Source: Candidatus Methylopumilus rimovensis (GTDB lineage Bacteria; Pseudomonadota; Gammaproteobacteria; Burkholderiales; Methylophilaceae). Taken from it: DNA of 64,000 bases. Location: NCBI RefSeq assembly GCF_006364615.1, contig NZ_CP040986.1, positions 372,001 to 436,000 on the forward strand, written 5' to 3'. The notes under the pieces are model-generated. The model was given only the letters and a program-made list of their open reading frames with translations, was not told where the DNA came from and did not search any database. The stretch's first letter is position 1, and each line of letters opens with the position of its first letter. Positions 1 to 64,000 of this stretch are shown one piece after another. A program made the position numbers and the translations under genes.

Positions 1-162
1 TATATTTTCCCCTTCGGCTTTAACATAAAGAACTTGAGCTTGAGCTTCAGCTAATTTCTCTTCGAGAAGTTTTATTTGATCTTCCGAGGTGCTTGAAATG
101 GTCTGATCTGGATTATTGTTTGAATCATCAATAGATGAATTTTCTTTATCTTCTGCATTCAT
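1..162 (-). CDS. grpE: GrpE nucleotide exchange factor, N-terminus (partial)
   Basis: The first 54 codons of a minus-strand gene that runs off the left edge. The acidic, Ser/Asn-rich start followed by a helix with EEKLAEAQAQ and then VLYVKAEGEN is the usual layout of GrpE, the exchange factor that releases ADP from DnaK: a disordered N-tail leading into the long dimer helix. The ATG at 162 has an AAAAGG-type ribosome site about 9 bases upstream. A sigma-32-like promoter lies just upstream, which supports the heat-shock assignment. It lies downstream of waaC in the same direction but is probably transcribed on its own. The repressor gene hrcA is about 9 kb away rather than adjacent. Only the N-terminal fifth or so is visible, so the family call rests on this region plus the promoter. 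Confidence 0.85.
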   Translation of the reverse strand, partial: MNAEDKENSSIDDSNNNPDQTISSTSEDQIKLLEEKLAEAQAQVLYVKAEGENI

Positions 163-206
163 AATTTTGCCTTTTAAAACTTTTGAAAAATTACAACTTA
201 GAGCAA

Positions 207-234
207 ATTTGGGGGTGAAACTTTAAATTTCAAG
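207..234 (-). promoter_or_regulatory. Candidate sigma-32 (heat-shock) promoter of grpE
   Basis: Reading the minus strand, a CTTGAAA -35 (228-234) is followed after 12-13 bases by a run of C and then CCCCAAATT (207-215). This matches the known RpoH pattern CTTGAAA / CCCCATNT. It lies between the waaC stop and the grpE start. No CIRCE inverted repeat is visible here, so grpE seems to be under sigma-32 rather than direct HrcA control. Confidence 0.6.
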
Positions 235-243
235 GTATTAAAG

Positions 244-1203
244 TTAAATAATTGCTTCGATTTGGGAAATCGTTGATTCGACAGTGGGAATGACACCAAT
301 TTCGCCTAAATTAACAGACGGTACTTTGATATTAGGGTAAACGCCAGTAAGGTATGGGTTGCTGTCCATATATAGACCTATAGTTGGAATTCCAAGAGCA
401 TTTGCAAGATGAGTCAGCCCCGAATCAACACCCACAACACATTTTGCGCTCGAAATAATATTAGCAAGATCGCTAATCTTCATTTTAGGAAGTACTAGGC
501 AATTGGTAGATGTTTTTCGAAGTATTTTGGAGACCTCGTATTCTTCAAGGTTACCCCATGGCAATAAAACTCTAAGACCTAAAACATTAAAAAATTGAAC
601 AATTTTTTGCCAATGACCTATAGGCCACTGTTTGGTTTTTTTGCTCGATCCATGAATGAGAACGACATAGCGCTCCGATAGATTAAAGTTGGTGATATTG
701 TGAATTTCTAATCCAAAATGAGCAGGATGATCCATTAGATCGTATTGAAAACATTTGGCTGCTAATTCTCGATTGCGAACTACAGCATGAATTTGTTTTG
801 ATACAGTATGTGTGTGTTTGTAGAAATAAGAAGCAGCTGCCTCTCGAACAGAGGCTTTATCAAAGCCATGAATATCTCCATGGGTAAATAAAGTAAAAAA
901 TGCACTTTTAAGTAACCCCTGGAAATCAATCACTATGTCATAGTGTTCCTGGCGAATTGCTTTAATTGCCTTATAAAGGCCTGTCCATGTTGTTTTTTTT
1001 CTAAGGTTTTTTTTCCAAGTTCTAAGAGAGATAGTGATAACTGAATGAATTTCAGGATGGAGCCTTGGGATGTCAGCAAAAGACTCTTCAACTAGCCAAT
1101 CAATTGAGCTTTCAGGGACAAAATATTTAATATCATTAACAACGGGCAAACAGTGAATAATATCCCCGAGAGAGGATGTTTTAATGATGAGTATGCGGAC
1201 CAT
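244..1203 (-). CDS. waaC: Lipopolysaccharide heptosyltransferase I (WaaC)
   Basis: This GT9 glycosyltransferase adds the first L-glycero-D-manno-heptose from ADP-heptose to Kdo2-lipid A at the cytoplasmic face of the inner membrane. The 319 residues match the family length. The N-terminus (KTSSLGDIIHCLPV) is the family signature around the acceptor site, and the C-terminal Rossmann domain has the ADP-heptose loop CVVGVDSGLTHLANALG. The ATG at 1203 is the natural start because ILIIKTSSLGD must sit at the extreme N-terminus. It is divergent from edd and stands apart from the main heptose operon at 4.5-8.5 kb that makes its substrate. WaaF also belongs to GT9, but the SSLGD motif and the first-heptose features favour WaaC. 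Confidence 0.9.
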   Translation of the reverse strand: MVRILIIKTSSLGDIIHCLPVVNDIKYFVPESSIDWLVEESFADIPRLHPEIHSVITISLRTWKKNLRKKTTWTGLYKAIKAIRQEHYDIVIDFQGLLKSAFFTLFTHGDIHGFDKASVREAAASYFYKHTHTVSKQIHAVVRNRELAAKCFQYDLMDHPAHFGLEIHNITNFNLSERYVVLIHGSSKKTKQWPIGHWQKIVQFFNVLGLRVLLPWGNLEEYEVSKILRKTSTNCLVLPKMKISDLANIISSAKCVVGVDSGLTHLANALGIPTIGLYMDSNPYLTGVYPNIKVPSVNLGEIGVIPTVESTISQIEAII

Positions 1204-1347
1204 GTAGTGAATTTTCGCATATAAATCAATACCTATAAATAACTTAAAACATAAATTAATGTTTAATTATTTGACGCTTCTTAAGTGTTTCTAGGATAAT
1301 GGAATTAGATACAAATTTTTATTTCTTCAACATAATGAATATATTAA

Positions 1348-3162
1348 ATGAAACAGTCCATCATAGAAATCACTGAAAGAATCAAAGAAAAAAGTAGACC
1401 AACACGTGTTGCTTATTTATCGCGTATTGATGCGATGCTTCAAAGGCAGCGAGGAGCAGATCGCTTAGGCTGTGCTAACGTTGCTCATGCGATTGCCGCT
1501 CTTCCTAAAAATGATAAATTAAGAATTATTAGTGAGAAGAAACCTAATATTGCGATTGTGACGGCTTACAACGATATGCTGTCAGCACATAAACCTTACG
1601 AAAATTACCCTTCACTTATTCGTGATGAAGCTAATAAGCTTGATGCTACTGCCCAAGTAGCTGGCGGTGTGCCAGCCATGTGTGATGGAATTACGCAAGG
1701 CGAGCCGGGCATGGAGTTAAGTTTATTTTCTCGAGATACCATCGCGATGTCTGCAGCAGTTGCGTTATCGCATGACATGTTTGATGGCGTATTAATGCTA
1801 GGTATTTGTGACAAGATTGTCCCTGGTTTATTAATTGGAGCCTTACATTTTGGACATTTACCTACAATTTTTGTACCGGCAGGGCCAATGTCTACTGGTA
1901 TCGACAATACTTCAAAATCTAAAATGCGTGAAAAATATGCGCAAGGATTAGTAGGGCGTGAAGAGTTACTCGCTTCCGAGTCTGCTGCATATCATGGCGA
2001 AGGTACGTGTACATTTTATGGCACTGCTAACAGTAATCAAATGCTCATGGAGGCAATGGGTCTTCATATTCCAGGCGCTGCATTTATTCATCCTCGCCAA
2101 GATATTAGAGAAGAAATCACGCGTGAGTCAGTTCGATCTCTTTTAAGCATTATCAAAAACAAACAAAATAAACCCATTGGTAAATTAGTAGATGAGCGAG
2201 TCATAGTAAATGCAATGGCGGCGTTATTAGCCACAGGCGGATCTACTAATCATCTTATTCATTGGGTGGCAGTTGCGAGAGCCGCTGGTATTATTATTGA
2301 CTGGACTGACTTCCACGATCTTGCGAGTTCAACACCTCTTTTAGCAAGTATTTATCCAAATGGCAAAGCAGATGTGAATGAATTCCAATCCGCAGGCGGT
2401 CCTGCGTATGTGATTCGAGAATTAATTGAAACTGGATGCATGTATCCGGAAGTGATGACTGTAAGCGAAGGCGGCTTAAATCAATATACAAAAAAACCTA
2501 TGAAAGAAGACGGCAAACTTACTTGGAAAGATTTACCTAAAGAGAGTGGCGATGAAACAATTTTGAGAACAGCAGACAATCCTTTTAATCAGTCTGGTGG
2601 CTTAAAACTTTTAAAAGGCAATCTTGGTCGCTCAGTGATTAAGATTTCTGCAGTACCTCAAGATCGATATATTATTGAGGCACCCGCAATTATTTTTGAC
2701 ACACAAGAAGAGCTGCTTAGTGCTTTTGATCGAGGCGAGCTTGAAAAAGATTTCGTTGCGGTTGTAAGATTCCAAGGACCTAAAGCCAATGGAATGCCTG
2801 AGCTTCATAAGCTCACACCTCCTTTAGCGGTGCTTCAAAACAAAGGGTTTAAAGTAGCTTTGGTCACTGATGGAAGAATGAGCGGCGCATCCGGAAAAAT
2901 TCCAGCTGCAATTCACGTAAGCCCGGAAGCTTCAGCTAACGGACCTATTGGTAAAATTCGTAACGGCGATATGATTCGATTAAACGCGATGGTTGGGACT
3001 TTAAATGCACTAGTTGATGAAGATACCTGGTATGAGAGAGAGAATGAAAATCTTTCTGACCAGCATAGAAATAATAATGCGCATGATATCGGACGTGAAT
3101 TATTTGCTGGCATGAGAAAAAATGTGATTTCTGCCGAAGAAGGCGCAATCACCTGGCTATAA
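1348..3162 (+). CDS. edd: Phosphogluconate dehydratase (Edd)
   Basis: Dehydrates 6-phosphogluconate to 2-keto-3-deoxy-6-phosphogluconate (KDPG), the first committed Entner-Doudoroff step. The 604 residues equal the usual Edd length, longer than the related IlvD. Cysteines expected to hold the [4Fe-4S] cluster occur in CDGITQG and CTFYGTANSNQM, with CDKIVPG between them. The C-terminal half carries the MTVSEGG and TDGRMSGASGK motifs of the IlvD/Edd family. Eda follows 16 bases downstream, so the two form an operon. No strong ribosome site precedes the ATG. In methylotrophs of the ribulose-monophosphate type this route cleaves hexose phosphate made from formaldehyde, which fits the suggested host. 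Confidence 0.95.
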   Translation: MKQSIIEITERIKEKSRPTRVAYLSRIDAMLQRQRGADRLGCANVAHAIAALPKNDKLRIISEKKPNIAIVTAYNDMLSAHKPYENYPSLIRDEANKLDATAQVAGGVPAMCDGITQGEPGMELSLFSRDTIAMSAAVALSHDMFDGVLMLGICDKIVPGLLIGALHFGHLPTIFVPAGPMSTGIDNTSKSKMREKYAQGLVGREELLASESAAYHGEGTCTFYGTANSNQMLMEAMGLHIPGAAFIHPRQDIREEITRESVRSLLSIIKNKQNKPIGKLVDERVIVNAMAALLATGGSTNHLIHWVAVARAAGIIIDWTDFHDLASSTPLLASIYPNGKADVNEFQSAGGPAYVIRELIETGCMYPEVMTVSEGGLNQYTKKPMKEDGKLTWKDLPKESGDETILRTADNPFNQSGGLKLLKGNLGRSVIKISAVPQDRYIIEAPAIIFDTQEELLSAFDRGELEKDFVAVVRFQGPKANGMPELHKLTPPLAVLQNKGFKVALVTDGRMSGASGKIPAAIHVSPEASANGPIGKIRNGDMIRLNAMVGTLNALVDEDTWYERENENLSDQHRNNNAHDIGRELFAGMRKNVISAEEGAITWL

Positions 3163-3178
3163 ATTGTATAAGGACAAT

Positions 3179-3805
3179 ATGAAGACATTAGATTTAGCAA
3201 ATTACGGTCCAGTAATTCCAGTCATTGTGATTGATAAAGTGGAAGATGCTGTGCCTATGGCAGAAGCTTTGCTTGAAGGTGGTATTAAAGTTTTAGAAGT
3301 CACATTAAGAACTTCATGTGCTCTTGATGCTATGGATCGTATTATTAAGCATTTACCTGAAGCAATTGTAGGTGCAGGCACTGTAAGAACCAAAGTAGAT
3401 GCTTCGGCTGCAAAATCAATTGGATGTCAATTCGCAGTGAGTCCAGGATATACATCAGAAATTGGTAAACATTGTTTGGATATTGGATTATCTTTATTGC
3501 CAGGTGTATCAACTGGAAGTGAGGTGATGATGGCGAATAATGATGGCTATTATTTCCTGAAACTCTTTCCTGCGGTTGCAGTAGGCGGAATTAATCTTCT
3601 TAAAGGATTTGCAGGCCCTTTTTCAGATGTCAAATTCTGTCCAACAGGTGGGGTGACTGTTCAATCAGCACCTGACTTTTTAAGTTTACCCAATGTGCCA
3701 GTTTGTGGGGGCACTTGGCTTACTCCAAAAGATCTCGTTGGAAACAAAAACTGGATTGAAATTACAAAATTAGCAAAAGAAGCAAGCGCGATTAAACGCC
3801 CTTAA
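3179..3805 (+). CDS. eda: KDPG aldolase (Eda)
   Basis: Cleaves KDPG to pyruvate and glyceraldehyde 3-phosphate through a Schiff base. The protein is 208 residues, a single TIM barrel of family length. EVTLRT holds the catalytic Glu and a phosphate-binding Arg; the Schiff-base Lys is in FLKLFPA; FCPTGGV forms the phosphate loop. I start it at ATG 3179, preceded by AAGGA at correct spacing, rather than at an in-frame TTG 15 bases upstream. Translation follows edd closely, so the two enzymes are probably made together. Confidence 0.95.
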   Translation: MKTLDLANYGPVIPVIVIDKVEDAVPMAEALLEGGIKVLEVTLRTSCALDAMDRIIKHLPEAIVGAGTVRTKVDASAAKSIGCQFAVSPGYTSEIGKHCLDIGLSLLPGVSTGSEVMMANNDGYYFLKLFPAVAVGGINLLKGFAGPFSDVKFCPTGGVTVQSAPDFLSLPNVPVCGGTWLTPKDLVGNKNWIEITKLAKEASAIKRP

Positions 3806-3814
3806 TTCAATCTC

Positions 3815-4474
3815 ATGCTTCCCATTTCTCAATACAAGACAATCTTATTTGATTGTGATGGCGTCGTACTTAATTCAAATTTTCTTAAGATAGAAGCCTA
3901 CCGATTAACGGCTCTTGAGTTCGGCGCATCCGAGGAAGATGCAATGAAGTTAGTGAATCACCATATCGAATATACCGGCATATCTCGAAATATTAAATTC
4001 AGTTATTTTTTAGAAAAAATCCTTAATAAGACAGTAGATGATATTTCGATGAATCATCTTTTAAATCAACTTAATTACGAGGTTGAAAGGCTTTTAGAAA
4101 ATTGTGAGATCGCTGAAGGCCTTGAAGCCTTAAGAGAAAAAACTAAAGATTCCAATTGGATGATTGTCTCTGGCGGAGATCAAGAAGAGATTATCCGATT
4201 ATTTACCAGAAAAAATTTATTAAAATATTTTGATGTAGGCATTTTCGGAAGTCCTGATTCAAAAGAAGATATTGTGACCCGCGAATTGAAAAAATCTACT
4301 GGACAAAAACCAGCATTATTTATTGGCGATTCTAAATATGACTATCAAGTCGCTAAAAAAAATAATTTGGATTTTATTTTCTTAAGTGATTGGACTAATT
4401 TTTTTGAATGGAAAAGTTTTTGTGCGGAAAATAAGATCGAGATCTATCAGAAGTTAGATGATCTCAATCATTAA
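3815..4474 (+). CDS. HAD-superfamily phosphatase, phosphoglycolate-phosphatase-like
   Basis: A 219-residue haloacid-dehalogenase fold hydrolase. Motif I is FDCDGVVLNS near residue 11 (nucleophile plus general-acid Asp), motif II lies around VSGG, motif III is the Lys near SPDSKEDI, and motif IV is FIGDSKYD. The helical cap between motifs I and II makes it subfamily IA, like phosphoglycolate phosphatase or beta-phosphoglucomutase. The substrate cannot be read from sequence. It follows eda by 9 bases and overlaps the waaF stop by 4. Because GmhB, the missing phosphatase of ADP-heptose synthesis, is itself a HAD enzyme, this one could act on a sugar phosphate of that pathway. It lacks the DRDG motif typical of GmhB, so that is only a possibility. 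Confidence 0.75.
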   Translation: MLPISQYKTILFDCDGVVLNSNFLKIEAYRLTALEFGASEEDAMKLVNHHIEYTGISRNIKFSYFLEKILNKTVDDISMNHLLNQLNYEVERLLENCEIAEGLEALREKTKDSNWMIVSGGDQEEIIRLFTRKNLLKYFDVGIFGSPDSKEDIVTRELKKSTGQKPALFIGDSKYDYQVAKKNNLDFIFLSDWTNFFEWKSFCAENKIEIYQKLDDLNH

Positions 4475-5463
4475 ATTACTTTTCTGATAACCTCTTCAGG
4501 TTTAATATTTTTAAGACAGTTCGTATGTTGAAGCGGGCAAGATCTTTCAAAGCATGGGCTGCATGAAAGACTTAAATACATTATTTCAGCATGACGACTC
4601 AAGGGCGGTGTTTTTTTTGGGTCAGAGGAACCGAAAATAGCGACTTGTTTAATCCCCATGCTCGCAGCTACATGCATTAAACCAGAGTCATTACTTAAAA
4701 ATGAGTTGCATATACTCATAACATCAATAACTTCTTCAAGTTTTGTTTTACCAATGAGATTAATTACCTTATTTTTTGTAAGTTGGTCTAGCGATCTACC
4801 AAGATCATGATCATTAGCAGATCCTAGCAAAATAACTTTCCAGCCTTTATCTATCGCTTTTATTGCGACTTTTGCAAAATGCTCAACAGGCCATCTTTTA
4901 GCTTCCCCATATTCAGCACCTGGAGCAATCCCTAAAATTTTATCTGATATTTTTAATTTACCTTTTAAAAATTTCCTTGCTTCATGAGGTTTTGAAATGA
5001 GGCAGGTTAATAAGCTCGTTTTAACATTTTTATTCTTTGGCGCGAGTGCTAAAAATTGATCAACAGTTCGATAAAGGCTTTTATCTTTTTTAATACGATC
5101 ATTAATGAGTCCAAAGCGCATTTCTCCCAAAAATCCAGTGCGCTTGGGAATATTGGCGAAAAGTGGAATGAGTGCAGATTTAAACGAGTTAGTTAATATA
5201 ATGGCTTGTGTATAACCCTCGATTCTTAGACTTTTACCTAATTGGTAGCGCTTAACTAAATTTAGTTCGCCATGAGAAAATGGCAAAGGTATGGGTTTGT
5301 CAACCTCAGGCATTCGAGAGACTAAGGGGATAGTCCATATGGGCGAAGCTACATGAAGCTCACTTTTAGGGTAATGATTTTTAATGGCTTTAAAAAGTTT
5401 TTGTGCCATAACCATGTCGCCTAACCATGATGGACCTAAAACCAGAATTTTTTGAGGGCTCAA
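4471..5463 (-). CDS. waaF: Lipopolysaccharide heptosyltransferase II (WaaF)
   Basis: Adds the second heptose to the LPS inner core. It is a GT9 enzyme with the WaaF signature ILVLGPSWLGDMVMAQ at the N-terminus, PGAEYGEAKRWP in the middle, and SNDSGLMHVAASMG for ADP-heptose binding. The open frame extends back to a TTG at 5514 inside hldE, but homology begins at KILVLGPSW. I therefore prefer the TTG at 5463, just after the hldE stop, giving 330 residues. An unusual start codon is needed either way. It is the last gene of hldD-gmhA-hldE-waaF, so the enzymes making ADP-heptose and one that uses it are co-transcribed. Confidence 0.9.
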   Translation of the reverse strand: MSPQKILVLGPSWLGDMVMAQKLFKAIKNHYPKSELHVASPIWTIPLVSRMPEVDKPIPLPFSHGELNLVKRYQLGKSLRIEGYTQAIILTNSFKSALIPLFANIPKRTGFLGEMRFGLINDRIKKDKSLYRTVDQFLALAPKNKNVKTSLLTCLISKPHEARKFLKGKLKISDKILGIAPGAEYGEAKRWPVEHFAKVAIKAIDKGWKVILLGSANDHDLGRSLDQLTKNKVINLIGKTKLEEVIDVMSICNSFLSNDSGLMHVAASMGIKQVAIFGSSDPKKTPPLSRHAEIMYLSLSCSPCFERSCPLQHTNCLKNIKPEEVIRKVI

Positions 5464-5467
5464 AATC

Positions 5468-6916
5468 TTAAGATATTTTTTTGATAATAGCGCTAGTACT
5501 TCTTCCTGGAACAATCGAAACTAACTCTACTTTACCATTCCATTTTTTTAATTCTTGATGTCCTACGACTTGATTCTTTTTATAATCACTGCCCTTGACT
5601 AAGACATCAGGTTGAATTTTTTTTATTAAATGCAGTGGCGTTGCCTCGCTAAAAATTACAATACCATCTACAGAAGAAAGTGCCGCTAAAACTCTTGCTC
5701 GATCTTGTTGATGTATTACAGGTCTCAATTTGCCCTTAAGTTTCGTTACAGATGAATCGCTATTAAGAGCGAGAATTAAGACATCACCTAATTTTTTTGC
5801 TTTTTCAAGGTAAGTCACATGACCAGCGTGAAGAATATCGAAACAACCATTTGTAAATACAATTTTCTTTTTCTCTTTTTTCCAGATGGCTACTTGCTCC
5901 ATCAGGCTTTCAAGCGAGTGAATTTTTTTCTCTTGATCTGAGTGTTGCGAGCTTATGGTTTTAATTAGGTCTGCAAGTGTAATCGGAATCGTACCTAATT
6001 TGCCAATCACTATACCTGCAGCAATATTAGCAATGTTCAGTGAGGTTTCGATAGGCATTTTTGCGATCATACATGCCGCAAGAGTGGCGATAACTGTATC
6101 GCCAGCCCCTGAAACATCAAATACTTGTTGTTGATTGACAGCGGGTAGATTCTTAATCGTATTACCTTGTATTAAATCAATGCCATCCTCACCTTTTGTC
6201 ATTGCTATAAATTGTAAATTGAGAGATTTCTTTAATTTTAAAAGTGGCATTAAAAAATTAGTATTTTTGGTGACATGAATATGGCAAGCTTCAATCGCTT
6301 CTTTTTTATTGGGTGTAATAGCCGTTGCATTTTTATATTTTTCATAATGAATACCCTTGGGGTCGACTAGTACAGGTATTTTTTTTGATCGAGCAATTTT
6401 GATGACATGCTGACATAAACGTTCACTTAAAACACCTTTTGCATAATCCGAAAGTATCACTATGGCTGGTTTTTTATTAAGAAGTGTTGTAATTTTTTTA
6501 ATAAGTGCTTTAGAGTCGATAAGATCAGAGGTTGCTTCTTGGTCGATTCTCATCATTTGTTGATGTTCACCAATAATCCGTGTTTTTGTTGTAGTCGGGT
6601 TTTTGTCTTTAATGATGCCATCTACACCAATATGATTTTTTTTAAGAATCTCGAGTAATTTTTTTCCGTCTATATCATCACCAATCTGGCCAGCTAGTAC
6701 CGTTTTAATTCCCAAGAGCGATAAATTTGCAGCAACATTTCCAGATCCCCCAATACGATCAAAAGACTCTTTAAGTCTTACGACGGGAACAGGTGCTTCA
6801 GGAGAAATTCTTGATACGTTACCAATTAAATAACGATCTAGCATTAAGTCGCCAATAACTAATGCCCATTTATTGCGAGCATTGAATTTATTTTTGATAA
6901 TGTCGATATCAGTCAT
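5468..6916 (-). CDS. hldE: Bifunctional heptose-7-phosphate kinase / heptose-1-phosphate adenylyltransferase
   Basis: Carries out two steps of ADP-heptose synthesis: C1 phosphorylation of D-glycero-D-manno-heptose 7-phosphate and later adenylylation of heptose 1-phosphate. It has 482 residues in two domains. Residues 1 to about 320 are a PfkB/ribokinase domain with the IGGSGNVAANL entry motif and the SGAGDTV catalytic loop. Residues from about 345 are a nucleotidyltransferase with TNGCFDILHAGHV (HxGH motif) and a GSDYKKNQVVG loop. The fused form is the usual one in proteobacteria. It is 3 bases downstream of gmhA and abuts waaF. Confidence 0.96.
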   Translation of the reverse strand: MTDIDIIKNKFNARNKWALVIGDLMLDRYLIGNVSRISPEAPVPVVRLKESFDRIGGSGNVAANLSLLGIKTVLAGQIGDDIDGKKLLEILKKNHIGVDGIIKDKNPTTTKTRIIGEHQQMMRIDQEATSDLIDSKALIKKITTLLNKKPAIVILSDYAKGVLSERLCQHVIKIARSKKIPVLVDPKGIHYEKYKNATAITPNKKEAIEACHIHVTKNTNFLMPLLKLKKSLNLQFIAMTKGEDGIDLIQGNTIKNLPAVNQQQVFDVSGAGDTVIATLAACMIAKMPIETSLNIANIAAGIVIGKLGTIPITLADLIKTISSQHSDQEKKIHSLESLMEQVAIWKKEKKKIVFTNGCFDILHAGHVTYLEKAKKLGDVLILALNSDSSVTKLKGKLRPVIHQQDRARVLAALSSVDGIVIFSEATPLHLIKKIQPDVLVKGSDYKKNQVVGHQELKKWNGKVELVSIVPGRSTSAIIKKIS

Positions 6917-6919
6917 ATG

Positions 6920-7489
6920 TTAGTTATTTTCATCAATAAGTTCGCAAAGCGTATGTCCGATTAGGATGTGCGCCTCTTGAATTCTTGCTGTTTCATTGGA
7001 ATCTACGACGATACTATGATTTGATATTTTTTTAATAAGACCACCATCACCGCCTGTTAATCCAATGGTAATGGCACCTAATGCGTTTGCTTTTTCTAAA
7101 CCTTTCACCACATTTTTACTATTACCTGATGTAGAGATACCAATCACCACATCATTTTTTAAGCACAATGCTTCAACTTGTCTTGAAAAAATATGTTCAA
7201 AGCCATAATCATTTCCAACTGCTGTGAGAATTGATGTATCTGTAGTTAGTGCAATTGCGGGCAAACCTTTTCTTTCTTTAACAAAGCGACCAACAATTTC
7301 AGCTGCAATATGTTGACTATCAGAGGCACTTCCGCCATTGCCAAAAATTAATACTTTACCACCAGCGTGAAGTGTCTTTTTAATAATATCTGCAACTTCA
7401 TTCACATTATTAATAACTGAGGATAGTTTATGAATCGTATCAAGATGACTTTTAAAGATGGATTCTATTTTTTTAATATTTTCACTCAT
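6920..7489 (-). CDS. gmhA: Sedoheptulose-7-phosphate isomerase (GmhA)
   Basis: Converts sedoheptulose 7-phosphate to D-glycero-D-manno-heptose 7-phosphate, the entry step of LPS heptose synthesis. It is a 189-residue SIS-domain protein, the family length. The sugar-phosphate loop is FGNGGSASDSQHIAAE and a second Ser/Thr loop is GISTSGNSKNV; the C-terminal helix contains EAHILIGHTLCELI. Its start codon overlaps the hldD stop (ATGA-type coupling). DiaA is a related SIS protein, but the operon context settles the assignment. Confidence 0.94.
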   Translation of the reverse strand: MSENIKKIESIFKSHLDTIHKLSSVINNVNEVADIIKKTLHAGGKVLIFGNGGSASDSQHIAAEIVGRFVKERKGLPAIALTTDTSILTAVGNDYGFEHIFSRQVEALCLKNDVVIGISTSGNSKNVVKGLEKANALGAITIGLTGGDGGLIKKISNHSIVVDSNETARIQEAHILIGHTLCELIDENN

Positions 7490-8469
7490 GCGTATGTATC
7501 ACTTTTTGTTAAGTAATTCGTTGCGTAATCTTTAACGCCTTCTTCAATCGTTAAGAAGGGTTTTGTATATCCCGCATCTTTTAGTTTCTTAATGTTAGCT
7601 TCAGTAAAATATTGATATTTTCCCTTAAGGTCATTTGGCATATCAATATATTTAATTACATCAAAATCGCCCTCTAGACTTTTAACGAGCGACTCAGCTA
7701 ACGCTTTAAAGCTCGATGCTTTTCCTGTGCCTATATTATAAATACCTGAATGGTCTTTGTGGCTTAAAAAATGTAAGACAGCTGCGGCTGCATCTTTGAC
7801 ATAAACAAAATCTCGTAATTGCATACCATCTTGATAGTCTGGACGATCACTTTTAAAGAGTCTTATTTCGCCTTCTTTTTTAAGTTGGTTAAATGAATGA
7901 AATACAACACTTGCCATTCTGTTTTTATGATATTCGTTTGGACCATACACATTAAAGAATTTGAAACCACACCAATGTGGCGGTGTTTTTTCTTTCGCTA
8001 GCACTTGTTGAACAACCCATTGGTCAAAAAATTGCTTTGAATAGCCGTAAGCGTTAAGTGGCCTTAGTTTGCTTAGCTCAGATTCTTTATCATCATAACC
8101 AAACTCACCTCCACCATAAGTAGCTGCAGAGCTTGCATAAAGAAAAGGAATTTTATGCTCGCTTGCATAGCGCCATAAATTTTGGCTGTAACGAATATTA
8201 TGATTTAAGAGTTTGTTGAAATCAGTTTCAGTTGTAGCGCTGATTGCGCCCATATGAATAATAGCTTCAATATCTTGTTTTTTTTCAAGCCAAGGAAAAA
8301 GATCATCTTTAGCAAGATAATCGATATATGTTCTTTTGCTTAAATTATTCCATTGATCTGGGTGTTGGATGTCATCCACGATGATGATGTCTTTTCGATC
8401 AAGGATGGTATTAAGATGCCAAGCAATGACGCTTCCGATCATGCCAGCACCACCAGTCAGTATTATCAT
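7486..8469 (-). CDS. hldD: ADP-glyceromanno-heptose 6-epimerase (HldD)
   Basis: An extended short-chain dehydrogenase that converts ADP-D,D-heptose to ADP-L,D-heptose, the last step before WaaC and WaaF. It has 327 residues with the cofactor loop GGAGMIGS at residue 6, the SSAATYGGG segment, and the YGYSK catalytic Tyr-Lys pair. FFNVYGPNEYHKNRMASV is the HldD-specific substrate region. It is the first gene of the four-gene heptose operon. GmhB is the only enzyme of the pathway not identified in the window. Confidence 0.94.
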   Translation of the reverse strand: MIILTGGAGMIGSVIAWHLNTILDRKDIIIVDDIQHPDQWNNLSKRTYIDYLAKDDLFPWLEKKQDIEAIIHMGAISATTETDFNKLLNHNIRYSQNLWRYASEHKIPFLYASSAATYGGGEFGYDDKESELSKLRPLNAYGYSKQFFDQWVVQQVLAKEKTPPHWCGFKFFNVYGPNEYHKNRMASVVFHSFNQLKKEGEIRLFKSDRPDYQDGMQLRDFVYVKDAAAAVLHFLSHKDHSGIYNIGTGKASSFKALAESLVKSLEGDFDVIKYIDMPNDLKGKYQYFTEANIKKLKDAGYTKPFLTIEEGVKDYATNYLTKSDTYA

Positions 8470-8492
8470 AATGGGATGTTATCTTTAAATAA

Positions 8493-9602
8493 TTAAGACT
8501 GCTTCTTTTCTACGAGTAGCGCTCTTTTTTTAGTGATCGCTGAATTTTGAGCCTCTTTTTTTGCCGTCCAGCCCTTATCAATCCAGCCTTGTAAATTTTC
8601 TAGAATTATACCTTGCATTGCAGTAATCCATTCTGGATCGTCATTGAGGGCTGGAATATAGCTAAAACTTTTGCCACCATGACTTAAGAAAATATGCCTA
8701 CCTTCAATATTAATTTCTTCTAAAGTCTCTAGACAGTCACTTGAGAATCCAGGACAAATGACATGTACATTTTTTTCTTTCTTTTTGCCCAAATCAGCCA
8801 TCACTTCAGCGTAATAAGGTTTTAGCCATTCAGCTCTGCCAAACCTCGATTGGAACGAGACCATGTATTCACTTTCTTTTAATTTCAAAGCCTCAGCAAG
8901 TAAGCGTGCAGTTTTATAGCATTCGCAATGATAAGGGTCACCTTGCATTAATGATTTTTTTGGTATGCCATGAAAGCTCATAACTAATTTTGATGGCCTT
9001 CCATTTCTTTTCCAGAACTGTAAAACAGATGATTTAAGCGCATTAATGTAAAGAGGGTGGTCATGATAATTTCTCACCGTTCTCACTGCAGGAACATTTC
9101 TTGTTTTAAGAAGCACGCGCCATAAGGCGTCCATTGCTGATGCGCTTGATGAAGCTGCATATTGAGGATAAAGGGGAAGCAAAAGAATTTTAGTACAATT
9201 TTTTTCTTTTAGTTTGAGTACTGCATTTTTCATTGAAGGATTCCCATAAGACATGCCTAATTCCACTTCAACGGGCTGAGAAACTGCTTTTTTAATTTTT
9301 GTGCTTAATGCTTTTGTTTGATTTGTAGCATTAACTAAAAGTGGGGAGCCTTTTTTTGTCCAAACTTTCGCATATTTTTTAGCTGAGCTTCCTGGCCTAA
9401 AGACCAAGATAATAAAATGAAGTATCCAGCACCAAATAAATCGAGGCACTTCGACAACTCTTCGATCCATAAGAAATTGCTGTAAGTATTTTCTTACGGC
9501 ATGAGTGCTGAGAGAATCTGGAGTGCCAAGGTTTGCAAGTATGATGCCAATTTTTGGCACATCACCATGTTGATATTGAGGTTCTTTTGTGAAGTAATTC
9601 AT
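8493..9602 (-). CDS. hemH: Ferrochelatase (HemH)
   Basis: Inserts ferrous iron into protoporphyrin IX at the inner membrane, the final step of protoheme synthesis. Recognised by LANLGTPD at the N-terminus, GMSYGNPS, LLPLYPQYAASSSAS, the catalytic-His motif SFHGIP, FQSRFGRAEWLKPY and CPGFSSDCLETLEEI with the conserved Glu. The 369 residues are slightly above typical, with a basic C-terminal tail. The ATG at 9602 directly abuts the hrcA stop, so hrcA and hemH are probably one transcript, an arrangement common in betaproteobacteria. Confidence 0.95.
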   Translation of the reverse strand: MNYFTKEPQYQHGDVPKIGIILANLGTPDSLSTHAVRKYLQQFLMDRRVVEVPRFIWCWILHFIILVFRPGSSAKKYAKVWTKKGSPLLVNATNQTKALSTKIKKAVSQPVEVELGMSYGNPSMKNAVLKLKEKNCTKILLLPLYPQYAASSSASAMDALWRVLLKTRNVPAVRTVRNYHDHPLYINALKSSVLQFWKRNGRPSKLVMSFHGIPKKSLMQGDPYHCECYKTARLLAEALKLKESEYMVSFQSRFGRAEWLKPYYAEVMADLGKKKEKNVHVICPGFSSDCLETLEEINIEGRHIFLSHGGKSFSYIPALNDDPEWITAMQGIILENLQGWIDKGWTAKKEAQNSAITKKRALLVEKKQS

Positions 9603-10628
9603 TTAATGTTGACTCAGTGCGTTAGAAAGAAGTTTTGCTGTGATATCGACAATAGGAATGACTCTTTCGTAAGCCATTCTTGTAGGCCCAATCACACCTA
9701 AGGTGCCTACGATTTCACCATCTGTTTCATATGGGGAGGTGATGAGGCTGCATTCATCTAAAGATGAATAGCCTGATTCATTTCCAATAAATATTTGAAT
9801 GCCTTCGGCAAGTTGACTTTTATCGAGAAGTTTCATGAGAGCTGTTCGCTTTTCAAAGACTTCAAAAATTTTTCTTAAACTTGATATATTTTTCGCGAGT
9901 TCTTCAGATTGAATAAGATTATTTTGCCCTGTAATCACAATCGATTCACTTTCAGGTGAAATAACATCATTACCTACTTCAATAGCTGCTGTCATAAGTT
10001 TAATCATATCAGCATGCATTTTAGATAACTCTTCCACAAGCGTATCTTTAACTTTTGCAAAAGTATTACCGCTAAAATTATGATTAAAATAATTTGCAGC
10101 CTCAATTAAATCATCATGAGTGTAATGCTTTTCAGTCATCACAATTCTGTTTTGAACATTACCGTCATTTGTTACGATAATTACAAGAATTTTTTTCTCA
10201 GACAAGCCAATAAATTCTAAGTGTTTGAATGTTGTTTTTTTTGCTTTAGGAATCAGAACTACACCAGCAAAATGTGTCAGTGTCGACAAGATATCTGCAG
10301 CATTATTAATAATTTTTTTGTTATCACCAATATTCATTTGATCTTTTAATGAGGTGACCATTTTATCGTCTAAAGGCTTAACGGTCAGAAGAGAGTCCAC
10401 AAAAAGCCTATAACCTAATTGCGTAGGAATTCTTCCTGCAGAAGTGTGAGGGCTTGTAATAAAACCGAGGTCCTCAAGATCTTTCATAGTATTGCGTATA
10501 GAAGCCGGACTTAAATCAAGGCCTGATGATTTAGAAAGGGTTCTAGAAGCTACAGGCTGACCATCATGAATGTGTTGTTCAATGAGGGTTTTTAAAAGAA
10601 TTTGGGCGCGCTTATCTAGCATCATCAA
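9603..10628 (-). CDS. hrcA: Heat-inducible transcription repressor HrcA
   Basis: A repressor that binds CIRCE operators, classically upstream of groESL. It has 341 residues. An N-terminal winged helix-turn-helix (about 5-75) contains PVASRTLSKSSGLDLSPASIRNTMKDLEDLGFI and SPHTSAGRIPTQLGYRLFVDSL, both highly diagnostic. The remaining GAF-like and dimerisation domains include GTLGVIGPTRMAYERVI. Three Met codons lie in a row at the start, so the exact initiator is uncertain by two codons. I find no CIRCE repeat beside hrcA itself or upstream of grpE, so its targets lie outside the window. Confidence 0.95.
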   Translation of the reverse strand: MMMLDKRAQILLKTLIEQHIHDGQPVASRTLSKSSGLDLSPASIRNTMKDLEDLGFITSPHTSAGRIPTQLGYRLFVDSLLTVKPLDDKMVTSLKDQMNIGDNKKIINNAADILSTLTHFAGVVLIPKAKKTTFKHLEFIGLSEKKILVIIVTNDGNVQNRIVMTEKHYTHDDLIEAANYFNHNFSGNTFAKVKDTLVEELSKMHADMIKLMTAAIEVGNDVISPESESIVITGQNNLIQSEELAKNISSLRKIFEVFEKRTALMKLLDKSQLAEGIQIFIGNESGYSSLDECSLITSPYETDGEIVGTLGVIGPTRMAYERVIPIVDITAKLLSNALSQH

Positions 10629-10801
10629 ATAGGGTTATTCATATAAATCGATATGCTTTAAAATACTCCGTAAAGCTTAATTTTCTTGGTTAATAAGCCA
10701 TTCTAACACGCAAGACTTTTGTAAATGAATGCTTATATACTAAGTTTTTCTATATTAAATTGCTATATATTCTTACGTCTTAAGTATGCTTTAATTCAAT
10801 T

Positions 10802-11671
10802 ATGGAAAGTCTCTATAAATCAGTCGCAATTATCGGAAAATATGCGAGCGGAAGCGAATCTTCTGACATTGAATCTCAGCTTTTAGAGCTCGCTCAATAT
10901 TTAACGAGTAAGCATATCAATATCTTCATTGAGGCTAAAACACATCAATCTGGAAAGTTTCAAGCATTTAAATCGATTACATTAGAAGAGATTGGAGCAA
11001 AAGCAGATCTCGCGATCGTCGTTGGTGGTGATGGCACTATGCTAGGTGTTGCAAGATCTCTAGTGAATTTTGATATTCCTTTGATAGGGGTGAATCAAGG
11101 ACGTTTCGGATTTTTAGCAGATTTAAATACAAGCAATATGTTGGAATCAATCGATGAGATATTTCGAGGTTCTTCATATAAAGACAAAAGAATGCTTTTG
11201 CAATCTAAAATTTTTAGAGGCACCACATGCATTCATGAGTCATTAGCGCTTAATGACGTGGTTGTCCGAAGCGGTTCCCGTTTGATTGAATTAGAGGTGT
11301 CAATTAATGGTAGTTTTGTTCATAAACAAAGATCAGATGGCCTTGTAGTGACTACACCTACAGGGACGACTGCTTATGCTCTTTCCGCAGGCGGACCCAT
11401 TCTTCATCCTGAATTAGAAGCTATTTCCATTGTGCCGATTAGCCCGCACACATTAAGTAATCGCCCTATCGCTGTAAGCAGTCAAAGCGTTATCGAGATT
11501 CATGTGGTGAGTATGGACGAATCTTACTTAAGTATAGACGGACAACTTAAAGTACCTCTTGAGCCTCGTGATCGCGTTGAAATTAAACGCGCAGAAAAAA
11601 TGATTACGCTTCTTCATCCAAAAGACTATTGTTATTTTGAGATGTTAAGAAAAAAATTAAACTGGGGTTAA
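10802..11671 (+). CDS. nadK: NAD kinase (NadK)
   Basis: Phosphorylates NAD to NADP in the cytoplasm. It has 289 residues. The catalytic GGDGT motif is at about residue 79, followed by GVNQGRFGFLADL and the NAD-binding segment RSDGLVVTTPTGTTAYALSAGGPILHP. It is divergent from hrcA across 173 bases and followed 9 bases later by recN, a pairing conserved in many proteobacteria. Confidence 0.96.
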   Translation: MESLYKSVAIIGKYASGSESSDIESQLLELAQYLTSKHINIFIEAKTHQSGKFQAFKSITLEEIGAKADLAIVVGGDGTMLGVARSLVNFDIPLIGVNQGRFGFLADLNTSNMLESIDEIFRGSSYKDKRMLLQSKIFRGTTCIHESLALNDVVVRSGSRLIELEVSINGSFVHKQRSDGLVVTTPTGTTAYALSAGGPILHPELEAISIVPISPHTLSNRPIAVSSQSVIEIHVVSMDESYLSIDGQLKVPLEPRDRVEIKRAEKMITLLHPKDYCYFEMLRKKLNWG

Positions 11672-11680
11672 TAAAGCGCT

Positions 11681-13339
11681 ATGTTACTTAATTTATCTAT
11701 CCTTGATTTTGTCATTGTTGACAAAATGAGTTTGGATTTTAAATCTGGTTTTTCAGCATTAACAGGTGAGACAGGCGCTGGGAAATCAATTCTCATTGAC
11801 GCTCTATCCCTAGCTTTAGGCCAGCGTAATGAGGGTGGGGTAGTGAGGCTTCAGCAGGAAAAGGCGGATATCAGCGCTATCTTTGATATTAAAGATAATC
11901 AGGAAGTAATCGATTGGCTCAAAGAAAACGAACTTGAATCTGATAGCTATGAACTCATTTTAAGAAGAGTGATTCATGCTGATGGAAAATCAAGAGCTTT
12001 TATTAATGGCAAAGTGGCAACACTTCAGCAGTTGAAAGAATTGGGCGAGTCACTCGTTGATATTTATAGTCAAAACTCCCATCATTCACTTTTAAAATTA
12101 AGCGCACAAAGACAAATTTTAGATGATTTTGGTGGCCACTCAGACTTAGCCCTCAAAACTTATAATCTACATCAAACATGGCATAAGCTTTACCAACAAA
12201 AAATTGAGTACGAAAAAAATGCGCAAATTTATAGCGATGAGCTTGCAGAATTAAGAGATAAATTAAGAGAGTTAAAACAACTTTCATTTACTCTGAGCGA
12301 CTGGGAAGCCTTGCAACAAGATCACGCCATGCTGTCACATGGTAACGAGCTTATTGAAGATATTAATTTTTGTATTGAAGTTTTAGAAAAAGATGAAACA
12401 GCAATTTCAGATAGACTTCATTTGATCCAGCAAAAAATTTCTCACTCGGTAACTATTGATGAGAAATTGAAAGAATCTTCCGAGCTTATTGATTCCATTA
12501 ATATTCAAACAGAAGAACTTCTTCGCTCTCTTAATCGGTATTTACAAAAAGTTGATTTAGATCCAGAAAGACTAAAAGATATTGAAGCGCGGATTCAAGC
12601 GATTCATAACTTTGGCAGAAAGCATCGTATCAAGCCTGAGGAATTTGAATCCACACTCATTTCTTGGCAAGCGCGAATGGATGAGCTTGAGTCTTTCCAA
12701 TCAGATGAAGGTATCGAAGCTAAAGAAAAATTAGCGCTTCAAGCTTTCAATGAAAGTGCACACTTATTATCTAAAGCTCGAAAAGCTGCTTCAGCGACTT
12801 TAAGTCAAAATATCACTCAAGCGATGCAAAAATTATCTTTTAGTCATGGACGCTTTGAAGTGAATCTCACACCTCAAGATCCAACAGCCCATGGTCTAGA
12901 GCATATTGAATTTATGGTGGCATCCCACTTAGGCGCTGAACCAAGACCTATTCATAAAGCAGCGTCTGGAGGCGAACTCTCTCGCTTAAGTCTTGCAATT
13001 CGTGTGGCATCCATTTCAAAAGCAAATGTGCCTTGTATGATTTTTGATGAAGTTGATGTAGGTATCGGAGGCAGTGTTGCAGAAATTGTAGGTAAGCTTT
13101 TAAAAGAATTGGGTAATCATGATAAAAGGCAAGTGTTAGTTATTACTCACTTACCGCAAGTTGCATCATTAGCTATTCATCATTACAAAGTATCCAAAAC
13201 ACAAGAAAACAACCAAACACTCAGCCATATTTATTTAATGGATGACAAGATGCGTGTTGATGAAATTGCACGTATGTTAGGAGGTATATCGATTACCGAT
13301 ACCACAAGAGAGCACGCGAAGGAAATGTTGCAGATTTAA
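11681..13339 (+). CDS. recN: DNA repair protein RecN
   Basis: An SMC-like ATPase that helps RecA-dependent repair of double-strand breaks. It has 552 residues. Walker A is TGETGAGKSILIDAL near residue 30; a central coiled coil spans roughly 155-360; the ABC signature KAASGGELSRLSLAIRV and Walker B CMIFDEVDVGIGG come near the C-terminus. It forms an operon with nadK and its end overlaps the fur stop by 4 bases. No LexA box is evident directly upstream, as expected for an internal operon gene. Confidence 0.95.
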   Translation: MLLNLSILDFVIVDKMSLDFKSGFSALTGETGAGKSILIDALSLALGQRNEGGVVRLQQEKADISAIFDIKDNQEVIDWLKENELESDSYELILRRVIHADGKSRAFINGKVATLQQLKELGESLVDIYSQNSHHSLLKLSAQRQILDDFGGHSDLALKTYNLHQTWHKLYQQKIEYEKNAQIYSDELAELRDKLRELKQLSFTLSDWEALQQDHAMLSHGNELIEDINFCIEVLEKDETAISDRLHLIQQKISHSVTIDEKLKESSELIDSINIQTEELLRSLNRYLQKVDLDPERLKDIEARIQAIHNFGRKHRIKPEEFESTLISWQARMDELESFQSDEGIEAKEKLALQAFNESAHLLSKARKAASATLSQNITQAMQKLSFSHGRFEVNLTPQDPTAHGLEHIEFMVASHLGAEPRPIHKAASGGELSRLSLAIRVASISKANVPCMIFDEVDVGIGGSVAEIVGKLLKELGNHDKRQVLVITHLPQVASLAIHHYKVSKTQENNQTLSHIYLMDDKMRVDEIARMLGGISITDTTREHAKEMLQI

Positions 13340-13767
13340 ATCTTGTTAGGGCAGGGTGTTTTAGTACATTCAGCATAGATATAAAGTGAATGTTCTTGGA
13401 TGACAAATCCTTTTTTACTTGCAATGATTTTCTGTCTTTTTTCAATTTCATCATCACAAAATTCTTCTACGTGACCACATTGCATACAGACAATATGATC
13501 GTGATGTTGCGAGTCACTTAATTCAAATACAGCCTTATCACTTTCAAAATGATGACGTATTAAAAGACCTGCTTGTTCAAATTGGGTGAGCACACGATAG
13601 ACTGTTGCTAGACCTACATCTTCACCAGATTTAATTAAGAGTTTATAGACATCTTCGGCTGAGAGATGTTTGGCATCACTATGCTCAAAGAGACTTAAGA
13701 TTTTAAGTCGGGGAAGCGTTGCCTTAAGCCCTGATTTTTTTAAATCTTTATGATCTTGTGCCATCAT
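13336..13767 (-). CDS. fur: Ferric uptake regulator (Fur)
   Basis: An iron-responsive repressor of 143 residues. The N-terminal winged helix includes KATLPRLKILSLFE and LATVYRVLTQFEQAGLL, the Fur DNA-recognition helix. The C-terminal domain has the His-rich metal site HHDHIVCMQCGHVEEF and a second Cys pair near the end. The AAGGTGAC ribosome site precedes ATG 13767. It is divergent from bamE across 66 bases, the conserved fur-omlA arrangement of beta- and gammaproteobacteria. Zur and PerR are homologous, but synteny and motif favour Fur. Confidence 0.93.
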   Translation of the reverse strand: MMAQDHKDLKKSGLKATLPRLKILSLFEHSDAKHLSAEDVYKLLIKSGEDVGLATVYRVLTQFEQAGLLIRHHFESDKAVFELSDSQHHDHIVCMQCGHVEEFCDDEIEKRQKIIASKKGFVIQEHSLYIYAECTKTPCPNKI

Positions 13768-13833
13768 GTCACCTTAAAAATTGCTTTACGAAACATTTTG
13801 AATGCTGTCTAGCATGTTATATTAATATGCATT

Positions 13834-14565
13834 ATGTTTAAAGTTATAAAAATGCGTATATTTCTTCTTGTTTTAAGCCTTTTAGTCACTGCCTGCTCTT
13901 CTTCATTACCCTCTATTAAGCCTTATAAGATGCCAATTCAACAAGGCAATTTAGTCACCTCAAAAATGATGTCCCAATTAAAGCCAGGCATGACAAAAAC
14001 TCAAGTTCGCTTTGTCATGGGCACACCATTAATTTCTGATAGCTTTCATAAAGATCAATGGGATTATTTTTATCAAATGGAAAATGATGGCGTAATTATT
14101 GAAAAAAGAAGAGTTATCTTGATGTTTGAAAAAGACTTGCTTGCTAAAGTAAAAGGTGACGTTATTCCCGCCCCTCAAAATAAGAATGAAGAGCGCCAAG
14201 AAATAGCTCCTCAAAAAAATAATGATGCTAATCAGAAACCAATTCAAAAAGAAAAAGGCATGCTTGATCGTTTAAAATTTTGGGAAGACGATGAGGAGAA
14301 GCCTGCTCCAAAAATAGTTCCAACTAAAAAAGAAGCGCCTTTAGAAGATAGGAAATCTGTGGCACCAAAGAAACAGATAACTGAGCCAGCGAAAGAATTA
14401 GAGCCTGAAATTAAAAAGCCTGTGACCGAAGTGGCTCCAGTTGAAATTAAAAAAGAGCCTGAGGTAGTAAAACCTGAAGCCTCAAAAACTGGTAATTCAA
14501 AACCATTGCCAGCTGAAACCGATCCCAATTACTTTGATTTAATGTTAGAAAAAATAGGATTCTAA
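13834..14565 (+). CDS. bamE: Outer-membrane assembly lipoprotein BamE (SmpA/OmlA) with long C-terminal extension
   Basis: A lipoprotein of the BAM complex that folds outer-membrane proteins. The N-terminus is a signal peptide ending in the lipobox LVTACSS. Residues about 25-105 form the SmpA/OmlA domain with GNLVTSKMMSQLKPGMTKTQVRFVMGTP and QWDYFYQM. At 243 residues it is about twice the length of the E. coli protein. The extra part (about 110-230) is a repetitive Lys/Glu/Pro-rich, probably disordered stretch, ending in a short conserved-looking tail PNYFDLMLEKIGF. An alternative ATG lies 6 codons in. dapB follows 4 bases downstream. Confidence 0.88.
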   Translation: MFKVIKMRIFLLVLSLLVTACSSSLPSIKPYKMPIQQGNLVTSKMMSQLKPGMTKTQVRFVMGTPLISDSFHKDQWDYFYQMENDGVIIEKRRVILMFEKDLLAKVKGDVIPAPQNKNEERQEIAPQKNNDANQKPIQKEKGMLDRLKFWEDDEEKPAPKIVPTKKEAPLEDRKSVAPKKQITEPAKELEPEIKKPVTEVAPVEIKKEPEVVKPEASKTGNSKPLPAETDPNYFDLMLEKIGF

Positions 14566-14569
14566 TCGT

Positions 14570-15382
14570 ATGAGCAAAATAAATATTCTTATCGTAGGCG
14601 CTTCTGGCCGAATGGGTCAAACGCTCATCCAAGAAATTACTGCCGATAAAGATTTGGCACTTGTGGCGGCCATTGATCATAAATCAAGCGAGAAGTTAGG
14701 CTCTGACGCAGGAGAGGCATTGGGTATTTCCACAGGCATTAAGATTGATCATGACATTGCAAAAGTGATTTCATCTGCTGACGTTGTGATTGATTTCACA
14801 AGACCTGAAGCAAGTCTCGAATACTTGAAATTATGCGAAGCACATCAAGTGAAGTATGTAATTGGTACGACTGGATTTTCAGATCAAGAGAAGAAAATTA
14901 TTCTTGATGCTTCAAAAACGATACCGATTGTTTTTGCACCCAATATGAGTGTGGGCGTTAATTTATTAATTTCATTAGTTGAAAAAGCAACGCAATTACT
15001 CAAAGATGATTTTGATATTGAAATTATTGAAGCGCATCATCGACATAAAATTGATGCACCTTCAGGCACAGCTTTGAGATTAGGAGAAGCGGTTGCAAAA
15101 GCAAGCGGCAGAGACCTTAAAAAGGATGCGCAGTATGAGCGTTATGGCAACACAGGCGAGCGCAAGCAAACTACTATTGGTTTTTCAACGATTCGCGGTG
15201 GCGACATTGTAGGTGACCATACGGTTTTGTTCGCAGGTACGGGTGAGCGTATTGAATTAACTCACAAGGCTTCAAGTCGAGCGACCTTTGCTAAAGGGGC
15301 GCTCAGAGCTGCAAAGTTTTTGTCTCAACAAAAAACCGGCCTTTTTGACATGCAAAAGGTCTTAGGACTTTCTGATCAATAG
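14570..15382 (+). CDS. dapB: 4-hydroxy-tetrahydrodipicolinate reductase (DapB)
   Basis: NAD(P)H-dependent reductase of the diaminopimelate/lysine pathway. It has 270 residues with the nucleotide loop GASGRMGQTLIQ at the N-terminus, GTTGFSDQEK, APNMSVGVNLL and the catalytic segment EAHHRHKIDAPSGTA (His and Lys). It lies 4 bases after bamE and just upstream of the carA promoter. The gene order bamE-dapB-carA-carB-greA is standard in betaproteobacteria. Confidence 0.96.
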   Translation: MSKINILIVGASGRMGQTLIQEITADKDLALVAAIDHKSSEKLGSDAGEALGISTGIKIDHDIAKVISSADVVIDFTRPEASLEYLKLCEAHQVKYVIGTTGFSDQEKKIILDASKTIPIVFAPNMSVGVNLLISLVEKATQLLKDDFDIEIIEAHHRHKIDAPSGTALRLGEAVAKASGRDLKKDAQYERYGNTGERKQTTIGFSTIRGGDIVGDHTVLFAGTGERIELTHKASSRATFAKGALRAAKFLSQQKTGLFDMQKVLGLSDQ

Positions 15383-15404
15383 TTATTTATCGTGATTTAG
15401 TGCG

Positions 15405-15433
15405 TTGAAATAAGGCGCTAAATCGACTATAAT
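15405..15433 (+). promoter_or_regulatory. Sigma-70 promoter of carAB
   Basis: TTGAAA (15405-15410) and a perfect TATAAT (15428-15433) are separated by exactly 17 bases, the best housekeeping-type promoter in the window. Transcription would start near 15440, giving a leader of about 90 bases before carA. Confidence 0.8.
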
Positions 15434-15449
15434 ATCTACGATATTTGAG

Positions 15450-15480
15450 ACGGGAGCTGCTAAAAACTTCTCCCGTTTTG
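15450..15480 (+). terminator. Terminator-like hairpin in the carA leader (possible attenuator)
   Basis: ACGGGAG (15450-15456) pairs with CTCCCGT (15470-15476) across a 13-base loop and is followed by TTTTG. It starts about 10 bases after the predicted carAB transcription start, so it is inside the leader rather than simply behind dapB. The T-run is short, so termination would be partial. Confidence 0.5.
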
Positions 15481-15528
15481 TATATCCAGTACCCAAACCC
15501 TTGAATTCGCAAATACTGGAGAATCATT

Positions 15529-16677
15529 TTGTCGCGAAATATGTCGGCAGTGTTAGTGCTTGCAGACGGAACTAAGTTTCGAGGTATTTCAATTGGTGCT
15601 CCAGGTTTAACCACAGGTGAAGTTGTTTTTAATACTTCCATGACTGGTTATCAAGAAATTCTGACTGATCCTTCTTATACAAAACAAATTGTCACGCTTA
15701 CTTATCCTCATATTGGTAATGTAGGTGTTAATCAAGAAGATATTGAATCTGATAAGGTCTATGCGAGTGGCTTAATCATTCGCGATCTTGCCATGATTAA
15801 TAGCAATTTTAGAAGCGAACAAACATTATCCGAATACTTAAAAGCGAATCACATTGTTGCGATCGCAAATATTGATACAAGAAAACTCACAAGACATTTA
15901 AGAGAACATGGCTCACAGGCGGGCTGTATTGTTGCTGAGTCTGATGATGATAAAAAAGCACATCAAGAAGCTAAAAATTTTCCAGGACTTTCCGGAATGG
16001 ATCTCGCTAAAGTTGTGAGCTCTAAAAAAGCTTATGCGTTCAATCAAGGTGAGTGGTCATTATCTGAAGGTTATAGCAATCACAAAGAGTCGGATTATCA
16101 TGTAGTTGCATTTGATTACGGTATCAAGAAAAATATTTTAAGAATGTTAGTTTCAAGACGATGTAAGGTGACAGTTGTCCCTGCTGAAACTTCTTATAAA
16201 GAAGTGATTCGCTTAAAACCTGATGGTGTATTTTTATCGAATGGACCAGGAGACCCTGAGCCATGCGATTATGCAATTAAAGCTATTAAACAATTGGTTG
16301 ACGATGGCTATCCTACCTTTGGTATTTGTTTAGGCCACCAACTTTTAGCATTAGCGAGTGGCGCTAAAACATCTAAAATGAAATTTGGACATCATGGGGC
16401 AAATCACCCTGTCCAAGATTTAAAAACAAAACGTGTTTTTATTACCAGCCAAAATCATGGCTTCACGGTCGATCAAACTTCACTTCCTAAAAATTTAGCA
16501 GCTACCCATCAATCTCTTTTTGATGGCAGCTTACAAGGTATTGAGAGACTTGATCAACCTGCTTTTAGTTTTCAGGGTCATCCTGAAGCAAGTCCTGGCC
16601 CGTCTGAAATGAGCTATTTGTTTGATCACTTTATTGATCTTATTGAAAAAAAGAAAATGAGCCATGCCAAAGCGTAA
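15529..16677 (+). CDS. carA: Carbamoyl-phosphate synthase small subunit (glutaminase)
   Basis: Hydrolyses glutamine and passes ammonia to CarB to make carbamoyl phosphate for arginine and pyrimidines. It has 382 residues: an N-terminal CPSase small domain ([30 protein letters not shown]) and a class I amidotransferase domain with the nucleophile in [11 protein letters not shown] and the His-Glu pair in [11 protein letters not shown]. The start is a TTG. TGGAGA at 15517-15522 sits 6 bases before it but 18 before the next ATG (15541), so the TTG is preferred. It overlaps carB by 14 bases. Confidence 0.95.
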
Positions 16678-19600
16678 AGATATTAATTCCATACTCATTA
16701 TTGGTGCAGGCCCTATTGTTATTGGTCAAGCATGTGAGTTTGACTATTCAGGCGCACAAGCCTGTAAAGCGCTTCGTGAAGAAGGCTATCGCGTCATCTT
16801 AGTTAATTCGAATCCAGCTACGATCATGACAGATCCTGAAATGGCGGATGCAACTTATATTGAACCAATCAATTGGCAAATCGTTGAAAAAATTATTGCA
16901 AAAGAAAAACCAGATGTGCTTCTTCCTACAATGGGGGGGCAAACTGCCCTCAATTGCGCGCTCGATTTAGATAAGTACGGTGTGCTAAAAAAATATAATG
17001 TTGAATTAATTGGCGCATCGAAAGAAGCGATTGATAAAGCAGAAGATAGACAAAAATTTAAAGAGGCTATGAATAAGATTGGCCTAGGTTCGGCAAAGTC
17101 AGCCATTGCACATAGCCTAGAAGAGGCAATTCAAGTTCAAGCAGGTATTGGTTATCCAGCTATTATTCGCCCATCATTTACCATGGGAGGAAGTGGCGGT
17201 GGCATTGCATACAATCGTGAAGAGTTTATAGCGATCTGTGAAAGAGGACTGGAAGCATCCCCCACAAAAGAACTTCTTATTGAAGAGTCTTTGCTCGGAT
17301 GGAAAGAGTATGAGATGGAAGTGGTGCGTGACTCTCAAGATAATTGCATCATTATTTGTTCGATTGAAAACTTAGATCCAATGGGCGTTCACACGGGCGA
17401 CTCGATTACTGTTGCTCCTGCGCAAACACTTACCGATAAAGAATATCAAATCATGCGTAATGCATCGATTGCAGTCTTGCGAGAAATTGGCGTGGATACA
17501 GGTGGTTCCAATGTGCAATTTGCAATCAATCCAAAAGATGGACGCATGATAGTGATTGAAATGAATCCTCGTGTATCTCGATCATCTGCCCTAGCTTCAA
17601 AAGCGACAGGTTTCCCGATTGCAAAAATTGCAGCAAAACTTGCAGTTGGCTTTACATTAGATGAATTAAAAAATGAAATTACAGGTGGCGCAACACCTGC
17701 ATCTTTTGAGCCAAGTATTGATTACGTAGTTACTAAAGTACCTCGATTTGCGTTTGAAAAATTTCCACAAGCAGATTCAAGACTTACGACTCAGATGAAA
17801 TCTGTGGGCGAAGTTATGGCCATTGGACGTACCTTCCAAGAATCTTTCCAAAAAGCATTAAGAGGTCTTGAAATTGGTGTGGATGGCTTAGATGAAAAAA
17901 CAACGGATCAAGATCTCATCATTAAAGAGTTAAGAGAGCCAGGACCTGAGCGTATTTGGTATGTTGGTGATGCATTTAGATTAGGCATGTCGATTGAAGA
18001 AGTTTTTGGACACTCCAATATTGATCCATGGTTCTTACATCAAATTAAAAATATTATTGATATCGAAAAAGATTTGATAGGTACCTCACTTAATCATCTA
18101 TCAAAAGAAGATTTATTTCAGTTAAAGCAAAAAGGGTTTTCTGATAGAAGGCTTGCAACACTTTTAAAAACCAAACAAGAGGATGTTAGAAATTATCGTC
18201 ATAAGCATGACGTAAGACCAGTATATAAGCGTGTAGATACCTGCGCTGCAGAATTCTCAACGAATACAGCTTATATGTATTCAACATATGAAGAAGAGTG
18301 TGAAGCTAATCCAACGCTTAAGAAAAAAATTATTGTATTAGGTGGCGGACCTAATCGTATTGGACAAGGTATTGAATTTGATTACTGTTGTGTGCATGCA
18401 GCATTAGCATTGCGTGAGGATGGATTCGAAACCATCATGGTGAATTGTAATCCTGAAACTGTATCCACTGATTACGACACCTCAGACCGACTTTATTTTG
18501 AGCCCGTGACACTTGAAGATGTATTAGAAATTGTCGCTATTGAAAAACCATTTGGCGTCATTGTGCAATACGGCGGACAAACCCCATTAAAATTAGCTAA
18601 AGATTTAGAAAAAGCAGGCGTACCGATTATTGGCACCTCACCTGATGCCATTGATATGGCAGAAGATCGTGAGCGCTTCCAAAAAATGTTAAATTCTATT
18701 GGCCTTAAGCAGCCGCCTAATCGCACAGCGAGAACTCCTGAAGATGCGATTCGTTTAGCTGAAGAAATTGGCTACCCACTTGTGGTAAGACCGAGTTATG
18801 TTCTTGGTGGTCGTGCGATGGAAATTGTACATGAGCAAGCACAACTTGAACGTTACATGCGTGAAGCTGTAAAAGTCTCTCATGAATCTCCTGTGCTTCT
18901 TGATCGATTTTTAAATGATGCACTTGAGGTGGATGTCGATGCATTATCAGATGGTACAGATGTCATTATTGGCGGCATTATGGAGCACATCGAACAGGCG
19001 GGTGTTCACTCAGGTGACTCTGCGTGCTCACTCCCTCCTTATAGCTTGTCTAAAAAAACTCAAGATGAATTAAGAAAACAAACTATTGAGATGGCGAAGG
19101 CGCTTAACGTTGTAGGCTTGATGAATGTGCAGTTTGCGATTCAAGGTGATGTAATTTATGTTCTAGAAGTTAATCCTAGAGCATCTCGTACCGTTCCTTT
19201 TGTATCTAAAGCATGTGGGTTGCAGTTAGCTAAAATTGCAGCACGCAATATGGTCGGTATAACTCTTAAGTCACAAAAAGTGACGAAAGAAATTGTGCCT
19301 AAATTTTTCTCTGTCAAAGAGGCTGTGTTCCCATTTATTAAATTCCCTGGTGTCGATACAATTTTAGGGCCTGAAATGAAATCAACAGGTGAAGTTATGG
19401 GCCTAGGTAAAACATTTGCGGAAGCGTTTATTAAATCTCAACTTGGCTCCTCTACAAAATTACCTAAAGATGGAAAGGCGTTTATCAGTGTGCGCCGTGA
19501 AGACCATCACAAGGTTGTTGAGATTGCAAAATCATTAGATAAATTAGGTTTTCAGATTGTGGCAACTAAGGGCACTGCAAAAGCTTTGATGGATGCAGGA

Positions 19601-19867
19601 CTTCATGTTGAGTCAGTCAATAAAGTAGCAGAGGGAAGACCTCATATTGTTGATATGATTAAAAATAATGAGATTTCTTTTATCGTCAATGTCACAGAAG
19701 ATAAACGTGCTATTGCAGATTCGTATGAAATTCGAAGATACGCGTTACAAAATAAAGTGACTTATTACACAACTATTGCAGGCGCCAAAGCGGCATGCAT
19801 TGGGATGAATTTCGTCGAAGAGATTACTGTCACCTCTATCCAAAGCTTGCATAAAGAACTTACTTAA
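16664..19867 (+). CDS. carB: Carbamoyl-phosphate synthase large subunit
   Basis: Uses ammonia from CarA, bicarbonate and two ATP to make carbamoyl phosphate. The 1067 residues show the internal duplication: two ATP-grasp halves (about 1-400 and 555-935), each opening with a [17 protein letters not shown]-like or [16 protein letters not shown]-like loop. A C-terminal MGS-like allosteric domain begins near 940. The start codon lies within the 3-prime end of carA, which indicates translational coupling. A terminator follows before greA. Confidence 0.97.
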
Positions 19868-19886
19868 AATACACTCAATTTTTATA

Positions 19887-19922
19887 AACCACACTCCATT
19901 TATAGAGCGTGGTTTTTGTTTT
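19887..19922 (+). terminator. Rho-independent terminator of carAB
   Basis: AACCAC-A-CTC pairs with GAG-C-GTGGTT (19887-19914, one internal mismatch, 8-base loop), followed by a T-rich tract TTTTTGTTTT. It lies 19 bases after carB and just before greA. Confidence 0.8.
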
Positions 19923-19935
19923 AATAGGAATGAAT

Positions 19936-20415
19936 ATGCTTAAACAAATACCCATGACCATTAAAGGCGCCGAGCTTCTTAAGGAAGAGCTGCAACGTTT
20001 AAAAAGTGTTGATCGTCCGAATATTATCCAAGCTATTTCAGAAGCAAGAGCACAAGGTGACTTATCTGAGAATGCTGAATATGAGTCAGCAAAAGAACGC
20101 CAAAGTTTTATCGAAGGCCGTATTGCAGAAATTGAAGCAAAATTATCAAATGCGATGGTGATTGATCCCTCTACTATTGTTGGTGAAAATCAATGTGTAT
20201 TTGGTTCAACTGTTGAAGCTCAGGATCTTGATACCGAAGATATTTTTACCTACCAAATTGTAGGAGATGATGAGGCTGATATTAAACAGAAAAAGATTTC
20301 AATCAATTCGCCGATTGCAAAAGCATTTATCGGAAAAGCTGTTGGGGATGTGGCCGAAGTGAATACCCCAGGTGGTGCCAAATCTTATGAGATACTCGAT
20401 ATCAAGTATCTATAA
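19936..20415 (+). CDS. greA: Transcription elongation factor GreA
   Basis: Stimulates the RNA-cleavage activity of stalled RNA polymerase through its secondary channel. From ATG 19936 it has 159 residues, matching the E. coli protein (158). The N-terminal coiled coil contains [19 protein letters not shown], whose tip Asp and Glu are the functional residues; the C-terminal FKBP-like domain holds [15 protein letters not shown] chose 19936 because AGGA at 19926-19929 sits 6 bases before it; an ATG at 19930 is too close to that site. Confidence 0.95.
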
Positions 20416-20450
20416 ATGAAAACCCATTTTTGTATTAAACTAAAAACATC

Positions 20451-20897
20451 ATGAAACAATGGTTAGAAAATTTAGCAATCATTACCGCAACCTTTTGGAT
20501 AGGCGGCTTGTGGGTTGTAGGTATTGTGGCTTATGAGTTATTCAAACTGATACCTGAGGCACAACTTGCAGGCAATATTGCAGGACAGCTTTTTCGAATG
20601 ATGGCTTATGTGGGTATGGCCGCTAGCATTTATCTTCTGATTCAACGTATATATCAGTATGGTACAAATGCATTAAAACAAGGTTTCTTTTGGATTATTG
20701 TTCTCATGCTTGTTCTTATTTTGATTAGTCATTTAGGCATTAATCCGTTGTTAGAAAAATTCAAATTAGACGCGATGCCAAAAGATGTCATGGAGAGTGT
20801 CTTTGCAGATCGATTTTCAACTTGGCATGGTATCTCAAGTATTGCGTATTTACTTGAGTGTTTCTTAGGTGTTTTTGCTATCTTAAAAATTAGATAA
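20451..20897 (+). CDS. DUF4149-family inner-membrane protein
   Basis: A 148-residue protein with about four hydrophobic segments (roughly 7-27, 45-62, 77-97 and 127-146). The first contains ATFWIGGLWVVG and the last WHGISSIAYLLECFLGVFA. This small membrane family of unknown function is regularly found between greA and yhbY/rlmE in betaproteobacteria, as here. The stop directly abuts the convergent yhbY stop. No catalytic residues can be proposed. Confidence 0.75.
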   Translation: MKQWLENLAIITATFWIGGLWVVGIVAYELFKLIPEAQLAGNIAGQLFRMMAYVGMAASIYLLIQRIYQYGTNALKQGFFWIIVLMLVLILISHLGINPLLEKFKLDAMPKDVMESVFADRFSTWHGISSIAYLLECFLGVFAILKIR

Positions 20898-21185
20898 TTA
20901 TTTGGGCAATACTATCTTGGGCTCTGACGCCGCACGATAAACAATAATTTGTAAGCCGATATGATGGATAGCAGTGGCTTGAAGTGCCTCACATATTTCA
21001 TTTAACATGGATTCACGAACTGACTTTTCGTCATTTTGGATTTTAATTTTAATCAACTCATGCGCTTTAAGACTAAGATCGATTTCTTTAATGACGGATG
21101 ATGTTAAGCCTTTATTGCCAATTCTGACCACTGGATTTAATGTGTGCGCTAAGCTTCGAAGGTATGCAATGGCTTTTGAATTCAA
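20898..21185 (-). CDS. yhbY: YhbY-type CRM-domain RNA-binding protein
   Basis: A 95-residue single CRM domain, associated in E. coli with the pre-50S ribosomal subunit. The diagnostic part is AYLRSLAHTLNPVVRIGNKGLTSSVI, with the GxxG-like loop GNKG, then KAHELIKIKI. It is divergent from rlmE by 40 bases, so the two ribosome-biogenesis genes share an intergenic region, as in many proteobacteria. Confidence 0.9.
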   Translation of the reverse strand: MNSKAIAYLRSLAHTLNPVVRIGNKGLTSSVIKEIDLSLKAHELIKIKIQNDEKSVRESMLNEICEALQATAIHHIGLQIIVYRAASEPKIVLPK

Positions 21186-21225
21186 GGTAGAAACTTCTAA
21201 AGATCTAAAGAATCGATTTTAACAG

Positions 21226-21843
21226 ATGAAAAGAACAAGAACTAGCAAGGCCTGGATGCAAGAGCATGTGAATGACGCCTTCGTCAAACAAGCCCAGAAA
21301 GATGGCTTTCGATCGAGAGCTGCATATAAGCTCATGGAGATTCACGAGAAATATAAGCTTATTAAGCCCGGGATGAATGTTGTTGATTTAGGATCAACCC
21401 CAGGAAGTTGGTCTCAGGTGGCCGCCAAGCTTCTCCAAGGAAAAGGCCACATTATTGCTATGGATTTGTTGCCTATGGACCCTATTCCTGGAGTTGATTT
21501 TATCCAAGGGGATTTTAGAGAAGAGGCCTCTCTTAGAGAGCTTGAAGCCCGCTTAAATAATTCACCGATAGACCTTGTAATTTCGGATATGGCCCCCAAT
21601 ATTACAGGTATCAAGACAGTTGATCAGCCAAGTGTTATGTATTTGACCGAGCTGGCTTTAGATTTTTCTTTACAATGGTTGAAACCAGGCGGACATTTTC
21701 TAGTCAAAACCTTTGTTGGTAGTGACTTTGATGAGCTGGTAAAAAAGATGCGTCCTGAGTTTGAAAAGGTGATTACGGTGAAGCCTAAAGCTTCTCGTGA
21801 TCGTAGCAGTGAAGTTTATTTGCTAGGCTTTGCAAAAGCTTAA
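21226..21843 (+). CDS. rlmE: 23S rRNA (uridine-2552 2'-O)-methyltransferase RlmE
   Basis: Methylates the 2'-OH of U2552 in the ribosomal A loop using S-adenosylmethionine, late in 50S assembly. It has 205 residues. DGFRSRAAYKLMEI carries the first catalytic Lys, VVDLGSTPGSWSQVA is the SAM loop, DLVISDMAPN contains the catalytic Asp, and FLVKTFVG and SSEVYLLG supply the remaining Lys and Glu of the K-D-K-E tetrad. It sits upstream of ftsH as in E. coli (rrmJ-ftsH). Confidence 0.95.
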   Translation: MKRTRTSKAWMQEHVNDAFVKQAQKDGFRSRAAYKLMEIHEKYKLIKPGMNVVDLGSTPGSWSQVAAKLLQGKGHIIAMDLLPMDPIPGVDFIQGDFREEASLRELEARLNNSPIDLVISDMAPNITGIKTVDQPSVMYLTELALDFSLQWLKPGGHFLVKTFVGSDFDELVKKMRPEFEKVITVKPKASRDRSSEVYLLGFAKA

Positions 21844-21917
21844 AAAGTCTCAATAAAGTCACATAATTAGGTTTAAAATAAAGTGATTAAAACAGATGAT
21901 ACGAGGTCATCCATCAA

Positions 21918-23813
21918 TTGAATAACAACACACTAAAAAGTATTGCCATTTGGGTCGCGATCGCACTCATTCTTATGACTGTTTTCAATCAGTTTTCGGG
22001 CTCTTCGAAAAATGATACTTCACTGGTCTATTCACAATTTATGGAACAAGTGAAAGATGGCAAGATCGCCAAAGTTGAAATTGATAACCACAAAATTAAA
22101 GGAACAACGAGCGAAGGTAAGAAATTTAATACCTATGCGCCGACAGATCCTTGGTTGGTATCTGATCTTCTAAAAAATAATGTCATCGTTGAAGCTAAGC
22201 CTGAAGAGCAACAATCGATCCTTATGAGCATTTTCATATCATGGTTCCCGATGATTCTTCTGGTAGGCGTATGGATTTTCTTTATGCGTCAAATGCAAGG
22301 TGGCTCCAAAGGTGGCGGCCCATTCTCATTTGGTAAGAGTAAAGCAAGACAGCTTGATCAAACTAACAATCAGACTACATTTGCTGATGTCGCAGGATGT
22401 GATGAAGCTAAAGAAGAAGTCACTGAGATTGTTGAGTTCTTAAAAGATCCAGGTAAATTCCATAAATTGGGCGGCCGCATTCCAAGGGGCGTGCTCATGG
22501 TGGGACCTCCAGGCACAGGTAAAACATTATTGGCTCGCGCCATCGCTGGTGAAGCAAAAGTCCCTTTCTTTACGATTTCAGGATCTGACTTCGTAGAAAT
22601 GTTTGTAGGTGTAGGTGCTGCTCGTGTTCGCGATATGTTTGAGCAAGCTAAAAAAAGCGCACCATGCATTATCTTTATCGATGAAATTGATGCGGTAGGT
22701 CGTCATCGTGGTCAAGGTACCGGCGGCGGTAATGATGAGCGCGAACAAACACTCAATCAACTTTTAGTTGAGCTCGATGGCTTTGAAGCAAATTCAGGCG
22801 TGATTGTCATTGCGGCAACCAATCGTGCCGATGTATTAGATAAAGCGCTACTTCGTCCGGGACGTTTCGATCGTCAAGTGATGGTGTCACTCCCTGATAT
22901 TAAAGGTCGCGAAGAAATCCTATTAGTTCATATGAGAAAAATTCCAGCAGATCCTGATGTGAAGGCAAGCATCATTGCAAGAGGTACGCCTGGTTTTTCA
23001 GGTGCAGACCTAGCAAACCTTGTGAACGAGTCAGCATTGTTTGCAGCGCGTCGTAATAAACGTACCGTAGATATGCAAGATTTTGAAGATGCTAAAGATA
23101 AAATCTTTATGGGCCCTGAAAGAAAATCACTCGTGATGCGAGAAGAGGAGCGCATGAATACGGCATACCATGAATCAGGTCATGCAGTGGTTGCAAAATT
23201 GTTACCTCATGCAGATCCGGTTCATAAAGTGACTATCATGCCTCGCGGTTGGGCATTAGGCTTGACATGGCAGTTGCCAGAGTTTGATCGAATCAGCAAC
23301 TATAAGAATAAGATGTTAGAAGAGATTTCAATTCTCTTTGGCGGACGCATTGCTGAAGAGGTATTTATGAAGCAAATGTCGACAGGTGCATCGAATGATT
23401 TTGAGCGCGCAACAAAATTAGCACGTGACATGGTCACACGTTACGGTATGTCAGATAAATTGGGTACGATGGTTTATGTGGGTCAAGATCAGGATTCATT
23501 CTTTGGCGCAATGTCTTCTAAAACAATTTCTGAAGCTACTCAACAAAAAGTAGACGCTGAGATTCGCCGTATTCTAGATGAGCAATATAGTGTTGCGAGA
23601 AAACTGATTGAAAAAAATCGTCGTAAAGTTGAGGCGATGGCTAAAGCGCTGCTTGAATATGAAACCATTGATGCGGATCAGATTAATGACATCATGGCAG
23701 GTAAAAAAGCGAGACCGCCAAAACCTACACAAACACCCAATCCTCCTAAGAGCGACAAAGGATCTTCAGGTACGAAAGTAGCCGTGGTTCCTCAACCGAG
23801 CGCCAAAGGCTAA
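21918..23813 (+). CDS. ftsH: ATP-dependent zinc metalloprotease FtsH
   Basis: A membrane-anchored AAA+ protease that degrades misassembled membrane proteins and, in E. coli, sigma-32 and LpxC. It has 631 residues with two N-terminal membrane segments (about 8-26 and 97-120), Walker A GPPGTGKT near 196, Walker [13 protein letters not shown], the second region of homology ending in RPGRFDRQV, and the zinc site HESGH at about 417. The start is TTG 21918 with GAGGT about 10 bases upstream. The tail is rich in Pro, Lys and Ser. A strong terminator follows. Confidence 0.96.
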
Positions 23814-23821
23814 ATGAAATC

Positions 23822-23851
23822 AAGGCTAGTTTATCTAGCCTTTGTTTTTTT
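23822..23851 (+). terminator. Rho-independent terminator after ftsH
   Basis: AAGGCTAG (23822-23829) pairs perfectly with CTAGCCTT (23835-23842) across a TTTAT loop and is followed by TGTTTTTTT. The T-run ends exactly at the first folP start codon, so it occupies the place where a folP ribosome site would be. Confidence 0.85.
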
Positions 23852-24682
23852 ATGATGCTGCAATTAAATAAACATGTCTTTGATTTAAAACGCCCACTGA
23901 TCATGGGCATTTTAAATATCACACCCGATTCATTCTCAGATGGTGGCCAATACTTAACTTTGGATAGCGCATTAAAGCGCGCTCATCAAATGATTGAAGA
24001 GGGTGTGGATATCATCGATATTGGTGGTGAGTCGACTCGCCCAGGATCAGATCCTGTAAGTGCAGATGAAGAATTAAAACGTATCACGCCCATCATTGAG
24101 GCCTTAAAAAAAGAGTCTGACATTGCTATCTCTATCGATACTTATAAGCCTCAAGTGATGAAAGCGGTTATTGCTTTGGATGTGGCGATCATTAATGATG
24201 TGTATGCATTAAGTCAGCCTGGTGCTATTGATATCATTAAAGAGTCTAATGTCGGCATATGTTTAATGCATATGCAAGGCACACCTAAGACGATGCAGGT
24301 GAATCCTCAGTATACAAATGTTGTGAGTGAAGTGAAATTATTTTTAGAAGCGCGCGTAAATCATCTCATGCTTGAGGGTATTGATAAGTCACGCATAATT
24401 TTAGATCCAGGCTTTGGATTCGGTAAAACATTCGAGCACAATATAGAGCTTCTGCAACATCTAGAATCATTTCAATCCTTAAAATTTCCACTTCTGGTCG
24501 GGCTCTCCAGAAAATCATTTATTAGAAAAATTTTAAATGGCGACACTGATGATCATTTATCAGGTAGCCTCTCCGCGGCTATCTTTTCTGTCATAAAAGG
24601 CGCTAAAATACTACGAGTTCACGATGTAAAAGAAACAAAAAGCGCACTTAAAATTATCAATGTAGCGCAAGGCAAAACTTAA
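23852..24682 (+). CDS. folP: Dihydropteroate synthase (FolP)
   Basis: Condenses p-aminobenzoate with dihydropterin pyrophosphate in folate synthesis and is the sulfonamide target. It has 276 residues. LIMGILNITPDSFSDGG, IDIGGESTRPGSDPV, the Asn-Asp pair in IINDVYAL, ILDPGFGFGKTFEHN and LVGLSRKSFI are the canonical TIM-barrel motifs. Two adjacent ATGs (23852, 23855) can start it. No Shine-Dalgarno is visible because the ftsH terminator ends at the start codon. glmM follows after 2 bases. Confidence 0.95.
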   Translation: MMLQLNKHVFDLKRPLIMGILNITPDSFSDGGQYLTLDSALKRAHQMIEEGVDIIDIGGESTRPGSDPVSADEELKRITPIIEALKKESDIAISIDTYKPQVMKAVIALDVAIINDVYALSQPGAIDIIKESNVGICLMHMQGTPKTMQVNPQYTNVVSEVKLFLEARVNHLMLEGIDKSRIILDPGFGFGKTFEHNIELLQHLESFQSLKFPLLVGLSRKSFIRKILNGDTDDHLSGSLSAAIFSVIKGAKILRVHDVKETKSALKIINVAQGKT

Positions 24683-24684
24683 TT

Positions 24685-26037
24685 ATGGCAAGACATTATT
24701 TCGGCACAGACGGTATTCGAGGCGTAGTGGGGCACGATCCTATCACACCTGATTTCTTCATTCGTCTCGGGTTCGCCATCGGATCTATTCTAGTCAAAAA
24801 TAATACGGATAAAAAAATTAAACATCCAAGTGTTGTCATTGGTAAAGATACAAGAGTTTCAGGTTATATGCTGGAGTCAGCATTAGAGGCTGGATTTATT
24901 GCTGCAGGCGTCAATGTGTATTTAACAGGCCCTATGCCAACACCAGCGGTTGCATATCTTACAAAAGCCTTAAGGTCGCAAGCAGGTATTGTGATCTCTG
25001 CCTCACATAATCCATTTCCAGATAACGGCATTAAAATATTTTCAGAGGCTGGAGAAAAATTACCTGATGCTTTTGAAGCGGAAGTGGAATTAGCATTAAG
25101 CCAACCTATTACAACAGTATTGCCTCACGAGCTTGGTAAAGCGAAGCGTGTAGATGATGCAGAAGGTCGTTATGTTGAGTTTTGTAAAAGTACATTCCCA
25201 GAAAAACTTAATCTTCGCGGACTCAAGATGGTGCTCGATTGCGCCCATGGTGCGACTTATCATGTAGCCCCTAAAATATTTTCAGAGCTTGGCGCTGAGG
25301 TGATCGCTATCGGTAATGAGCCTGATGGATTTAATATTAATCTCGATGTGGGTTCCACACATCCTAAAACCATCAAAGAAGCCACCTTAAAACATAAGGC
25401 AGATTTAGGTATTGCTTTTGATGGCGATGGTGATCGTGTCGTGATGATTGACCACTTAGGAAATATCATTGATGGCGATCAACTCCTTTTAGTGATCACA
25501 CGTGCTTTAAAAGAAAAAAATCAATTAAAAGGTGGCGTGGTTGGAACACTCATGACGAATATGGCGATTGAAAAAGCGCTCCAAGATTTAGGCGTTGAAT
25601 TTGTAAGAACGCAAGTAGGTGACCGTTATGTTTTAGAAGCCTTGCTTGAAAAAGGTTGGCTCATTGGTGGAGAAAATTCAGGACATATACTTACCCTTGA
25701 TCAGCATTCAACGGGAGACGCTATCATCGCTTCCTTGCAAGTTTTAAAGTCTTTAAGACTTCTCAATCAATCACTTCATGAGGCGACCAAAGATTCACCG
25801 CTCTATCCTCAAGTACTAATCAATGTTGAGACACACAAAAAAATTGATTTAGAAAAAAATAAATCAATTCAGGATGCAGTAAAAAAGGTAGAAGTTAAAT
25901 TGAATAGCAAAGGGCGAGTACTCTTGAGACCTTCAGGCACAGAGCCTAAGATTCGTGTCATGGTAGAGGGTGAAGATTTTGAGGCAGTCAAAAATCATGC
26001 GCACTTTATTGCTGACACAGTGAGGGAAGTTGCCTAA
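24685..26037 (+). CDS. glmM: Phosphoglucosamine mutase (GlmM)
   Basis: Interconverts glucosamine 6-phosphate and glucosamine 1-phosphate for UDP-GlcNAc and hence peptidoglycan and LPS. The 450 residues begin with the family hallmark YFGTDGIRG. The phosphoserine loop ISASHNPFPDNGIKIF is near residue 105, metal binding is at AFDGDGDRV, the sugar loop is GGENSGHIL, and RPSGTEPKIRVMVEG binds phosphate. It forms an operon with folP and ends against the convergent small membrane gene. Confidence 0.96.
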   Translation: MARHYFGTDGIRGVVGHDPITPDFFIRLGFAIGSILVKNNTDKKIKHPSVVIGKDTRVSGYMLESALEAGFIAAGVNVYLTGPMPTPAVAYLTKALRSQAGIVISASHNPFPDNGIKIFSEAGEKLPDAFEAEVELALSQPITTVLPHELGKAKRVDDAEGRYVEFCKSTFPEKLNLRGLKMVLDCAHGATYHVAPKIFSELGAEVIAIGNEPDGFNINLDVGSTHPKTIKEATLKHKADLGIAFDGDGDRVVMIDHLGNIIDGDQLLLVITRALKEKNQLKGGVVGTLMTNMAIEKALQDLGVEFVRTQVGDRYVLEALLEKGWLIGGENSGHILTLDQHSTGDAIIASLQVLKSLRLLNQSLHEATKDSPLYPQVLINVETHKKIDLEKNKSIQDAVKKVEVKLNSKGRVLLRPSGTEPKIRVMVEGEDFEAVKNHAHFIADTVREVA

Positions 26038-26280
26038 CTAAAATCCAAATATTTTTAAATAGCCAATCATGAATAAAGGGATTTGTAATCCAAAGTTAAT
26101 CATAATGGCTTTATCCTTACTTAAGTATCCTGTGAACGTCCAGCCCATCACCCCTAAGCTATGAGAAAAAATATTGTAAGGGTAGAGATTAAGATTGGTG
26201 AGAAGTAATCCTAATAAAATAAAAAAAGTAGCAAACCACTTTAAATTTTTTTTAAAGAATTTTCTTGTTGTATGGATCAA
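26038..26280 (-). CDS. Small two-helix membrane protein, function unknown
   Basis: An 80-residue protein if started at the TTG at 26280, ten bases after the pstB stop. The same open frame runs further upstream, but that part overlaps pstB and is not credible. It has a basic N-terminus, a hydrophobic helix at about 15-32 (FATFFILLGLLLT), the segment NLNLYPYN, and a second hydrophobic half (about 56-75). The pattern resembles short DUF6552-type membrane proteins, but I cannot assign a function. It is the last gene of the pst transcript and may be co-expressed with phosphate uptake. Confidence 0.55.
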   Translation of the reverse strand: MIHTTRKFFKKNLKWFATFFILLGLLLTNLNLYPYNIFSHSLGVMGWTFTGYLSKDKAIMINFGLQIPLFMIGYLKIFGF

Positions 26281-26290
26281 TTTGACAGAA

Positions 26291-27070
26291 CTAACCGAAT
26301 TTACCTGTAATGTAATCTTCTGTTTCTTTTCTGCTCGGGTTGGTGAAGATCTTATCTGTCGCATCGAACTCAATCATCTCGCCTAGGTACATATAGGCTG
26401 TGTAATCAGAAATACGTGCAGCCTGCTGCATGTTATGTGTCACGACCAAGATAGATAATTTATTTTTTAATCCAGACATCAGCTCTTCAATATTCACTGT
26501 TGCAATAGGATCAAGTGCGGAAGTAGGCTCATCGAATAACATAATTTCAGGGTCAGTCGCTAAAGCACGCGCAATACATAAACGCTGTTGTTGACCACCG
26601 GATAAATTAAAAGCTAAATCTTGTAATCTATTTTTAACTTCATTCCAGAGCGATGCACCTTTTAATGCTTCCTCAACCTTATCATCAACAGCAGACTTTG
26701 ATCTTTCACCACGTACCCTTAATCCGTAGGCTACATTCTCATAAATAGATTTTGGAAATGGATTGGGCTTTTGAAACACCATACTAATGCGCATGCGCAC
26801 TTCAATGGGATCAACACCTTTAGCGAGCACGTTGGTGTTATCAGGATGAAGAAGGATTTGCCCTTCATAGCGATTACCAGGATAAAGATCATGCATGCGA
26901 TTAAAGCAACGTAAGAATGTAGATTTACCGCAACCCGATGGTCCAATGAGGGCAGTGATCTTATTTTCATAGACAGGAAGACTTACATTTTTTAATGCCT
27001 TGGTTCCATCCGCATAAAAAAAGTTAAGATTCTTTGCTTCAGCTTTAATATTTAATTTATTTTCTGACAT
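26291..27070 (-). CDS. pstB: Phosphate ABC transporter ATP-binding protein PstB
   Basis: The ATPase of the high-affinity phosphate importer. It has 259 residues with Walker [10 protein letters not shown], the PstB-typical [15 protein letters not shown] segment, signature [16 protein letters not shown], Walker [14 protein letters not shown] and the switch His in [10 protein letters not shown]. It follows pstA by 21 bases. No phoU follows, where it commonly sits; a small membrane protein is there instead. Confidence 0.97.
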
Positions 27071-27091
27071 TTTTTTTCCTGTAAATAAAAT

Positions 27092-28051
27092 TTACCATTT
27101 AATATTTTTTCTAATGCGATAACGTAACCAAATCGCTGTTCCATTCATAAGAAGTGTGAGCATGATAATCACGACACCCGCAGCAGCTGCGTTAATATGA
27201 AATGCATGCTCAGGTCGTGAGAGCCAGCTAAACATTTGAATCGGTAGAACGGTAAATCCAGACTGTAACCATTCAAAAGAAATAAATGGCGCTGAGCTGG
27301 AAATAGGCGCTGGCGGTAAGAACGCGATGAAGGTGAGGGCTCCCACAGTAATAATAGGCGCTGTTTCACCTAGCGCTCGAGCCATACCAATAATGATACC
27401 GGTCAAAATACCACCAAATGAATACTGAATGACGTGATGCAATACAACCTGCCATTTAGTCGCACCTACCGCATAAGCAGCTTCACGAATAGCAATAGGG
27501 ATAGATCTAATAGCTTCACGTGTGGATACGATGACAATAGGTAACATTAAAAGACCGAGTGTGAGTCCCGCGGTGACAATCGTTTGTCCAAGATGAAATG
27601 TGTATACAAAAAGCCCTAGTGCGAGTAAGCCATAAATAATGGATGGCACACCAGAAAGATTGGTGACATTAATTTCAATAATGTCAGTGAACCAATTCTT
27701 GGGCGCATATTCTTCTAAATAAACGCCAGCCGCGACCCCCATAGGCACTGCAGTAATAAAGGTGACCAGCATAATCAGTAACGAACCCACCCATGCTGAC
27801 AAAATACCCGCGTGTGCCGCACGTCTTGATGGAAAGTCTGTAAAGAATTCATAATTTAATTTAGGGTAGCCATCCATCACAAGATCGACAAATAGAATAA
27901 GCAATGTAAGGAGGGCGAATATGATGGTCAATAAACCAATCGATGAAAAAATAAAGTCGTTACGCTTATGCTTTCGAATCATAGCGCGCACTTCGTTAAG
28001 CGTTTTAGGCTTGATTAAACTAAATTCAGAGTCCATTTTATCTTTCACCAT
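27092..28051 (-). CDS. pstA: Phosphate ABC transporter permease PstA
   Basis: One of the two inner-membrane channel subunits of the Pst importer. It has 319 residues and about six membrane helices. The EAA-type coupling loop is AIREAAYAVGATKWQVVLHHVIQ, and GIIIGMARALGETAPII is the permease motif of the PstA/PstC family. A 30-residue cytoplasmic N-tail precedes the first helix. It starts 3 bases after pstC. Confidence 0.95.
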   Translation of the reverse strand: MVKDKMDSEFSLIKPKTLNEVRAMIRKHKRNDFIFSSIGLLTIIFALLTLLILFVDLVMDGYPKLNYEFFTDFPSRRAAHAGILSAWVGSLLIMLVTFITAVPMGVAAGVYLEEYAPKNWFTDIIEINVTNLSGVPSIIYGLLALGLFVYTFHLGQTIVTAGLTLGLLMLPIVIVSTREAIRSIPIAIREAAYAVGATKWQVVLHHVIQYSFGGILTGIIIGMARALGETAPIITVGALTFIAFLPPAPISSSAPFISFEWLQSGFTVLPIQMFSWLSRPEHAFHINAAAAGVVIIMLTLLMNGTAIWLRYRIRKNIKW

Positions 28052-28054
28052 ACA

Positions 28055-28987
28055 TTAATATCTCTCTGCAAATCGTTTACGAGCCATATGACCTAGAATA
28101 TTAAATAAGAAGGTCAGTAAAAATAAGACCATACCTGCTGCAAAAATACTCTGATAGCCTAAGCTGCCATGCGGCAAATCTCCCATCGCGACTTGCACGA
28201 TGTAGGCTGTAATGGTCGCTGCCCCTTCGAGTGGATTAAAGGTAAAGCTAGGTTGCTGTCCTGCTGCGATCGCGACGACCATAGTCTCTCCGACCGCACG
28301 GCTGATCCCCAAAATATAGGCGGCAATAATGCCCGATGTGGCGGCGGGTGTGACGACACGAATCGCTGTTTGAAATTTAGTAGCCCCCATCGCATAAGAA
28401 CCTTCTCGCATATTCATAGGCACTGCTCTCATAGCATCCTCCGCAACCGATGCGATGTAAGGGATAATCATGACACCCATGACAATACCGGCCCCTAGCA
28501 TGTTAAACGTGGGTAAGTCAGGGTTTAACTTCTGAAGTAAGGGTGTCACAAAAAGAAGGGTAAAGTAACCAAAGACCACCGTAGGAACACCTACAAGAAG
28601 TTCTAGTATAGGCTTTACAGTCTCACGTGTTTTGTGAGATGCAAATTCAGAAAGATAGATTGCAGCAATTGTGCCAATGGGGATTGCAATCATGAGCGCC
28701 ACGAAAGAGGTTGTGAGCGTGCCTGATACCAGAGGAAGGATGCCGTAGTGGGCATCTTCGAAGAGCGGGCTCCATTGCGTGCTCGTTAAGAACTCTACCA
28801 CGCTGACCTCTTTAAAAAACCCTGAGGCTTCAGTGACTAAAATATAAACAATACCTAAGGTAATAAAAGTAGCAGCAAGCGCTGCAAAAAGCAGAATGAT
28901 TTCGATGATGCGTTCAATAAAGTTTCGCTTAATATTTTTAGCGAGTCTTTTACTGATGGGTGGATCTTGTAATGGAGTGATTGCCAA
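28055..28987 (-). CDS. pstC: Phosphate ABC transporter permease PstC
   Basis: The second channel subunit of the Pst importer. It has 310 residues and about six helices with the coupling loop MREGSYAMGATKFQTAIRVV and GISRAVGETMVVAIAAGQ. An N-terminal helix (IILLFAALAATFITLGIVYILV) is followed by the periplasmic segment TQWSPLFEDAHYGILPLVSGTL typical of PstC. A terminator-like hairpin separates it from pstS, so the permease genes are probably made at lower levels than the binding protein. Confidence 0.95.
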   Translation of the reverse strand: MAITPLQDPPISKRLAKNIKRNFIERIIEIILLFAALAATFITLGIVYILVTEASGFFKEVSVVEFLTSTQWSPLFEDAHYGILPLVSGTLTTSFVALMIAIPIGTIAAIYLSEFASHKTRETVKPILELLVGVPTVVFGYFTLLFVTPLLQKLNPDLPTFNMLGAGIVMGVMIIPYIASVAEDAMRAVPMNMREGSYAMGATKFQTAIRVVTPAATSGIIAAYILGISRAVGETMVVAIAAGQQPSFTFNPLEGAATITAYIVQVAMGDLPHGSLGYQSIFAAGMVLFLLTFLFNILGHMARKRFAERY

Positions 28988-29038
28988 TTTATTTTTTCTT
29001 ATAGAGTTACATAAAAATTATTGTAACGTTTCAAAGTT

Positions 29039-29070
29039 AAAAAAGGCGGCATTTATGCCGCCTTTTTTAA
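29039..29070 (-). terminator. Hairpin between pstS and pstC (partial terminator)
   Basis: AAAAGGCGGCA pairs with TGCCGCCTTTT (29041-29066) and is flanked by A and T runs, so it can act in either direction. It lies in the pstS-pstC gap, where it would reduce readthrough or protect the pstS mRNA end. Confidence 0.75.
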
Positions 29071-29104
29071 TGGTTACTCACTTGCTTTAAAGGCCTTTCA
29101 ATGC

Positions 29105-30103
29105 TTAGTCTTTGATGCGTTTAATAAGGTCTTCAATTTTTAAACCAACCTCAGCAGTGCCATTAAAACCTGAGCCAGATTTTTTACTTTGCCAGTGTTT
29201 AGATACCGCTGCGTACTCAGTAGAAGTGAGTGGAACGTATTTAACTTCCTTCACGAGCTTAGGGGCATTAGCGATATAGTATTCAACAAAAGCTTTCACA
29301 TCTTTATCAAAAGCACCTTTAGCACCATTCACGTAGATAAATAAAGGGCGTGCTAACGGTTGGTATGTGCCATCCATCACAGTGGCTTCTGAAGGTAGAA
29401 CACCATTCGTTTTATCTTTAGCCACGATTGCAACAGCATTAAGCTTATCTTTGTTTTCAAGGTAATACGCTAAACCAAAGTAGCCTAAGCCCCCTTTATC
29501 ACCTGATACACCAGTTACTAACACATTGTCATCTTCGGACGCTGTGAAGTCAGAGCGACATGATTTAGCACGTCCATTAATCGCTTCTGTGAAGTAGTCA
29601 AAAGTACCTGAGTCAGCGCCTGGGCCAAATAATTTCATGGGTTGATTAGGCCAAGCTGGGTTTACATCTTTCCAACTTTTGACGGAGCTACCTGATGCCC
29701 AAATTTTGTTAAGCTCAGCCACAGTGATGGATTTTGCCCAGTCATTCGCTTTATTAGTCACGACTGTTAAAGCGTCGTAAGCGATAGGTAATTCAATAAA
29801 AGTGACGCCGCTCTCAGCACACATGTCCATTTCTTTTTTAGAAATCGGTCTTGAAGCATTTGAGATCATCGTTTCACCGCGACAGAATTTTTTAAAGCCA
29901 CCACCTGTGCCTGAGACACCTACAGTGACTTTCGTACCTGTTTTCTTTTGGAAGTCTTCAGCAACGGCTTCAGTGATTGGGTAAACACTGGAAGAACCGT
30001 CAATTGAAATTGTTTTATCTGCGGCGTGGATGTTGAATGAGAATGTAAGGGTTGAAGCAACTAAAGCTGCCAAACCTAAGCTATTGATTTTGTTATATTT
30101 CAT
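29105..30103 (-). CDS. pstS: Periplasmic phosphate-binding protein PstS
   Basis: High-affinity phosphate receptor for PstCAB. It has 332 residues. Residues 1-27 form a signal peptide ending in NIHA-A, and the mature protein opens with [22 protein letters not shown]. The phosphate-binding loops are visible: [26 protein letters not shown] and [13 protein letters not shown]. It belongs to the PstS/SphX-like subfamily rather than the E. coli type. It is the first gene of the pst operon and has a clear Pho box upstream. Confidence 0.95.
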
Positions 30104-30145
30104 TAAAGGCTCCGGTATTTGTTTTAAGTGATTGAATCTAGAGTA

Positions 30146-30179
30146 AGTGTATGAGCTAATTGTGACAGATATATGACAG
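30146..30179 (-). promoter_or_regulatory. Pho box and -10 of the pst operon
   Basis: On the minus strand TGTCAT (30173-30178) and TGTCAC (30162-30167) stand 11 bases apart, a full match to the PhoB site. Ten bases further lies TACACT (30146-30151) as -10. This predicts induction of pstS on phosphate starvation. Confidence 0.88.
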
Positions 30180-30235
30180 AAAATTAAGTAACCATTTAAA
30201 TGTATAATTCTTTGTTTTTATAGATAAAAAGACCC

Positions 30236-31340
30236 ATGGACGCAGAGACCCTTAACCTCATTGAGCACCGACTTAATGGATTAAATGAACGCCATCAAGC
30301 ACTTAGGGGGTACCTTTGACTTTGACGTCAAAAAGTCTCGCTTAGATCAGATTTCAAAAGAACTTGAAGATCCCTCGATCTGGAATGATCAAGCCAAAAG
30401 TCAGACCTTAGGCAAAGAAAAGCGTGAGCTTGACTTTATTGTGAACGGACTTGAGACGCTTGCAATCAATTTGAAAGACCAGTGTGAGTTATTTGAATTG
30501 GCTCGCATTGAAAATGATGACGAGACGCTTAAAGTTGTTTTAGAAGAAAGCGACACTTTAGAAAAAAGTGTGGAGGCGATGGAATTCCGTCGTATGTTCT
30601 CTCATCCCATGGATGCAAACAATTGTTTCATTAACTTCCAATCGGGAAGTGGCGGCACTGAAGCGCAAGATTGGGCAAATATGCTTTTTCGCATGTATAT
30701 AAGGTATGGAGAAAGAAAAGGATTTAAAGTAGAGGTGCTCGATATTTCAGACGGCGATATCGCAGGCATTAAAAGTGCGACATTAAAAATATCTGGCGAT
30801 TATGCTTTTGGGCACTTAAGAACTGAAACGGGCGTGCATCGATTGGTTCGAAAATCACCTTTTGATTCTGGTAATAGACGTCATACATCCTTTGCAAGTG
30901 TCCAGGTGTACCCTGAGGTAGATGACTCCATTGAAGTGGATATCAATCCAGCAGATTTAAGAATTGATACTTTCAGAGCTTCAGGTGCTGGAGGCCAGCA
31001 TATTAATAAGACTGACTCAGCGGTTCGTATTACGCATATACCCACCAATACGGTTGTGCAATGTCAGGATGATAGATCGCAGCACCGCAATAAAGCAGAA
31101 GCAATGAATATGTTACGCGCACAACTTTATGCGTTAGAGTTAAATAAACGCAACGAAGAAAAACAAGCGCTGGAAGATGCCAAAACAGACATAGGCTGGG
31201 GACATCAAATTAGAAGCTACGTGCTCGACCAATCGCGCATTAAAGATTTACGAACCGATGTTGAAGTAGGTAATACACAAGGTGTGCTTGATGGTGACCT
31301 TGATCCATTTATTAGTGAAAGCTTAAAGCAGGGAGTGTAA
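30236..31340 (+). CDS. prfB: Peptide chain release factor 2 (RF2), with programmed +1 frameshift
   Basis: RF2 reads UAA and UGA stops. The gene starts at ATG 30236 and translates 27 codons to an in-frame TGA at 30317-30319. The slip site is CTT TGA C, preceded by the internal Shine-Dalgarno AGGGGG at 30304-30309, exactly the autoregulatory +1 shift known from E. coli. After the shift, reading resumes at GAC 30318 and gives a protein of 367 residues. The SPF anticodon-like motif ([12 protein letters not shown]) and the catalytic GGQ ([11 protein letters not shown]) are both present. When RF2 is scarce the ribosome shifts and makes more. lysS follows 3 bases downstream. Confidence 0.96.
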
Positions 31341-31343
31341 AAA

Positions 31344-32864
31344 GTGTCAGAAGAAAATCAATCGATAGAGCAAAATGAAAATCACGTCATATTAGAGCGA
31401 CGTGAAAAATTAAAAAAATTGAGAGAGGCTGGCGTTGCATTTCCAAACGACTTCAAGCCCCAACATTTTGCAAAAACTATTCATGAAGCGTTTGGTTCTC
31501 AAGGGAATGATACGCTTGAACCTAAAGCCGTTGAAGTCATTGTGGCAGGTCGTATGATGTTAAAGCGTGTCATGGGTAAGGCAAGCTTCGCAACACTTCA
31601 AGATGGATCGGGACGCATCCAACTTTTTATCTCAAAAGAAAATATTAAAGATCATGACGCAGAAATAATTTATGAAAATTTTAAACACTGGGATCTTGGA
31701 GACATCTTGGGTGCGAGTGGTGTCTTATTTAAAACTAAAACAGGTGAGCTTTCTATTCGCGTGAGTCATTTAAGATTGCTCACAAAATCGATTCGACCCT
31801 TACCTGAAAAATTTCATGGACTTGCAGATCAGGAAGTGAAGTATCGTCAGCGTTATGTTGATCTCATTATGAGCGATGAGACAAAGCAAACATTTTTAAC
31901 AAGATCAAAAATCATGAGTGGCATTCGAGCGTTCATGGTCAAGCATTGTTTTAATGAGGTGGAGACACCGATGCTCCATCCGATTCCGGGCGGTGCTGCA
32001 GCGAAACCATTTATTACGCACCACAACGCGCTTGATATGCAAATGTATATGCGTATAGCACCTGAACTTTATTTAAAGAGATTAGTGGTAGGTGGTTTTG
32101 ATCGTGTGTTTGAAATCAATCGTAATTTTAGAAACGAAGGATTGAGTGTAAGACACAACCCGGAATTTACTATGATGGAATTTTATGCAGCCTATACAGA
32201 TTACAACTGGCTCATGCAATTCACAGAAGATTGTATCCGTGATGCAGCGATGATTGCTTTAGGAAAGACTACCATCGAATATCAAGGTAAAGAAATTAAT
32301 TTCACAGATCCGTTTGAGCGACTCACCATCGTGGGCGCAATTAAGAAATATGCTTCTCAATATACAGACGTTCAACTTCATGATGAAAAATTTCTACGTA
32401 CCGAACTTTTGAAATTCGATCACAAAGCATTCGATCACGTAGGTCTGGGTGCTCTACAGCTAGCGCTTTTTGAGGCCACAGCCGAATCTCAACTTTGGAA
32501 TCCAACTTATATTATTGATTACCCAGTGGAGGTATCTCCGCTTGCTCGTGCGTCGGATAACAATAAGGACATCACAGAGCGTTTCGAGCTCTTCATCGCA
32601 GGCCGTGAAATTGCAAATGGTTTTTCTGAGTTGAATGACTCAGAAGATCAAGCGCAACGTTTCCATCACCAAGCTAAAGCAAAAGAAGCGGGAGATCTTG
32701 AGGCGATGTTTTATGATGCTGATTTTATTCGGGCGCTTGAATATGGCATGCCACCCACTGGCGGATGTGGTATCGGAATTGATCGACTCGTGATGCTTCT
32801 TACAGATAGCCCTTCGATTCGTGATGTGATTTTATTCCCGCACATGCGTCCTGAGGTAAATTAG
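31344..32864 (+). CDS. lysS: Lysyl-tRNA synthetase (class II)
   Basis: Charges tRNA-Lys in the cytoplasm. It has 506 residues. The N-terminal OB-fold anticodon domain spans about 60-170 ([24 protein letters not shown]). The class II catalytic core follows, with motif 2 [29 protein letters not shown] and motif 3 [17 protein letters not shown]. The start is GTG 31344 with AGGGAG 8 bases upstream. The prfB-lysS pair is conserved in proteobacteria. Confidence 0.96.
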
Positions 32865-33221
32865 TAGATTCAAAGTTTACGAGAAATTTTTTTAGATCAT
32901 CTCTAATCACTCAACATTTTTTTCTAGAAAAGTATTTGTTTCTTTAATCTTGATTGAAGATCGAGGGCATTCAAAGAAGAGTTTGCCCGCTCACTGGCGA
33001 GATAGAGACAGTGGAAGTTATATGCGTTGTCGTCTTATTTAAGCCTCTTAAATTTAAGTTACATTCGATTAAAATTATTTTCATCCAAAAAAACTCAATC
33101 ATATTTTGTTCTCATACAGATTTCATTATCCTTAATAGCTTTAAATAGGTTTGAAAGGCAGCTGTTGTTTTTTTACAACAATTAAACATTTTTTTTAAAA
33201 AAATGACTTGTAATAATTCTT
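32865..33221. other. Gene-free stretch between lysS and the porin promoter
   Basis: AT-rich DNA with no convincing coding region. A 64-codon open frame at 32954-33148 begins with TTG, lacks a ribosome site and resembles nothing I know. A weak hairpin (TGTTGT, T-run, ACAACA, about 33163-33181) may end lysS transcription. The downstream end is taken up by the porin Pho box. Confidence 0.5.
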
Positions 33222-33254
33222 TGTCATATAAGTGTCATATTGCCCCTGTAGTGT
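33222..33254 (+). promoter_or_regulatory. Pho box and -10 of the phosphate porin gene
   Basis: TGTCAT (33222-33227) and TGTCAT (33233-33238) are 11 bases apart, followed after 10 bases by TAGTGT (33249-33254). The design is identical to the pstS promoter. The predicted leader is about 58 bases and carries AAGGGG just before the porin ATG. Confidence 0.85.
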
Positions 33255-33319
33255 TCATACATCTTAAAAAATAACATTTCTGAGAAAACTTTTAAGAATT
33301 TTATAAAAAGGGGTAACAC

Positions 33320-34786
33320 ATGCAATTTATTCATAAAAAATTAGTGGCTGCAGTATCTGGCGCTGTCTTTATTATGGCAGGTCAATTAGCCTTGGCGGAT
33401 AGTACGAATGATCTTGTCGATGCGCTCGTTACAAAAGGCGTGTTAACGGAAGAGGAAGGGAAGCTATTAACCAAGGGCCATCAAGGCGAAGTGGATGGCA
33501 CAAAGAAAAAAGAAAAAAGCTATGCCAGAGGTTCGTTCAACTTCCGCGGTTATACCCAAGCCCGTAATACCCCTGTCATAAGTGGTGACGATGGTATCAA
33601 TTTATGGTCAGACCGTTCCGTAGGTGATGATTCCTCTTTAAATAATCAAGATCATAACTTTTTGATCCGTCGAATGCGTATGATTTTCTATGGTGATGTG
33701 GGAGACCGTTTGTATTATTACGTTCAACCAGACCTTGCGAGTTCTATTGGTGGCACCTCGAACTCAAACGTAAGTGGCGCGGGTGGCTTTGCACAGTTGC
33801 GTGACGCCTACGGTGATATTTACATTACTAAAAACAAGGTACACCGAATCCGTGTAGGTCAGTCTAAAGTCCCATATGGCTTTGAAAATATGCAGTCTTC
33901 TCAAAACCGTCTGGCTTTAGATCGTGTGGATGCCATGAACAGTGCGGTCCGTGATGAGCGTGACTTAGGTGCATTCTATTACTACACCCCTGAAAACGTT
34001 CAAGCCCTATTCAAAGAGATTCAAGATGGAGGCCTTAAACATAGTGGTAATTACGGTATGTTGGCATTGGGCATTTATAACGGTCAAGGTGCCAATGCAC
34101 GTGATATGAATGATAACTATCATGTAGTTGCGCGTGCCACCTACCCATGGAAGACAGAAAGTGGTCAAATCTTTGAGATGGGTATCCAAGGCTACCATGG
34201 TGAGTATGTGCCCGTCGCAAGGACATATAACGCCACTGGTGGCACCACTGCTACTCTTGCTACCGCTGATATCGGTAGGATAACTGCTACTTCTGGTGGT
34301 GCCACCCTAGTGACGCGTCAACCTAGATTAGCCGTAAGTAACGGTATAGCAGATGAACGGGTCGGCTTAAGCTTTATGATGTACCCTCAACCATTCGGGC
34401 TAGAAGCAGAATGGAACTGGGGCAAAACACCAGGTCTTGATATAGCAACAAATACTATTCAAGAAAAAAGTCTGAACGGTGGTTATGTTCAAACGATGTA
34501 TAAGATTGATAACTTTAAATTCCTCGATACGAACGGTACATTGATCCCATTCCTCAAATGGCAGTACTTTGACGGGTATAACAAGGCTGAAGACAACGCC
34601 CCACGAAACCAAGTGAACGACTGGGAGCTTGGTATGGAGTGGCAGATTGCCCCAGAGGTTGAGCTAGTGGCTGAATACCATAGAATGAAACGTAATAATC
34701 TAGTTACAGGTAATACAAATAATAGATTGGATTATGCGAGATTTGAGGCTGATGTGTTGCGTCTTCAGCTTCAATGGAATTACTAG
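33320..34786 (+). CDS. Phosphate-selective porin (OprO/OprP family)
   Basis: An outer-membrane beta-barrel porin of 488 residues. Residues 1-26 form a signal peptide (ending LALA-D). A short helical segment (TNDLVDALVTKGVLTEEEGKLLTK) precedes the barrel, as in many porins of this family. FLIRRMRMIFYGDVGDRLYYYVQPDLA and HRIRVGQSKVPYGFENMQSSQNRLALDR are typical Porin_O_P sequences, and the chain ends in an aromatic residue (LQWNY) as required for BAM insertion. Residues about 303-332 form a Thr/Ala/Gly-rich insert, probably a surface loop. Phosphate specificity is inferred from the family and the Pho box; pyrophosphate or polyphosphate are alternatives. Confidence 0.88.
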   Translation: MQFIHKKLVAAVSGAVFIMAGQLALADSTNDLVDALVTKGVLTEEEGKLLTKGHQGEVDGTKKKEKSYARGSFNFRGYTQARNTPVISGDDGINLWSDRSVGDDSSLNNQDHNFLIRRMRMIFYGDVGDRLYYYVQPDLASSIGGTSNSNVSGAGGFAQLRDAYGDIYITKNKVHRIRVGQSKVPYGFENMQSSQNRLALDRVDAMNSAVRDERDLGAFYYYTPENVQALFKEIQDGGLKHSGNYGMLALGIYNGQGANARDMNDNYHVVARATYPWKTESGQIFEMGIQGYHGEYVPVARTYNATGGTTATLATADIGRITATSGGATLVTRQPRLAVSNGIADERVGLSFMMYPQPFGLEAEWNWGKTPGLDIATNTIQEKSLNGGYVQTMYKIDNFKFLDTNGTLIPFLKWQYFDGYNKAEDNAPRNQVNDWELGMEWQIAPEVELVAEYHRMKRNNLVTGNTNNRLDYARFEADVLRLQLQWNY

Positions 34787-34828
34787 TTAACTATTAAAAA
34801 ATTAAACTTAAATAAATCTGAAATTGAT

Positions 34829-34861
34829 AGGCGCTATAATTTTTTTATAGTGCCTTTTTTT
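34829..34861 (+). terminator. Rho-independent terminator after the porin
   Basis: AGGCGCTATA (34829-34838) pairs with TATAGTGCCT (34846-34855), a 10-bp stem with one G-T pair, followed by seven T residues. It is a strong monocistronic end. Confidence 0.88.
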
Positions 34862-35259
34862 ACTATTCATGCCTCTGGCGCGTTCCTAACTCTTCCTTAG
34901 GGACAAAATCAATTCTTCGTTTTAACCCTTAATACCGTTTAAAAAAATTTTAACCTTTTGCCTATACCTCCATTTTGTTTTACCTCCTAGAAATGTTTAT
35001 AGGTAGTGCATTTTAATTTTCTTAAAAATAATTGCACTCATTTGCATCATCGATGCACCATGAGCATGCGAATCAACACCTTTAAGTTTTACGTTATCCC
35101 CGCAATTTTTAGAGCCTAACCTCCCACTTTAGCGGCTAAATAAGCTTGTCGAGACATTCGCGATAGTTGGCACAGTAATTGCTCACATAGTAAGTAAGAG
35201 CAACAGCGAAGTTTTTAAATACGTTGTTGCATATCAAGCTTACTAAGTAGGAGTGCAAT
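34862..35259. other. Gene-free stretch upstream of the secreted protease
   Basis: No coding region that I can support on either strand. It contains an inverted repeat AGTGCA (35005-35010) / TGCACT (35033-35038) and a perfect 6-bp repeat TGCATC-ATC-GATGCA (35043-35057), possible operator or RNA structures. The last part is the leader of the protease gene, with TAGGAG just before its ATG. Confidence 0.45.
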
Positions 35260-36231
35260 ATGAATAAAAAGGCCTTGGTTTTATTATGTTCGACATTGCT
35301 TAGCTTTTGTTTATGGAATGAAGCGTTTGCCATGCCAGAAGAGAGTCTGTTGCATGAATTAAACGCTCAGGTGTTGCGTGTAGAGGTTAAACATAACAAT
35401 GGAAGTAATGGCTTGGGTTCAGCTGTCGTGATTGCAAAAGATCAAGTCATTACCAATTGCCATGTGGTTACGGACGCTAAAAATATCAAGGTGTTGGCGC
35501 ATGGTGAAGCGCTCAGCGCTTCTGCAATAAAACCAGACTGGTATCATGATTTATGTATTCTCACAGTGGAAAACCTAGAGGCGCCGATTGCAAAAATGGG
35601 TGAGAGCAAACATTTACATTATGACACCCCGATTTTGACAGTGGGTTATCCTAATACAACATCTCAGCCAATCAATACCTTTGGTAAAGTTAAAGGACTT
35701 TTTCCAATGGATGATAGTTTTATTATTCGTGCAACAAGTACTTTCAAATTAGGCGCCAGTGGTGGCGGTATGTTTGACGAAGAAGGACACCTCGTAGGGA
35801 TCATTACCTTAAAAAGTCGCGGCGGTGAAATCCATTACTACTACATGCCTGTTGAGTGGGTTCAGGCTTTGATGCATAAACCAGCACAAGTTCTGGGGGC
35901 ACATAACGAAAAGCCATTCTGGGCGATGGCAAGCGAAAACCGTCCCTTCTTCATGCAAGTGGTGCAACCTTATGTGTCACATGATTGGGATGTATTAATG
36001 AACATTTCCAATGCATGGGTAAAACAAGAACCCAATACGGCAGAGTCTTGGTTCTATTTAGCAATCGCTGAGTTTGAAACTAAACATTATGATGAAGCTG
36101 AAGCGCACTTCAAAAAAGCACTGACGTTTCACCATCATGACGAAGAGACCATTGCATATTTAAATAAGATTACTGAAAGAACTGCTGCTATGAATGTTAA
36201 GCCAAATCAAATGGCATTGTTAAGTAATTGA
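35260..36231 (+). CDS. Secreted trypsin-like serine protease with TPR region
   Basis: A 323-residue exported protein with a signal peptide at 1-24 (ends EAFA-M). The trypsin-like catalytic triad is visible: His in VITNCHVV (about 70), Asp in WYHDLCIL (about 100), Ser in LGASGGGMFD (about 170). The fold is like HtrA/DegP, but there is no PDZ domain; instead residues about 245-300 form a tetratricopeptide-type helical repeat (AESWFYLAIAEFETKHYDEAEAHFKKAL). TAGGAG precedes the ATG. It is convergent with the response regulator of the neighbouring two-component system. The substrate is unknown. Confidence 0.8.
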   Translation: MNKKALVLLCSTLLSFCLWNEAFAMPEESLLHELNAQVLRVEVKHNNGSNGLGSAVVIAKDQVITNCHVVTDAKNIKVLAHGEALSASAIKPDWYHDLCILTVENLEAPIAKMGESKHLHYDTPILTVGYPNTTSQPINTFGKVKGLFPMDDSFIIRATSTFKLGASGGGMFDEEGHLVGIITLKSRGGEIHYYYMPVEWVQALMHKPAQVLGAHNEKPFWAMASENRPFFMQVVQPYVSHDWDVLMNISNAWVKQEPNTAESWFYLAIAEFETKHYDEAEAHFKKALTFHHHDEETIAYLNKITERTAAMNVKPNQMALLSN

Positions 36232-36273
36232 TAACATTCTCAATAGAACAATAGGCTTCTACCGATTTTTATA

Positions 36274-36741
36274 TTACTCATGTATGTGAGGTGAGTGAGT
36301 GATAGGTTTGATTTCTTTATTAAGTGCTTTGAGTTGACGGTAAAGTATGCGTGTTTCAAGGAGATTCCACACACGTAGCATGGCCTCAATGGTATCGAAG
36401 GGCTTAGTTAAAAAATCTTTTGCACCTAGTGCGAGCGCTTTTCTTTTTGCAACGATGGTGGCATCCGCCGTTAATACCAATACTGGTAAGTACTCATCCT
36501 TAGGAATATGGCGTGATAATATTTCTAAGACAGCATAGCCATCAAGCTCGGGCATCATGAGATCAAGTAGAATCAAGTCAGGCTGAAAGGCTATAAATAA
36601 ATCGAGTGCACGTGTAGAGTCTGTGGTACTAATAATCTGATGAAAACCTTCTCTTGTGAGCAAGTCTTCTAATAGCTTTAAATTAGCCTCAGCATCATCG
36701 ACGATTAAAATTTTAGTATTTAAAATATCGGTTTCATTCAT
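36274..36741 (-). CDS. Single-domain response regulator
   Basis: A 155-residue protein consisting almost entirely of a receiver domain: acidic pair in LIVDDAEA, phospho-acceptor Asp in DLILLDLMMPELDGY, Thr in VLTADA and Lys in LTKPFD. There is no DNA-binding or enzyme output domain, only a short C-terminal helix with LLETRILYRQLKALNKE, a pattern seen before output domains such as HD-GYP but here cut short. It abuts the hybrid kinase stop-to-start, so it is probably that kinase's partner. Confidence 0.85.
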   Translation of the reverse strand: MNETDILNTKILIVDDAEANLKLLEDLLTREGFHQIISTTDSTRALDLFIAFQPDLILLDLMMPELDGYAVLEILSRHIPKDEYLPVLVLTADATIVAKRKALALGAKDFLTKPFDTIEAMLRVWNLLETRILYRQLKALNKEIKPITHSPHIHE

Positions 36742-38718
36742 TTATTTTTTTCCTTCAGATCCTATGAGTTCTCTCACTTTTTTACTGAACACTGCAACAT
36801 CTAACGGCTTGGTCATGTAATCGACAACACCATTTGATTTCAAGCGCTCCATAGTTTCGGGTAATGCATCTGCACTTAAAATCATCATGGGTATATTTTG
36901 GAATTCTGATTTTGATTTCACATGATTCACCAGATCTTCACCAGAGCCATCGGGCAAGTGAAGGTCTATCAAAAGTAATGATGGCACCATTTCTTTTAAA
37001 AAGCGTTTAGCATCCTTAATGGTCGCTACACTGTGAATGCGTAAATCTTGCTGGCGATGAATAATGGCCTCCACCAATGCACGGTTACTCACATTGTCTT
37101 CAACATAAAGAATTGAGCTATTCTTAAGTAACTTAAAAGATTGTTTGTCATGGGTATCATGGTTTAATTCGCTGGATGTATGGCTTGCACTCGTTGCCGG
37201 AATTTCTATCCAGAAAAGACTTTTATCTTTGGCTACATCAATCTTGCCATTCATGGCTAGCATAATCTGTTTCGAGAGCGCTAAACCCAAGCCCGTCCCT
37301 TCAATTTTGGTATTCTCGGCACCCAGTCTCTCAAAAGGCGTAAATAATCTTTCTCTTAATTGAGCAGGAATACCAGGCCCACTATCCTGAACCTCGATCA
37401 CAATGTGGTCTTGTTTGCGGTAGGCATTCAATGCTACAGAGGAACTCACTGGGCCATATTTCAGTGCGTTGGAAAGTAAATTCAATATCACTTGTAAAAG
37501 TTTTTGTCGGTTCGCTTTTGCCCAAAGATTCGGAGCAATATTACATTTAATTTCTATGTCGCGAATTTTTCCTATAGGCGAGATATAGTGTGTTGCTTCT
37601 TCTAATAGTTCATTAATTGGAGTCGCTGTTAATTCTAGAGAGGTTTCGCCTGATTCAATGCGCGCAATTTCCAGTACCTCATTAATCAGTTTGAGTAAGT
37701 GTTGTCCAGCACCTCTAATCAGCGAGACACTGTCACGTTGTTTGCCAAGTGGTAAGTCCTGCTCTAATAGCTGCGTAAATCCTAGAATAGCATTGAGTGG
37801 GGTTCTGAGTTCGTGACTCGTTCTAGATAAAAACATACTTTTTGAAGCGCTCGCTTCTTCCGCTTCATGCCTTGCTTGCAGAGCGTCACTAATATTTTTT
37901 GCGAGTAATTGTGAAGCTTGCTCTAACTCATCTGATAGCTGTCCTAGTTCGTCTTTGCTACTCGAGGCTATATCCAGCGCTTCTGCGCGTGCTAAGTGAC
38001 CTGCATTATCTCGAAGGAGACGCACACGTTTAACAATAGTGCGAGAGTATATCCATACAGCCATAAGTGAACCAATGATACCGGCAATCGCAGCGATCAG
38101 TGTCACGGTAATATTTTGTTGGCGCTGCAAAAATATTTCTTGTTGATCTTGCTCAGCTAGGAGTGCTTCTTCAGTGTTGAGCGCCTCGATTTCTTCTCTC
38201 AGTTTATCCAGCGTGGCTACTTGAGATTTAAATTGTGCAATTAATTGATTCGAGGCAATCGCAGTTTCATGACTAGAGAGCGCCTTTAAGTCTGCTAAAT
38301 TTTTAGTGACGAGTGGCAAGATTTTAGATAGTCGCTCTTTTTGCTCGTCGTTTTCTAGTCGCTCTTCCAAGGTGGTGATGATTTTCGGTAGTTTTTTTTC
38401 TGCCTCAAAAAAGATACCTAGAAAGTGTTTGTCACCGGTCAGTAAGAAATCTCTCACACCAGTTGAGGCTTCTAGGAGTTGGGTATGAACGGTTTGAATA
38501 TCACGCTGATTTTGAAGTGCACGTTTAAGTTGATTTTCGAGCTTGGTAGATTCTAGCTCGCGTATGAAGAGTGAAGTTAAGGAAGCCAGTAATATCGCTA
38601 AGGGTAGCGCAATCACAATGACACCCTTGAAACCTAACGGCAAATTCTGCCATGCTTTTTCAAGCCAGCGTGCTGGCGGAAATTTTTTTATTTTAGCGTT
38701 TGTAATTTGATTGTTCAT
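36742..38718 (-). CDS. Hybrid sensor histidine kinase with CHASE3 sensor domain
   Basis: A 658-residue inner-membrane kinase. Two membrane helices (about 31-51 and 203-224) flank a periplasmic helical CHASE3-type domain. A HAMP segment follows, then HisKA with the phospho-His in SRTSHELRTPLNAILGF (about 300), HATPase_c (NLLSNALKYG, DSGPGIP, GTGLGLALSK) and a C-terminal receiver with Asp in LLIDLHLPDGSGED. The ligand is unknown. It is not the phosphate sensor PhoR, which lacks CHASE3 and a receiver. It forms an operon with the receiver protein downstream and lies near a LuxR-type regulator. Confidence 0.88.
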   Translation of the reverse strand: MNNQITNAKIKKFPPARWLEKAWQNLPLGFKGVIVIALPLAILLASLTSLFIRELESTKLENQLKRALQNQRDIQTVHTQLLEASTGVRDFLLTGDKHFLGIFFEAEKKLPKIITTLEERLENDEQKERLSKILPLVTKNLADLKALSSHETAIASNQLIAQFKSQVATLDKLREEIEALNTEEALLAEQDQQEIFLQRQQNITVTLIAAIAGIIGSLMAVWIYSRTIVKRVRLLRDNAGHLARAEALDIASSSKDELGQLSDELEQASQLLAKNISDALQARHEAEEASASKSMFLSRTSHELRTPLNAILGFTQLLEQDLPLGKQRDSVSLIRGAGQHLLKLINEVLEIARIESGETSLELTATPINELLEEATHYISPIGKIRDIEIKCNIAPNLWAKANRQKLLQVILNLLSNALKYGPVSSSVALNAYRKQDHIVIEVQDSGPGIPAQLRERLFTPFERLGAENTKIEGTGLGLALSKQIMLAMNGKIDVAKDKSLFWIEIPATSASHTSSELNHDTHDKQSFKLLKNSSILYVEDNVSNRALVEAIIHRQQDLRIHSVATIKDAKRFLKEMVPSLLLIDLHLPDGSGEDLVNHVKSKSEFQNIPMMILSADALPETMERLKSNGVVDYMTKPLDVAVFSKKVRELIGSEGKK

Positions 38719-38766
38719 CTTAAGAAATTTAATCTATGGATTCACGTATTGAAATAATTTTAAAAT

Positions 38767-39528
38767 TTAAGATTTATAACCTAGCTCAACAGCTTTTACA
38801 GCGGCCTGTGTTCTGTCTTTGACACCAAGCTTATTGAGTATACGCTCCACATGTATTTTTACAGTCCCAGACGCAATGCCTAGTTTATGACCTAATTCTT
38901 TATTACTCAATCCCGCTGGTAGCAGTGCAAAAATTTCTCGCTCTCTTGGGGTAAGCGTTTCCAGAATGGATTGATCTGATTCACTTCGAGCTATTCCTTG
39001 ATGTTGAGAGATTGCAAGTGCAATGATGCCAGCTACAGCGTTTAAAGAATCTTTCTCTACATGACTGAGTGTAAGTTTTTTCCCTGATAATCCAATGACA
39101 CCTTTAGCATGCTGTCCGATTGCAATAGGAACTAAACACTCATGATGAAGGGGATCTAAGTGTGTCCATAACTGCGTATTTTTGTTTTCATAGAGTGTAA
39201 ACTGCACTGGATTTTTTAGCATTTGCGCTAGTATACCCATCATGGGAATTCTGGCTCCCACAGGGAGCGTTTGACCAATTTGAGTATAGATAACGAGTTT
39301 GCCCATATTTTCTATGGCAAGCACAGCTTGTTGCGCTGACACAAGGTTACATAAGGAGTGCAGTAGGCTCGATGCGGTATTTACATTCCACCCCTGCATG
39401 AATAGTTGTTGACCAAACTCTAAGTAAAGACGTAAGTGTGACTCATTTGACTCCGTCTCTCTGAGGCTCTGCCTGAATGCGCGTGCACTTGAAAGCTGCT
39501 TGGGGTTATTTTTGATTTCATTTGCCAT
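38767..39528 (-). CDS. GAF-domain LuxR-type transcriptional regulator
   Basis: A 253-residue regulator. The middle (about 45-170) resembles a GAF sensor domain (LCNLVSAQQAVLAIENMGKLVIYTQIG, HECLVPIAIGQHAKGVIGLSG). The C-terminus is a LuxR/NarL helix-turn-helix: TPREREIFALLPAGLSNKELGHKLGIASGTVKIHVERILNKLGVKDRTQA, with the usual conserved residues. It lacks a receiver domain. I prefer ATG 39528 to a GTG 18 bases upstream; neither has a good ribosome site. It is divergent from the small secreted protein at 39656, which may be its target. Confidence 0.82.
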   Translation of the reverse strand: MANEIKNNPKQLSSARAFRQSLRETESNESHLRLYLEFGQQLFMQGWNVNTASSLLHSLCNLVSAQQAVLAIENMGKLVIYTQIGQTLPVGARIPMMGILAQMLKNPVQFTLYENKNTQLWTHLDPLHHECLVPIAIGQHAKGVIGLSGKKLTLSHVEKDSLNAVAGIIALAISQHQGIARSESDQSILETLTPREREIFALLPAGLSNKELGHKLGIASGTVKIHVERILNKLGVKDRTQAAVKAVELGYKS

Positions 39529-39655
39529 ATGCCGATCAGTATACACCGTTCTACCTATTTTGGTAGATTTTTCCTTGCCTAAGACCGCACATAATGCACT
39601 CCATGAACAAAGGTATTAAAACTAACTAAAAATTAAAATTAACTAGGAGATCATT

Positions 39656-39928
39656 ATGAAAACTAAAAATCTAATCGCAGTATTATCAGCTGGAATATTA
39701 TTAGCAGTAGCTAGCGCTTATGCAGATGAAAATAAAGATACTAAATTTAATATCAATAATCAAAATCTTTCAAAACGACCATATAGTCAGGCACCTATTG
39801 AGTCTAAGAAAGATAATTTTGAGGGTGCGACATTGATCAATGAGCAAGTGGAGGAAGACACAAAACATAAGCCCATGCGTCTTCATATGCTCGGTAGACA
39901 ACCGTATGCCGTGAAAAATTCGGACTAA
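39656..39928 (+). CDS. Small secreted protein, function unknown
   Basis: A 90-residue protein with a clear signal peptide (about 1-23, ending SAYA-D) and a hydrophilic mature part of about 67 residues rich in Asn, Lys and Glu with no cysteine. TAGGAG precedes the ATG, and a very strong terminator follows, so it is a single-gene transcript. I do not recognise a family. Its position divergent from a GAF-LuxR regulator and near a secreted protease and a CHASE3 kinase suggests an envelope-related role, but nothing in the sequence shows it. Confidence 0.75.
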   Translation: MKTKNLIAVLSAGILLAVASAYADENKDTKFNINNQNLSKRPYSQAPIESKKDNFEGATLINEQVEEDTKHKPMRLHMLGRQPYAVKNSD

Positions 39929-39956
39929 TAAAACTTTAATATATAGATAGCTTCTT

Positions 39957-39993
39957 GATCCTTCCGATCTTTCGATCGGAAGGATTTTTTTTG
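39957..39993 (+). terminator. Strong Rho-independent terminator
   Basis: A perfect 12-bp stem ATCCTTCCGATC (39958-39969) / GATCGGAAGGAT (39974-39985) with a TTTC loop is followed by a run of T. It ends the small secreted protein transcript. Confidence 0.93.
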
Positions 39994-40148
39994 TATTAAC
40001 GTTGGGTCTAAGTAATGCCTTAGCGTATTATTAAGAAAGCTTAAAAAACTATAGAAGCACTCCATTGGATTATTTAAAAGCATAAAATTACGGATTTGAC
40101 TTGAATCAGCCGCTGAAATATTTACAAAAATTAAACACGAGATAGTTG

Positions 40149-41549
40149 ATGACTAAATTTTTATTTTACATTCTATTCTTTTTAAAAACTTTTTTAATCA
40201 TTGATAGTGTGCATAGTGCAGAAACGATTCAGCATAAGCTCATCGATGAACTTCATCAGGACTGGCATATAAAATCTCTCATAAACGAAGAGACAAATGC
40301 AAATAAAAATCAGTATCGATTAGTTGCATCTCCTGATGGTATTGGAGTGCTAAATAAAAATAATGATCTCATATCAATATTCGTCAATCATGAGATTTCA
40401 AGTGATCAGGGAATTATTAGATCACACGGGAGTAGGGGTGCTTTCGTTTCGGAATGGACACTTGACATAAGATCTAAAAAAATTACCTCAGGCAATGATC
40501 TTATTAAAAAAGCTAAATTATGGGATCGTGACAAAAAAATATTTGAAGTAATCAATAACGCTTCCATTCATAAATTATGTTCAGGTGATCTTCCAAGTCA
40601 GTCAGCATTTTTTGACACAAAAAAAATGAAAGGATTTAAAGGGAGATTTTTTTTAAGTGGTGAAGAAGATCGAAACGGAGGAAGAGCTTTTGCGCATATT
40701 GTTTCAGGACCTGAAAAAGGAACATCCTATGAGCTTCCCTATCTAGGTAAATCCTCTTGGGAGAATTTGTTAGCACACCCTAAGAGCGGTGAGAAAACAA
40801 TCGTGGTGGGTATGGATGACAACAAGGACGGTCAAGTTTATCTTTACATAGGAGAAAAAAAATCGAAAGGCAATCCAGTGGAGAGAGCCGGTCTTATGTA
40901 TGGCAACCTCTATGGGATTAAAGTGATTGGTGATCGATTTAATTTAGTTGAACTAGGTGATGTATCTCAAATGTCGGGTAGCGAGATAGAGCAGCTAGGA
41001 CTTGAAAAAAATATTATGCAGTTTAAAAGACCAGAAGATGGAGCGTGGGATACACTCAATAAAAATGTCTTCTACTTTTCTACTACAGACAAGATTGATG
41101 GCATGAGTCAAATCCTTCAACTCACATTCGATGACATCAATAATCCTAAGCAAGGGGGCTCGATTCAATCTATTCTGAACGCTTCAGAAATTGGTGCGCA
41201 GATGTTTGACAATATCACAGTGTCTGATAACGGAAAAATACTCATTAATGAGGATCCTGGTAATCATGAGCACCTCGCATCAATCTGGGAGCTTGATCCT
41301 CATACGAAAAAGACTACAAAACTTTTTTCAGTGAAGCCAGAGTTTTTTCAAGACCAGAATCATCCTAATTTCTTGACGATGGATGAAGAACACTCAGGTA
41401 TTGTTGAAATTACAAAGCATCTAACACATGCGCCTTGGTATAAAAAAAATGAGCGATATTTTCTAGGTACGCTCCAAATCCATAAAAAAATAAATGATCC
41501 AGAGTTAATAGAGCTAGGAGAGCTTTATCTTATTTCAGGCCCAAAATAA
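40149..41549 (+). CDS. Secreted PhoX/DUF839-like protein (possible phosphatase)
   Basis: A 466-residue exported protein with a signal peptide at about 1-23 (ends VHSA-E). The body reads as a beta-propeller of the PhoX (DUF839) type: VNHEISS, SGEEDRNGGRAFAHI, ENLLAHPKSGEKTIVVGMDDNKDGQVYLYIG, FKRPEDGAWDTLNKNVFYFSTTD and NEDPGN are recognisable family segments. Glu and Asp residues in these would bind the Ca/Fe cofactor of PhoX. It is shorter than classical Tat-exported PhoX and lacks an obvious twin-arginine signal, so it is a divergent relative and activity is uncertain. No Pho box precedes it. Start is ATG 40149 rather than the TTG just before it. Confidence 0.65.
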   Translation: MTKFLFYILFFLKTFLIIDSVHSAETIQHKLIDELHQDWHIKSLINEETNANKNQYRLVASPDGIGVLNKNNDLISIFVNHEISSDQGIIRSHGSRGAFVSEWTLDIRSKKITSGNDLIKKAKLWDRDKKIFEVINNASIHKLCSGDLPSQSAFFDTKKMKGFKGRFFLSGEEDRNGGRAFAHIVSGPEKGTSYELPYLGKSSWENLLAHPKSGEKTIVVGMDDNKDGQVYLYIGEKKSKGNPVERAGLMYGNLYGIKVIGDRFNLVELGDVSQMSGSEIEQLGLEKNIMQFKRPEDGAWDTLNKNVFYFSTTDKIDGMSQILQLTFDDINNPKQGGSIQSILNASEIGAQMFDNITVSDNGKILINEDPGNHEHLASIWELDPHTKKTTKLFSVKPEFFQDQNHPNFLTMDEEHSGIVEITKHLTHAPWYKKNERYFLGTLQIHKKINDPELIELGELYLISGPK

Positions 41550-41614
41550 GATAGTTTTAAATTCTTCAATTATGTAATTAATAGCTCTCTAAAAAAGAAA
41601 GCGAAAGTAATGGT

Positions 41615-41983
41615 TTATTTAACGAGTATTAAAAACCAAGTCACAGCGGCATTGATGAGAGTAAAAAAGACAGCCGCACTTCCAATATCTTTAGCGCGCT
41701 TTGCAAGTTTATGACGCTTTATTGAAATACGATCAACCGTTGCCTCAATAGATGAATTAATAAGTTCGACAATAATAATGAGTAGGATGCTGCTAATCAT
41801 CAGCCCTTGTTCGATAGCACTCTCACCAAAATAGATTGCAAGCGGAATAAGAATCAAACTTAAAATAACTTCTTGCCTAAATGCGTCCTCATGCTTAAAT
41901 GCTGCTAATGTTCCAGAAATTGAATAGCCAAAAGCGTTAATGAGCCTTCGAAGACCAGTCTTACCTTTGTATGGATTTTTCAT
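41615..41983 (-). CDS. dgkA: Diacylglycerol kinase (DgkA)
   Basis: A small trimeric inner-membrane kinase that phosphorylates diacylglycerol to phosphatidate. It has 122 residues with three hydrophobic helices. The hallmark IIIVELINSSIEATVDRI carries the catalytic Glu and the metal-binding Glu; FRQEV near residue 36 and AKDIGSAAVFF are also conserved. It lies 8 bases after the 59-residue gene at 41992-42171. Close to a phospholipase-C-like gene and a diacylglycerol glycosyltransferase, it could return diacylglycerol to phospholipid synthesis. Confidence 0.92.
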   Translation of the reverse strand: MKNPYKGKTGLRRLINAFGYSISGTLAAFKHEDAFRQEVILSLILIPLAIYFGESAIEQGLMISSILLIIIVELINSSIEATVDRISIKRHKLAKRAKDIGSAAVFFTLINAAVTWFLILVK

Positions 41984-41991
41984 AATGTAAA

Positions 41992-42171
41992 TTATTTAAT
42001 TCGAGAGTAGTTGTTTCGCCATTCTTCAAGCGCTGCAATTGAATCTTTATAATAGCCCAGAGCCATATCATCATATTTAATTGACCAAGGCATCTCGATC
42101 TCATCAGGTGACCATGTAAAGTATTGATGAACATCATCCATTTTTTTTAGCTGAATATAATAGTTAGGCAT
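41992..42171 (-). CDS. Conserved-looking 59-residue protein upstream of dgkA
   Basis: A short gene that size-based gene finding easily misses. It has ATG 42171 with AGAGGA about 9 bases upstream, 59 codons and a TAA at 41992. The product begins MPNYYIQLKKMDDVHQYF and is rich in Tyr, Trp, Asp and Glu; it has no signal peptide or membrane segment. Reading frame, ribosome site and tight coupling to dgkA make it a credible gene. I do not recognise the family. Confidence 0.68.
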   Translation of the reverse strand: MPNYYIQLKKMDDVHQYFTWSPDEIEMPWSIKYDDMALGYYKDSIAALEEWRNNYSRIK

Positions 42172-42256
42172 TTTAAATTTCCTCTTTAAATGGAATGATC
42201 AATATACTCTGATAATTATATTTGTTGAAAAATTAAAAATAAAGAATTAAGGTTTC

Positions 42257-42285
42257 TGTAACAAAAATGTCATAATTTTTATAAA
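42257..42285 (+). promoter_or_regulatory. Orphan Pho-box-like site
   Basis: TGTAAC (42257-42262) and TGTCAT (42268-42273) are 11 bases apart. TATAAA (42280-42285) is the best -10 but lies only 6 bases on, unlike the 10 bases of the other boxes. It points towards a region with no annotated gene. The reverse orientation does not make a Pho box for the 59-residue gene. Confidence 0.45.
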
Positions 42286-42329
42286 GCTTTGTGCAATTAA
42301 AATTCTTATCGCTGCAGATTCGTTTTGTC

Positions 42330-42375
42330 AGGTGAATGCTGTCCGACCTATAGGACTATTTTTAAAATTTCACCT
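42330..42375 (+). ncRNA. Possible structured RNA downstream of the orphan Pho box
   Basis: A 7-bp perfect outer stem (AGGTGAA 42330-42336, TTCACCT 42369-42375) encloses a GTCC/GGAC hairpin (42341-42356). Together with the upstream promoter-like sequence this could be part of a phosphate-regulated small RNA running about 42292-42495. No terminator with a T-run is evident, so this is weakly supported. Confidence 0.25.
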
Positions 42376-42422
42376 CTAAAAACTATGGAAATGATTTAGA
42401 GTTTAATATCAGAGAGTCTTTA

Positions 42423-42494
42423 ATGCTTCACCGGAAAAATAAGCGTATTCCTCAAGCGTCGATGATCGAGGAAAACATGCACAAACAAAGATGA
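42423..42494 (+). CDS. Possible 23-residue basic peptide
   Basis: ATG 42423 has AGAGAG 6 bases before the start region, opens a 23-codon frame beginning MLHRKNKRIPQ and ends in TGA 42492-42494. The product is strongly basic. Such short frames are common by chance; only its place downstream of a Pho-like box makes it worth listing. Confidence 0.2.
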   Translation: MLHRKNKRIPQASMIEENMHKQR

Positions 42495-42497
42495 ATT

Positions 42498-43289
42498 TTA
42501 CACCAGGAAATGTTTAGCGTAACGCGGAGGGATATCTTTTAAGAAGAACATGGTTAAAAAGTCTGCAGTATTAAAGTCTGGATCCCATGCAGGATCACCA
42601 CATACTTTTGCACCCAACCGCAAATAACCTTTTAGGAGTGCTGGAGGTTCAACGTTAAGATCCTGATCTAATTCATGAATAGGCAAGGGTAGTTTTGGTG
42701 TGACACGATACTCTAAGGGTGATAAGTGTAAAGCATTAATTTTTTTAGCGAGACTTGCTGCATAATGTCCTCCATCTCCCATCGGCACACTGGCACAGCC
42801 AATCATCACTTCGTAATTATTTTTTTTCATGTAGTCTGCAAGACCGCTCCATAGGGCCATGATGACTCCGCCTGTTCTAAAATCTTTATGCACACAAGAG
42901 CGACCCACTTCCACCATCTTATCCGATAAATGCATGAGTCGATCAAGATGAAACTCAAGGTCTGAATAATAAAACCCAGCCTCTTTAGCCTTCTGCGGGG
43001 GAAGGACTCGATAGGTGCCGATGACTTTAAGTGTTTCGGTATCTCGGATTAAAAGATGGTCACAGTATTGATCAAGAATATCTTTATCTATTTTTTCGTA
43101 ATTAGATATTAAGTGGGCGCCCATCTCTTCAGCAAAAACTTTATATCTTAATTGCTGGGCCTCTCTTATCTCATTTTCATCCTGTGCCCATGAAATTTGG
43201 ATAGTATTTTTTTGATTTGTGCGTAAAAATTTTTGATCTTGCGTGTCTAGCTCGCACATTAAGGATGGGTCTAATATTAATTCACTCAT
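42498..43289 (-). CDS. OlsB-like GNAT N-acyltransferase
   Basis: A 263-residue protein of the OlsB family (Acetyltransf_5), which transfers a 3-hydroxyacyl group from acyl carrier protein to the amino group of ornithine to make lyso-ornithine lipid, a phosphorus-free membrane lipid. Family features are RYKVFAEEMGA near residue 48, the Asp/His-rich segment DQYCDHLLIRD, EVGRSCVHKDFRTGGVIMALWSGLADYM and the C-terminal ALLKGYLRLGAKVCGDPAWD. AAGGA precedes the ATG. It lies 75 bases after plcP on the same strand, so the plcP Pho box probably drives it. Hemolysin-type acyltransferases are related, and the amino-acid substrate cannot be read from sequence. Confidence 0.78.
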   Translation of the reverse strand: MSELILDPSLMCELDTQDQKFLRTNQKNTIQISWAQDENEIREAQQLRYKVFAEEMGAHLISNYEKIDKDILDQYCDHLLIRDTETLKVIGTYRVLPPQKAKEAGFYYSDLEFHLDRLMHLSDKMVEVGRSCVHKDFRTGGVIMALWSGLADYMKKNNYEVMIGCASVPMGDGGHYAASLAKKINALHLSPLEYRVTPKLPLPIHELDQDLNVEPPALLKGYLRLGAKVCGDPAWDPDFNTADFLTMFFLKDIPPRYAKHFLV

Positions 43290-43364
43290 AAAAATTCCTT
43301 AGATAAATTTTAATAACACTCTAAAAGTGAAATATTTCATTTGTGTGAAGATAGCTTTAATCTT

Positions 43365-44108
43365 TTATGACAATGAGTGCTGATGCCAGTCGACAAGTTT
43401 TAACTTTCCTTTCTTAGTTTCTACAAGCGCTGTCAGACTCTCTACCCAATCGCCATCGTTGTAATAATCAATACCTTTAATTTTTTTAATGGCTGCTTTA
43501 TGGATATGTCCGCATATCACGCCATCGCATTTTTTTCTTTTGGCTTCAGCTGCCATGAGTTTTTCAAAATTCTCAACATACTTCACGACATTCTTAATTG
43601 AGTTCTTGATGGATAAAGAGAGCGACCAGTAATGAAATCCGTATTTGTGTCTCAAGGTATTAGAGAAATTATTAATTCTCAAGATGATGTAATAGAGGGT
43701 ATCGCCCACAAATGAAAGCCATTTAGCGCATGAGATGATGTTGTCAAAAAGATCGCCATGGGTCACCCACAATCTTTTACCATGCAATGTTGTATGGATA
43801 AGGTCATTTTTGATTTCAATATCACCGAAAGTCATATTAATAAATTGGCGACCCAACTCATCATGATTGCCTGGTATATAGATGACCTTAGAACCGTTTC
43901 TTGCTTTACGTAATAGCTTTTGAATCACGTCATTATGTTTTTGTGGCCAGTACCAGCGTTTTTTGAGCGCCCATCCATCAATGATATCGCCCACCAAGTA
44001 AATCGTTTCAGCAGTATTATTTTTAAGAAAGTCGAGAAGGTATTCGGCCTTACATTCGGCAGTACCTAGGTGAACATCAGAAATCCAAATTGCCCGATAT
44101 CTTTTCAT
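43365..44108 (-). CDS. PlcP-like metallophosphoesterase (phospholipase C type)
   Basis: A 247-residue calcineurin-like phosphoesterase with all metal motifs: SDVHLG, VGDIIDGW, PGNHDE, THGDLFD and CGHIHKA. Proteins of this type (ISDVHLGT..., GW.LKK.WYWPQ.HNDV.QKLLRKAR) are often labelled UDP-2,3-diacylglucosamine hydrolase, but characterised members such as Sinorhizobium PlcP cleave membrane phospholipids to diacylglycerol under phosphate starvation. Two facts favour PlcP over LpxH: a Pho box ending 8 bases before the start codon, and the adjacent acyltransferase, PAP2 and lipid glycosyltransferase genes. It is divergent from plsC across 87 bases. Confidence 0.78.
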   Translation of the reverse strand: MKRYRAIWISDVHLGTAECKAEYLLDFLKNNTAETIYLVGDIIDGWALKKRWYWPQKHNDVIQKLLRKARNGSKVIYIPGNHDELGRQFINMTFGDIEIKNDLIHTTLHGKRLWVTHGDLFDNIISCAKWLSFVGDTLYYIILRINNFSNTLRHKYGFHYWSLSLSIKNSIKNVVKYVENFEKLMAAEAKRKKCDGVICGHIHKAAIKKIKGIDYYNDGDWVESLTALVETKKGKLKLVDWHQHSLS

Positions 44109-44116
44109 ATGTGACC

Positions 44117-44149
44117 ATTAAATATGACAAGTATGAAAGTTTCGTGACA
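44117..44149 (-). promoter_or_regulatory. Pho box and -10 of plcP
   Basis: On the minus strand TGTCAC (44144-44149) and TTTCAT (44133-44138) are 11 bases apart; 10 bases later comes TTTAAT (44117-44122). The plcP ATG is only 8 bases beyond, so the mRNA would have almost no leader. Confidence 0.75.
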
Positions 44150-44155
44150 AAACAG

Positions 44156-44188
44156 TGTCACAAATATGACACAGAAGATCATTAACAT
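44156..44188 (+). promoter_or_regulatory. Pho box and -10 of plsC
   Basis: TGTCAC (44156-44161) and TGACAC (44167-44172) are 11 bases apart; a further TGACAA lies 11 bases upstream (44145-44150). TAACAT (44183-44188) follows after 10 bases and the ATG at 44196 after 7 more. The spacing is the same as in plcP, which shows that the plsC start is 44196 and not the ATG at 44166 inside the box. Confidence 0.65.
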
Positions 44189-44195
44189 GTGTGAC

Positions 44196-44915
44196 ATGAA
44201 AACCTTAAAGGTACTTTTACACATATTATTGGTCATACCTCTATGTCTATTAATCCTTATCTCACCAAAGTCGCAACAAGAGAAAATTATTCAATTTTGG
44301 TGTAAAAAACTTTTGTCTATTTTTGAGATTAAGGTTGTTCTAAAAGGTGAAGAAGTATTTCTCTTTAATCAAAAAAAATATCTACTCGTGTCTAACCATA
44401 TTTCATGGCTTGATATCATCGTCATTCAATCCATTAAGCCATCTATTTTTGTAGCGAAGTCCGATGTAGCTTCGTGGCCTCTTTTTGGCTGGGTAGCTCA
44501 TATGACAGGGACAATATTTATTAAGCGCGATAAGGTGTCGGATATAAAAAAAGCTTTAAAGAAGATAAAGCGACGTTTAATCAAACGATCTGTGTGTATA
44601 TTTCCAGAAGGTACTTCTACCAATGGTCGATATGTCTTACCCTTTAAGAGTAATTTATTTCAATCTTCGATTGATTCTAATAGAGCGATTCTCCCTATAT
44701 GCTTGCTGTATAAAGATGACAGCGCTTACACAGACAAGGTTGCATTTGTGGGTGATATGTCGCTTGTCGATTCAATCATGAAGATTAAAAAAGAGAAACG
44801 TATTAAAGCTGTCGTCGATGTCTTGCAGCCTATCAAACCTCGAGGCAATAGAAAGGAACTTGCAAGCTATACCTATGAAATGATTCAAAAAAACTTATCT
44901 CAAAATTTGTCATAA
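44196..44915 (+). CDS. 1-acyl-glycerol-3-phosphate / lyso-ornithine-lipid acyltransferase (PlsC/OlsA-like)
   Basis: A 239-residue membrane acyltransferase. An N-terminal hydrophobic helix (VLLHILLVIPLCLLILI) is followed by the catalytic HxxxxD box SNHISWLDI near residue 67, IFVAKSDVASWPLFGW, the FIKRD block, the substrate motif IFPEGTSTNG and PICLLYKD. PlsC enzymes make phosphatidate; the OlsA subgroup completes ornithine lipids and has the same motifs, with SWLDI and FVAKSEVA-type segments. An OlsB-like gene stands nearby under phosphate control, which favours an OlsA-like role, but both activities are possible. Its 3-prime end contains the Pho box of the PAP2 gene. Confidence 0.8.
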   Translation: MKTLKVLLHILLVIPLCLLILISPKSQQEKIIQFWCKKLLSIFEIKVVLKGEEVFLFNQKKYLLVSNHISWLDIIVIQSIKPSIFVAKSDVASWPLFGWVAHMTGTIFIKRDKVSDIKKALKKIKRRLIKRSVCIFPEGTSTNGRYVLPFKSNLFQSSIDSNRAILPICLLYKDDSAYTDKVAFVGDMSLVDSIMKIKKEKRIKAVVDVLQPIKPRGNRKELASYTYEMIQKNLSQNLS

Positions 44916-44940
44916 AACTTTCACAATTTGATATTAACCT
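44908..44940 (+). promoter_or_regulatory. Pho box upstream of PAP2-agt
   Basis: TGTCAT (44908-44913) and TTTCAC (44919-44924) are 11 bases apart, and TAACCT (44935-44940) follows after 10. The box overlaps the plsC stop codon. It would drive PAP2 and the glycosyltransferase in addition to readthrough from plsC. Confidence 0.6.
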
Positions 44941-44969
44941 TACCGCAATATCTATTATGGATAAATGCT

Positions 44970-45506
44970 ATGCCAAATAAACTCAAGTTGTACATGAACC
45001 AGCTTCATCATGTCGATAGTCATTTATGCATTACATTTAATAAAACCAGCCATAACATTCTCATCCGAAATTTCTTTAAGGGCATTAGTCGTCTAGGTGA
45101 TGGTGTATTTTGGTATAGCTTCATGGCACTTATGTTATGTTTAGATCAGGCTCGCGCATTATTGCCTGTATGTCATATGGTAGCTGCTGGATTGATTGGC
45201 ACATTAATTTATAAGTGGCTCAAGGTCAGAACACTTCGTCCACGCCCATTCAATGTATACCAGCAAATTTCATTAAGAAGCATACCCCTAGATCAATTTA
45301 GCTTTCCATCCGGACACACATTACATGCGGTCATATTCTCAATGGTAGCTATCCATTATTATCCTATGTTAGCGACTGCATTAATCCCATTCACGATTTT
45401 AATTGGATTATCTAGACCTATTTTAGGACTTCATTATCCAAGTGATGTTTTAGTGGGTGGTTTAATAGGCATGCTTATTTCAATCATTTCTTTTTATATT
45501 ATCTAA
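44970..45506 (+). CDS. PAP2-family membrane phosphatase
   Basis: A 178-residue integral membrane phosphatase with the three PAP2 motifs: KVRTLRPRP, FPSGHTLH and SRPILGLHYPSD. Four or five hydrophobic segments are visible. Members dephosphorylate phosphatidate, phosphatidylglycerophosphate or undecaprenyl pyrophosphate. Between an acyltransferase and a diacylglycerol glycosyltransferase, a phosphatidate phosphatase giving diacylglycerol is the natural guess. I start at ATG 44970; a TTG at 44928 precedes the -10, and ATG 44994 is an alternative. The stop is immediately followed by the glycosyltransferase ATG. Confidence 0.82.
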   Translation: MPNKLKLYMNQLHHVDSHLCITFNKTSHNILIRNFFKGISRLGDGVFWYSFMALMLCLDQARALLPVCHMVAAGLIGTLIYKWLKVRTLRPRPFNVYQQISLRSIPLDQFSFPSGHTLHAVIFSMVAIHYYPMLATALIPFTILIGLSRPILGLHYPSDVLVGGLIGMLISIISFYII

Positions 45507-46718
45507 ATGAATATACTTTTTATATCTGATGTTTTTTTTCCTCGTGTGAACGGGGTCTCTACATCCATTAATACTTTTGCAAATGAGCTTAAAGCACTTG
45601 GCCACCAAGTAACTTTAATCGCACCTTCTTATGGAGATGACGATAAACATGCAGACTGGATTATAAGAGTGCCTTCTCATAAGATTTATTTCGATCCTGA
45701 AGATCGCTTAATGAATTTTGGTAAATTGAAAGCATTATTACCATGGGTTGAAGAAGGACATTTTGATGTAATACATATTCATACACCATTTACAGCTCAT
45801 TACGTGGGTATTGATTTTGGAAAAAAATTAGATATCCCAGTGGTTGAAACTTACCACACATTCTTTGAGGATTATTTACATCATTATTTACCCTTTATCC
45901 CACAATTTATTTCTAGAAAGCTTGCAAGAACAATATCGAGAAGACAATGTAATGCAGTTGATGGCATTATTTCGCCATCAAAACCCATGTTGGATGTATT
46001 AAAAGCATATGGTATTAAGACATCTGCAGAAGTGGTGGCTACAGGTTTAGATGAGTCAAGTTTTGCTAAGGTCGATGGAGAGTCTTTCCGGATCAGTCAT
46101 GACATTCCATTAGCACAACCGATGCTTTTATTTGTAGGTCGCGTAGCCCATGAAAAAAATATTGAGTTCTTACTTGAAATGCATGGGGAATTAATTCAAA
46201 AGTATCCTGATGCATTATTGGTGATTACAGGTGAGGGTCCAGCAGAAGAATCTATTAAGGCATCTATCGCGAGATTAGGTCTCGTGAATAAAGTAAAGAT
46301 GATTGGATATTTAGACCGCAGCCATGAGCTTATTGCCTGTTACAAGGCGGCTGATGTATTTGTCTTTGCATCTAAGAGTGAGACTCAAGGTTTGGTGCTT
46401 TTAGAGGCTATGGCTCAAGGAACACCTGTCGTTGCATTAGCAGAGCTTGGAACTAAATCAATACTTATCGAAGGCGAGGGAACGTTAATCGCAAAAGACG
46501 ATATCTATGATTTTGCAGATAAAGTGAGCATGCTTTTATCTGACCCCTCAAAACGTAGAAGTATTGGAAAAAAGGGTAGGCAATACGCAGGAGAAAAATG
46601 GGGCGCTAATGTCTTAGCTAAAAAAGTGGCTAAATTCTATAAGAGTGTCATCGCACAAAAAATATCACTCACAAGATATACCAATACTAGAATTGGCAAT
46701 GCAAAAGGTACAGCCTAG
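45507..46718 (+). CDS. GT4 glycosyltransferase, diacylglycerol glycosyltransferase-like (Agt type)
   Basis: A 403-residue GT-B enzyme. The N-terminus MNILFISDVFFPRVNGVSTSI and the segments HIHTPF and ETYHTFFEDYLHHY match bacterial 1,2-diacylglycerol 3-alpha-glucosyltransferases. The nucleotide-sugar site shows FVGRVAHEKN and the EX7E motif ETQGLVLLE. Such enzymes (Agt in Sinorhizobium and SAR11) use the diacylglycerol released by PlcP to make glycolipids. The start abuts the PAP2 stop, so the two are translated together. The sugar donor cannot be told from sequence. It ends overlapping ppx by 4 bases. Confidence 0.82.
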   Translation: MNILFISDVFFPRVNGVSTSINTFANELKALGHQVTLIAPSYGDDDKHADWIIRVPSHKIYFDPEDRLMNFGKLKALLPWVEEGHFDVIHIHTPFTAHYVGIDFGKKLDIPVVETYHTFFEDYLHHYLPFIPQFISRKLARTISRRQCNAVDGIISPSKPMLDVLKAYGIKTSAEVVATGLDESSFAKVDGESFRISHDIPLAQPMLLFVGRVAHEKNIEFLLEMHGELIQKYPDALLVITGEGPAEESIKASIARLGLVNKVKMIGYLDRSHELIACYKAADVFVFASKSETQGLVLLEAMAQGTPVVALAELGTKSILIEGEGTLIAKDDIYDFADKVSMLLSDPSKRRSIGKKGRQYAGEKWGANVLAKKVAKFYKSVIAQKISLTRYTNTRIGNAKGTA

Positions 46719-48343
46719 AAGAGCTCTATCTCATACTTCCATTCAATTTTTTTCCAGTCGGATGCTTCCTTGTTGAGTCCGAATTGAATGAATGGATTTT
46801 TTTCTAACCAAGCCTTAGAAATCTTTAATTTAAATCCTTTAGGGTTTTGTTCGACTTTGATAAGAGGCAGCGCTGAATTTTCTCTTTTTCTAGAGACGAC
46901 ATGTGCGAGCCTTAAGCAGAATAACAAGTGCCAATCAATATACCCAGGGCTGATAGGAAGTTTATTGAGTTTACCGTTATGCCCTAATACAAGCCCTGCA
47001 AGTCTTGCCTGATCAAGTCTTGAAAATCCTGGCAAATCAGCATTAGAAATAATGTAAGCAGAATGTTTTTGGTAATCAGCGCGTGATACAGCTAAACCAA
47101 TTTCATTTAGGAATGATGCCCAAGTTAGAAGCTTGCGATTATTTTTTCTATCTTCTTTTTTAAAGGTAGGTAATTGATCTAGAAAAAAATCAGCCATTTG
47201 ACTCACCCGTTTAAATTGTGCTTCGTCTACATTAAAACGTTTGCCTAATTGCTCGATAAGATCATATCTCGTATCGATATTTTCTTGCTTACCAATCGCA
47301 TTAAAGAGTGTTTTAAGAATACCCTTTTTCTTCGTATTGGCACCATGCTTGGATTGATTATGGAGATGATGGAGAGAGCCAAAAAGAAGGGCAGCTTCCG
47401 TAATTTCCATATGCTCAATGCCTAACTCTTCAAAGGCTGCGATCATGATAGCAAGGCCTCCGGGTAATACAGGCTTTCGATCCGCTTTTAAACCTAATAA
47501 GCTTAATCGTTCGATATGTTTTGTTTCAAGTAAGTTTTTTTTAAGTAACTCTAAGCCATGACGTGTGATAATCCCGCCTGTTTCTTCAACAGGAAGATTG
47601 TGCGGTTCACCACTTAATCCATTGAGTGCAATAAGTTCTGCAATAGCTCTGGCTGTTCCCGAGGAGCCTATCGCTTGTTCCCAACCCATTTTCCGATAGA
47701 AAGGTGCGATCGCTTTAATTTCTTTTAAAGCAGCATTCTGAGCAGCTTTGAAATTCTCTTCATCGATGATACCTTCAGAAAAAAATCTTTGGCTAAAAGA
47801 AACGCACCCTATAGGAAGGGACTCCAAAAGCTTCGGCTCATGGCCATCACCGATTATGATTTCAGTTGAGCCGCCGCCAATATCAAATACAAGCCTTTTG
47901 CCGACACACATGGGCGCGATATATGAGGCTCCAATGTAGATAAGCCTAGCTTCTTCATTGCCTGAGATGACATCAATCGGAAAGCCTAAAAGCTTTTCTG
48001 CTTCATCAATAAATTTTTTAGCATTTCGAGCGACACGAAAGGTATTCGTAGCCACGGCAACGACTTGATTTGGGCTAAAGCTTCTTAATCGGTCGCCAAA
48101 TCTTAAAATAGCTGCAAGCGCTTTCGTTGTTGACTCTTCACTTAATTCATTATCTTGATTAAGTCCTCCAGCAAGTCTGACGGTATCCCTTAAGGTGTCG
48201 ATGGTTTGAAATTGAATACCGGTAGCTAGATAATTGACTTTTGCAATCATCATTCTAAAGCTGTTAGAGCCCAGGTCTATCGAGGCGTATAAACCATTGA
48301 GATTTTCGGGAGATTGGACTGTTTTGCGAGAGGGTATCATCAT
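46715..48343 (-). CDS. ppx: Exopolyphosphatase (Ppx/GppA family)
   Basis: Releases phosphate from the ends of polyphosphate chains or, as GppA, hydrolyses pppGpp. It has 542 residues: an actin-like ATPase domain with YASIDLGSNSFRMMIA, the catalytic-Glu region NEEARLIYIGA, and VFDIGGGSTEIIIG; the C-terminal half (from about 315) is an HD-like helical domain. Pairing with ppk across a divergent promoter with two Pho boxes favours Ppx. Two consecutive ATGs (48343, 48340) lie 10 bases after the -10, so a very short leader is expected. Confidence 0.92.
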   Translation of the reverse strand: MMIPSRKTVQSPENLNGLYASIDLGSNSFRMMIAKVNYLATGIQFQTIDTLRDTVRLAGGLNQDNELSEESTTKALAAILRFGDRLRSFSPNQVVAVATNTFRVARNAKKFIDEAEKLLGFPIDVISGNEEARLIYIGASYIAPMCVGKRLVFDIGGGSTEIIIGDGHEPKLLESLPIGCVSFSQRFFSEGIIDEENFKAAQNAALKEIKAIAPFYRKMGWEQAIGSSGTARAIAELIALNGLSGEPHNLPVEETGGIITRHGLELLKKNLLETKHIERLSLLGLKADRKPVLPGGLAIMIAAFEELGIEHMEITEAALLFGSLHHLHNQSKHGANTKKKGILKTLFNAIGKQENIDTRYDLIEQLGKRFNVDEAQFKRVSQMADFFLDQLPTFKKEDRKNNRKLLTWASFLNEIGLAVSRADYQKHSAYIISNADLPGFSRLDQARLAGLVLGHNGKLNKLPISPGYIDWHLLFCLRLAHVVSRKRENSALPLIKVEQNPKGFKLKISKAWLEKNPFIQFGLNKEASDWKKIEWKYEIELF

Positions 48344-48353
48344 AAAGGACGCT

Positions 48354-48386
48354 AATTTAAATCAAATTTGTGACATATCTATGACA
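48354..48386 (-). promoter_or_regulatory. Pho box and -10 of ppx
   Basis: On the minus strand TGTCAT (48381-48386) and TGTCAC (48370-48375) are 11 bases apart, followed after 10 bases by TAAATT (48354-48359). Confidence 0.82.
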
Positions 48387-48397
48387 TATCTTACAAA

Positions 48398-48430
48398 TGT
48401 CATGTAAATGTCACATTCTGTAATCACAAT
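48398..48430 (+). promoter_or_regulatory. Pho box and -10 of ppk
   Basis: TGTCAT (48398-48403) and TGTCAC (48409-48414) are 11 bases apart; after 10 bases comes CACAAT (48425-48430). The ppk ATG is 6 bases further, so transcription would start at or within a base or two of it. Confidence 0.8.
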
Positions 48431-48436
48431 GATAGT

Positions 48437-50551
48437 ATGAATGTTGTGAAATCTAAACTTAATTTATTAAATCGTGAATTAGGCGCTCTCGAATTTAACC
48501 GACGTGTCCTTGCCTTAGCGCAAAATCTTAAAATACCTCTTTTAGAGCGCCTTAAGTACATCTGTATTGTTTCAAGTAATTTAGATGAATTTTTTGAAAT
48601 TCGAATCGCAGTGCTTAAGGAGCAGCTAAGAAAAAATCCTAAAAGCAAGACCCAAGATGGGCTCATAGTAGGTGATGCGTATTTAAACATTGTGAAAGAG
48701 ACACAAACGCTTGTTAGCCACAAATACAAAATATTTCAGAAAGATATTTTACCGAGACTTGAGAGAGAAGGAGTTCACCTTCATTTCGAGAGCGCATGGA
48801 CGCCAAGTCAGCATCGTTGGGCAAAAACATATTTTGAAAAAGAACTCGTTCCACTCTTAACTCCGATTGTTTTAGATCCAGCCCACCCATTCCCTAAAGT
48901 CATCAATAAAAGTTTAAACTTTTTTGTAACATTAGAAGGCAAGGATGATTTTGGAAGGACGCCTAAGTTAGCTGTTGTTCAAGCACCTCGTTCTATACCC
49001 CGCGTCATTCAAATGCCGGCTCGTATTAGTCAAAAACCTTATGGCATCGCGATCTTATCGACCTTTATGCAATCTTTCGTGCACGAACTTTTTCCCGGTA
49101 TGAAAATTACAGGATGCTACCAATTTAGAGTGACAAGAAATTCAGATTTATTTGTATCGGATGATGACATCTCTGACTTAAAAGAATCATTAAAAGGTGA
49201 GTTGTCTACAAGACATTTAGGTGATGCAGTAAGACTTGAAATCTCTTCTGATATTCCAGATCACCTTCTTAAGTATTTAAGAAAATCTTGCGATTTGAAT
49301 CCTGAAGATTGTTATCGCGTAGATGGGCCAGTTAACTTAATGCGCTTAATGCAAGTAGCAGAGATTGTGAATAGACCCGACCTGAAATTTCCATCTCATA
49401 TTCCTAAGTTACCTTTAATCAAGGGTTCTATCTTTGATGAACTTAAAACGCGCGATGTTTTACTTCATCATCCTTATGAAAGCTTTGAGCCTGTTTTGAA
49501 TTTGCTCAGAACTGCTTCAAAAGATCCTGATGTATTAGCGATTAAACAAACGATATATAGAACCGGCAATGTATCGCCTGTGATGGACGCTTTAATTGAA
49601 GCTGCTAAGAATGGCAAAGAAGTAACTGTGATTGTGGAGCTCTTAGCGCGTTTTGATGAAGAAACAAATATTTCATGGGCAGCTAAATTAGAAGAGGTCG
49701 GTGCGCATGTTGTTTATGGTGTGGTGAAACATAAATGTCATGCCAAGATGATCATGATTGTAAGAAAAGAGTTATTGCCAGTAAAAGGCAAAAGAAAACC
49801 AGAGCACACTTTAAAACGTTATGTGCACTTAGGGACAGGAAACTATCATCCTAGAACAGCGAAGCTATATACCGATTTCGGGTTGATGACTTCAAACCCA
49901 TCAATTTGTGACGATGTTCATAAGATTTTTATGCAGCTCACAGGAACAAGTCGTTTAATCAAGCTGAAATCATTATGGCACTCGCCCTTTACTATGTTTG
50001 ATCAAATTGTGAAGCATATTCAAGCTGAAGCCAAGGCAGCAAAGTTAGGTAAGCCTGCAAGAATTGTGGTGAAAGTGAATGCACTCCTAGAGCCTGCTGT
50101 GATTAATGAGCTCTACAAAGCCTCGCAAGCAGGTGTCAAAATTGATTTAATTGTAAGAGGGGTGTGCGCACTTAAGCCTAAAGTTAAAGGCCTCTCCGAA
50201 AACATTCGAGTAAGATCTATTGTTGGACAATTTCTAGAGCACCATCGTATTTTTTATTTTTATGCAAACGGTAAAGAAAATGTTTATTTATCCTCTGCAG
50301 ACTGGATGGATAGAAACTTATTTAGAAGAATTGAAGTGGCATTTCCTATTCTAGAGCCTGAATTAAAACAAAAAGTTATTAATGAAGGCTTAAATGAATT
50401 ACTGAAAGACGTTTCTAGCTGGAATATGAATTCAGATGGTCTATATAAACAATCAGCATCTGCATCAAATAATAAATTATCGGGCCAACAGAATTTATTA
50501 CTTAAATATAGTGTAGTTACAAAATCTTCAAAACGAAAACTTAAAGCTTAA
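48437..50551 (+). CDS. ppk: Polyphosphate kinase (Ppk1)
   Basis: Makes polyphosphate from ATP reversibly. It has 704 residues. The N-terminal domain contains LNRELGALEFNRRVL and SSNLDEFFEIR. The catalytic half carries HPYESFEPVLNLLRTAS, the phospho-His in VKHKCHAKMIMI (about 437), RYVHLGTGNYHPRTAKLYTDFG and the second PLD-like His in FLEHHRIFYF. No Shine-Dalgarno precedes the ATG; with a -10 only 6 bases upstream, a leaderless mRNA is likely. The C-terminus has a short Ser/Lys-rich tail. It ends overlapping the fdx stop by 4 bases. Confidence 0.96.
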   Translation: MNVVKSKLNLLNRELGALEFNRRVLALAQNLKIPLLERLKYICIVSSNLDEFFEIRIAVLKEQLRKNPKSKTQDGLIVGDAYLNIVKETQTLVSHKYKIFQKDILPRLEREGVHLHFESAWTPSQHRWAKTYFEKELVPLLTPIVLDPAHPFPKVINKSLNFFVTLEGKDDFGRTPKLAVVQAPRSIPRVIQMPARISQKPYGIAILSTFMQSFVHELFPGMKITGCYQFRVTRNSDLFVSDDDISDLKESLKGELSTRHLGDAVRLEISSDIPDHLLKYLRKSCDLNPEDCYRVDGPVNLMRLMQVAEIVNRPDLKFPSHIPKLPLIKGSIFDELKTRDVLLHHPYESFEPVLNLLRTASKDPDVLAIKQTIYRTGNVSPVMDALIEAAKNGKEVTVIVELLARFDEETNISWAAKLEEVGAHVVYGVVKHKCHAKMIMIVRKELLPVKGKRKPEHTLKRYVHLGTGNYHPRTAKLYTDFGLMTSNPSICDDVHKIFMQLTGTSRLIKLKSLWHSPFTMFDQIVKHIQAEAKAAKLGKPARIVVKVNALLEPAVINELYKASQAGVKIDLIVRGVCALKPKVKGLSENIRVRSIVGQFLEHHRIFYFYANGKENVYLSSADWMDRNLFRRIEVAFPILEPELKQKVINEGLNELLKDVSSWNMNSDGLYKQSASASNNKLSGQQNLLLKYSVVTKSSKRKLKA

Positions 50552-50883
50552 CCTTCTTTTGCCATATTAATAGTGTAACGAGGAATTTCAATGGTGAGAT
50601 CATTCTGATCCACAATAGCTTGGCAAGATAATCTTGATTTAGGTTCCAATCCCCACGCCTTATCAAGAAGATCTTCCTCCAAATCATCAGCTTGATTTAA
50701 TGTATCAAATCCTTCTCTCACAATCACATGACATGTAGTGCATGCACATACCTGATCGCAAGCGTGTTCTATCTCAATATGGTTTTGTAATAAATTCTCA
50801 CAGATAGAAAGCCCCGGTTTAGCATCAATCACTTCACCATGAGGGCAGATTTCAACATGTGGCAAGATAATAATTTTTGGCAT
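50548..50883 (-). CDS. fdx: ISC-type [2Fe-2S] ferredoxin
   Basis: Electron donor for Fe-S cluster assembly. It has 111 residues of adrenodoxin type. Cluster cysteines are in EHACDQVCACTTCHVIV and LSCQAIV, matching C-X5-C-X2-C-Xn-C. It starts one base after the hscA stop and is the last gene of the isc operon. It begins MPKIIILPH, the usual start of Fdx. Confidence 0.95.
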   Translation of the reverse strand: MPKIIILPHVEICPHGEVIDAKPGLSICENLLQNHIEIEHACDQVCACTTCHVIVREGFDTLNQADDLEEDLLDKAWGLEPKSRLSCQAIVDQNDLTIEIPRYTINMAKEG

Positions 50884-50884
50884 A

Positions 50885-52750
50885 TTAGAAGTTTACCTTA
50901 TCTATCGATTTGCCTCTAAGTGCATGACTCACAGACTCATCCATAAGTCTAGCTGCAAATGATTCTGTAAGTGTGTTTAAATCTTTTGTATGCTCTGTAA
51001 TTAAATCGGAATTATCAGAGCTTAGAGCAGATAAAAGTCTTTGTATGGCAGATTGAATGGCTGTAATTTCTTCCTGCGTTAGTAGTTTATTGCCGTTTTT
51101 ATCTAAGGCATTTCGCACGGCTATGATAATTTGCTCACCTTCAATTTTAGCCTCGCTCAATGCGCGTATCTTTTTATCTTCATCGGCTTTCTCAAAAGAT
51201 TGTTTAAGCATATTTGAAATTTGATCTTCAGATAAGCCATAAGAAGGTTTAACGGTAATGCTTGTTTCTTTATTAGTAGATAATTCTTTTGCTGCTACTG
51301 AAAGTAATCCATCAGCATCAATCTGGAAGGTCACACGAATTTTGGCGGCCCCTGCGACCATTGGAGGAATGTCAGTTAAGGTAAAGTTTGCAAGCGATCT
51401 GCAATCTGATACACGTTCACGTTCACCTTGCAATACATGAATCGACATTGCAGTCTGCCCATCTTTATAGGTTGTAAATTCTTGTGCTTTTGCGATCGGA
51501 ATCGTGGAGTTTCTATGAATAATTTTTTCTACTAAACCACCCATCGTTTCAACCCCAAGAGATAAGGGTGTTACATCAAGAAGAAGTAGGTCTTGATCTG
51601 ATTTATTTCCGGCAAGTGTATGTGCCTGTCTTGCAGCACCAAGTGCAACAACCTCATCTGGATTAAGATCATTAAGCAAATCTTTCTTAAAGAAATTTTT
51701 AATTTCTGATTGAATATGCATCATGCGTGTCGCGCCACCCACCATCACAATACCGTCAATAGAATCGATGGATAATTGAGCATCATTTAATGCACGCCTT
51801 ATAGGCTGAATTGTTTTTTGCACAAGATCATGCGTTAATTTAAAAAATGTATCTCTATCCAATGAAAAACTAATCTCTTGCCCACCTGCGAGTTTGATCA
51901 CCGTTTTTGCAGACGCATCATTCGTAAGTTTTTCTTTTAAGCATTTAGCGTGCGTAATGAGTGCGCGTTTATCCTCATGACTAAGATGAGCGATTTGGTT
52001 ATCATGTTTGATAAGTTCTACTATAGCCTGATCAAAATCATCACCGCCCAGACGCGGATGACCATTCGTGGCTAAGACCTCAAATATACCTTTATGAAGC
52101 TTTAAGATTGAAACATCAAAAGTACCGCCACCTAAATCATATATGACGAAGGTACCTTCTTTCTTTTGATCGAGACCATAGGCAACAGCAGCGGCTGTCG
52201 GTTCATTGATGAGTCTTAAGACATTTAAACCGGCTAATTTGGCAGCATCTTTTGTGGCTTGACGTTGTGCATCATCGAAATAAGCAGGAACCGTAATTAC
52301 CGCACCTGTAATCTCACCACATAAAGAAACTTCAGCAAGATCTTTTAATTTTTTTAAGATATCGGATGAAATTTCAATCGGATGTTTTAAGCCTTGCTCG
52401 GTTTTAATTTGTATGTCATCGCTATGATCATCAAAAGCGTAGGGCAGTGATTCTCGATATTGAATATCAGATTTAGTATGACCCATAAAGCGTTTCACTG
52501 ACACAATGGTGTTCTTTGCATCAGTTGATAAATAGGACAATGCATCATGACCGACTTTAATATTATTTTGTCCGTAATAGACGATCGATGGTATGAGGGA
52601 CTTTCCATTGGCATCTTTTATGATGGTAGGTAATCCACTTTGAACAGTAGCTACCAGAGAGTTTGTTGTACCTAAATCAATACCTACCGCAGTTTTGTGT
52701 TCATGAGGAAGGGTGCTTTGACCAGGCTCTGCGATTTGAAGTAGCGCCAT
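50885..52750 (-). CDS. hscA: Fe-S cluster assembly Hsp70 chaperone HscA
   Basis: A specialised Hsp70 that, with HscB, releases clusters from IscU to target proteins. It has 621 residues. The nucleotide-binding domain has [13 protein letters not shown] and [15 protein letters not shown]; the substrate domain includes [17 protein letters not shown]. It lacks the long C-terminal tail of DnaK, as HscA does. It follows hscB by 3 bases. Confidence 0.95.
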
Positions 52751-52753
52751 AAT

Positions 52754-53266
52754 TTAAACAATCTCGATTAATGCATCATGAATATGCTGTTCAATTTTTT
52801 CAATGAAATTAAGTTCACGCGTGATTTTAATGGCATCGTTAAGATGATTTTTTTGATCAAAGAAGGCTGGAAGTTGATTCATCATGTCATTTTTATTTTT
52901 TTGAATCTCAGTAGCTAATTTTTCAAGGGCTAATTTATTTTGCTTGTGTGTTTCGAGTTCTTCACGCCATTCCATTTGCTGCATTAAAAAATCTTGAGGC
53001 ACAGCCGTATATTTTTCATCATGGATATTCACACCATGAAGTTGAAGCATGTATTCTGCGCGTCGAATAGGCGACTTTAAAGTTTGATAAGCGTCATTCA
53101 CTTGAGCTGTTTTTTTGATGGATTCTAATTTAGTTTCATCATCAAATGATGCGAAGCGATCTGGATGAATTTCTTTTTGAATGTCTTGGTAGTTCTGATC
53201 AAGTCTTTCTAAATCGATAACAAATGCTTCTGGAAGTTTGAGGAGTGTAAAAAAATTTTGACTCAC
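52754..53266 (-). CDS. hscB: Fe-S cluster assembly co-chaperone HscB
   Basis: A J-domain protein that binds IscU and stimulates HscA. It has 170 residues; the J-domain occupies about 1-75 with the HPDRF motif, and the C-terminal three-helix domain follows with the [11 protein letters not shown]-type segment that docks IscU. Start is GTG 53266, overlapping the iscA stop by 4 bases. Confidence 0.93.
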
Positions 53267-53586
53267 ACTGTAAAGCTTTCACCGCAGCCACATTCTGCCT
53301 TGACGTTAGGATTATTAAATTTAAAACCTTCATTTAAACCTTCTTTAGCAAAATCGAGTTCGGTTCCGTTTATATAAACAAGACTTTTTGGATCCACCAT
53401 GATTTTGATGCCATGACTTTCAAATACTTGATCTTCAGGTAGGGTGTCATCCACAAACTCTAATGTGTAAGCCATGCCGGAGCAGCCCGTTGTTTTAACG
53501 CCTAGTCGAAGTCCCACGCCCTTACCTCGATTTTTGAGATATTTTTCGACGCGCTCCGCAGCCTTAGGTGTTAAAGAAATGGTCAT
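53263..53586 (-). CDS. iscA: Iron-sulfur assembly protein IscA
   Basis: An A-type carrier of 107 residues. The three conserved cysteines are in [12 protein letters not shown] and the C-terminal CGCGESF. It begins [17 protein letters not shown], typical of IscA. It lies between iscU (7 bases) and hscB. ErpA is homologous, but operon position makes it IscA. Confidence 0.94.
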
Positions 53587-53593
53587 GTTAAGT

Positions 53594-53977
53594 TTATTTA
53601 CCTTGTTTACTCTTTAGATCCGCAATGGCTGATTTAATTGCGTCTTCCGCTAAGACTGAGCAGTGTATTTTAACAGGGGGTAATGCTAACTCTTCTGCAA
53701 TAGCTGAGTTTTTAATTTCAGATGCTTGGTCTAATGTTTTACCTTTTAACCATTCGGTCACGAGTGAGCTCGAAGCAATCGCAGAACCACAGCCGTAGGT
53801 TTTAAACTTTGCATCTTCAATCACACCATCATCAGTCACTTTAATTTGTAATTTCATTACGTCACCACATGCTGGCGCACCGACCATGCCGGTACCGACG
53901 TGTGGATCATTCTTATCGAGGGATCCCACATTTCTTGGGTTTTCATAGTGATCTAAAACTTTATCGCTGTATGCCAT
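53594..53977 (-). CDS. iscU: Fe-S cluster scaffold IscU
   Basis: The scaffold on which IscS-derived sulfur and iron form a cluster. It has 127 residues from ATG 53977, preceded by AAGGA at 6 bases; a longer open frame extends upstream but is not needed. Cys37, Cys63 and Cys106 and the nearby Asp39 are the cluster ligands, and LPPVKIHC is the HscA recognition motif. The neighbour iscS ends 17 bases upstream. Confidence 0.96.
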
Positions 53978-53994
53978 ATATGTCCTTAAAAAAA

Positions 53995-55206
53995 CTAGTG
54001 GGCAGCCCACTCAACTTTACTAATATCAATGCCATCTTTAAACATTTCCCACAATGGTGAGAGCTCTCTTAATTTTTGAATCTTGTCTTTTAGTAATTGA
54101 ATCGTAAAATCTACATCAGCTTCTGTGGTAAAGCGTCCAATCGAAAAACGAATAGAGCTATGAGCTAATTCATCTGAGCGACCTAGTGCACGCAATACAT
54201 AGCTTGGTTCCAAACTAGCTGACGTACATGCAGAACCGCTTGAGACCGCAATATCTTTCACTGCCATGATGAGTGATTCACCTTCAACATAGTTAAAGCT
54301 GATATTAAGATTATGTGGGATGCGATGTTTTAAGTCGCCATTCACATAAACCTCTTCAATGCTTTGTAAGCCTTGAAGTAATTTATCCCGTAATTTTATG
54401 ATGCGTTCATTCTCTGATTTCATTTCTAAGCGAGCGATTCTGAATGCTTCACCCATGCCTACAATTTGGTGTGTGGCTAGCGTACCTGAACGCATGCCGC
54501 GCTCATGACCACCGCCATGCATTTGCGCCTCAATACGAATACGTGGTTTACGTCTTACATAAAGCGCACCAATACCCTTAGGTCCGTATGTTTTGTGTGC
54601 AGAAAAACTCATTAAATCTACAGGTAATTTTTCAAGGTCGATATCAACCTTACCAGTCGCTTGCGCAGCATCTACATGAAAGATAACTTTTTCATTTCGG
54701 CAGATATTACCTAGGGCTTCTATGTCTTGAATCACACCAATTTCATTATTGACAATCATGACAGAGGCTAAAACCGTATCTGGGCGAATGGCTTTTTTAA
54801 ATTTTTCTAAATCGACTAAGCCATTAGGCTCAGGCTCTAAATAAGTCGCCGTGAAACCCTCGCGTTCAAGTTCACGCACCGCATCGATGACTGCTTTATG
54901 TTCAGTCGCAATCGTTAAGACGTGCTTACCTTTGGTGCTATAAAAATGACTCGCACCTTTGATCGCTAAGTTATTAGATTCAGTAGCGCCTGACGTCCAA
55001 ACAATTTCCCTAGGGTCAGCATTGACGAGTTTAGCGACTTCTTCACGCGCCTCTTCCACTGCTTTTTCTGCAGTCCAACCAAAGCTATGGCTTCTTGATG
55101 CAGGATTGCCAAAATGTTCTGTGATATACGGAATCATTTTTTCGGCGACACGGGGATCAATCGGTGTCGTTGCTGAGTAATCTAAATAAATTGGTTTACG
55201 TTCCAT
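53995..55206 (-). CDS. iscS: Cysteine desulfurase IscS
   Basis: A PLP enzyme that takes sulfur from cysteine for Fe-S clusters and tRNA thiolation. It has 403 residues. Evident are [16 protein letters not shown] at the N-terminus, [13 protein letters not shown], the PLP-Lys in [12 protein letters not shown], the catalytic Cys loop [21 protein letters not shown] and the IscU-binding tail [20 protein letters not shown] 55218, four codons upstream and 3 bases past the preceding stop, is an alternative start. Confidence 0.96.
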
Positions 55207-55221
55207 ATGTTCGGTCATCTC

Positions 55222-56367
55222 TTATGCCGCGATTGCGGTCAGTTGTTTTAATGTTTGTAATTCTTTTTTTAATGTTTCAATAAATGATGTGACATCATTT
55301 ATTGTGTTTTGGTTTCCAAAACTAATACGCAATGCACCACGCGCTAAATCTTCATCGATACCCATAGCAAGTAATACATGACTTGGTTCTTTATTGACGC
55401 TTGAGCATGCAGAACCGCTCGCAATCGCAAAACCTTTTTTATCTAATGCAGTGAGTAGCGTTGAACCCTCGATATCTTTAAATGCAAAGAAAGTGGTGTT
55501 GCTTAGTCTTTTTACTTTTTCAGAAAAAATTTCAGCACCCAATGTTTTTAAATGAAATTCGAGTGTTGTTTGAAGTTCACGTGAACGCATGGATGATTCT
55601 TTTAATGATTCTGAAATCAATTCGCACGCTTTACCAAAACCTACAATCGCAGCAATATTTTCAGTGCCACTCCTTAAATTCTTCTCTTGTCCGCCACCAT
55701 AAATAAGGGGCTCAATATCAGAGCGCTTATTTAAGATTAAAGCACCTACACCTTGAGGGCCATAAATTTTATGGCTAGAAAGTGTCATTGCATCAATCTC
55801 AAGCTCATCAAAGCGCACCTCCATTTTTCCAAAGGCTTGCACAGCATCTGTATGCGAGATTGCTTTTTTTCCTTTTGCAAAATCAGATAGGCGAGAGACC
55901 TCTTGAATCACACCTGTCTCATTATTCGCTAACATCACAGAGACAAGGCTAATATTATCTGCAGTGATACTTTTATAAGCTTCATCCGGTATCACGCCAT
56001 CATGATTTACTTTGAGTAAGTCTTGATGCCAGCCCTGATGCGTGAGGGCTTCCATGGGGCGTGCGACACAAGGGTGTTCAATATTGCTTCGTACCAAAGT
56101 GCTTTGAGGATTTTTAATCGCCGCACCATGCACGATCATGTTATTGGCTTCAGTGCCACCTGAAGTAAAGATAACTTCAGAAGGGTGAGCGTGAATGGCT
56201 AATGCCACTTGTTCACGCGCTTCTTCAATCGCTGTTCTCGCATGCCGACCGAAACTATGTTGGCTTGTCGGATTACCTTGCTGTGTTTCAAGGTAAGGCA
56301 TCATGACGCTCAAGACTTTTTTGTCTATGGCCGTTGTCGCGTTATGATCAAAATAAACTTTTTGCAT
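55222..56367 (-). CDS. Second cysteine desulfurase (NifS/IscS-like)
   Basis: A 381-residue aminotransferase class V enzyme with YFDHNATTAID, TSGGTEANNM, PLP-Lys in LSSHKIYGPQG and catalytic Cys in ASGSACSSVNKEPSHVLLAMG. It is clearly related to IscS but is shorter, and it lacks the WEMFKDGID tail used to dock IscU. All catalytic residues are present. It lies between iscR and iscS, with 6 bases to iscR and a 3-base junction to iscS, so both desulfurases are made together. Similar pairs occur in other betaproteobacteria; the division of labour is not known to me. Confidence 0.88.
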   Translation of the reverse strand: MQKVYFDHNATTAIDKKVLSVMMPYLETQQGNPTSQHSFGRHARTAIEEAREQVALAIHAHPSEVIFTSGGTEANNMIVHGAAIKNPQSTLVRSNIEHPCVARPMEALTHQGWHQDLLKVNHDGVIPDEAYKSITADNISLVSVMLANNETGVIQEVSRLSDFAKGKKAISHTDAVQAFGKMEVRFDELEIDAMTLSSHKIYGPQGVGALILNKRSDIEPLIYGGGQEKNLRSGTENIAAIVGFGKACELISESLKESSMRSRELQTTLEFHLKTLGAEIFSEKVKRLSNTTFFAFKDIEGSTLLTALDKKGFAIASGSACSSVNKEPSHVLLAMGIDEDLARGALRISFGNQNTINDVTSFIETLKKELQTLKQLTAIAA

Positions 56368-56373
56368 ATTGGG

Positions 56374-56856
56374 TTAACTAGCTTTAGCTAAATTGTCTTG
56401 ATTAAGTTTATCGTTCAAGAAAAAAATTGCACGCTCATGATTCTTAACGTCTTTAGATTGAGCTTCGACAAGGTGCGCTAAAGTTAAACTTTCAAGGTAA
56501 TCTAAAATTTTGGTATTAATGGATGCCCAAAGATCATGGGTAATACAGCGTCCGCCTTCATGGCAATTTTCTTTGCCAGCGCATTGTGTGGCATCAATCT
56601 CTTCGTCGACAGCACTGATAATAGACTTCACTGTAATGTCTTGATGTTTTTTAGCTAGGTGATAACCGCCACCAGGACCGCGAACACTTTTTACAATGCC
56701 TTCACGTCGCATGCGACTAAAAAGTTGCTCAAGATAAGATAAAGAAATGGATTGTCGCTCACTGATGTCAGCTAAAGTGACAGGCTTTTCTGACTCGTTG
56801 AGCGCGAGATCAAGAATGGCAGTGACTGCAAAACGACCCTTGGTAGTCAGACGCAT
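56374..56856 (-). CDS. iscR: Fe-S cluster regulator IscR
   Basis: An Rrf2-family repressor that senses Fe-S status with its own [2Fe-2S] cluster and controls the isc operon. It has 160 residues. The winged helix (1-70) shows [19 protein letters not shown] and [31 protein letters not shown], and the ligand cysteines are in [13 protein letters not shown]. It is the first gene of the operon and has a matching type 1 IscR site in its own promoter. Confidence 0.95.
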
Positions 56857-56913
56857 AAGAAAATCCTTTTATCTTTAAACTTATAAGAAATTTTTGAAAT
56901 TTCCGAAGCTTAG

Positions 56914-56946
56914 ACTATAGAATAACCTAACATTTTAGTCAAGTAT
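56914..56946 (-). promoter_or_regulatory. isc promoter with overlapping IscR type 1 site
   Basis: On the minus strand TTGACT (-35, 56937-56942) and TATAGT (-10, 56914-56919) are exactly 17 bases apart. The 25-base sequence 56922-56946 matches the IscR type 1 pattern ATASYYGACTRWWWYAGTCRRSTAT at 21 of 25 places by eye and covers the -35 and spacer. This predicts negative autoregulation. The site touches the cysE stop codon. Confidence 0.75.
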
Positions 56947-57692
56947 TATTTAGAGGTCTTTTTCTTGAGCGAGAAGGCTTTGGCGAGCTTGAGATCCTCG
57001 TTGGCCCTAGGCTTCAAGGACTTGATTTGAGCTTCTAAACGCTCAATCGTTTGGTTTTGTTTTCTAATGGCCGACATTAAATGATCGATATTTTTATGCA
57101 TGGGATCAGGCTCATCTTTACCCACTGCATAAGCGTTAAAGGCTGGCAATTGCACCGCACTTTTTTGTTTTGTTTTGCCTTCTTCTTCAACAATGCGCGC
57201 AGGAATACCGACGGCCGTCGCTTTAGCTGGCACGTCTTTCACCACCACTGCATTGGATCCGATTTTAGCTCCGCGTCCGATGGTAATAGGGCCTAAGATT
57301 TTGGCGCCCGCACCAATAACGACACCTTGCTTTAACGTAGGATGACGCTTACCTTTATTCCAAGATGTGCCCCCTAATGTGACGCCATGATAGAGCGTGC
57401 AATCATCTTCAATTATCGCGGTTTCACCAATCACGACCCCCATACCATGATCAATGAATACACGACGACCAATTGTCGCGCCTGGATGAATTTCAATACC
57501 GGTGAACCAACGACCGATATGAGAAATCATGCGACCTAACCAGTAAAATTTAATTTGCCAAAAAGCGTGAGCTAGTCGGTGAATGAGTAATGCATGCACA
57601 CCAGGGTAGGTCGTTAGTACTTCAAGTGTTGACCTCGCGGCTGGGTCGCGTTCAAACACAATAGCAATATCTTCTCTAATTTTTTTAAACAT
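56946..57692 (-). CDS. cysE: Serine O-acetyltransferase (CysE)
   Basis: Makes O-acetylserine, the precursor of cysteine. It has 248 residues: an N-terminal helical SATase domain (about 1-60) and a left-handed beta-helix of hexapeptide repeats ([52 protein letters not shown]). Catalytic Asp and His lie around FIDHGMG and YHGVTLGG. A Lys-rich coiled tail (about 200-248) is longer than in E. coli. It lies upstream of iscR on the same strand, linking cysteine supply to the desulfurases. Confidence 0.95.
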
Positions 57693-57755
57693 AATTGAAA
57701 TTATCGCATGAAACGCTAAACTTGACTAAATTGCTAGGTTAATAAAAAACCTTCA

Positions 57756-58499
57756 TTAAGATTTTATTTTTTTTTGAACCTGCGTTAATATGCCGCGCAG
57801 AATATTGACTTCATCGATCTCGAGTTGTGCTCTCGTGAAAAGAATATGAAGCCGTTGCATCAAACGCTCACCTTGAACCTTATCTAGGAAATCAATTTCG
57901 TCTAGCATGATTTCTAAATGCGACAAGAATCCCATCAAGCTATCATGATCCGCTAAGAGATCTAAGTCTTTGATATAGAGCTTAGGTGAATTTGTTGAGA
58001 TGCTTGACTGCCTTAATTCGTGACATACCACTTGCACGGCTTGGGCTAAATTAAGCGATGAGTAATTTGGGTTAGCATTAATAAAACTTAACATTTGGCA
58101 TTGATTTGTTTCAAGATTTGAAAGGCCACTCGTTTCATTACCAAAGACAAAAGCCACATCAGACTGATCTGCAATACGAATCATTTCGTTTGCGACTTCA
58201 CGAATATCTAAATAGGGTTGAGATAATTCGCGTCTTCTTGCAGACAAACCTACAGCGAGCTTGACACCTTTTAAAGCACTCTTTAAATCATCGACAACGT
58301 GCGCATTCATTAGAATATCATCAGCCCCCGACGCCATTGCAGTCGCTTCAGAATGTGGAAATTTTTTAGGTGATACGAGATAAAGCGAATGAATGCCCAT
58401 CGTCTTCATCGCACGCGCAGTAGCGCCAATATTACCTGGATGACTTGTCTGGCAAAGAATAATTCGAATTCGATTGAGTGCTTCTGAAGTAGCGACCAT
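57756..58499 (-). CDS. trmJ: tRNA (cytidine/uridine-32-2'-O)-methyltransferase TrmJ
   Basis: A SpoU/TrmH-class knotted methyltransferase that modifies position 32 of the tRNA anticodon loop. It has 247 residues. The three SPOUT motifs are visible: IILCQTSHPGNIGATARAMKTMG, FVFGNETSGLSN and NPNYSSLNLAQAVQVV. The C-terminal helical extension (about 165-247) is the TrmJ dimerisation region. It lies between cysE and the divergent suhB, a common neighbour pair in proteobacteria. Confidence 0.92.
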   Translation of the reverse strand: MVATSEALNRIRIILCQTSHPGNIGATARAMKTMGIHSLYLVSPKKFPHSEATAMASGADDILMNAHVVDDLKSALKGVKLAVGLSARRRELSQPYLDIREVANEMIRIADQSDVAFVFGNETSGLSNLETNQCQMLSFINANPNYSSLNLAQAVQVVCHELRQSSISTNSPKLYIKDLDLLADHDSLMGFLSHLEIMLDEIDFLDKVQGERLMQRLHILFTRAQLEIDEVNILRGILTQVQKKIKS

Positions 58500-58593
58500 G
58501 GAGTTCCTTCATGTAAAATAGCATTTTATCAAGTCTATAAAAAAACAAAGATTTAAATAGACACGTTCTTATAAAAAAGAAAGAAATCCATTT

Positions 58594-59394
58594 ATGCATC
58601 CGATGTTAAACATTGCAGTGAAGGCAGCTAGGCGCGCAGGCGCCATTATTAATCGAGCATCGCAAGATATCGGAACTTTAACTATTAAAAGTAAAAACTT
58701 TAACGACTTTGTAAGTGAAGTCGATGTCGCGGCTGAGCGCGCAATTATTGATACCTTAAAAGATGCATATCCTACACATGGTTTCTTAGGGGAAGAATCA
58801 GGTTCGACATCGCATCAAAGTGATTTCATTTGGATCATTGACCCATTAGATGGCACCACAAATTTCTTACATGGCTTTCCACAGTATTGCGTATCAATTG
58901 CGTTGCAACATAAAGGTGAGATCACTCAAGCGGTCATCTACGAACCTAATCGAAATGATTTATATACAGCGACCAAAGGGCGTGGTGCGTTCTTAAATGA
59001 CAAACGTATCCGCGTTTCGAAATGTGACAAGCTTCAAGAGTCTTTAATTGGCACAGGTTTTCCATTTCGTGACTTTAAGCACCTTGATACTTATTTAGGT
59101 ATGTTTAAATCCATGCTTCAAAAAACAACAGGCATTAGACGGCCAGGTTCAGCTGCGCTAGATTTAGCTTACGTTGCCAATGGATCGCTTGATGGTTTTT
59201 GGGAAATAGGTTTATCCCCATGGGATATTGCAGCGGGCGGACTTTTGGTTCGAGAAGCAGGTGGCATTATTTCAAACTTAAATGGCAAAGAGGGCTGGCT
59301 TCAGTCCGGCAACATCTTAGCTGCCTCACCTAAAATTTATGATGCCATGGTCGAAACCTTGGCGCCGCACTTAACAAACGATATTAAAGTTTAG
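58594..59394 (+). CDS. suhB: Inositol-1-monophosphatase family protein SuhB
   Basis: A metal-dependent phosphatase of 266 residues. In E. coli SuhB also joins the Nus antitermination complex on rRNA operons. Metal motifs are GEESG (about 68), [14 protein letters not shown] (about 85-100) and [17 protein letters not shown] (about 210). It is divergent from trmJ and overlaps the slyD stop by 4 bases. Confidence 0.92.
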
Positions 59395-59870
59395 TGGTGA
59401 TGACCACCCGCACCGTGCACGTGCTGGTGTGATACTTCTTCTTGATTTGCAGAGCGTACATCTTTAATAGTCGCTTTAAAAATAATACGTTGACCAGCCC
59501 ATGGATGATTACCGTCAACGACAACTTTTCCATCGGCAATATTGGTTACTGTATATAAGATGACTTCACCGGTTTCATCCTCCCCTTCGAATTGCGCACC
59601 TTCTTTCAAATTTTCTGGAGGAAAAGCTGACGCAGGCTCTATTTGTACAAGTTCTGCATCGTATTCTCCAAAAGCATCTACAGGTTCCAGGGCTAATTCA
59701 ATTGTGTCGCCAATATTTTTTCCATGCATTGCTTCTTCCACTTTTGGAAAAATATTGTCATAGCCGCCATGAAGATAAGCTACAGGCTGATCACTTGATT
59801 CCAAAATAACGCCATCAGCATCTTTAAGTTCATAGGTCATGGTGACCACTGTGTTCATGGAGACTTGCAT
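59391..59870 (-). CDS. slyD: FKBP-type peptidyl-prolyl isomerase SlyD
   Basis: A prolyl isomerase and chaperone with metal-binding tail. From ATG 59870 (AAGGAA about 6 bases upstream) it has 159 residues. The FKBP part carries [18 protein letters not shown] and [25 protein letters not shown]; an insert-in-flap domain (about 70-125, [20 protein letters not shown]) follows; the tail [11 protein letters not shown] can bind nickel or zinc but is shorter than the E. coli tail. A further ATG four codons in is possible. Confidence 0.92.
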
Positions 59871-59944
59871 AAAAATTTCCTTCAAATGTTTTTTAATATT
59901 TTATAGGGGATGAAAGGAGTGAGGTGCGACTTTTTATAATTATT

Positions 59945-61567
59945 TTAATGCCCGTGATCGTGATCAAGGAGGGTGTAAAAATTAGAGGGCTTCAGAATCG
60001 TAGGTTTTGCAACCTTTAATTGTTTTGGATAATCGCGACTAAAGTGAAGCCCGCGACTTTCATGTCGTGCGATGGCTGACTCCACAATGAGTTCTGCTAC
60101 CTGCAAAAGATTTCTTAACTCAATGAGATTGTGACTTACTTTAAAGTTGGTATAAAACTCATGCACTTCATCACGTAACATATGAATACGATGAAGCGCG
60201 CGTGATAAACGTTTATTGGTTCTCACAATACCCACATAATTCCACATGAATCTTCGTAATTCATTCCAAGTGTGGGTGATTAGAATTTCTTCATCCGCAT
60301 CGGTTACACGACTCTCATCCCAGTGAGGTAAATCAAAACTGGATACATCTACTTTTGAATTCAGAATATGTTTTGCGACCGCATCACCAAATACCAAGCA
60401 TTCAAGAAGTGAATTGCTCGCCAAACGGTTCGCGCCATGAAGGCCTGTGTAAGCAGTTTCACCAATCGCATAAAGATGCGCTAAATCGGTTTGACCCGAT
60501 AAATCAGTCATCACACCGCCGCAGCTATAGTGAGCAGCAGGGACTACTGGGATCCATTCTTTCGTGATGTCGATCCCTAATTCTAAACAGCGTGCATAGA
60601 TCGTCGGAAAATGTGACTTAATAAAATCAGGGGCCTTATGTGAGATATCTAAATAGACACAATCGATACCGCGCTTCTTCATTTCAAAGTCAATCGCTCG
60701 TGCCACAATATCACGCGAGGCTAGTTCGCCTCTTTCATCATATTCATCCATGAAGCGAGATCCGTCGGGCAATTTTAAAAGGCCGCCTTCACCTCTTACA
60801 ATTTCAGAGATTAAAAAAGATTTAGCTTTAGGGTGGAATAGGCAGGTTGGATGAAATTGGATGAATTCCATATTAGCAACCCTGCAACCCGCACGCCAAG
60901 CCATCGCTACACCATCCCCTGTACTCACATCAGGGTTCGTTGTATAGAGATAGACTTTACTCACGCCACCCGCTGCAAGAATCGTCTCGTGCGACGCGAT
61001 TGTAATCACTTTGCCGGTTTTATTATTTAAGACATAAGCACCTAAGCATCGATTCGATTTAATTTTTGTAACTTTTAAAGATTTGTTTTCTGTGATGAGG
61101 TCGACCGCAATATGGTTTTCTAGCATCGTGATATTAGGATGTGATTTAACTTGATCACTTAAAGTTTTTTGTATCGCACGACCCGTGGCATCTTTGGCAT
61201 GCACGACGCGCCTGTGGCTATGCCCACCTTCTTGAGTTAAATGAAATTGTTGTGTGGCTTCATCTCGACTAAAGGGTACATCTAAATCGATAAGCCACTG
61301 AATGGCTTCCTGACCATGAGATGCCACAAAGCTTGCCACCTTAGGGTCCGTTAAACCACCCCCTACAAATTCGGTATCCTTCGCATGACTTTCAACGGAG
61401 TCGTCACTCGACATGACGGCAGCAACCCCGCCTTGGGCCCACTGACTTGAGCTATCTAAAATCTCACGCTTACTCACAATGAGTACTTTTTTATGGTCCG
61501 CGAGTTTAAGCGCTGAGGTAAGTCCGGCTAGACCGCTTCCTATAATGAGCACATCACAACGTAACAT
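59945..61567 (-). CDS. nadB: L-aspartate oxidase (NadB)
   Basis: A flavoprotein that oxidises aspartate to iminoaspartate for NAD synthesis. From ATG 61567 it has 540 residues, the E. coli length; the open frame runs 14 codons further upstream, but homology starts at CDVLIIGSGLAGLTSALKLAD. FAD and active-site segments include SSQWAQGGVAAVMSSDDS, EGGHSHRRVVHAKDATGRAI, FIQFHPTCLF and ASNSLLECLVFG. It is divergent from rpoE, as in E. coli. nadA and nadC are not in the window. Confidence 0.95.
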   Translation of the reverse strand: MLRCDVLIIGSGLAGLTSALKLADHKKVLIVSKREILDSSSQWAQGGVAAVMSSDDSVESHAKDTEFVGGGLTDPKVASFVASHGQEAIQWLIDLDVPFSRDEATQQFHLTQEGGHSHRRVVHAKDATGRAIQKTLSDQVKSHPNITMLENHIAVDLITENKSLKVTKIKSNRCLGAYVLNNKTGKVITIASHETILAAGGVSKVYLYTTNPDVSTGDGVAMAWRAGCRVANMEFIQFHPTCLFHPKAKSFLISEIVRGEGGLLKLPDGSRFMDEYDERGELASRDIVARAIDFEMKKRGIDCVYLDISHKAPDFIKSHFPTIYARCLELGIDITKEWIPVVPAAHYSCGGVMTDLSGQTDLAHLYAIGETAYTGLHGANRLASNSLLECLVFGDAVAKHILNSKVDVSSFDLPHWDESRVTDADEEILITHTWNELRRFMWNYVGIVRTNKRLSRALHRIHMLRDEVHEFYTNFKVSHNLIELRNLLQVAELIVESAIARHESRGLHFSRDYPKQLKVAKPTILKPSNFYTLLDHDHGH

Positions 61568-61583
61568 TTTTAGTATTTTCCAT

Positions 61584-61610
61584 GAACTAATTAAAAGAGA
61601 GGGCGTCAAT
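61584..61610 (+). promoter_or_regulatory. Candidate sigma-E-type promoter of rpoE
   Basis: AACT (61585-61588) within TGAACTA, then 16 bases, then TCAAT (61606-61610) resembles the RpoE pattern GGAACTT-N16-TCAAA. It is imperfect, and the region is AT-rich enough to hold other promoters. It would give autoregulation of the sigma-E operon. Confidence 0.35.
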
Positions 61611-61678
61611 CAACATATATATAGTATGTTTTAGGTTTTTTTTATTTTTAAGATTCATTCAGGGGTTTATAAAATACG

Positions 61679-62398
61679 ATGCCAAGACTTAACAATAACA
61701 TAGAACAAACTAAATTATCACTCGTTCAAGATAGGCCTGCCGTGTATACTTCAGAGCATGTTGAATCATCGCCAAGCCAACCTGTGAGTGACAAAATAGA
61801 AAATCCGAATCGTGCACTTGATCAAGTTCTAGTGGAAAGTGCGCAAAAAGGGGATAAAAAAGCCTTTGGTCTTTTGGTTGAAAAATACCATAGAAAATTA
61901 GGCCGTATTCTCACCCGCATGGTGCGCGATCAAACTGAAATTGAAGATATCGTGCAAGAGACTTTTATCAAAGCCTATCGTGCACTCCCTAACTTTAGGG
62001 GCGATAGTGCCTTTTATACATGGCTCTATCGTATTGGCATTAATACGGCAAAAAATCATTTAGTCGCGATGGGTAAACGCCCACGTAACATGACTGAGTT
62101 TGAAAATGAAGACGGTGAGTTTGAAGAAACCCATCAAGTGGCGGAAGCTGATAATCCAGAGACCACGCTTTTGACTAAAGAGATTGGTATTACGGTCAAT
62201 ACTGCGATTGAATCTTTACCAGAAGAATTAAAAGTCGCGATTACATTACGCGAAATTGAAGGTTTAAGTTATGAAGAAATTGCGGAGCTCATGGATTGCC
62301 CCATTGGCACGGTGCGTTCACGTATTTTTAGAGCGCGTGAAACAATTGCAGAGAAATTAAAACCATTATTGTCACAACACAATAATAAACGTTGGTAG
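61679..62398 (+). CDS. rpoE: ECF sigma factor RpoE (AlgU)
   Basis: Envelope-stress sigma factor. Region 2 includes QKGDKKAFGLLVEKYHRKL and IVQETFIKAYRALPNFRGDSAFYTWLYRIGINTAKNHLV; region 4 is SLPEELKVAITLREIEGLSYEEIAELMDCPIGTVRSRIFRARE. Homology to RpoE begins near residue 47 (DQVLVESAQKGDKKAF), so the 239-residue reading has about 45 extra N-terminal residues that look unstructured. Alternatively translation starts later at a non-ATG codon. It heads rpoE-rseA-rseB-rseC. Confidence 0.94.
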   Translation: MPRLNNNIEQTKLSLVQDRPAVYTSEHVESSPSQPVSDKIENPNRALDQVLVESAQKGDKKAFGLLVEKYHRKLGRILTRMVRDQTEIEDIVQETFIKAYRALPNFRGDSAFYTWLYRIGINTAKNHLVAMGKRPRNMTEFENEDGEFEETHQVAEADNPETTLLTKEIGITVNTAIESLPEELKVAITLREIEGLSYEEIAELMDCPIGTVRSRIFRARETIAEKLKPLLSQHNNKRW

Positions 62399-62422
62399 AT
62401 TTATTTTTAAAGGAAAAGCGAT

Positions 62423-62881
62423 ATGAAAGAAAAAATTTCAACACTCCTCGATGACGAGCTCGATATTAAAAGCTCAAGTCATACAGTGTCGGAGATTATT
62501 AAGGACAAACGTTTACGTGAACGTTTTGAAGCCTATCAATTGATTCGTGATGCTATGAAAAACGAATTAAGTGATGCCACACTTTCATCTCAATCTATCT
62601 TAGATGCGATTGATAAAGAGCCTATCCAAATTCAATTCAATAACCATAAAAAACTATCCGATGTGATGGCTATCGCAAGTCCCGATTGGATGTCATGGCG
62701 GATCGCGGCATCATTTATCGCGGTGCTTTTTGTGGGCGCTATGATCACGATGAATCCACTTCGTATGAACACATCAAATGCTGTTGAAATTGCACAAGAT
62801 ATTCCAAATGAATATATTGAAGCACATCAAATGTTAGCGCCGACGAATGTCGCGTTATATGTTGAAACACAAGCCAAATAA
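62423..62881 (+). CDS. rseA: Anti-sigma-E factor RseA
   Basis: A single-pass inner-membrane protein that holds RpoE inactive until cleaved by DegS/RseP-type proteases. It has 152 residues: a cytoplasmic N-domain starting KEKISTLLDDELD with RLRERFEAYQLIRDAMK (the anti-sigma fold), a membrane helix at about 92-110 (RIAASFIAVLFVGAMITM) and a short periplasmic tail. AAGGAAAAGCG precedes the ATG. Position directly after rpoE confirms the assignment despite low conservation. Confidence 0.88.
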   Translation: MKEKISTLLDDELDIKSSSHTVSEIIKDKRLRERFEAYQLIRDAMKNELSDATLSSQSILDAIDKEPIQIQFNNHKKLSDVMAIASPDWMSWRIAASFIAVLFVGAMITMNPLRMNTSNAVEIAQDIPNEYIEAHQMLAPTNVALYVETQAK

Positions 62882-62888
62882 TTTTTTT

Positions 62889-63845
62889 ATGCAGCGATTT
62901 GTTGTTGGCCTCACACTTTTTCTTTTAAGTTTTTGTGCACAAAGCGTAGAGGATCCTTGGCTTCATTTAGAAAAAGCGGCGCAAGCTGCTCGTAAATTAA
63001 GTTACAAAGGTATTTTTCTTTATCAAAATCATCAAGATGTTCGTTCCATCGAAATCACACATTTAAATAATGGCGCAGAAGAATTCGCGCGTATCGTGAC
63101 TTTAGATGGCAAGCCTCGTGAAGCTTTGTCGCGTGGTAATAATATGGTGGTCTTTAATCCAAGCAAAGAAAATGTCATGATTCAAACAAGACAGAATCAA
63201 AGTCTTTTCCCTGCTATTTTGCCGCCAGATATTGAAAGTGTGAAAGCGATTTATACGCTTCGCTTTGTCGATCAAGAACGTGTGGGCGGTCGCGAAGCAC
63301 AAATCGTCTACCTTGAACCTAGAGACGAGTATCGATATCTTTATAAATTATGGTTGGATAAAGAATATGGCTTGATTTTAAAAATGAGCATCCTTGATCA
63401 CCAACAAAAAGTGATTGAGCAAGCGAGCTTTAATCAAATTGCTTTATTTAGCGGGCAAGATTTAAATTGGTTTAAACCCAATGTGGATACGCATAAAAAA
63501 TATATCATGGATGACGCGTCTAATAATAAAGTATCACATGAAAAATATTGCACGATTGCCAATTTACCGACCGGCTATCGAGAAGTAAGTCACGTCACAA
63601 GAATGATGGGTAATCAACCACACCCCGTGCATCATTGGATATTTTCAGACGGACTTTCTTTTGTATCTTTATTTGTAAATCAGATTCCAAAGGGTCAGAA
63701 ATCACGTATAGGTGAAACGCAGGTCGGCTCATCACATATCTTTGCACGTGTGATGAACGGGAATCAAATTATGGTCGTAGGTGAAGTACCACAGGCGACG
63801 ATTCAAAAAATTTCGAATTCGATTCAAGATATCAAAGTACATTAA
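62889..63845 (+). CDS. rseB: Periplasmic sigma-E regulator RseB (MucB)
   Basis: Binds the periplasmic tail of RseA and protects it from proteolysis; senses misfolded LPS or lipoproteins. From ATG 62889 it has 318 residues and starts with a signal peptide (MQRFVVGLTLFLLSFCAQS). The open frame extends 14 codons into rseA, but that would spoil the signal. LSYKGIFLYQNHQDVRSIEITHL, YLYKLWLDKEYGLILKMSI and FSDGLSFVSLFVN are typical of the two MucB domains. Confidence 0.92.
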   Translation: MQRFVVGLTLFLLSFCAQSVEDPWLHLEKAAQAARKLSYKGIFLYQNHQDVRSIEITHLNNGAEEFARIVTLDGKPREALSRGNNMVVFNPSKENVMIQTRQNQSLFPAILPPDIESVKAIYTLRFVDQERVGGREAQIVYLEPRDEYRYLYKLWLDKEYGLILKMSILDHQQKVIEQASFNQIALFSGQDLNWFKPNVDTHKKYIMDDASNNKVSHEKYCTIANLPTGYREVSHVTRMMGNQPHPVHHWIFSDGLSFVSLFVNQIPKGQKSRIGETQVGSSHIFARVMNGNQIMVVGEVPQATIQKISNSIQDIKVH

Positions 63846-64000
63846 ATGATCGAAGAAGAAGCGATTGTCATTAAAGCGTCAAAAGAAAATGTCACACTCG
63901 AAGTAGTTCGAAGTAAGCCGTGTGGTTTATGCGGACAGGTAAGAGGATGTGGCAATTCTATTTGGGGCAAAATTTTTTCTCACCGTTCCGGCCATATTGA
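63846..64000 (+). CDS. rseC: Sigma-E regulator RseC/MucC, N-terminus (partial)
   Basis: The first 51 codons of a gene that leaves the right edge. MIEEEAIVIKASKENVTLEVVRSK leads into a cysteine cluster CGLCGQVRGCG, the N-terminal hallmark of RseC/MucC proteins, which are usually followed by two membrane helices. It begins directly after the rseB stop and completes the rpoE-rseABC operon. Confidence 0.88.
   Translation, partial: MIEEEAIVIKASKENVTLEVVRSKPCGLCGQVRGCGNSIWGKIFSHRSGHI

Follow-up and report, generated by a model that had tools for sequence, protein, structure and literature searches.

The window analysed here is a stretch of 64,000 nucleotides from Candidatus Methylopumilus rimovensis. 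It corresponds to positions 372001-436000 of a single-contig genome of 1.284 Mb with 36.7% GC, a size and GC content that agree with published values for the genus (PMC10872708). Pfam matches identify the products of a gene cluster in this window as a PlcP-like metallophosphoesterase, a PlsC-like acyltransferase, a PAP2 protein, a GT4 glycosyltransferase, Ppx and PPK1. The features of the cluster, together with two Pho boxes elsewhere in the window, are as follows (window positions; gaps run from the -10 hexamer to the start codon):

30162-30179, minus strand: Pho box of pstS, CTGTCATATATCTGTCAC; gap of 42 nt, SD GGAG; leadered comparison
33221-33238, plus strand: Pho box of the phosphate-selective porin gene (Porin_O_P); gap of 65 nt, SD AAGGGG; leadered comparison
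43365-44108, minus strand: plcP, PlcP-like metallophosphoesterase coding sequence (PF00149); predicted near-leaderless
44117-44122, minus strand: plcP -10 hexamer TTTAAT; 8 nt (ggtcacat) to the ATG
44133-44150, minus strand: plcP Pho box, TTGTCACGAAACTTTCAT; PWM score 16.4 bits; 10 nt to the -10; kept in all genus orthologues
44155-44172, plus strand: plsC Pho box, GTGTCACAAATATGACAC; PWM score 20.0 bits; kept in genus orthologues
44183-44188, plus strand: plsC -10 hexamer TAACAT; 7 nt (gtgtgac) to ATG 44196
44196-44915, plus strand: plsC-like acyltransferase coding sequence (PF01553); start ATG 44196
44907-44924, plus strand: PAP2 Pho box, TTGTCATAAAACTTTCAC; PWM score 19.8 bits; 10 nt to the -10; overlaps the plsC stop; conserved in the genus
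44935-44940, plus strand: PAP2 -10 hexamer TAACCT; 29 nt to ATG 44970, a leader of normal length (29-33 nt in the genus)
44970-45506, plus strand: PAP2-family phosphatase coding sequence (PF01569); lipid gene with a leader
46715-48343, minus strand: ppx coding sequence (PF02541); predicted leader of ~4 nt
48354-48359, minus strand: ppx -10 hexamer TAAATT; 10 nt (agcgtccttt) to the ATG
48370-48387, minus strand: ppx Pho box, ATGTCATAGATATGTCAC; PWM score 22.0 bits; conserved
48397-48414, plus strand: ppk Pho box, ATGTCATGTAAATGTCAC; PWM score 21.5 bits; conserved
48425-48430, plus strand: ppk -10 hexamer CACAAT; 6 nt to the ATG
48431-48436, plus strand: GATAGT between the ppk -10 and the ATG; invariant in 10/10 orthologues, unlike the other three gaps
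48437-50551, plus strand: ppk (PPK1) coding sequence (PF02503 and others); predicted leaderless

We scanned the whole genome for matches to a Pho-box PWM with a -10 element 9-12 nt downstream. The best intergenic matches upstream of genes precede pstS, ppx, plsC, ppk, the PAP2 gene, phoB, the porin gene, phoU and plcP. The boxes are 18 bp long, comprise two direct repeats with an 11-bp period and score 16.4-22 bits, and at all nine promoters the box is separated from the -10 hexamer by exactly 10 nt. The phoA and pstS promoters of E. coli have this geometry: two direct repeats form an 18-bp box, and 10 nt separate it from the -10 element. The gap between the -10 hexamer and the start codon is 6 nt for ppk, 7 nt for plsC, 8 nt for plcP, 10 nt for ppx, 27 nt for phoU, ~28-29 nt for phoB, 29 nt for the PAP2 gene, 42 nt for pstS and 65 nt for the porin gene. 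A preliminary description of this DNA had given gaps of 8, 7, 10 and 6 nt for plcP, plsC, ppx and ppk, and each of these values is exact; the PAP2 Pho box was absent from its list. The plcP hexamer is ambiguous, as it can be read as TTTAAT, an imperfect -10, at 8 nt or as the overlapping TATTTA (44119-44124) at 10 nt, and the reverse complement of the plsC Pho box may provide plcP with an upstream box. The ppk hexamer, CACAAT, is a poor -10 element that was identified through its spacing from the Pho box.

An independent test employed a PWM derived solely from E. coli-type Pho sites, together with 200 shuffles. Nine promoters with a box, 10 nt and a -10 element were recovered upstream of transcription-unit starts, compared with a shuffle mean of 0.79 and a maximum of 3, and three promoters lie 6-10 nt from the start, compared with 0.075 in shuffles. 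The plsC promoter was missed in this test only because the gene caller, a simple one written for this analysis and used for all gene and transcription-unit counts, chose an upstream ATG. A stricter Pho pattern gives 9-18 matches per genus genome (genomes at least 90% complete), versus 2-4 for a reversed control. The genome encodes a PhoB-type regulator, a Response_reg and Trans_reg_C protein (genome positions 1041266-1041952) that is itself behind a Pho box, and from the motif we infer that PhoB would act at these promoters. Pho-box-like matches within coding sequences (for example, at genome positions 99329 and 378287) are found again in relatives, and we attributed them to conservation of the coding sequence. 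An arsC-like gene on the minus strand (genome region 1222250) resembled a tenth Pho gene, with a gap of 6 nt, but we excluded it from the Pho regulon because only its TATAAT, and not its Pho box, is conserved in the related genome G009.

Conservation within the genus was assessed with 10 orthologues each of plcP, plsC, ppx and ppk; the near relatives are members of Ca. Methylopumilus and of related Methylophilaceae, with Ca. M. universalis MMS-RIV-52 among the plcP relatives. The plsC gap measures 6-7 nt in all 10 orthologues, downstream of a -10 hexamer that reads TAATAT or TATTAT in relatives, and its sequence is unrelated between species (gtgtgac, ctcttcc, agcctc, aggacc, atggca). At plcP the gap is 7-8 nt in the 10 orthologues; TATTTAAT at the -10 is invariant and the following bases vary, such that the gap sequence largely drifts while its length and the -10 position are held. 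At ppx, 10/10 orthologues carry TAAATT or TAACTT as the hexamer, always with a gap of 10 nt. Likewise, the ppk gap is 6 nt in 10/10, with CAGAAT as the hexamer in the two most diverged relatives. The leadered gaps are also conserved in the genus, at ~42 nt for pstS, ~64 nt for the porin gene, ~28 nt for phoB and 29-33 nt for the PAP2 gene, the values for phoB and for three pstS rows having been read by eye.

Each of the four genes begins with ATG in 10/10 orthologues. These start codons were checked by the limits of the open reading frames (ORFs) and by counting variable columns at positions 1, 2 and 3 of codons 2-20. The clearest pattern is that of plcP (2/0/15), where 15 of 17 variable columns are third positions; its N-terminus, MKRYRAIWISDV, is identical in 10 orthologues, and the ORF check found no other in-frame start nearby. 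For plsC (9/5/18), third-position variation begins at codon 2, the upstream ATGs at 44187 and 44166 overlap the -10 and lie inside the Pho box, respectively, and ATG 44196 is common to all relatives. Translation of ppx could begin only at ATG 48343 or at the codon after it, which is missing in most relatives (9/9/17), and that of ppk only at ATG 48437 or GTG 48446 (3/2/11). We take the start codons to be fixed because of these ORF limits and the third-position variation from codon 2. The assignments appear well supported, least so for ppx, where codon variation backs the start least and the ORF limits carry the argument. The preliminary description had considered that true starts might lie further downstream; ORF limits and codon variation favour the listed ATGs, and a GTG start is possible only for ppk.

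The 3′ end of the 16S rRNA retains an intact anti-Shine-Dalgarno (anti-SD) sequence, GGATCACCTCCTTT. Anti-SD duplex energies are +0.4 to +0.6 kcal/mol for plsC, ppx and ppk, compared with −5.8 kcal/mol for pstS and −8.1 kcal/mol for the porin gene. The energy for plcP, −2.2 kcal/mol, is close to the genome median, and the pairing bases lie mostly upstream of the predicted transcription start. These values bear out two earlier statements, that an SD is lacking at plcP, plsC, ppx and ppk, and that pstS and the porin gene (gaps of 42 and 65 nt) have normal leaders with SD sequences. SD absence at the four genes is conserved across genus orthologues. By itself it is weak evidence because it is common in this genome, where a 4-nt SD match is found in 43.5% of genes versus 21% in shuffles.

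A background count examined TATAAT with at most one mismatch, keeping A2 and T6, upstream of 493 transcription-unit starts; this and the other genome-wide counts are approximate because of the simple gene caller. The motif lies exactly 6 nt before the start of 18 genes, compared with 5.5 expected from the per-position count at 10-24 nt (Poisson P = 2×10−5), and the peak was not seen upstream of operon-internal genes. Approximately 18% of the excess (detectable) promoters within 50 nt sit at 5-10 nt. Among TATAAT sites 5-9 nt before starts, 18/21 are kept within 1 nt in G009, a retention that is not clearly above that at other distances. We discounted as evidence the raw TANNNT peak that also lies 6 nt before starts, because operon-internal genes have the same peak, which probably derives from SD-like strings such as TAAGGT. 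The position of the TATAAT peak agrees with standard sigma-70 spacing, in which +1 is seven nt after the -10 hexamer. Because of this peak among transcription-unit starts, a near-leaderless class can be said to exist in the genome, and near-leaderless starts are a general minority habit rather than a Pho-specific one. The four near-leaderless promoters among nine Pho promoters constitute a marginal excess over this background (P = 0.06). Leaderless (TA-led) genes have been described in 9 of 71 beta-proteobacterial genomes, with a mean of ~6.8% of genes (Zheng et al. 2011, PMC3160421).

The four short gaps probably give rise to near-leaderless mRNAs from PhoB-activated sigma-70-type promoters, as one instance of the wider minority class and not as a functional code. 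The position of the PhoB-activated core would lead RNA polymerase to initiate 0-5 nt upstream of the AUG. Predicted leaders are ~0 nt for ppk, whose 6-nt gap makes the A of the start codon the predicted +1, 0-1 nt for plsC, 2-4 nt for plcP and ~4 nt for ppx. Leaders of 0-5 nt are the best prediction because gap length is conserved, gap sequence drifts (at plsC and largely at plcP) and the starts are fixed. The expectation of the preliminary description, that transcription begins at or within a few bases of the AUG, finds backing in the conserved gap length, the conserved start codon and the absence of an SD. An SD would be impossible in such mRNAs because their leaders are only 0-5 nt, and ribosomes would enter directly at the 5′-proximal AUG without SD pairing. 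Direct ribosome binding to a 5′-proximal AUG is the route described for leaderless mRNAs, and in some bacteria leaderless initiation declines as the AUG lies further from the 5′ end (PMC9031893). Thus, ppx and plcP may be weaker leaderless cases, because a leader of a few nt can reduce direct binding. Short gaps have probably been retained at ppk and plcP by some members of the family, and in this genus the arrangement was compacted into two divergent pairs.

Two compact divergent pairs of Pho promoters, plcP-plsC and ppx-ppk, account for all four near-leaderless Pho genes and for none of the five leadered ones (4/4 versus 0/5; Fisher P = 0.008). The chances are somewhat under even that the short gaps are simply a by-product of compaction, in which two Pho promoters share 87-93 bp, starts are squeezed against the -10 elements and the leaderless state has no role. 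The split of gaps in this genome follows the divergent layout exactly, and divergent pairs are short here in general (median 110 bp; 62/148 at or below 95 bp). However, ppk and ppx are convergent in family loci outside the genus, where, at 14 of 22 loci, ppk (~55% identity) follows a box, 10 nt and a -10 element and has its first in-frame start, usually TTG, 10-16 nt beyond the -10; a yggX-like gene is co-oriented upstream of ppk in the two loci checked (~70 nt away in one of them, L195). In several family loci GAGG is conserved 7-8 nt before the ppk TTG and would be an SD if transcribed, yet it lies directly after the predicted -10. The plcP gap is 6 nt in G064 (ATG), G035 (ATG) and G074 (GTG) and 15-30 nt in other Methylophilaceae, and in G035, a 3.2-Mb genome, the gene upstream of plcP is a co-oriented dgkA-like gene. 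In Alphaproteobacteria and most other families outside Methylophilaceae, plcP shows no proximal Pho box and so does not bear on the gap. Since the short gaps of ppk and plcP persist in larger Methylophilaceae genomes without divergent partners, compaction is not the whole cause; nonetheless, divergent-pair compaction contributes in this genus. As regards the transcripts, the compaction account is compatible with the near-leaderless mRNAs that we favour, and it differs on why the layout exists.

It is also conceivable, though we consider it unlikely, that a second upstream or constitutive promoter gives leadered mRNAs and that the Pho-driven near-leaderless transcripts are minor. A sigma-70-like TTTAGA-17-TATCAT for ppx is present in the ppk start region, within a segment that shows no variation across the genus, and extra half-sites occur upstream of plcP. 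However, promoter-like matches equal the shuffled expectation, TTTAGA-17-TATCAT occurs at chance frequency, and a longer leader would find no SD at plsC, ppx and ppk.

A start of ppk at GTG 48446, via an extended -10 TGA-TAGTAT (48433-48438) overlapping the ATG, would still yield a leaderless mRNA and seems improbable. A second -10 is possible because GATAGT is invariant, which is unexpected of a plain spacer, and 10 orthologues show no change in AATGATAGTATGAAT or the GTG codon, whereas codon 3 varies (V/A/T); TAGTAT, however, is 18 nt rather than 10 nt from the Pho box, and GTG is usually poor as a leaderless start in E. coli (PMC9031893).

We are similarly doubtful that the regulon is split on purpose, with storage and lipid-remodelling genes made leaderless for preferred translation as phosphate starvation alters the state of ribosomes or initiation factors. 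The separation of gaps into 6-10 and 27-65 nt is conserved across the genus where tested, and in E. coli under oxidative stress, leaderless translation reportedly increases with (p)ppGpp (PMC9031893). Against such a purpose, PAP2 is a lipid gene and yet is leadered, near-leaderless promoters precede many other genes genome-wide, and the excess of 4/9 is the marginal one given above. The division between lipid or polyphosphate genes and transport genes that the preliminary description drew does not hold as stated, because the PAP2 gene (29-33 nt), phoB and phoU are leadered and near-leaderless starts also occur outside the Pho regulon.

Prediction of leaderless genes usually relies on an isolated -10 signal, the position of which is uncertain; at the nine Pho promoters that position is set by the Pho box, which makes them an internally controlled set. 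Like the TA-led leaderless genes described previously (PMC3160421), the four genes have a -10-like signal near the start (~10 bp upstream in TA-led genes) and lack an SD, but here the -10 is tied to a Pho box at fixed spacing, and the leaders of ppx and plcP may be 2-5 nt. Promoters of the E. coli PhoB/Pho-box type (reviewed in PMC4415409) share the arrangement of box, 10 nt and -10, whereas at the four genes the start codon follows the -10 by 6-10 nt in place of a leader with an SD. In PlcP lipid-remodelling clusters (PMC4796936), as in this window, plcP is near lipid and glycosyltransferase genes with predicted Pho boxes; here plcP is divergent from plsC-PAP2-GT4, and a promoter-to-start distance was not found reported for those clusters. 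In our literature search, no publication connected leaderless mRNA with proteobacterial Pho promoters.

With the same presumed activator and the same geometry, five promoters have normal leaders and four offer no space for a ribosome site. That the Pho regulon comprises two translational classes, with leaderless initiation favoured in phosphate-starved cells as a second, translational layer of phosphate control, strikes us as a long shot. If true, phosphate control would gain a translational layer in which polyphosphate and lipid-remodelling genes are read leaderless. This cultivable, streamlined freshwater methylotroph would provide a clean natural test of leaderless versus SD-led translation when phosphate, and hence ribosomes, are scarce.

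Across the whole genome, start codons lie no more than 60 bp apart in 34 of the 148 divergent gene pairs delineated by our crude gene caller, and therefore many promoters must overlap or be very short. Three features outside the divergent Pho promoters of plcP/plsC and ppx/ppk were also considered:

Genome 1221.7-1222.3 kb, minus strand: arsC-like gene, TATAAT 6 nt before the ATG
Window 42498-43289, minus strand: GNAT-type acetyltransferase gene, family PF13444, adjoining plcP
Window 44907-44970: internal Pho promoter of the lipid-phosphatase gene PAP2, overlapping the end of plsC

The TATAAT of the arsC-like gene is also kept in the related genome G009; the start that the gene caller scores best for this gene is wrong. 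The acetyltransferase gene carries the Shine-Dalgarno (SD) sequence AAGGA, with no Pho box seen upstream, and its family includes ornithine-lipid (OlsB-like) enzymes. With this internal promoter, the plsC-PAP2-glycosyltransferase (GT4) cluster has two Pho promoters.

At five loci of OM43-type relatives, strain KB13 among them (L184, L187, L217, L218 and L219), a seven-codon ORF (for example, ATG AAA TTT GTA ACA ATA AAA TGA) begins 7 nt past the -10 hexamer upstream of plcP, and its TGA overlaps the plcP start as ATGA. This ORF, absent from related genomes G029 and G063, is possibly a leaderless upstream ORF coupled to plcP.

Upstream of ppk, GAGG/AGGG-TTTTAA-TTG is kept between the Pho -10 and a TTG start in relatives (L195, L196, L205-L208, L211 and L213), where GAGG/AGGG is SD-like and well spaced from the TTG. 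The predicted Pho transcript should exclude this SD-like string, and the arrangement suggests either a second promoter or a near-leaderless UUG start.
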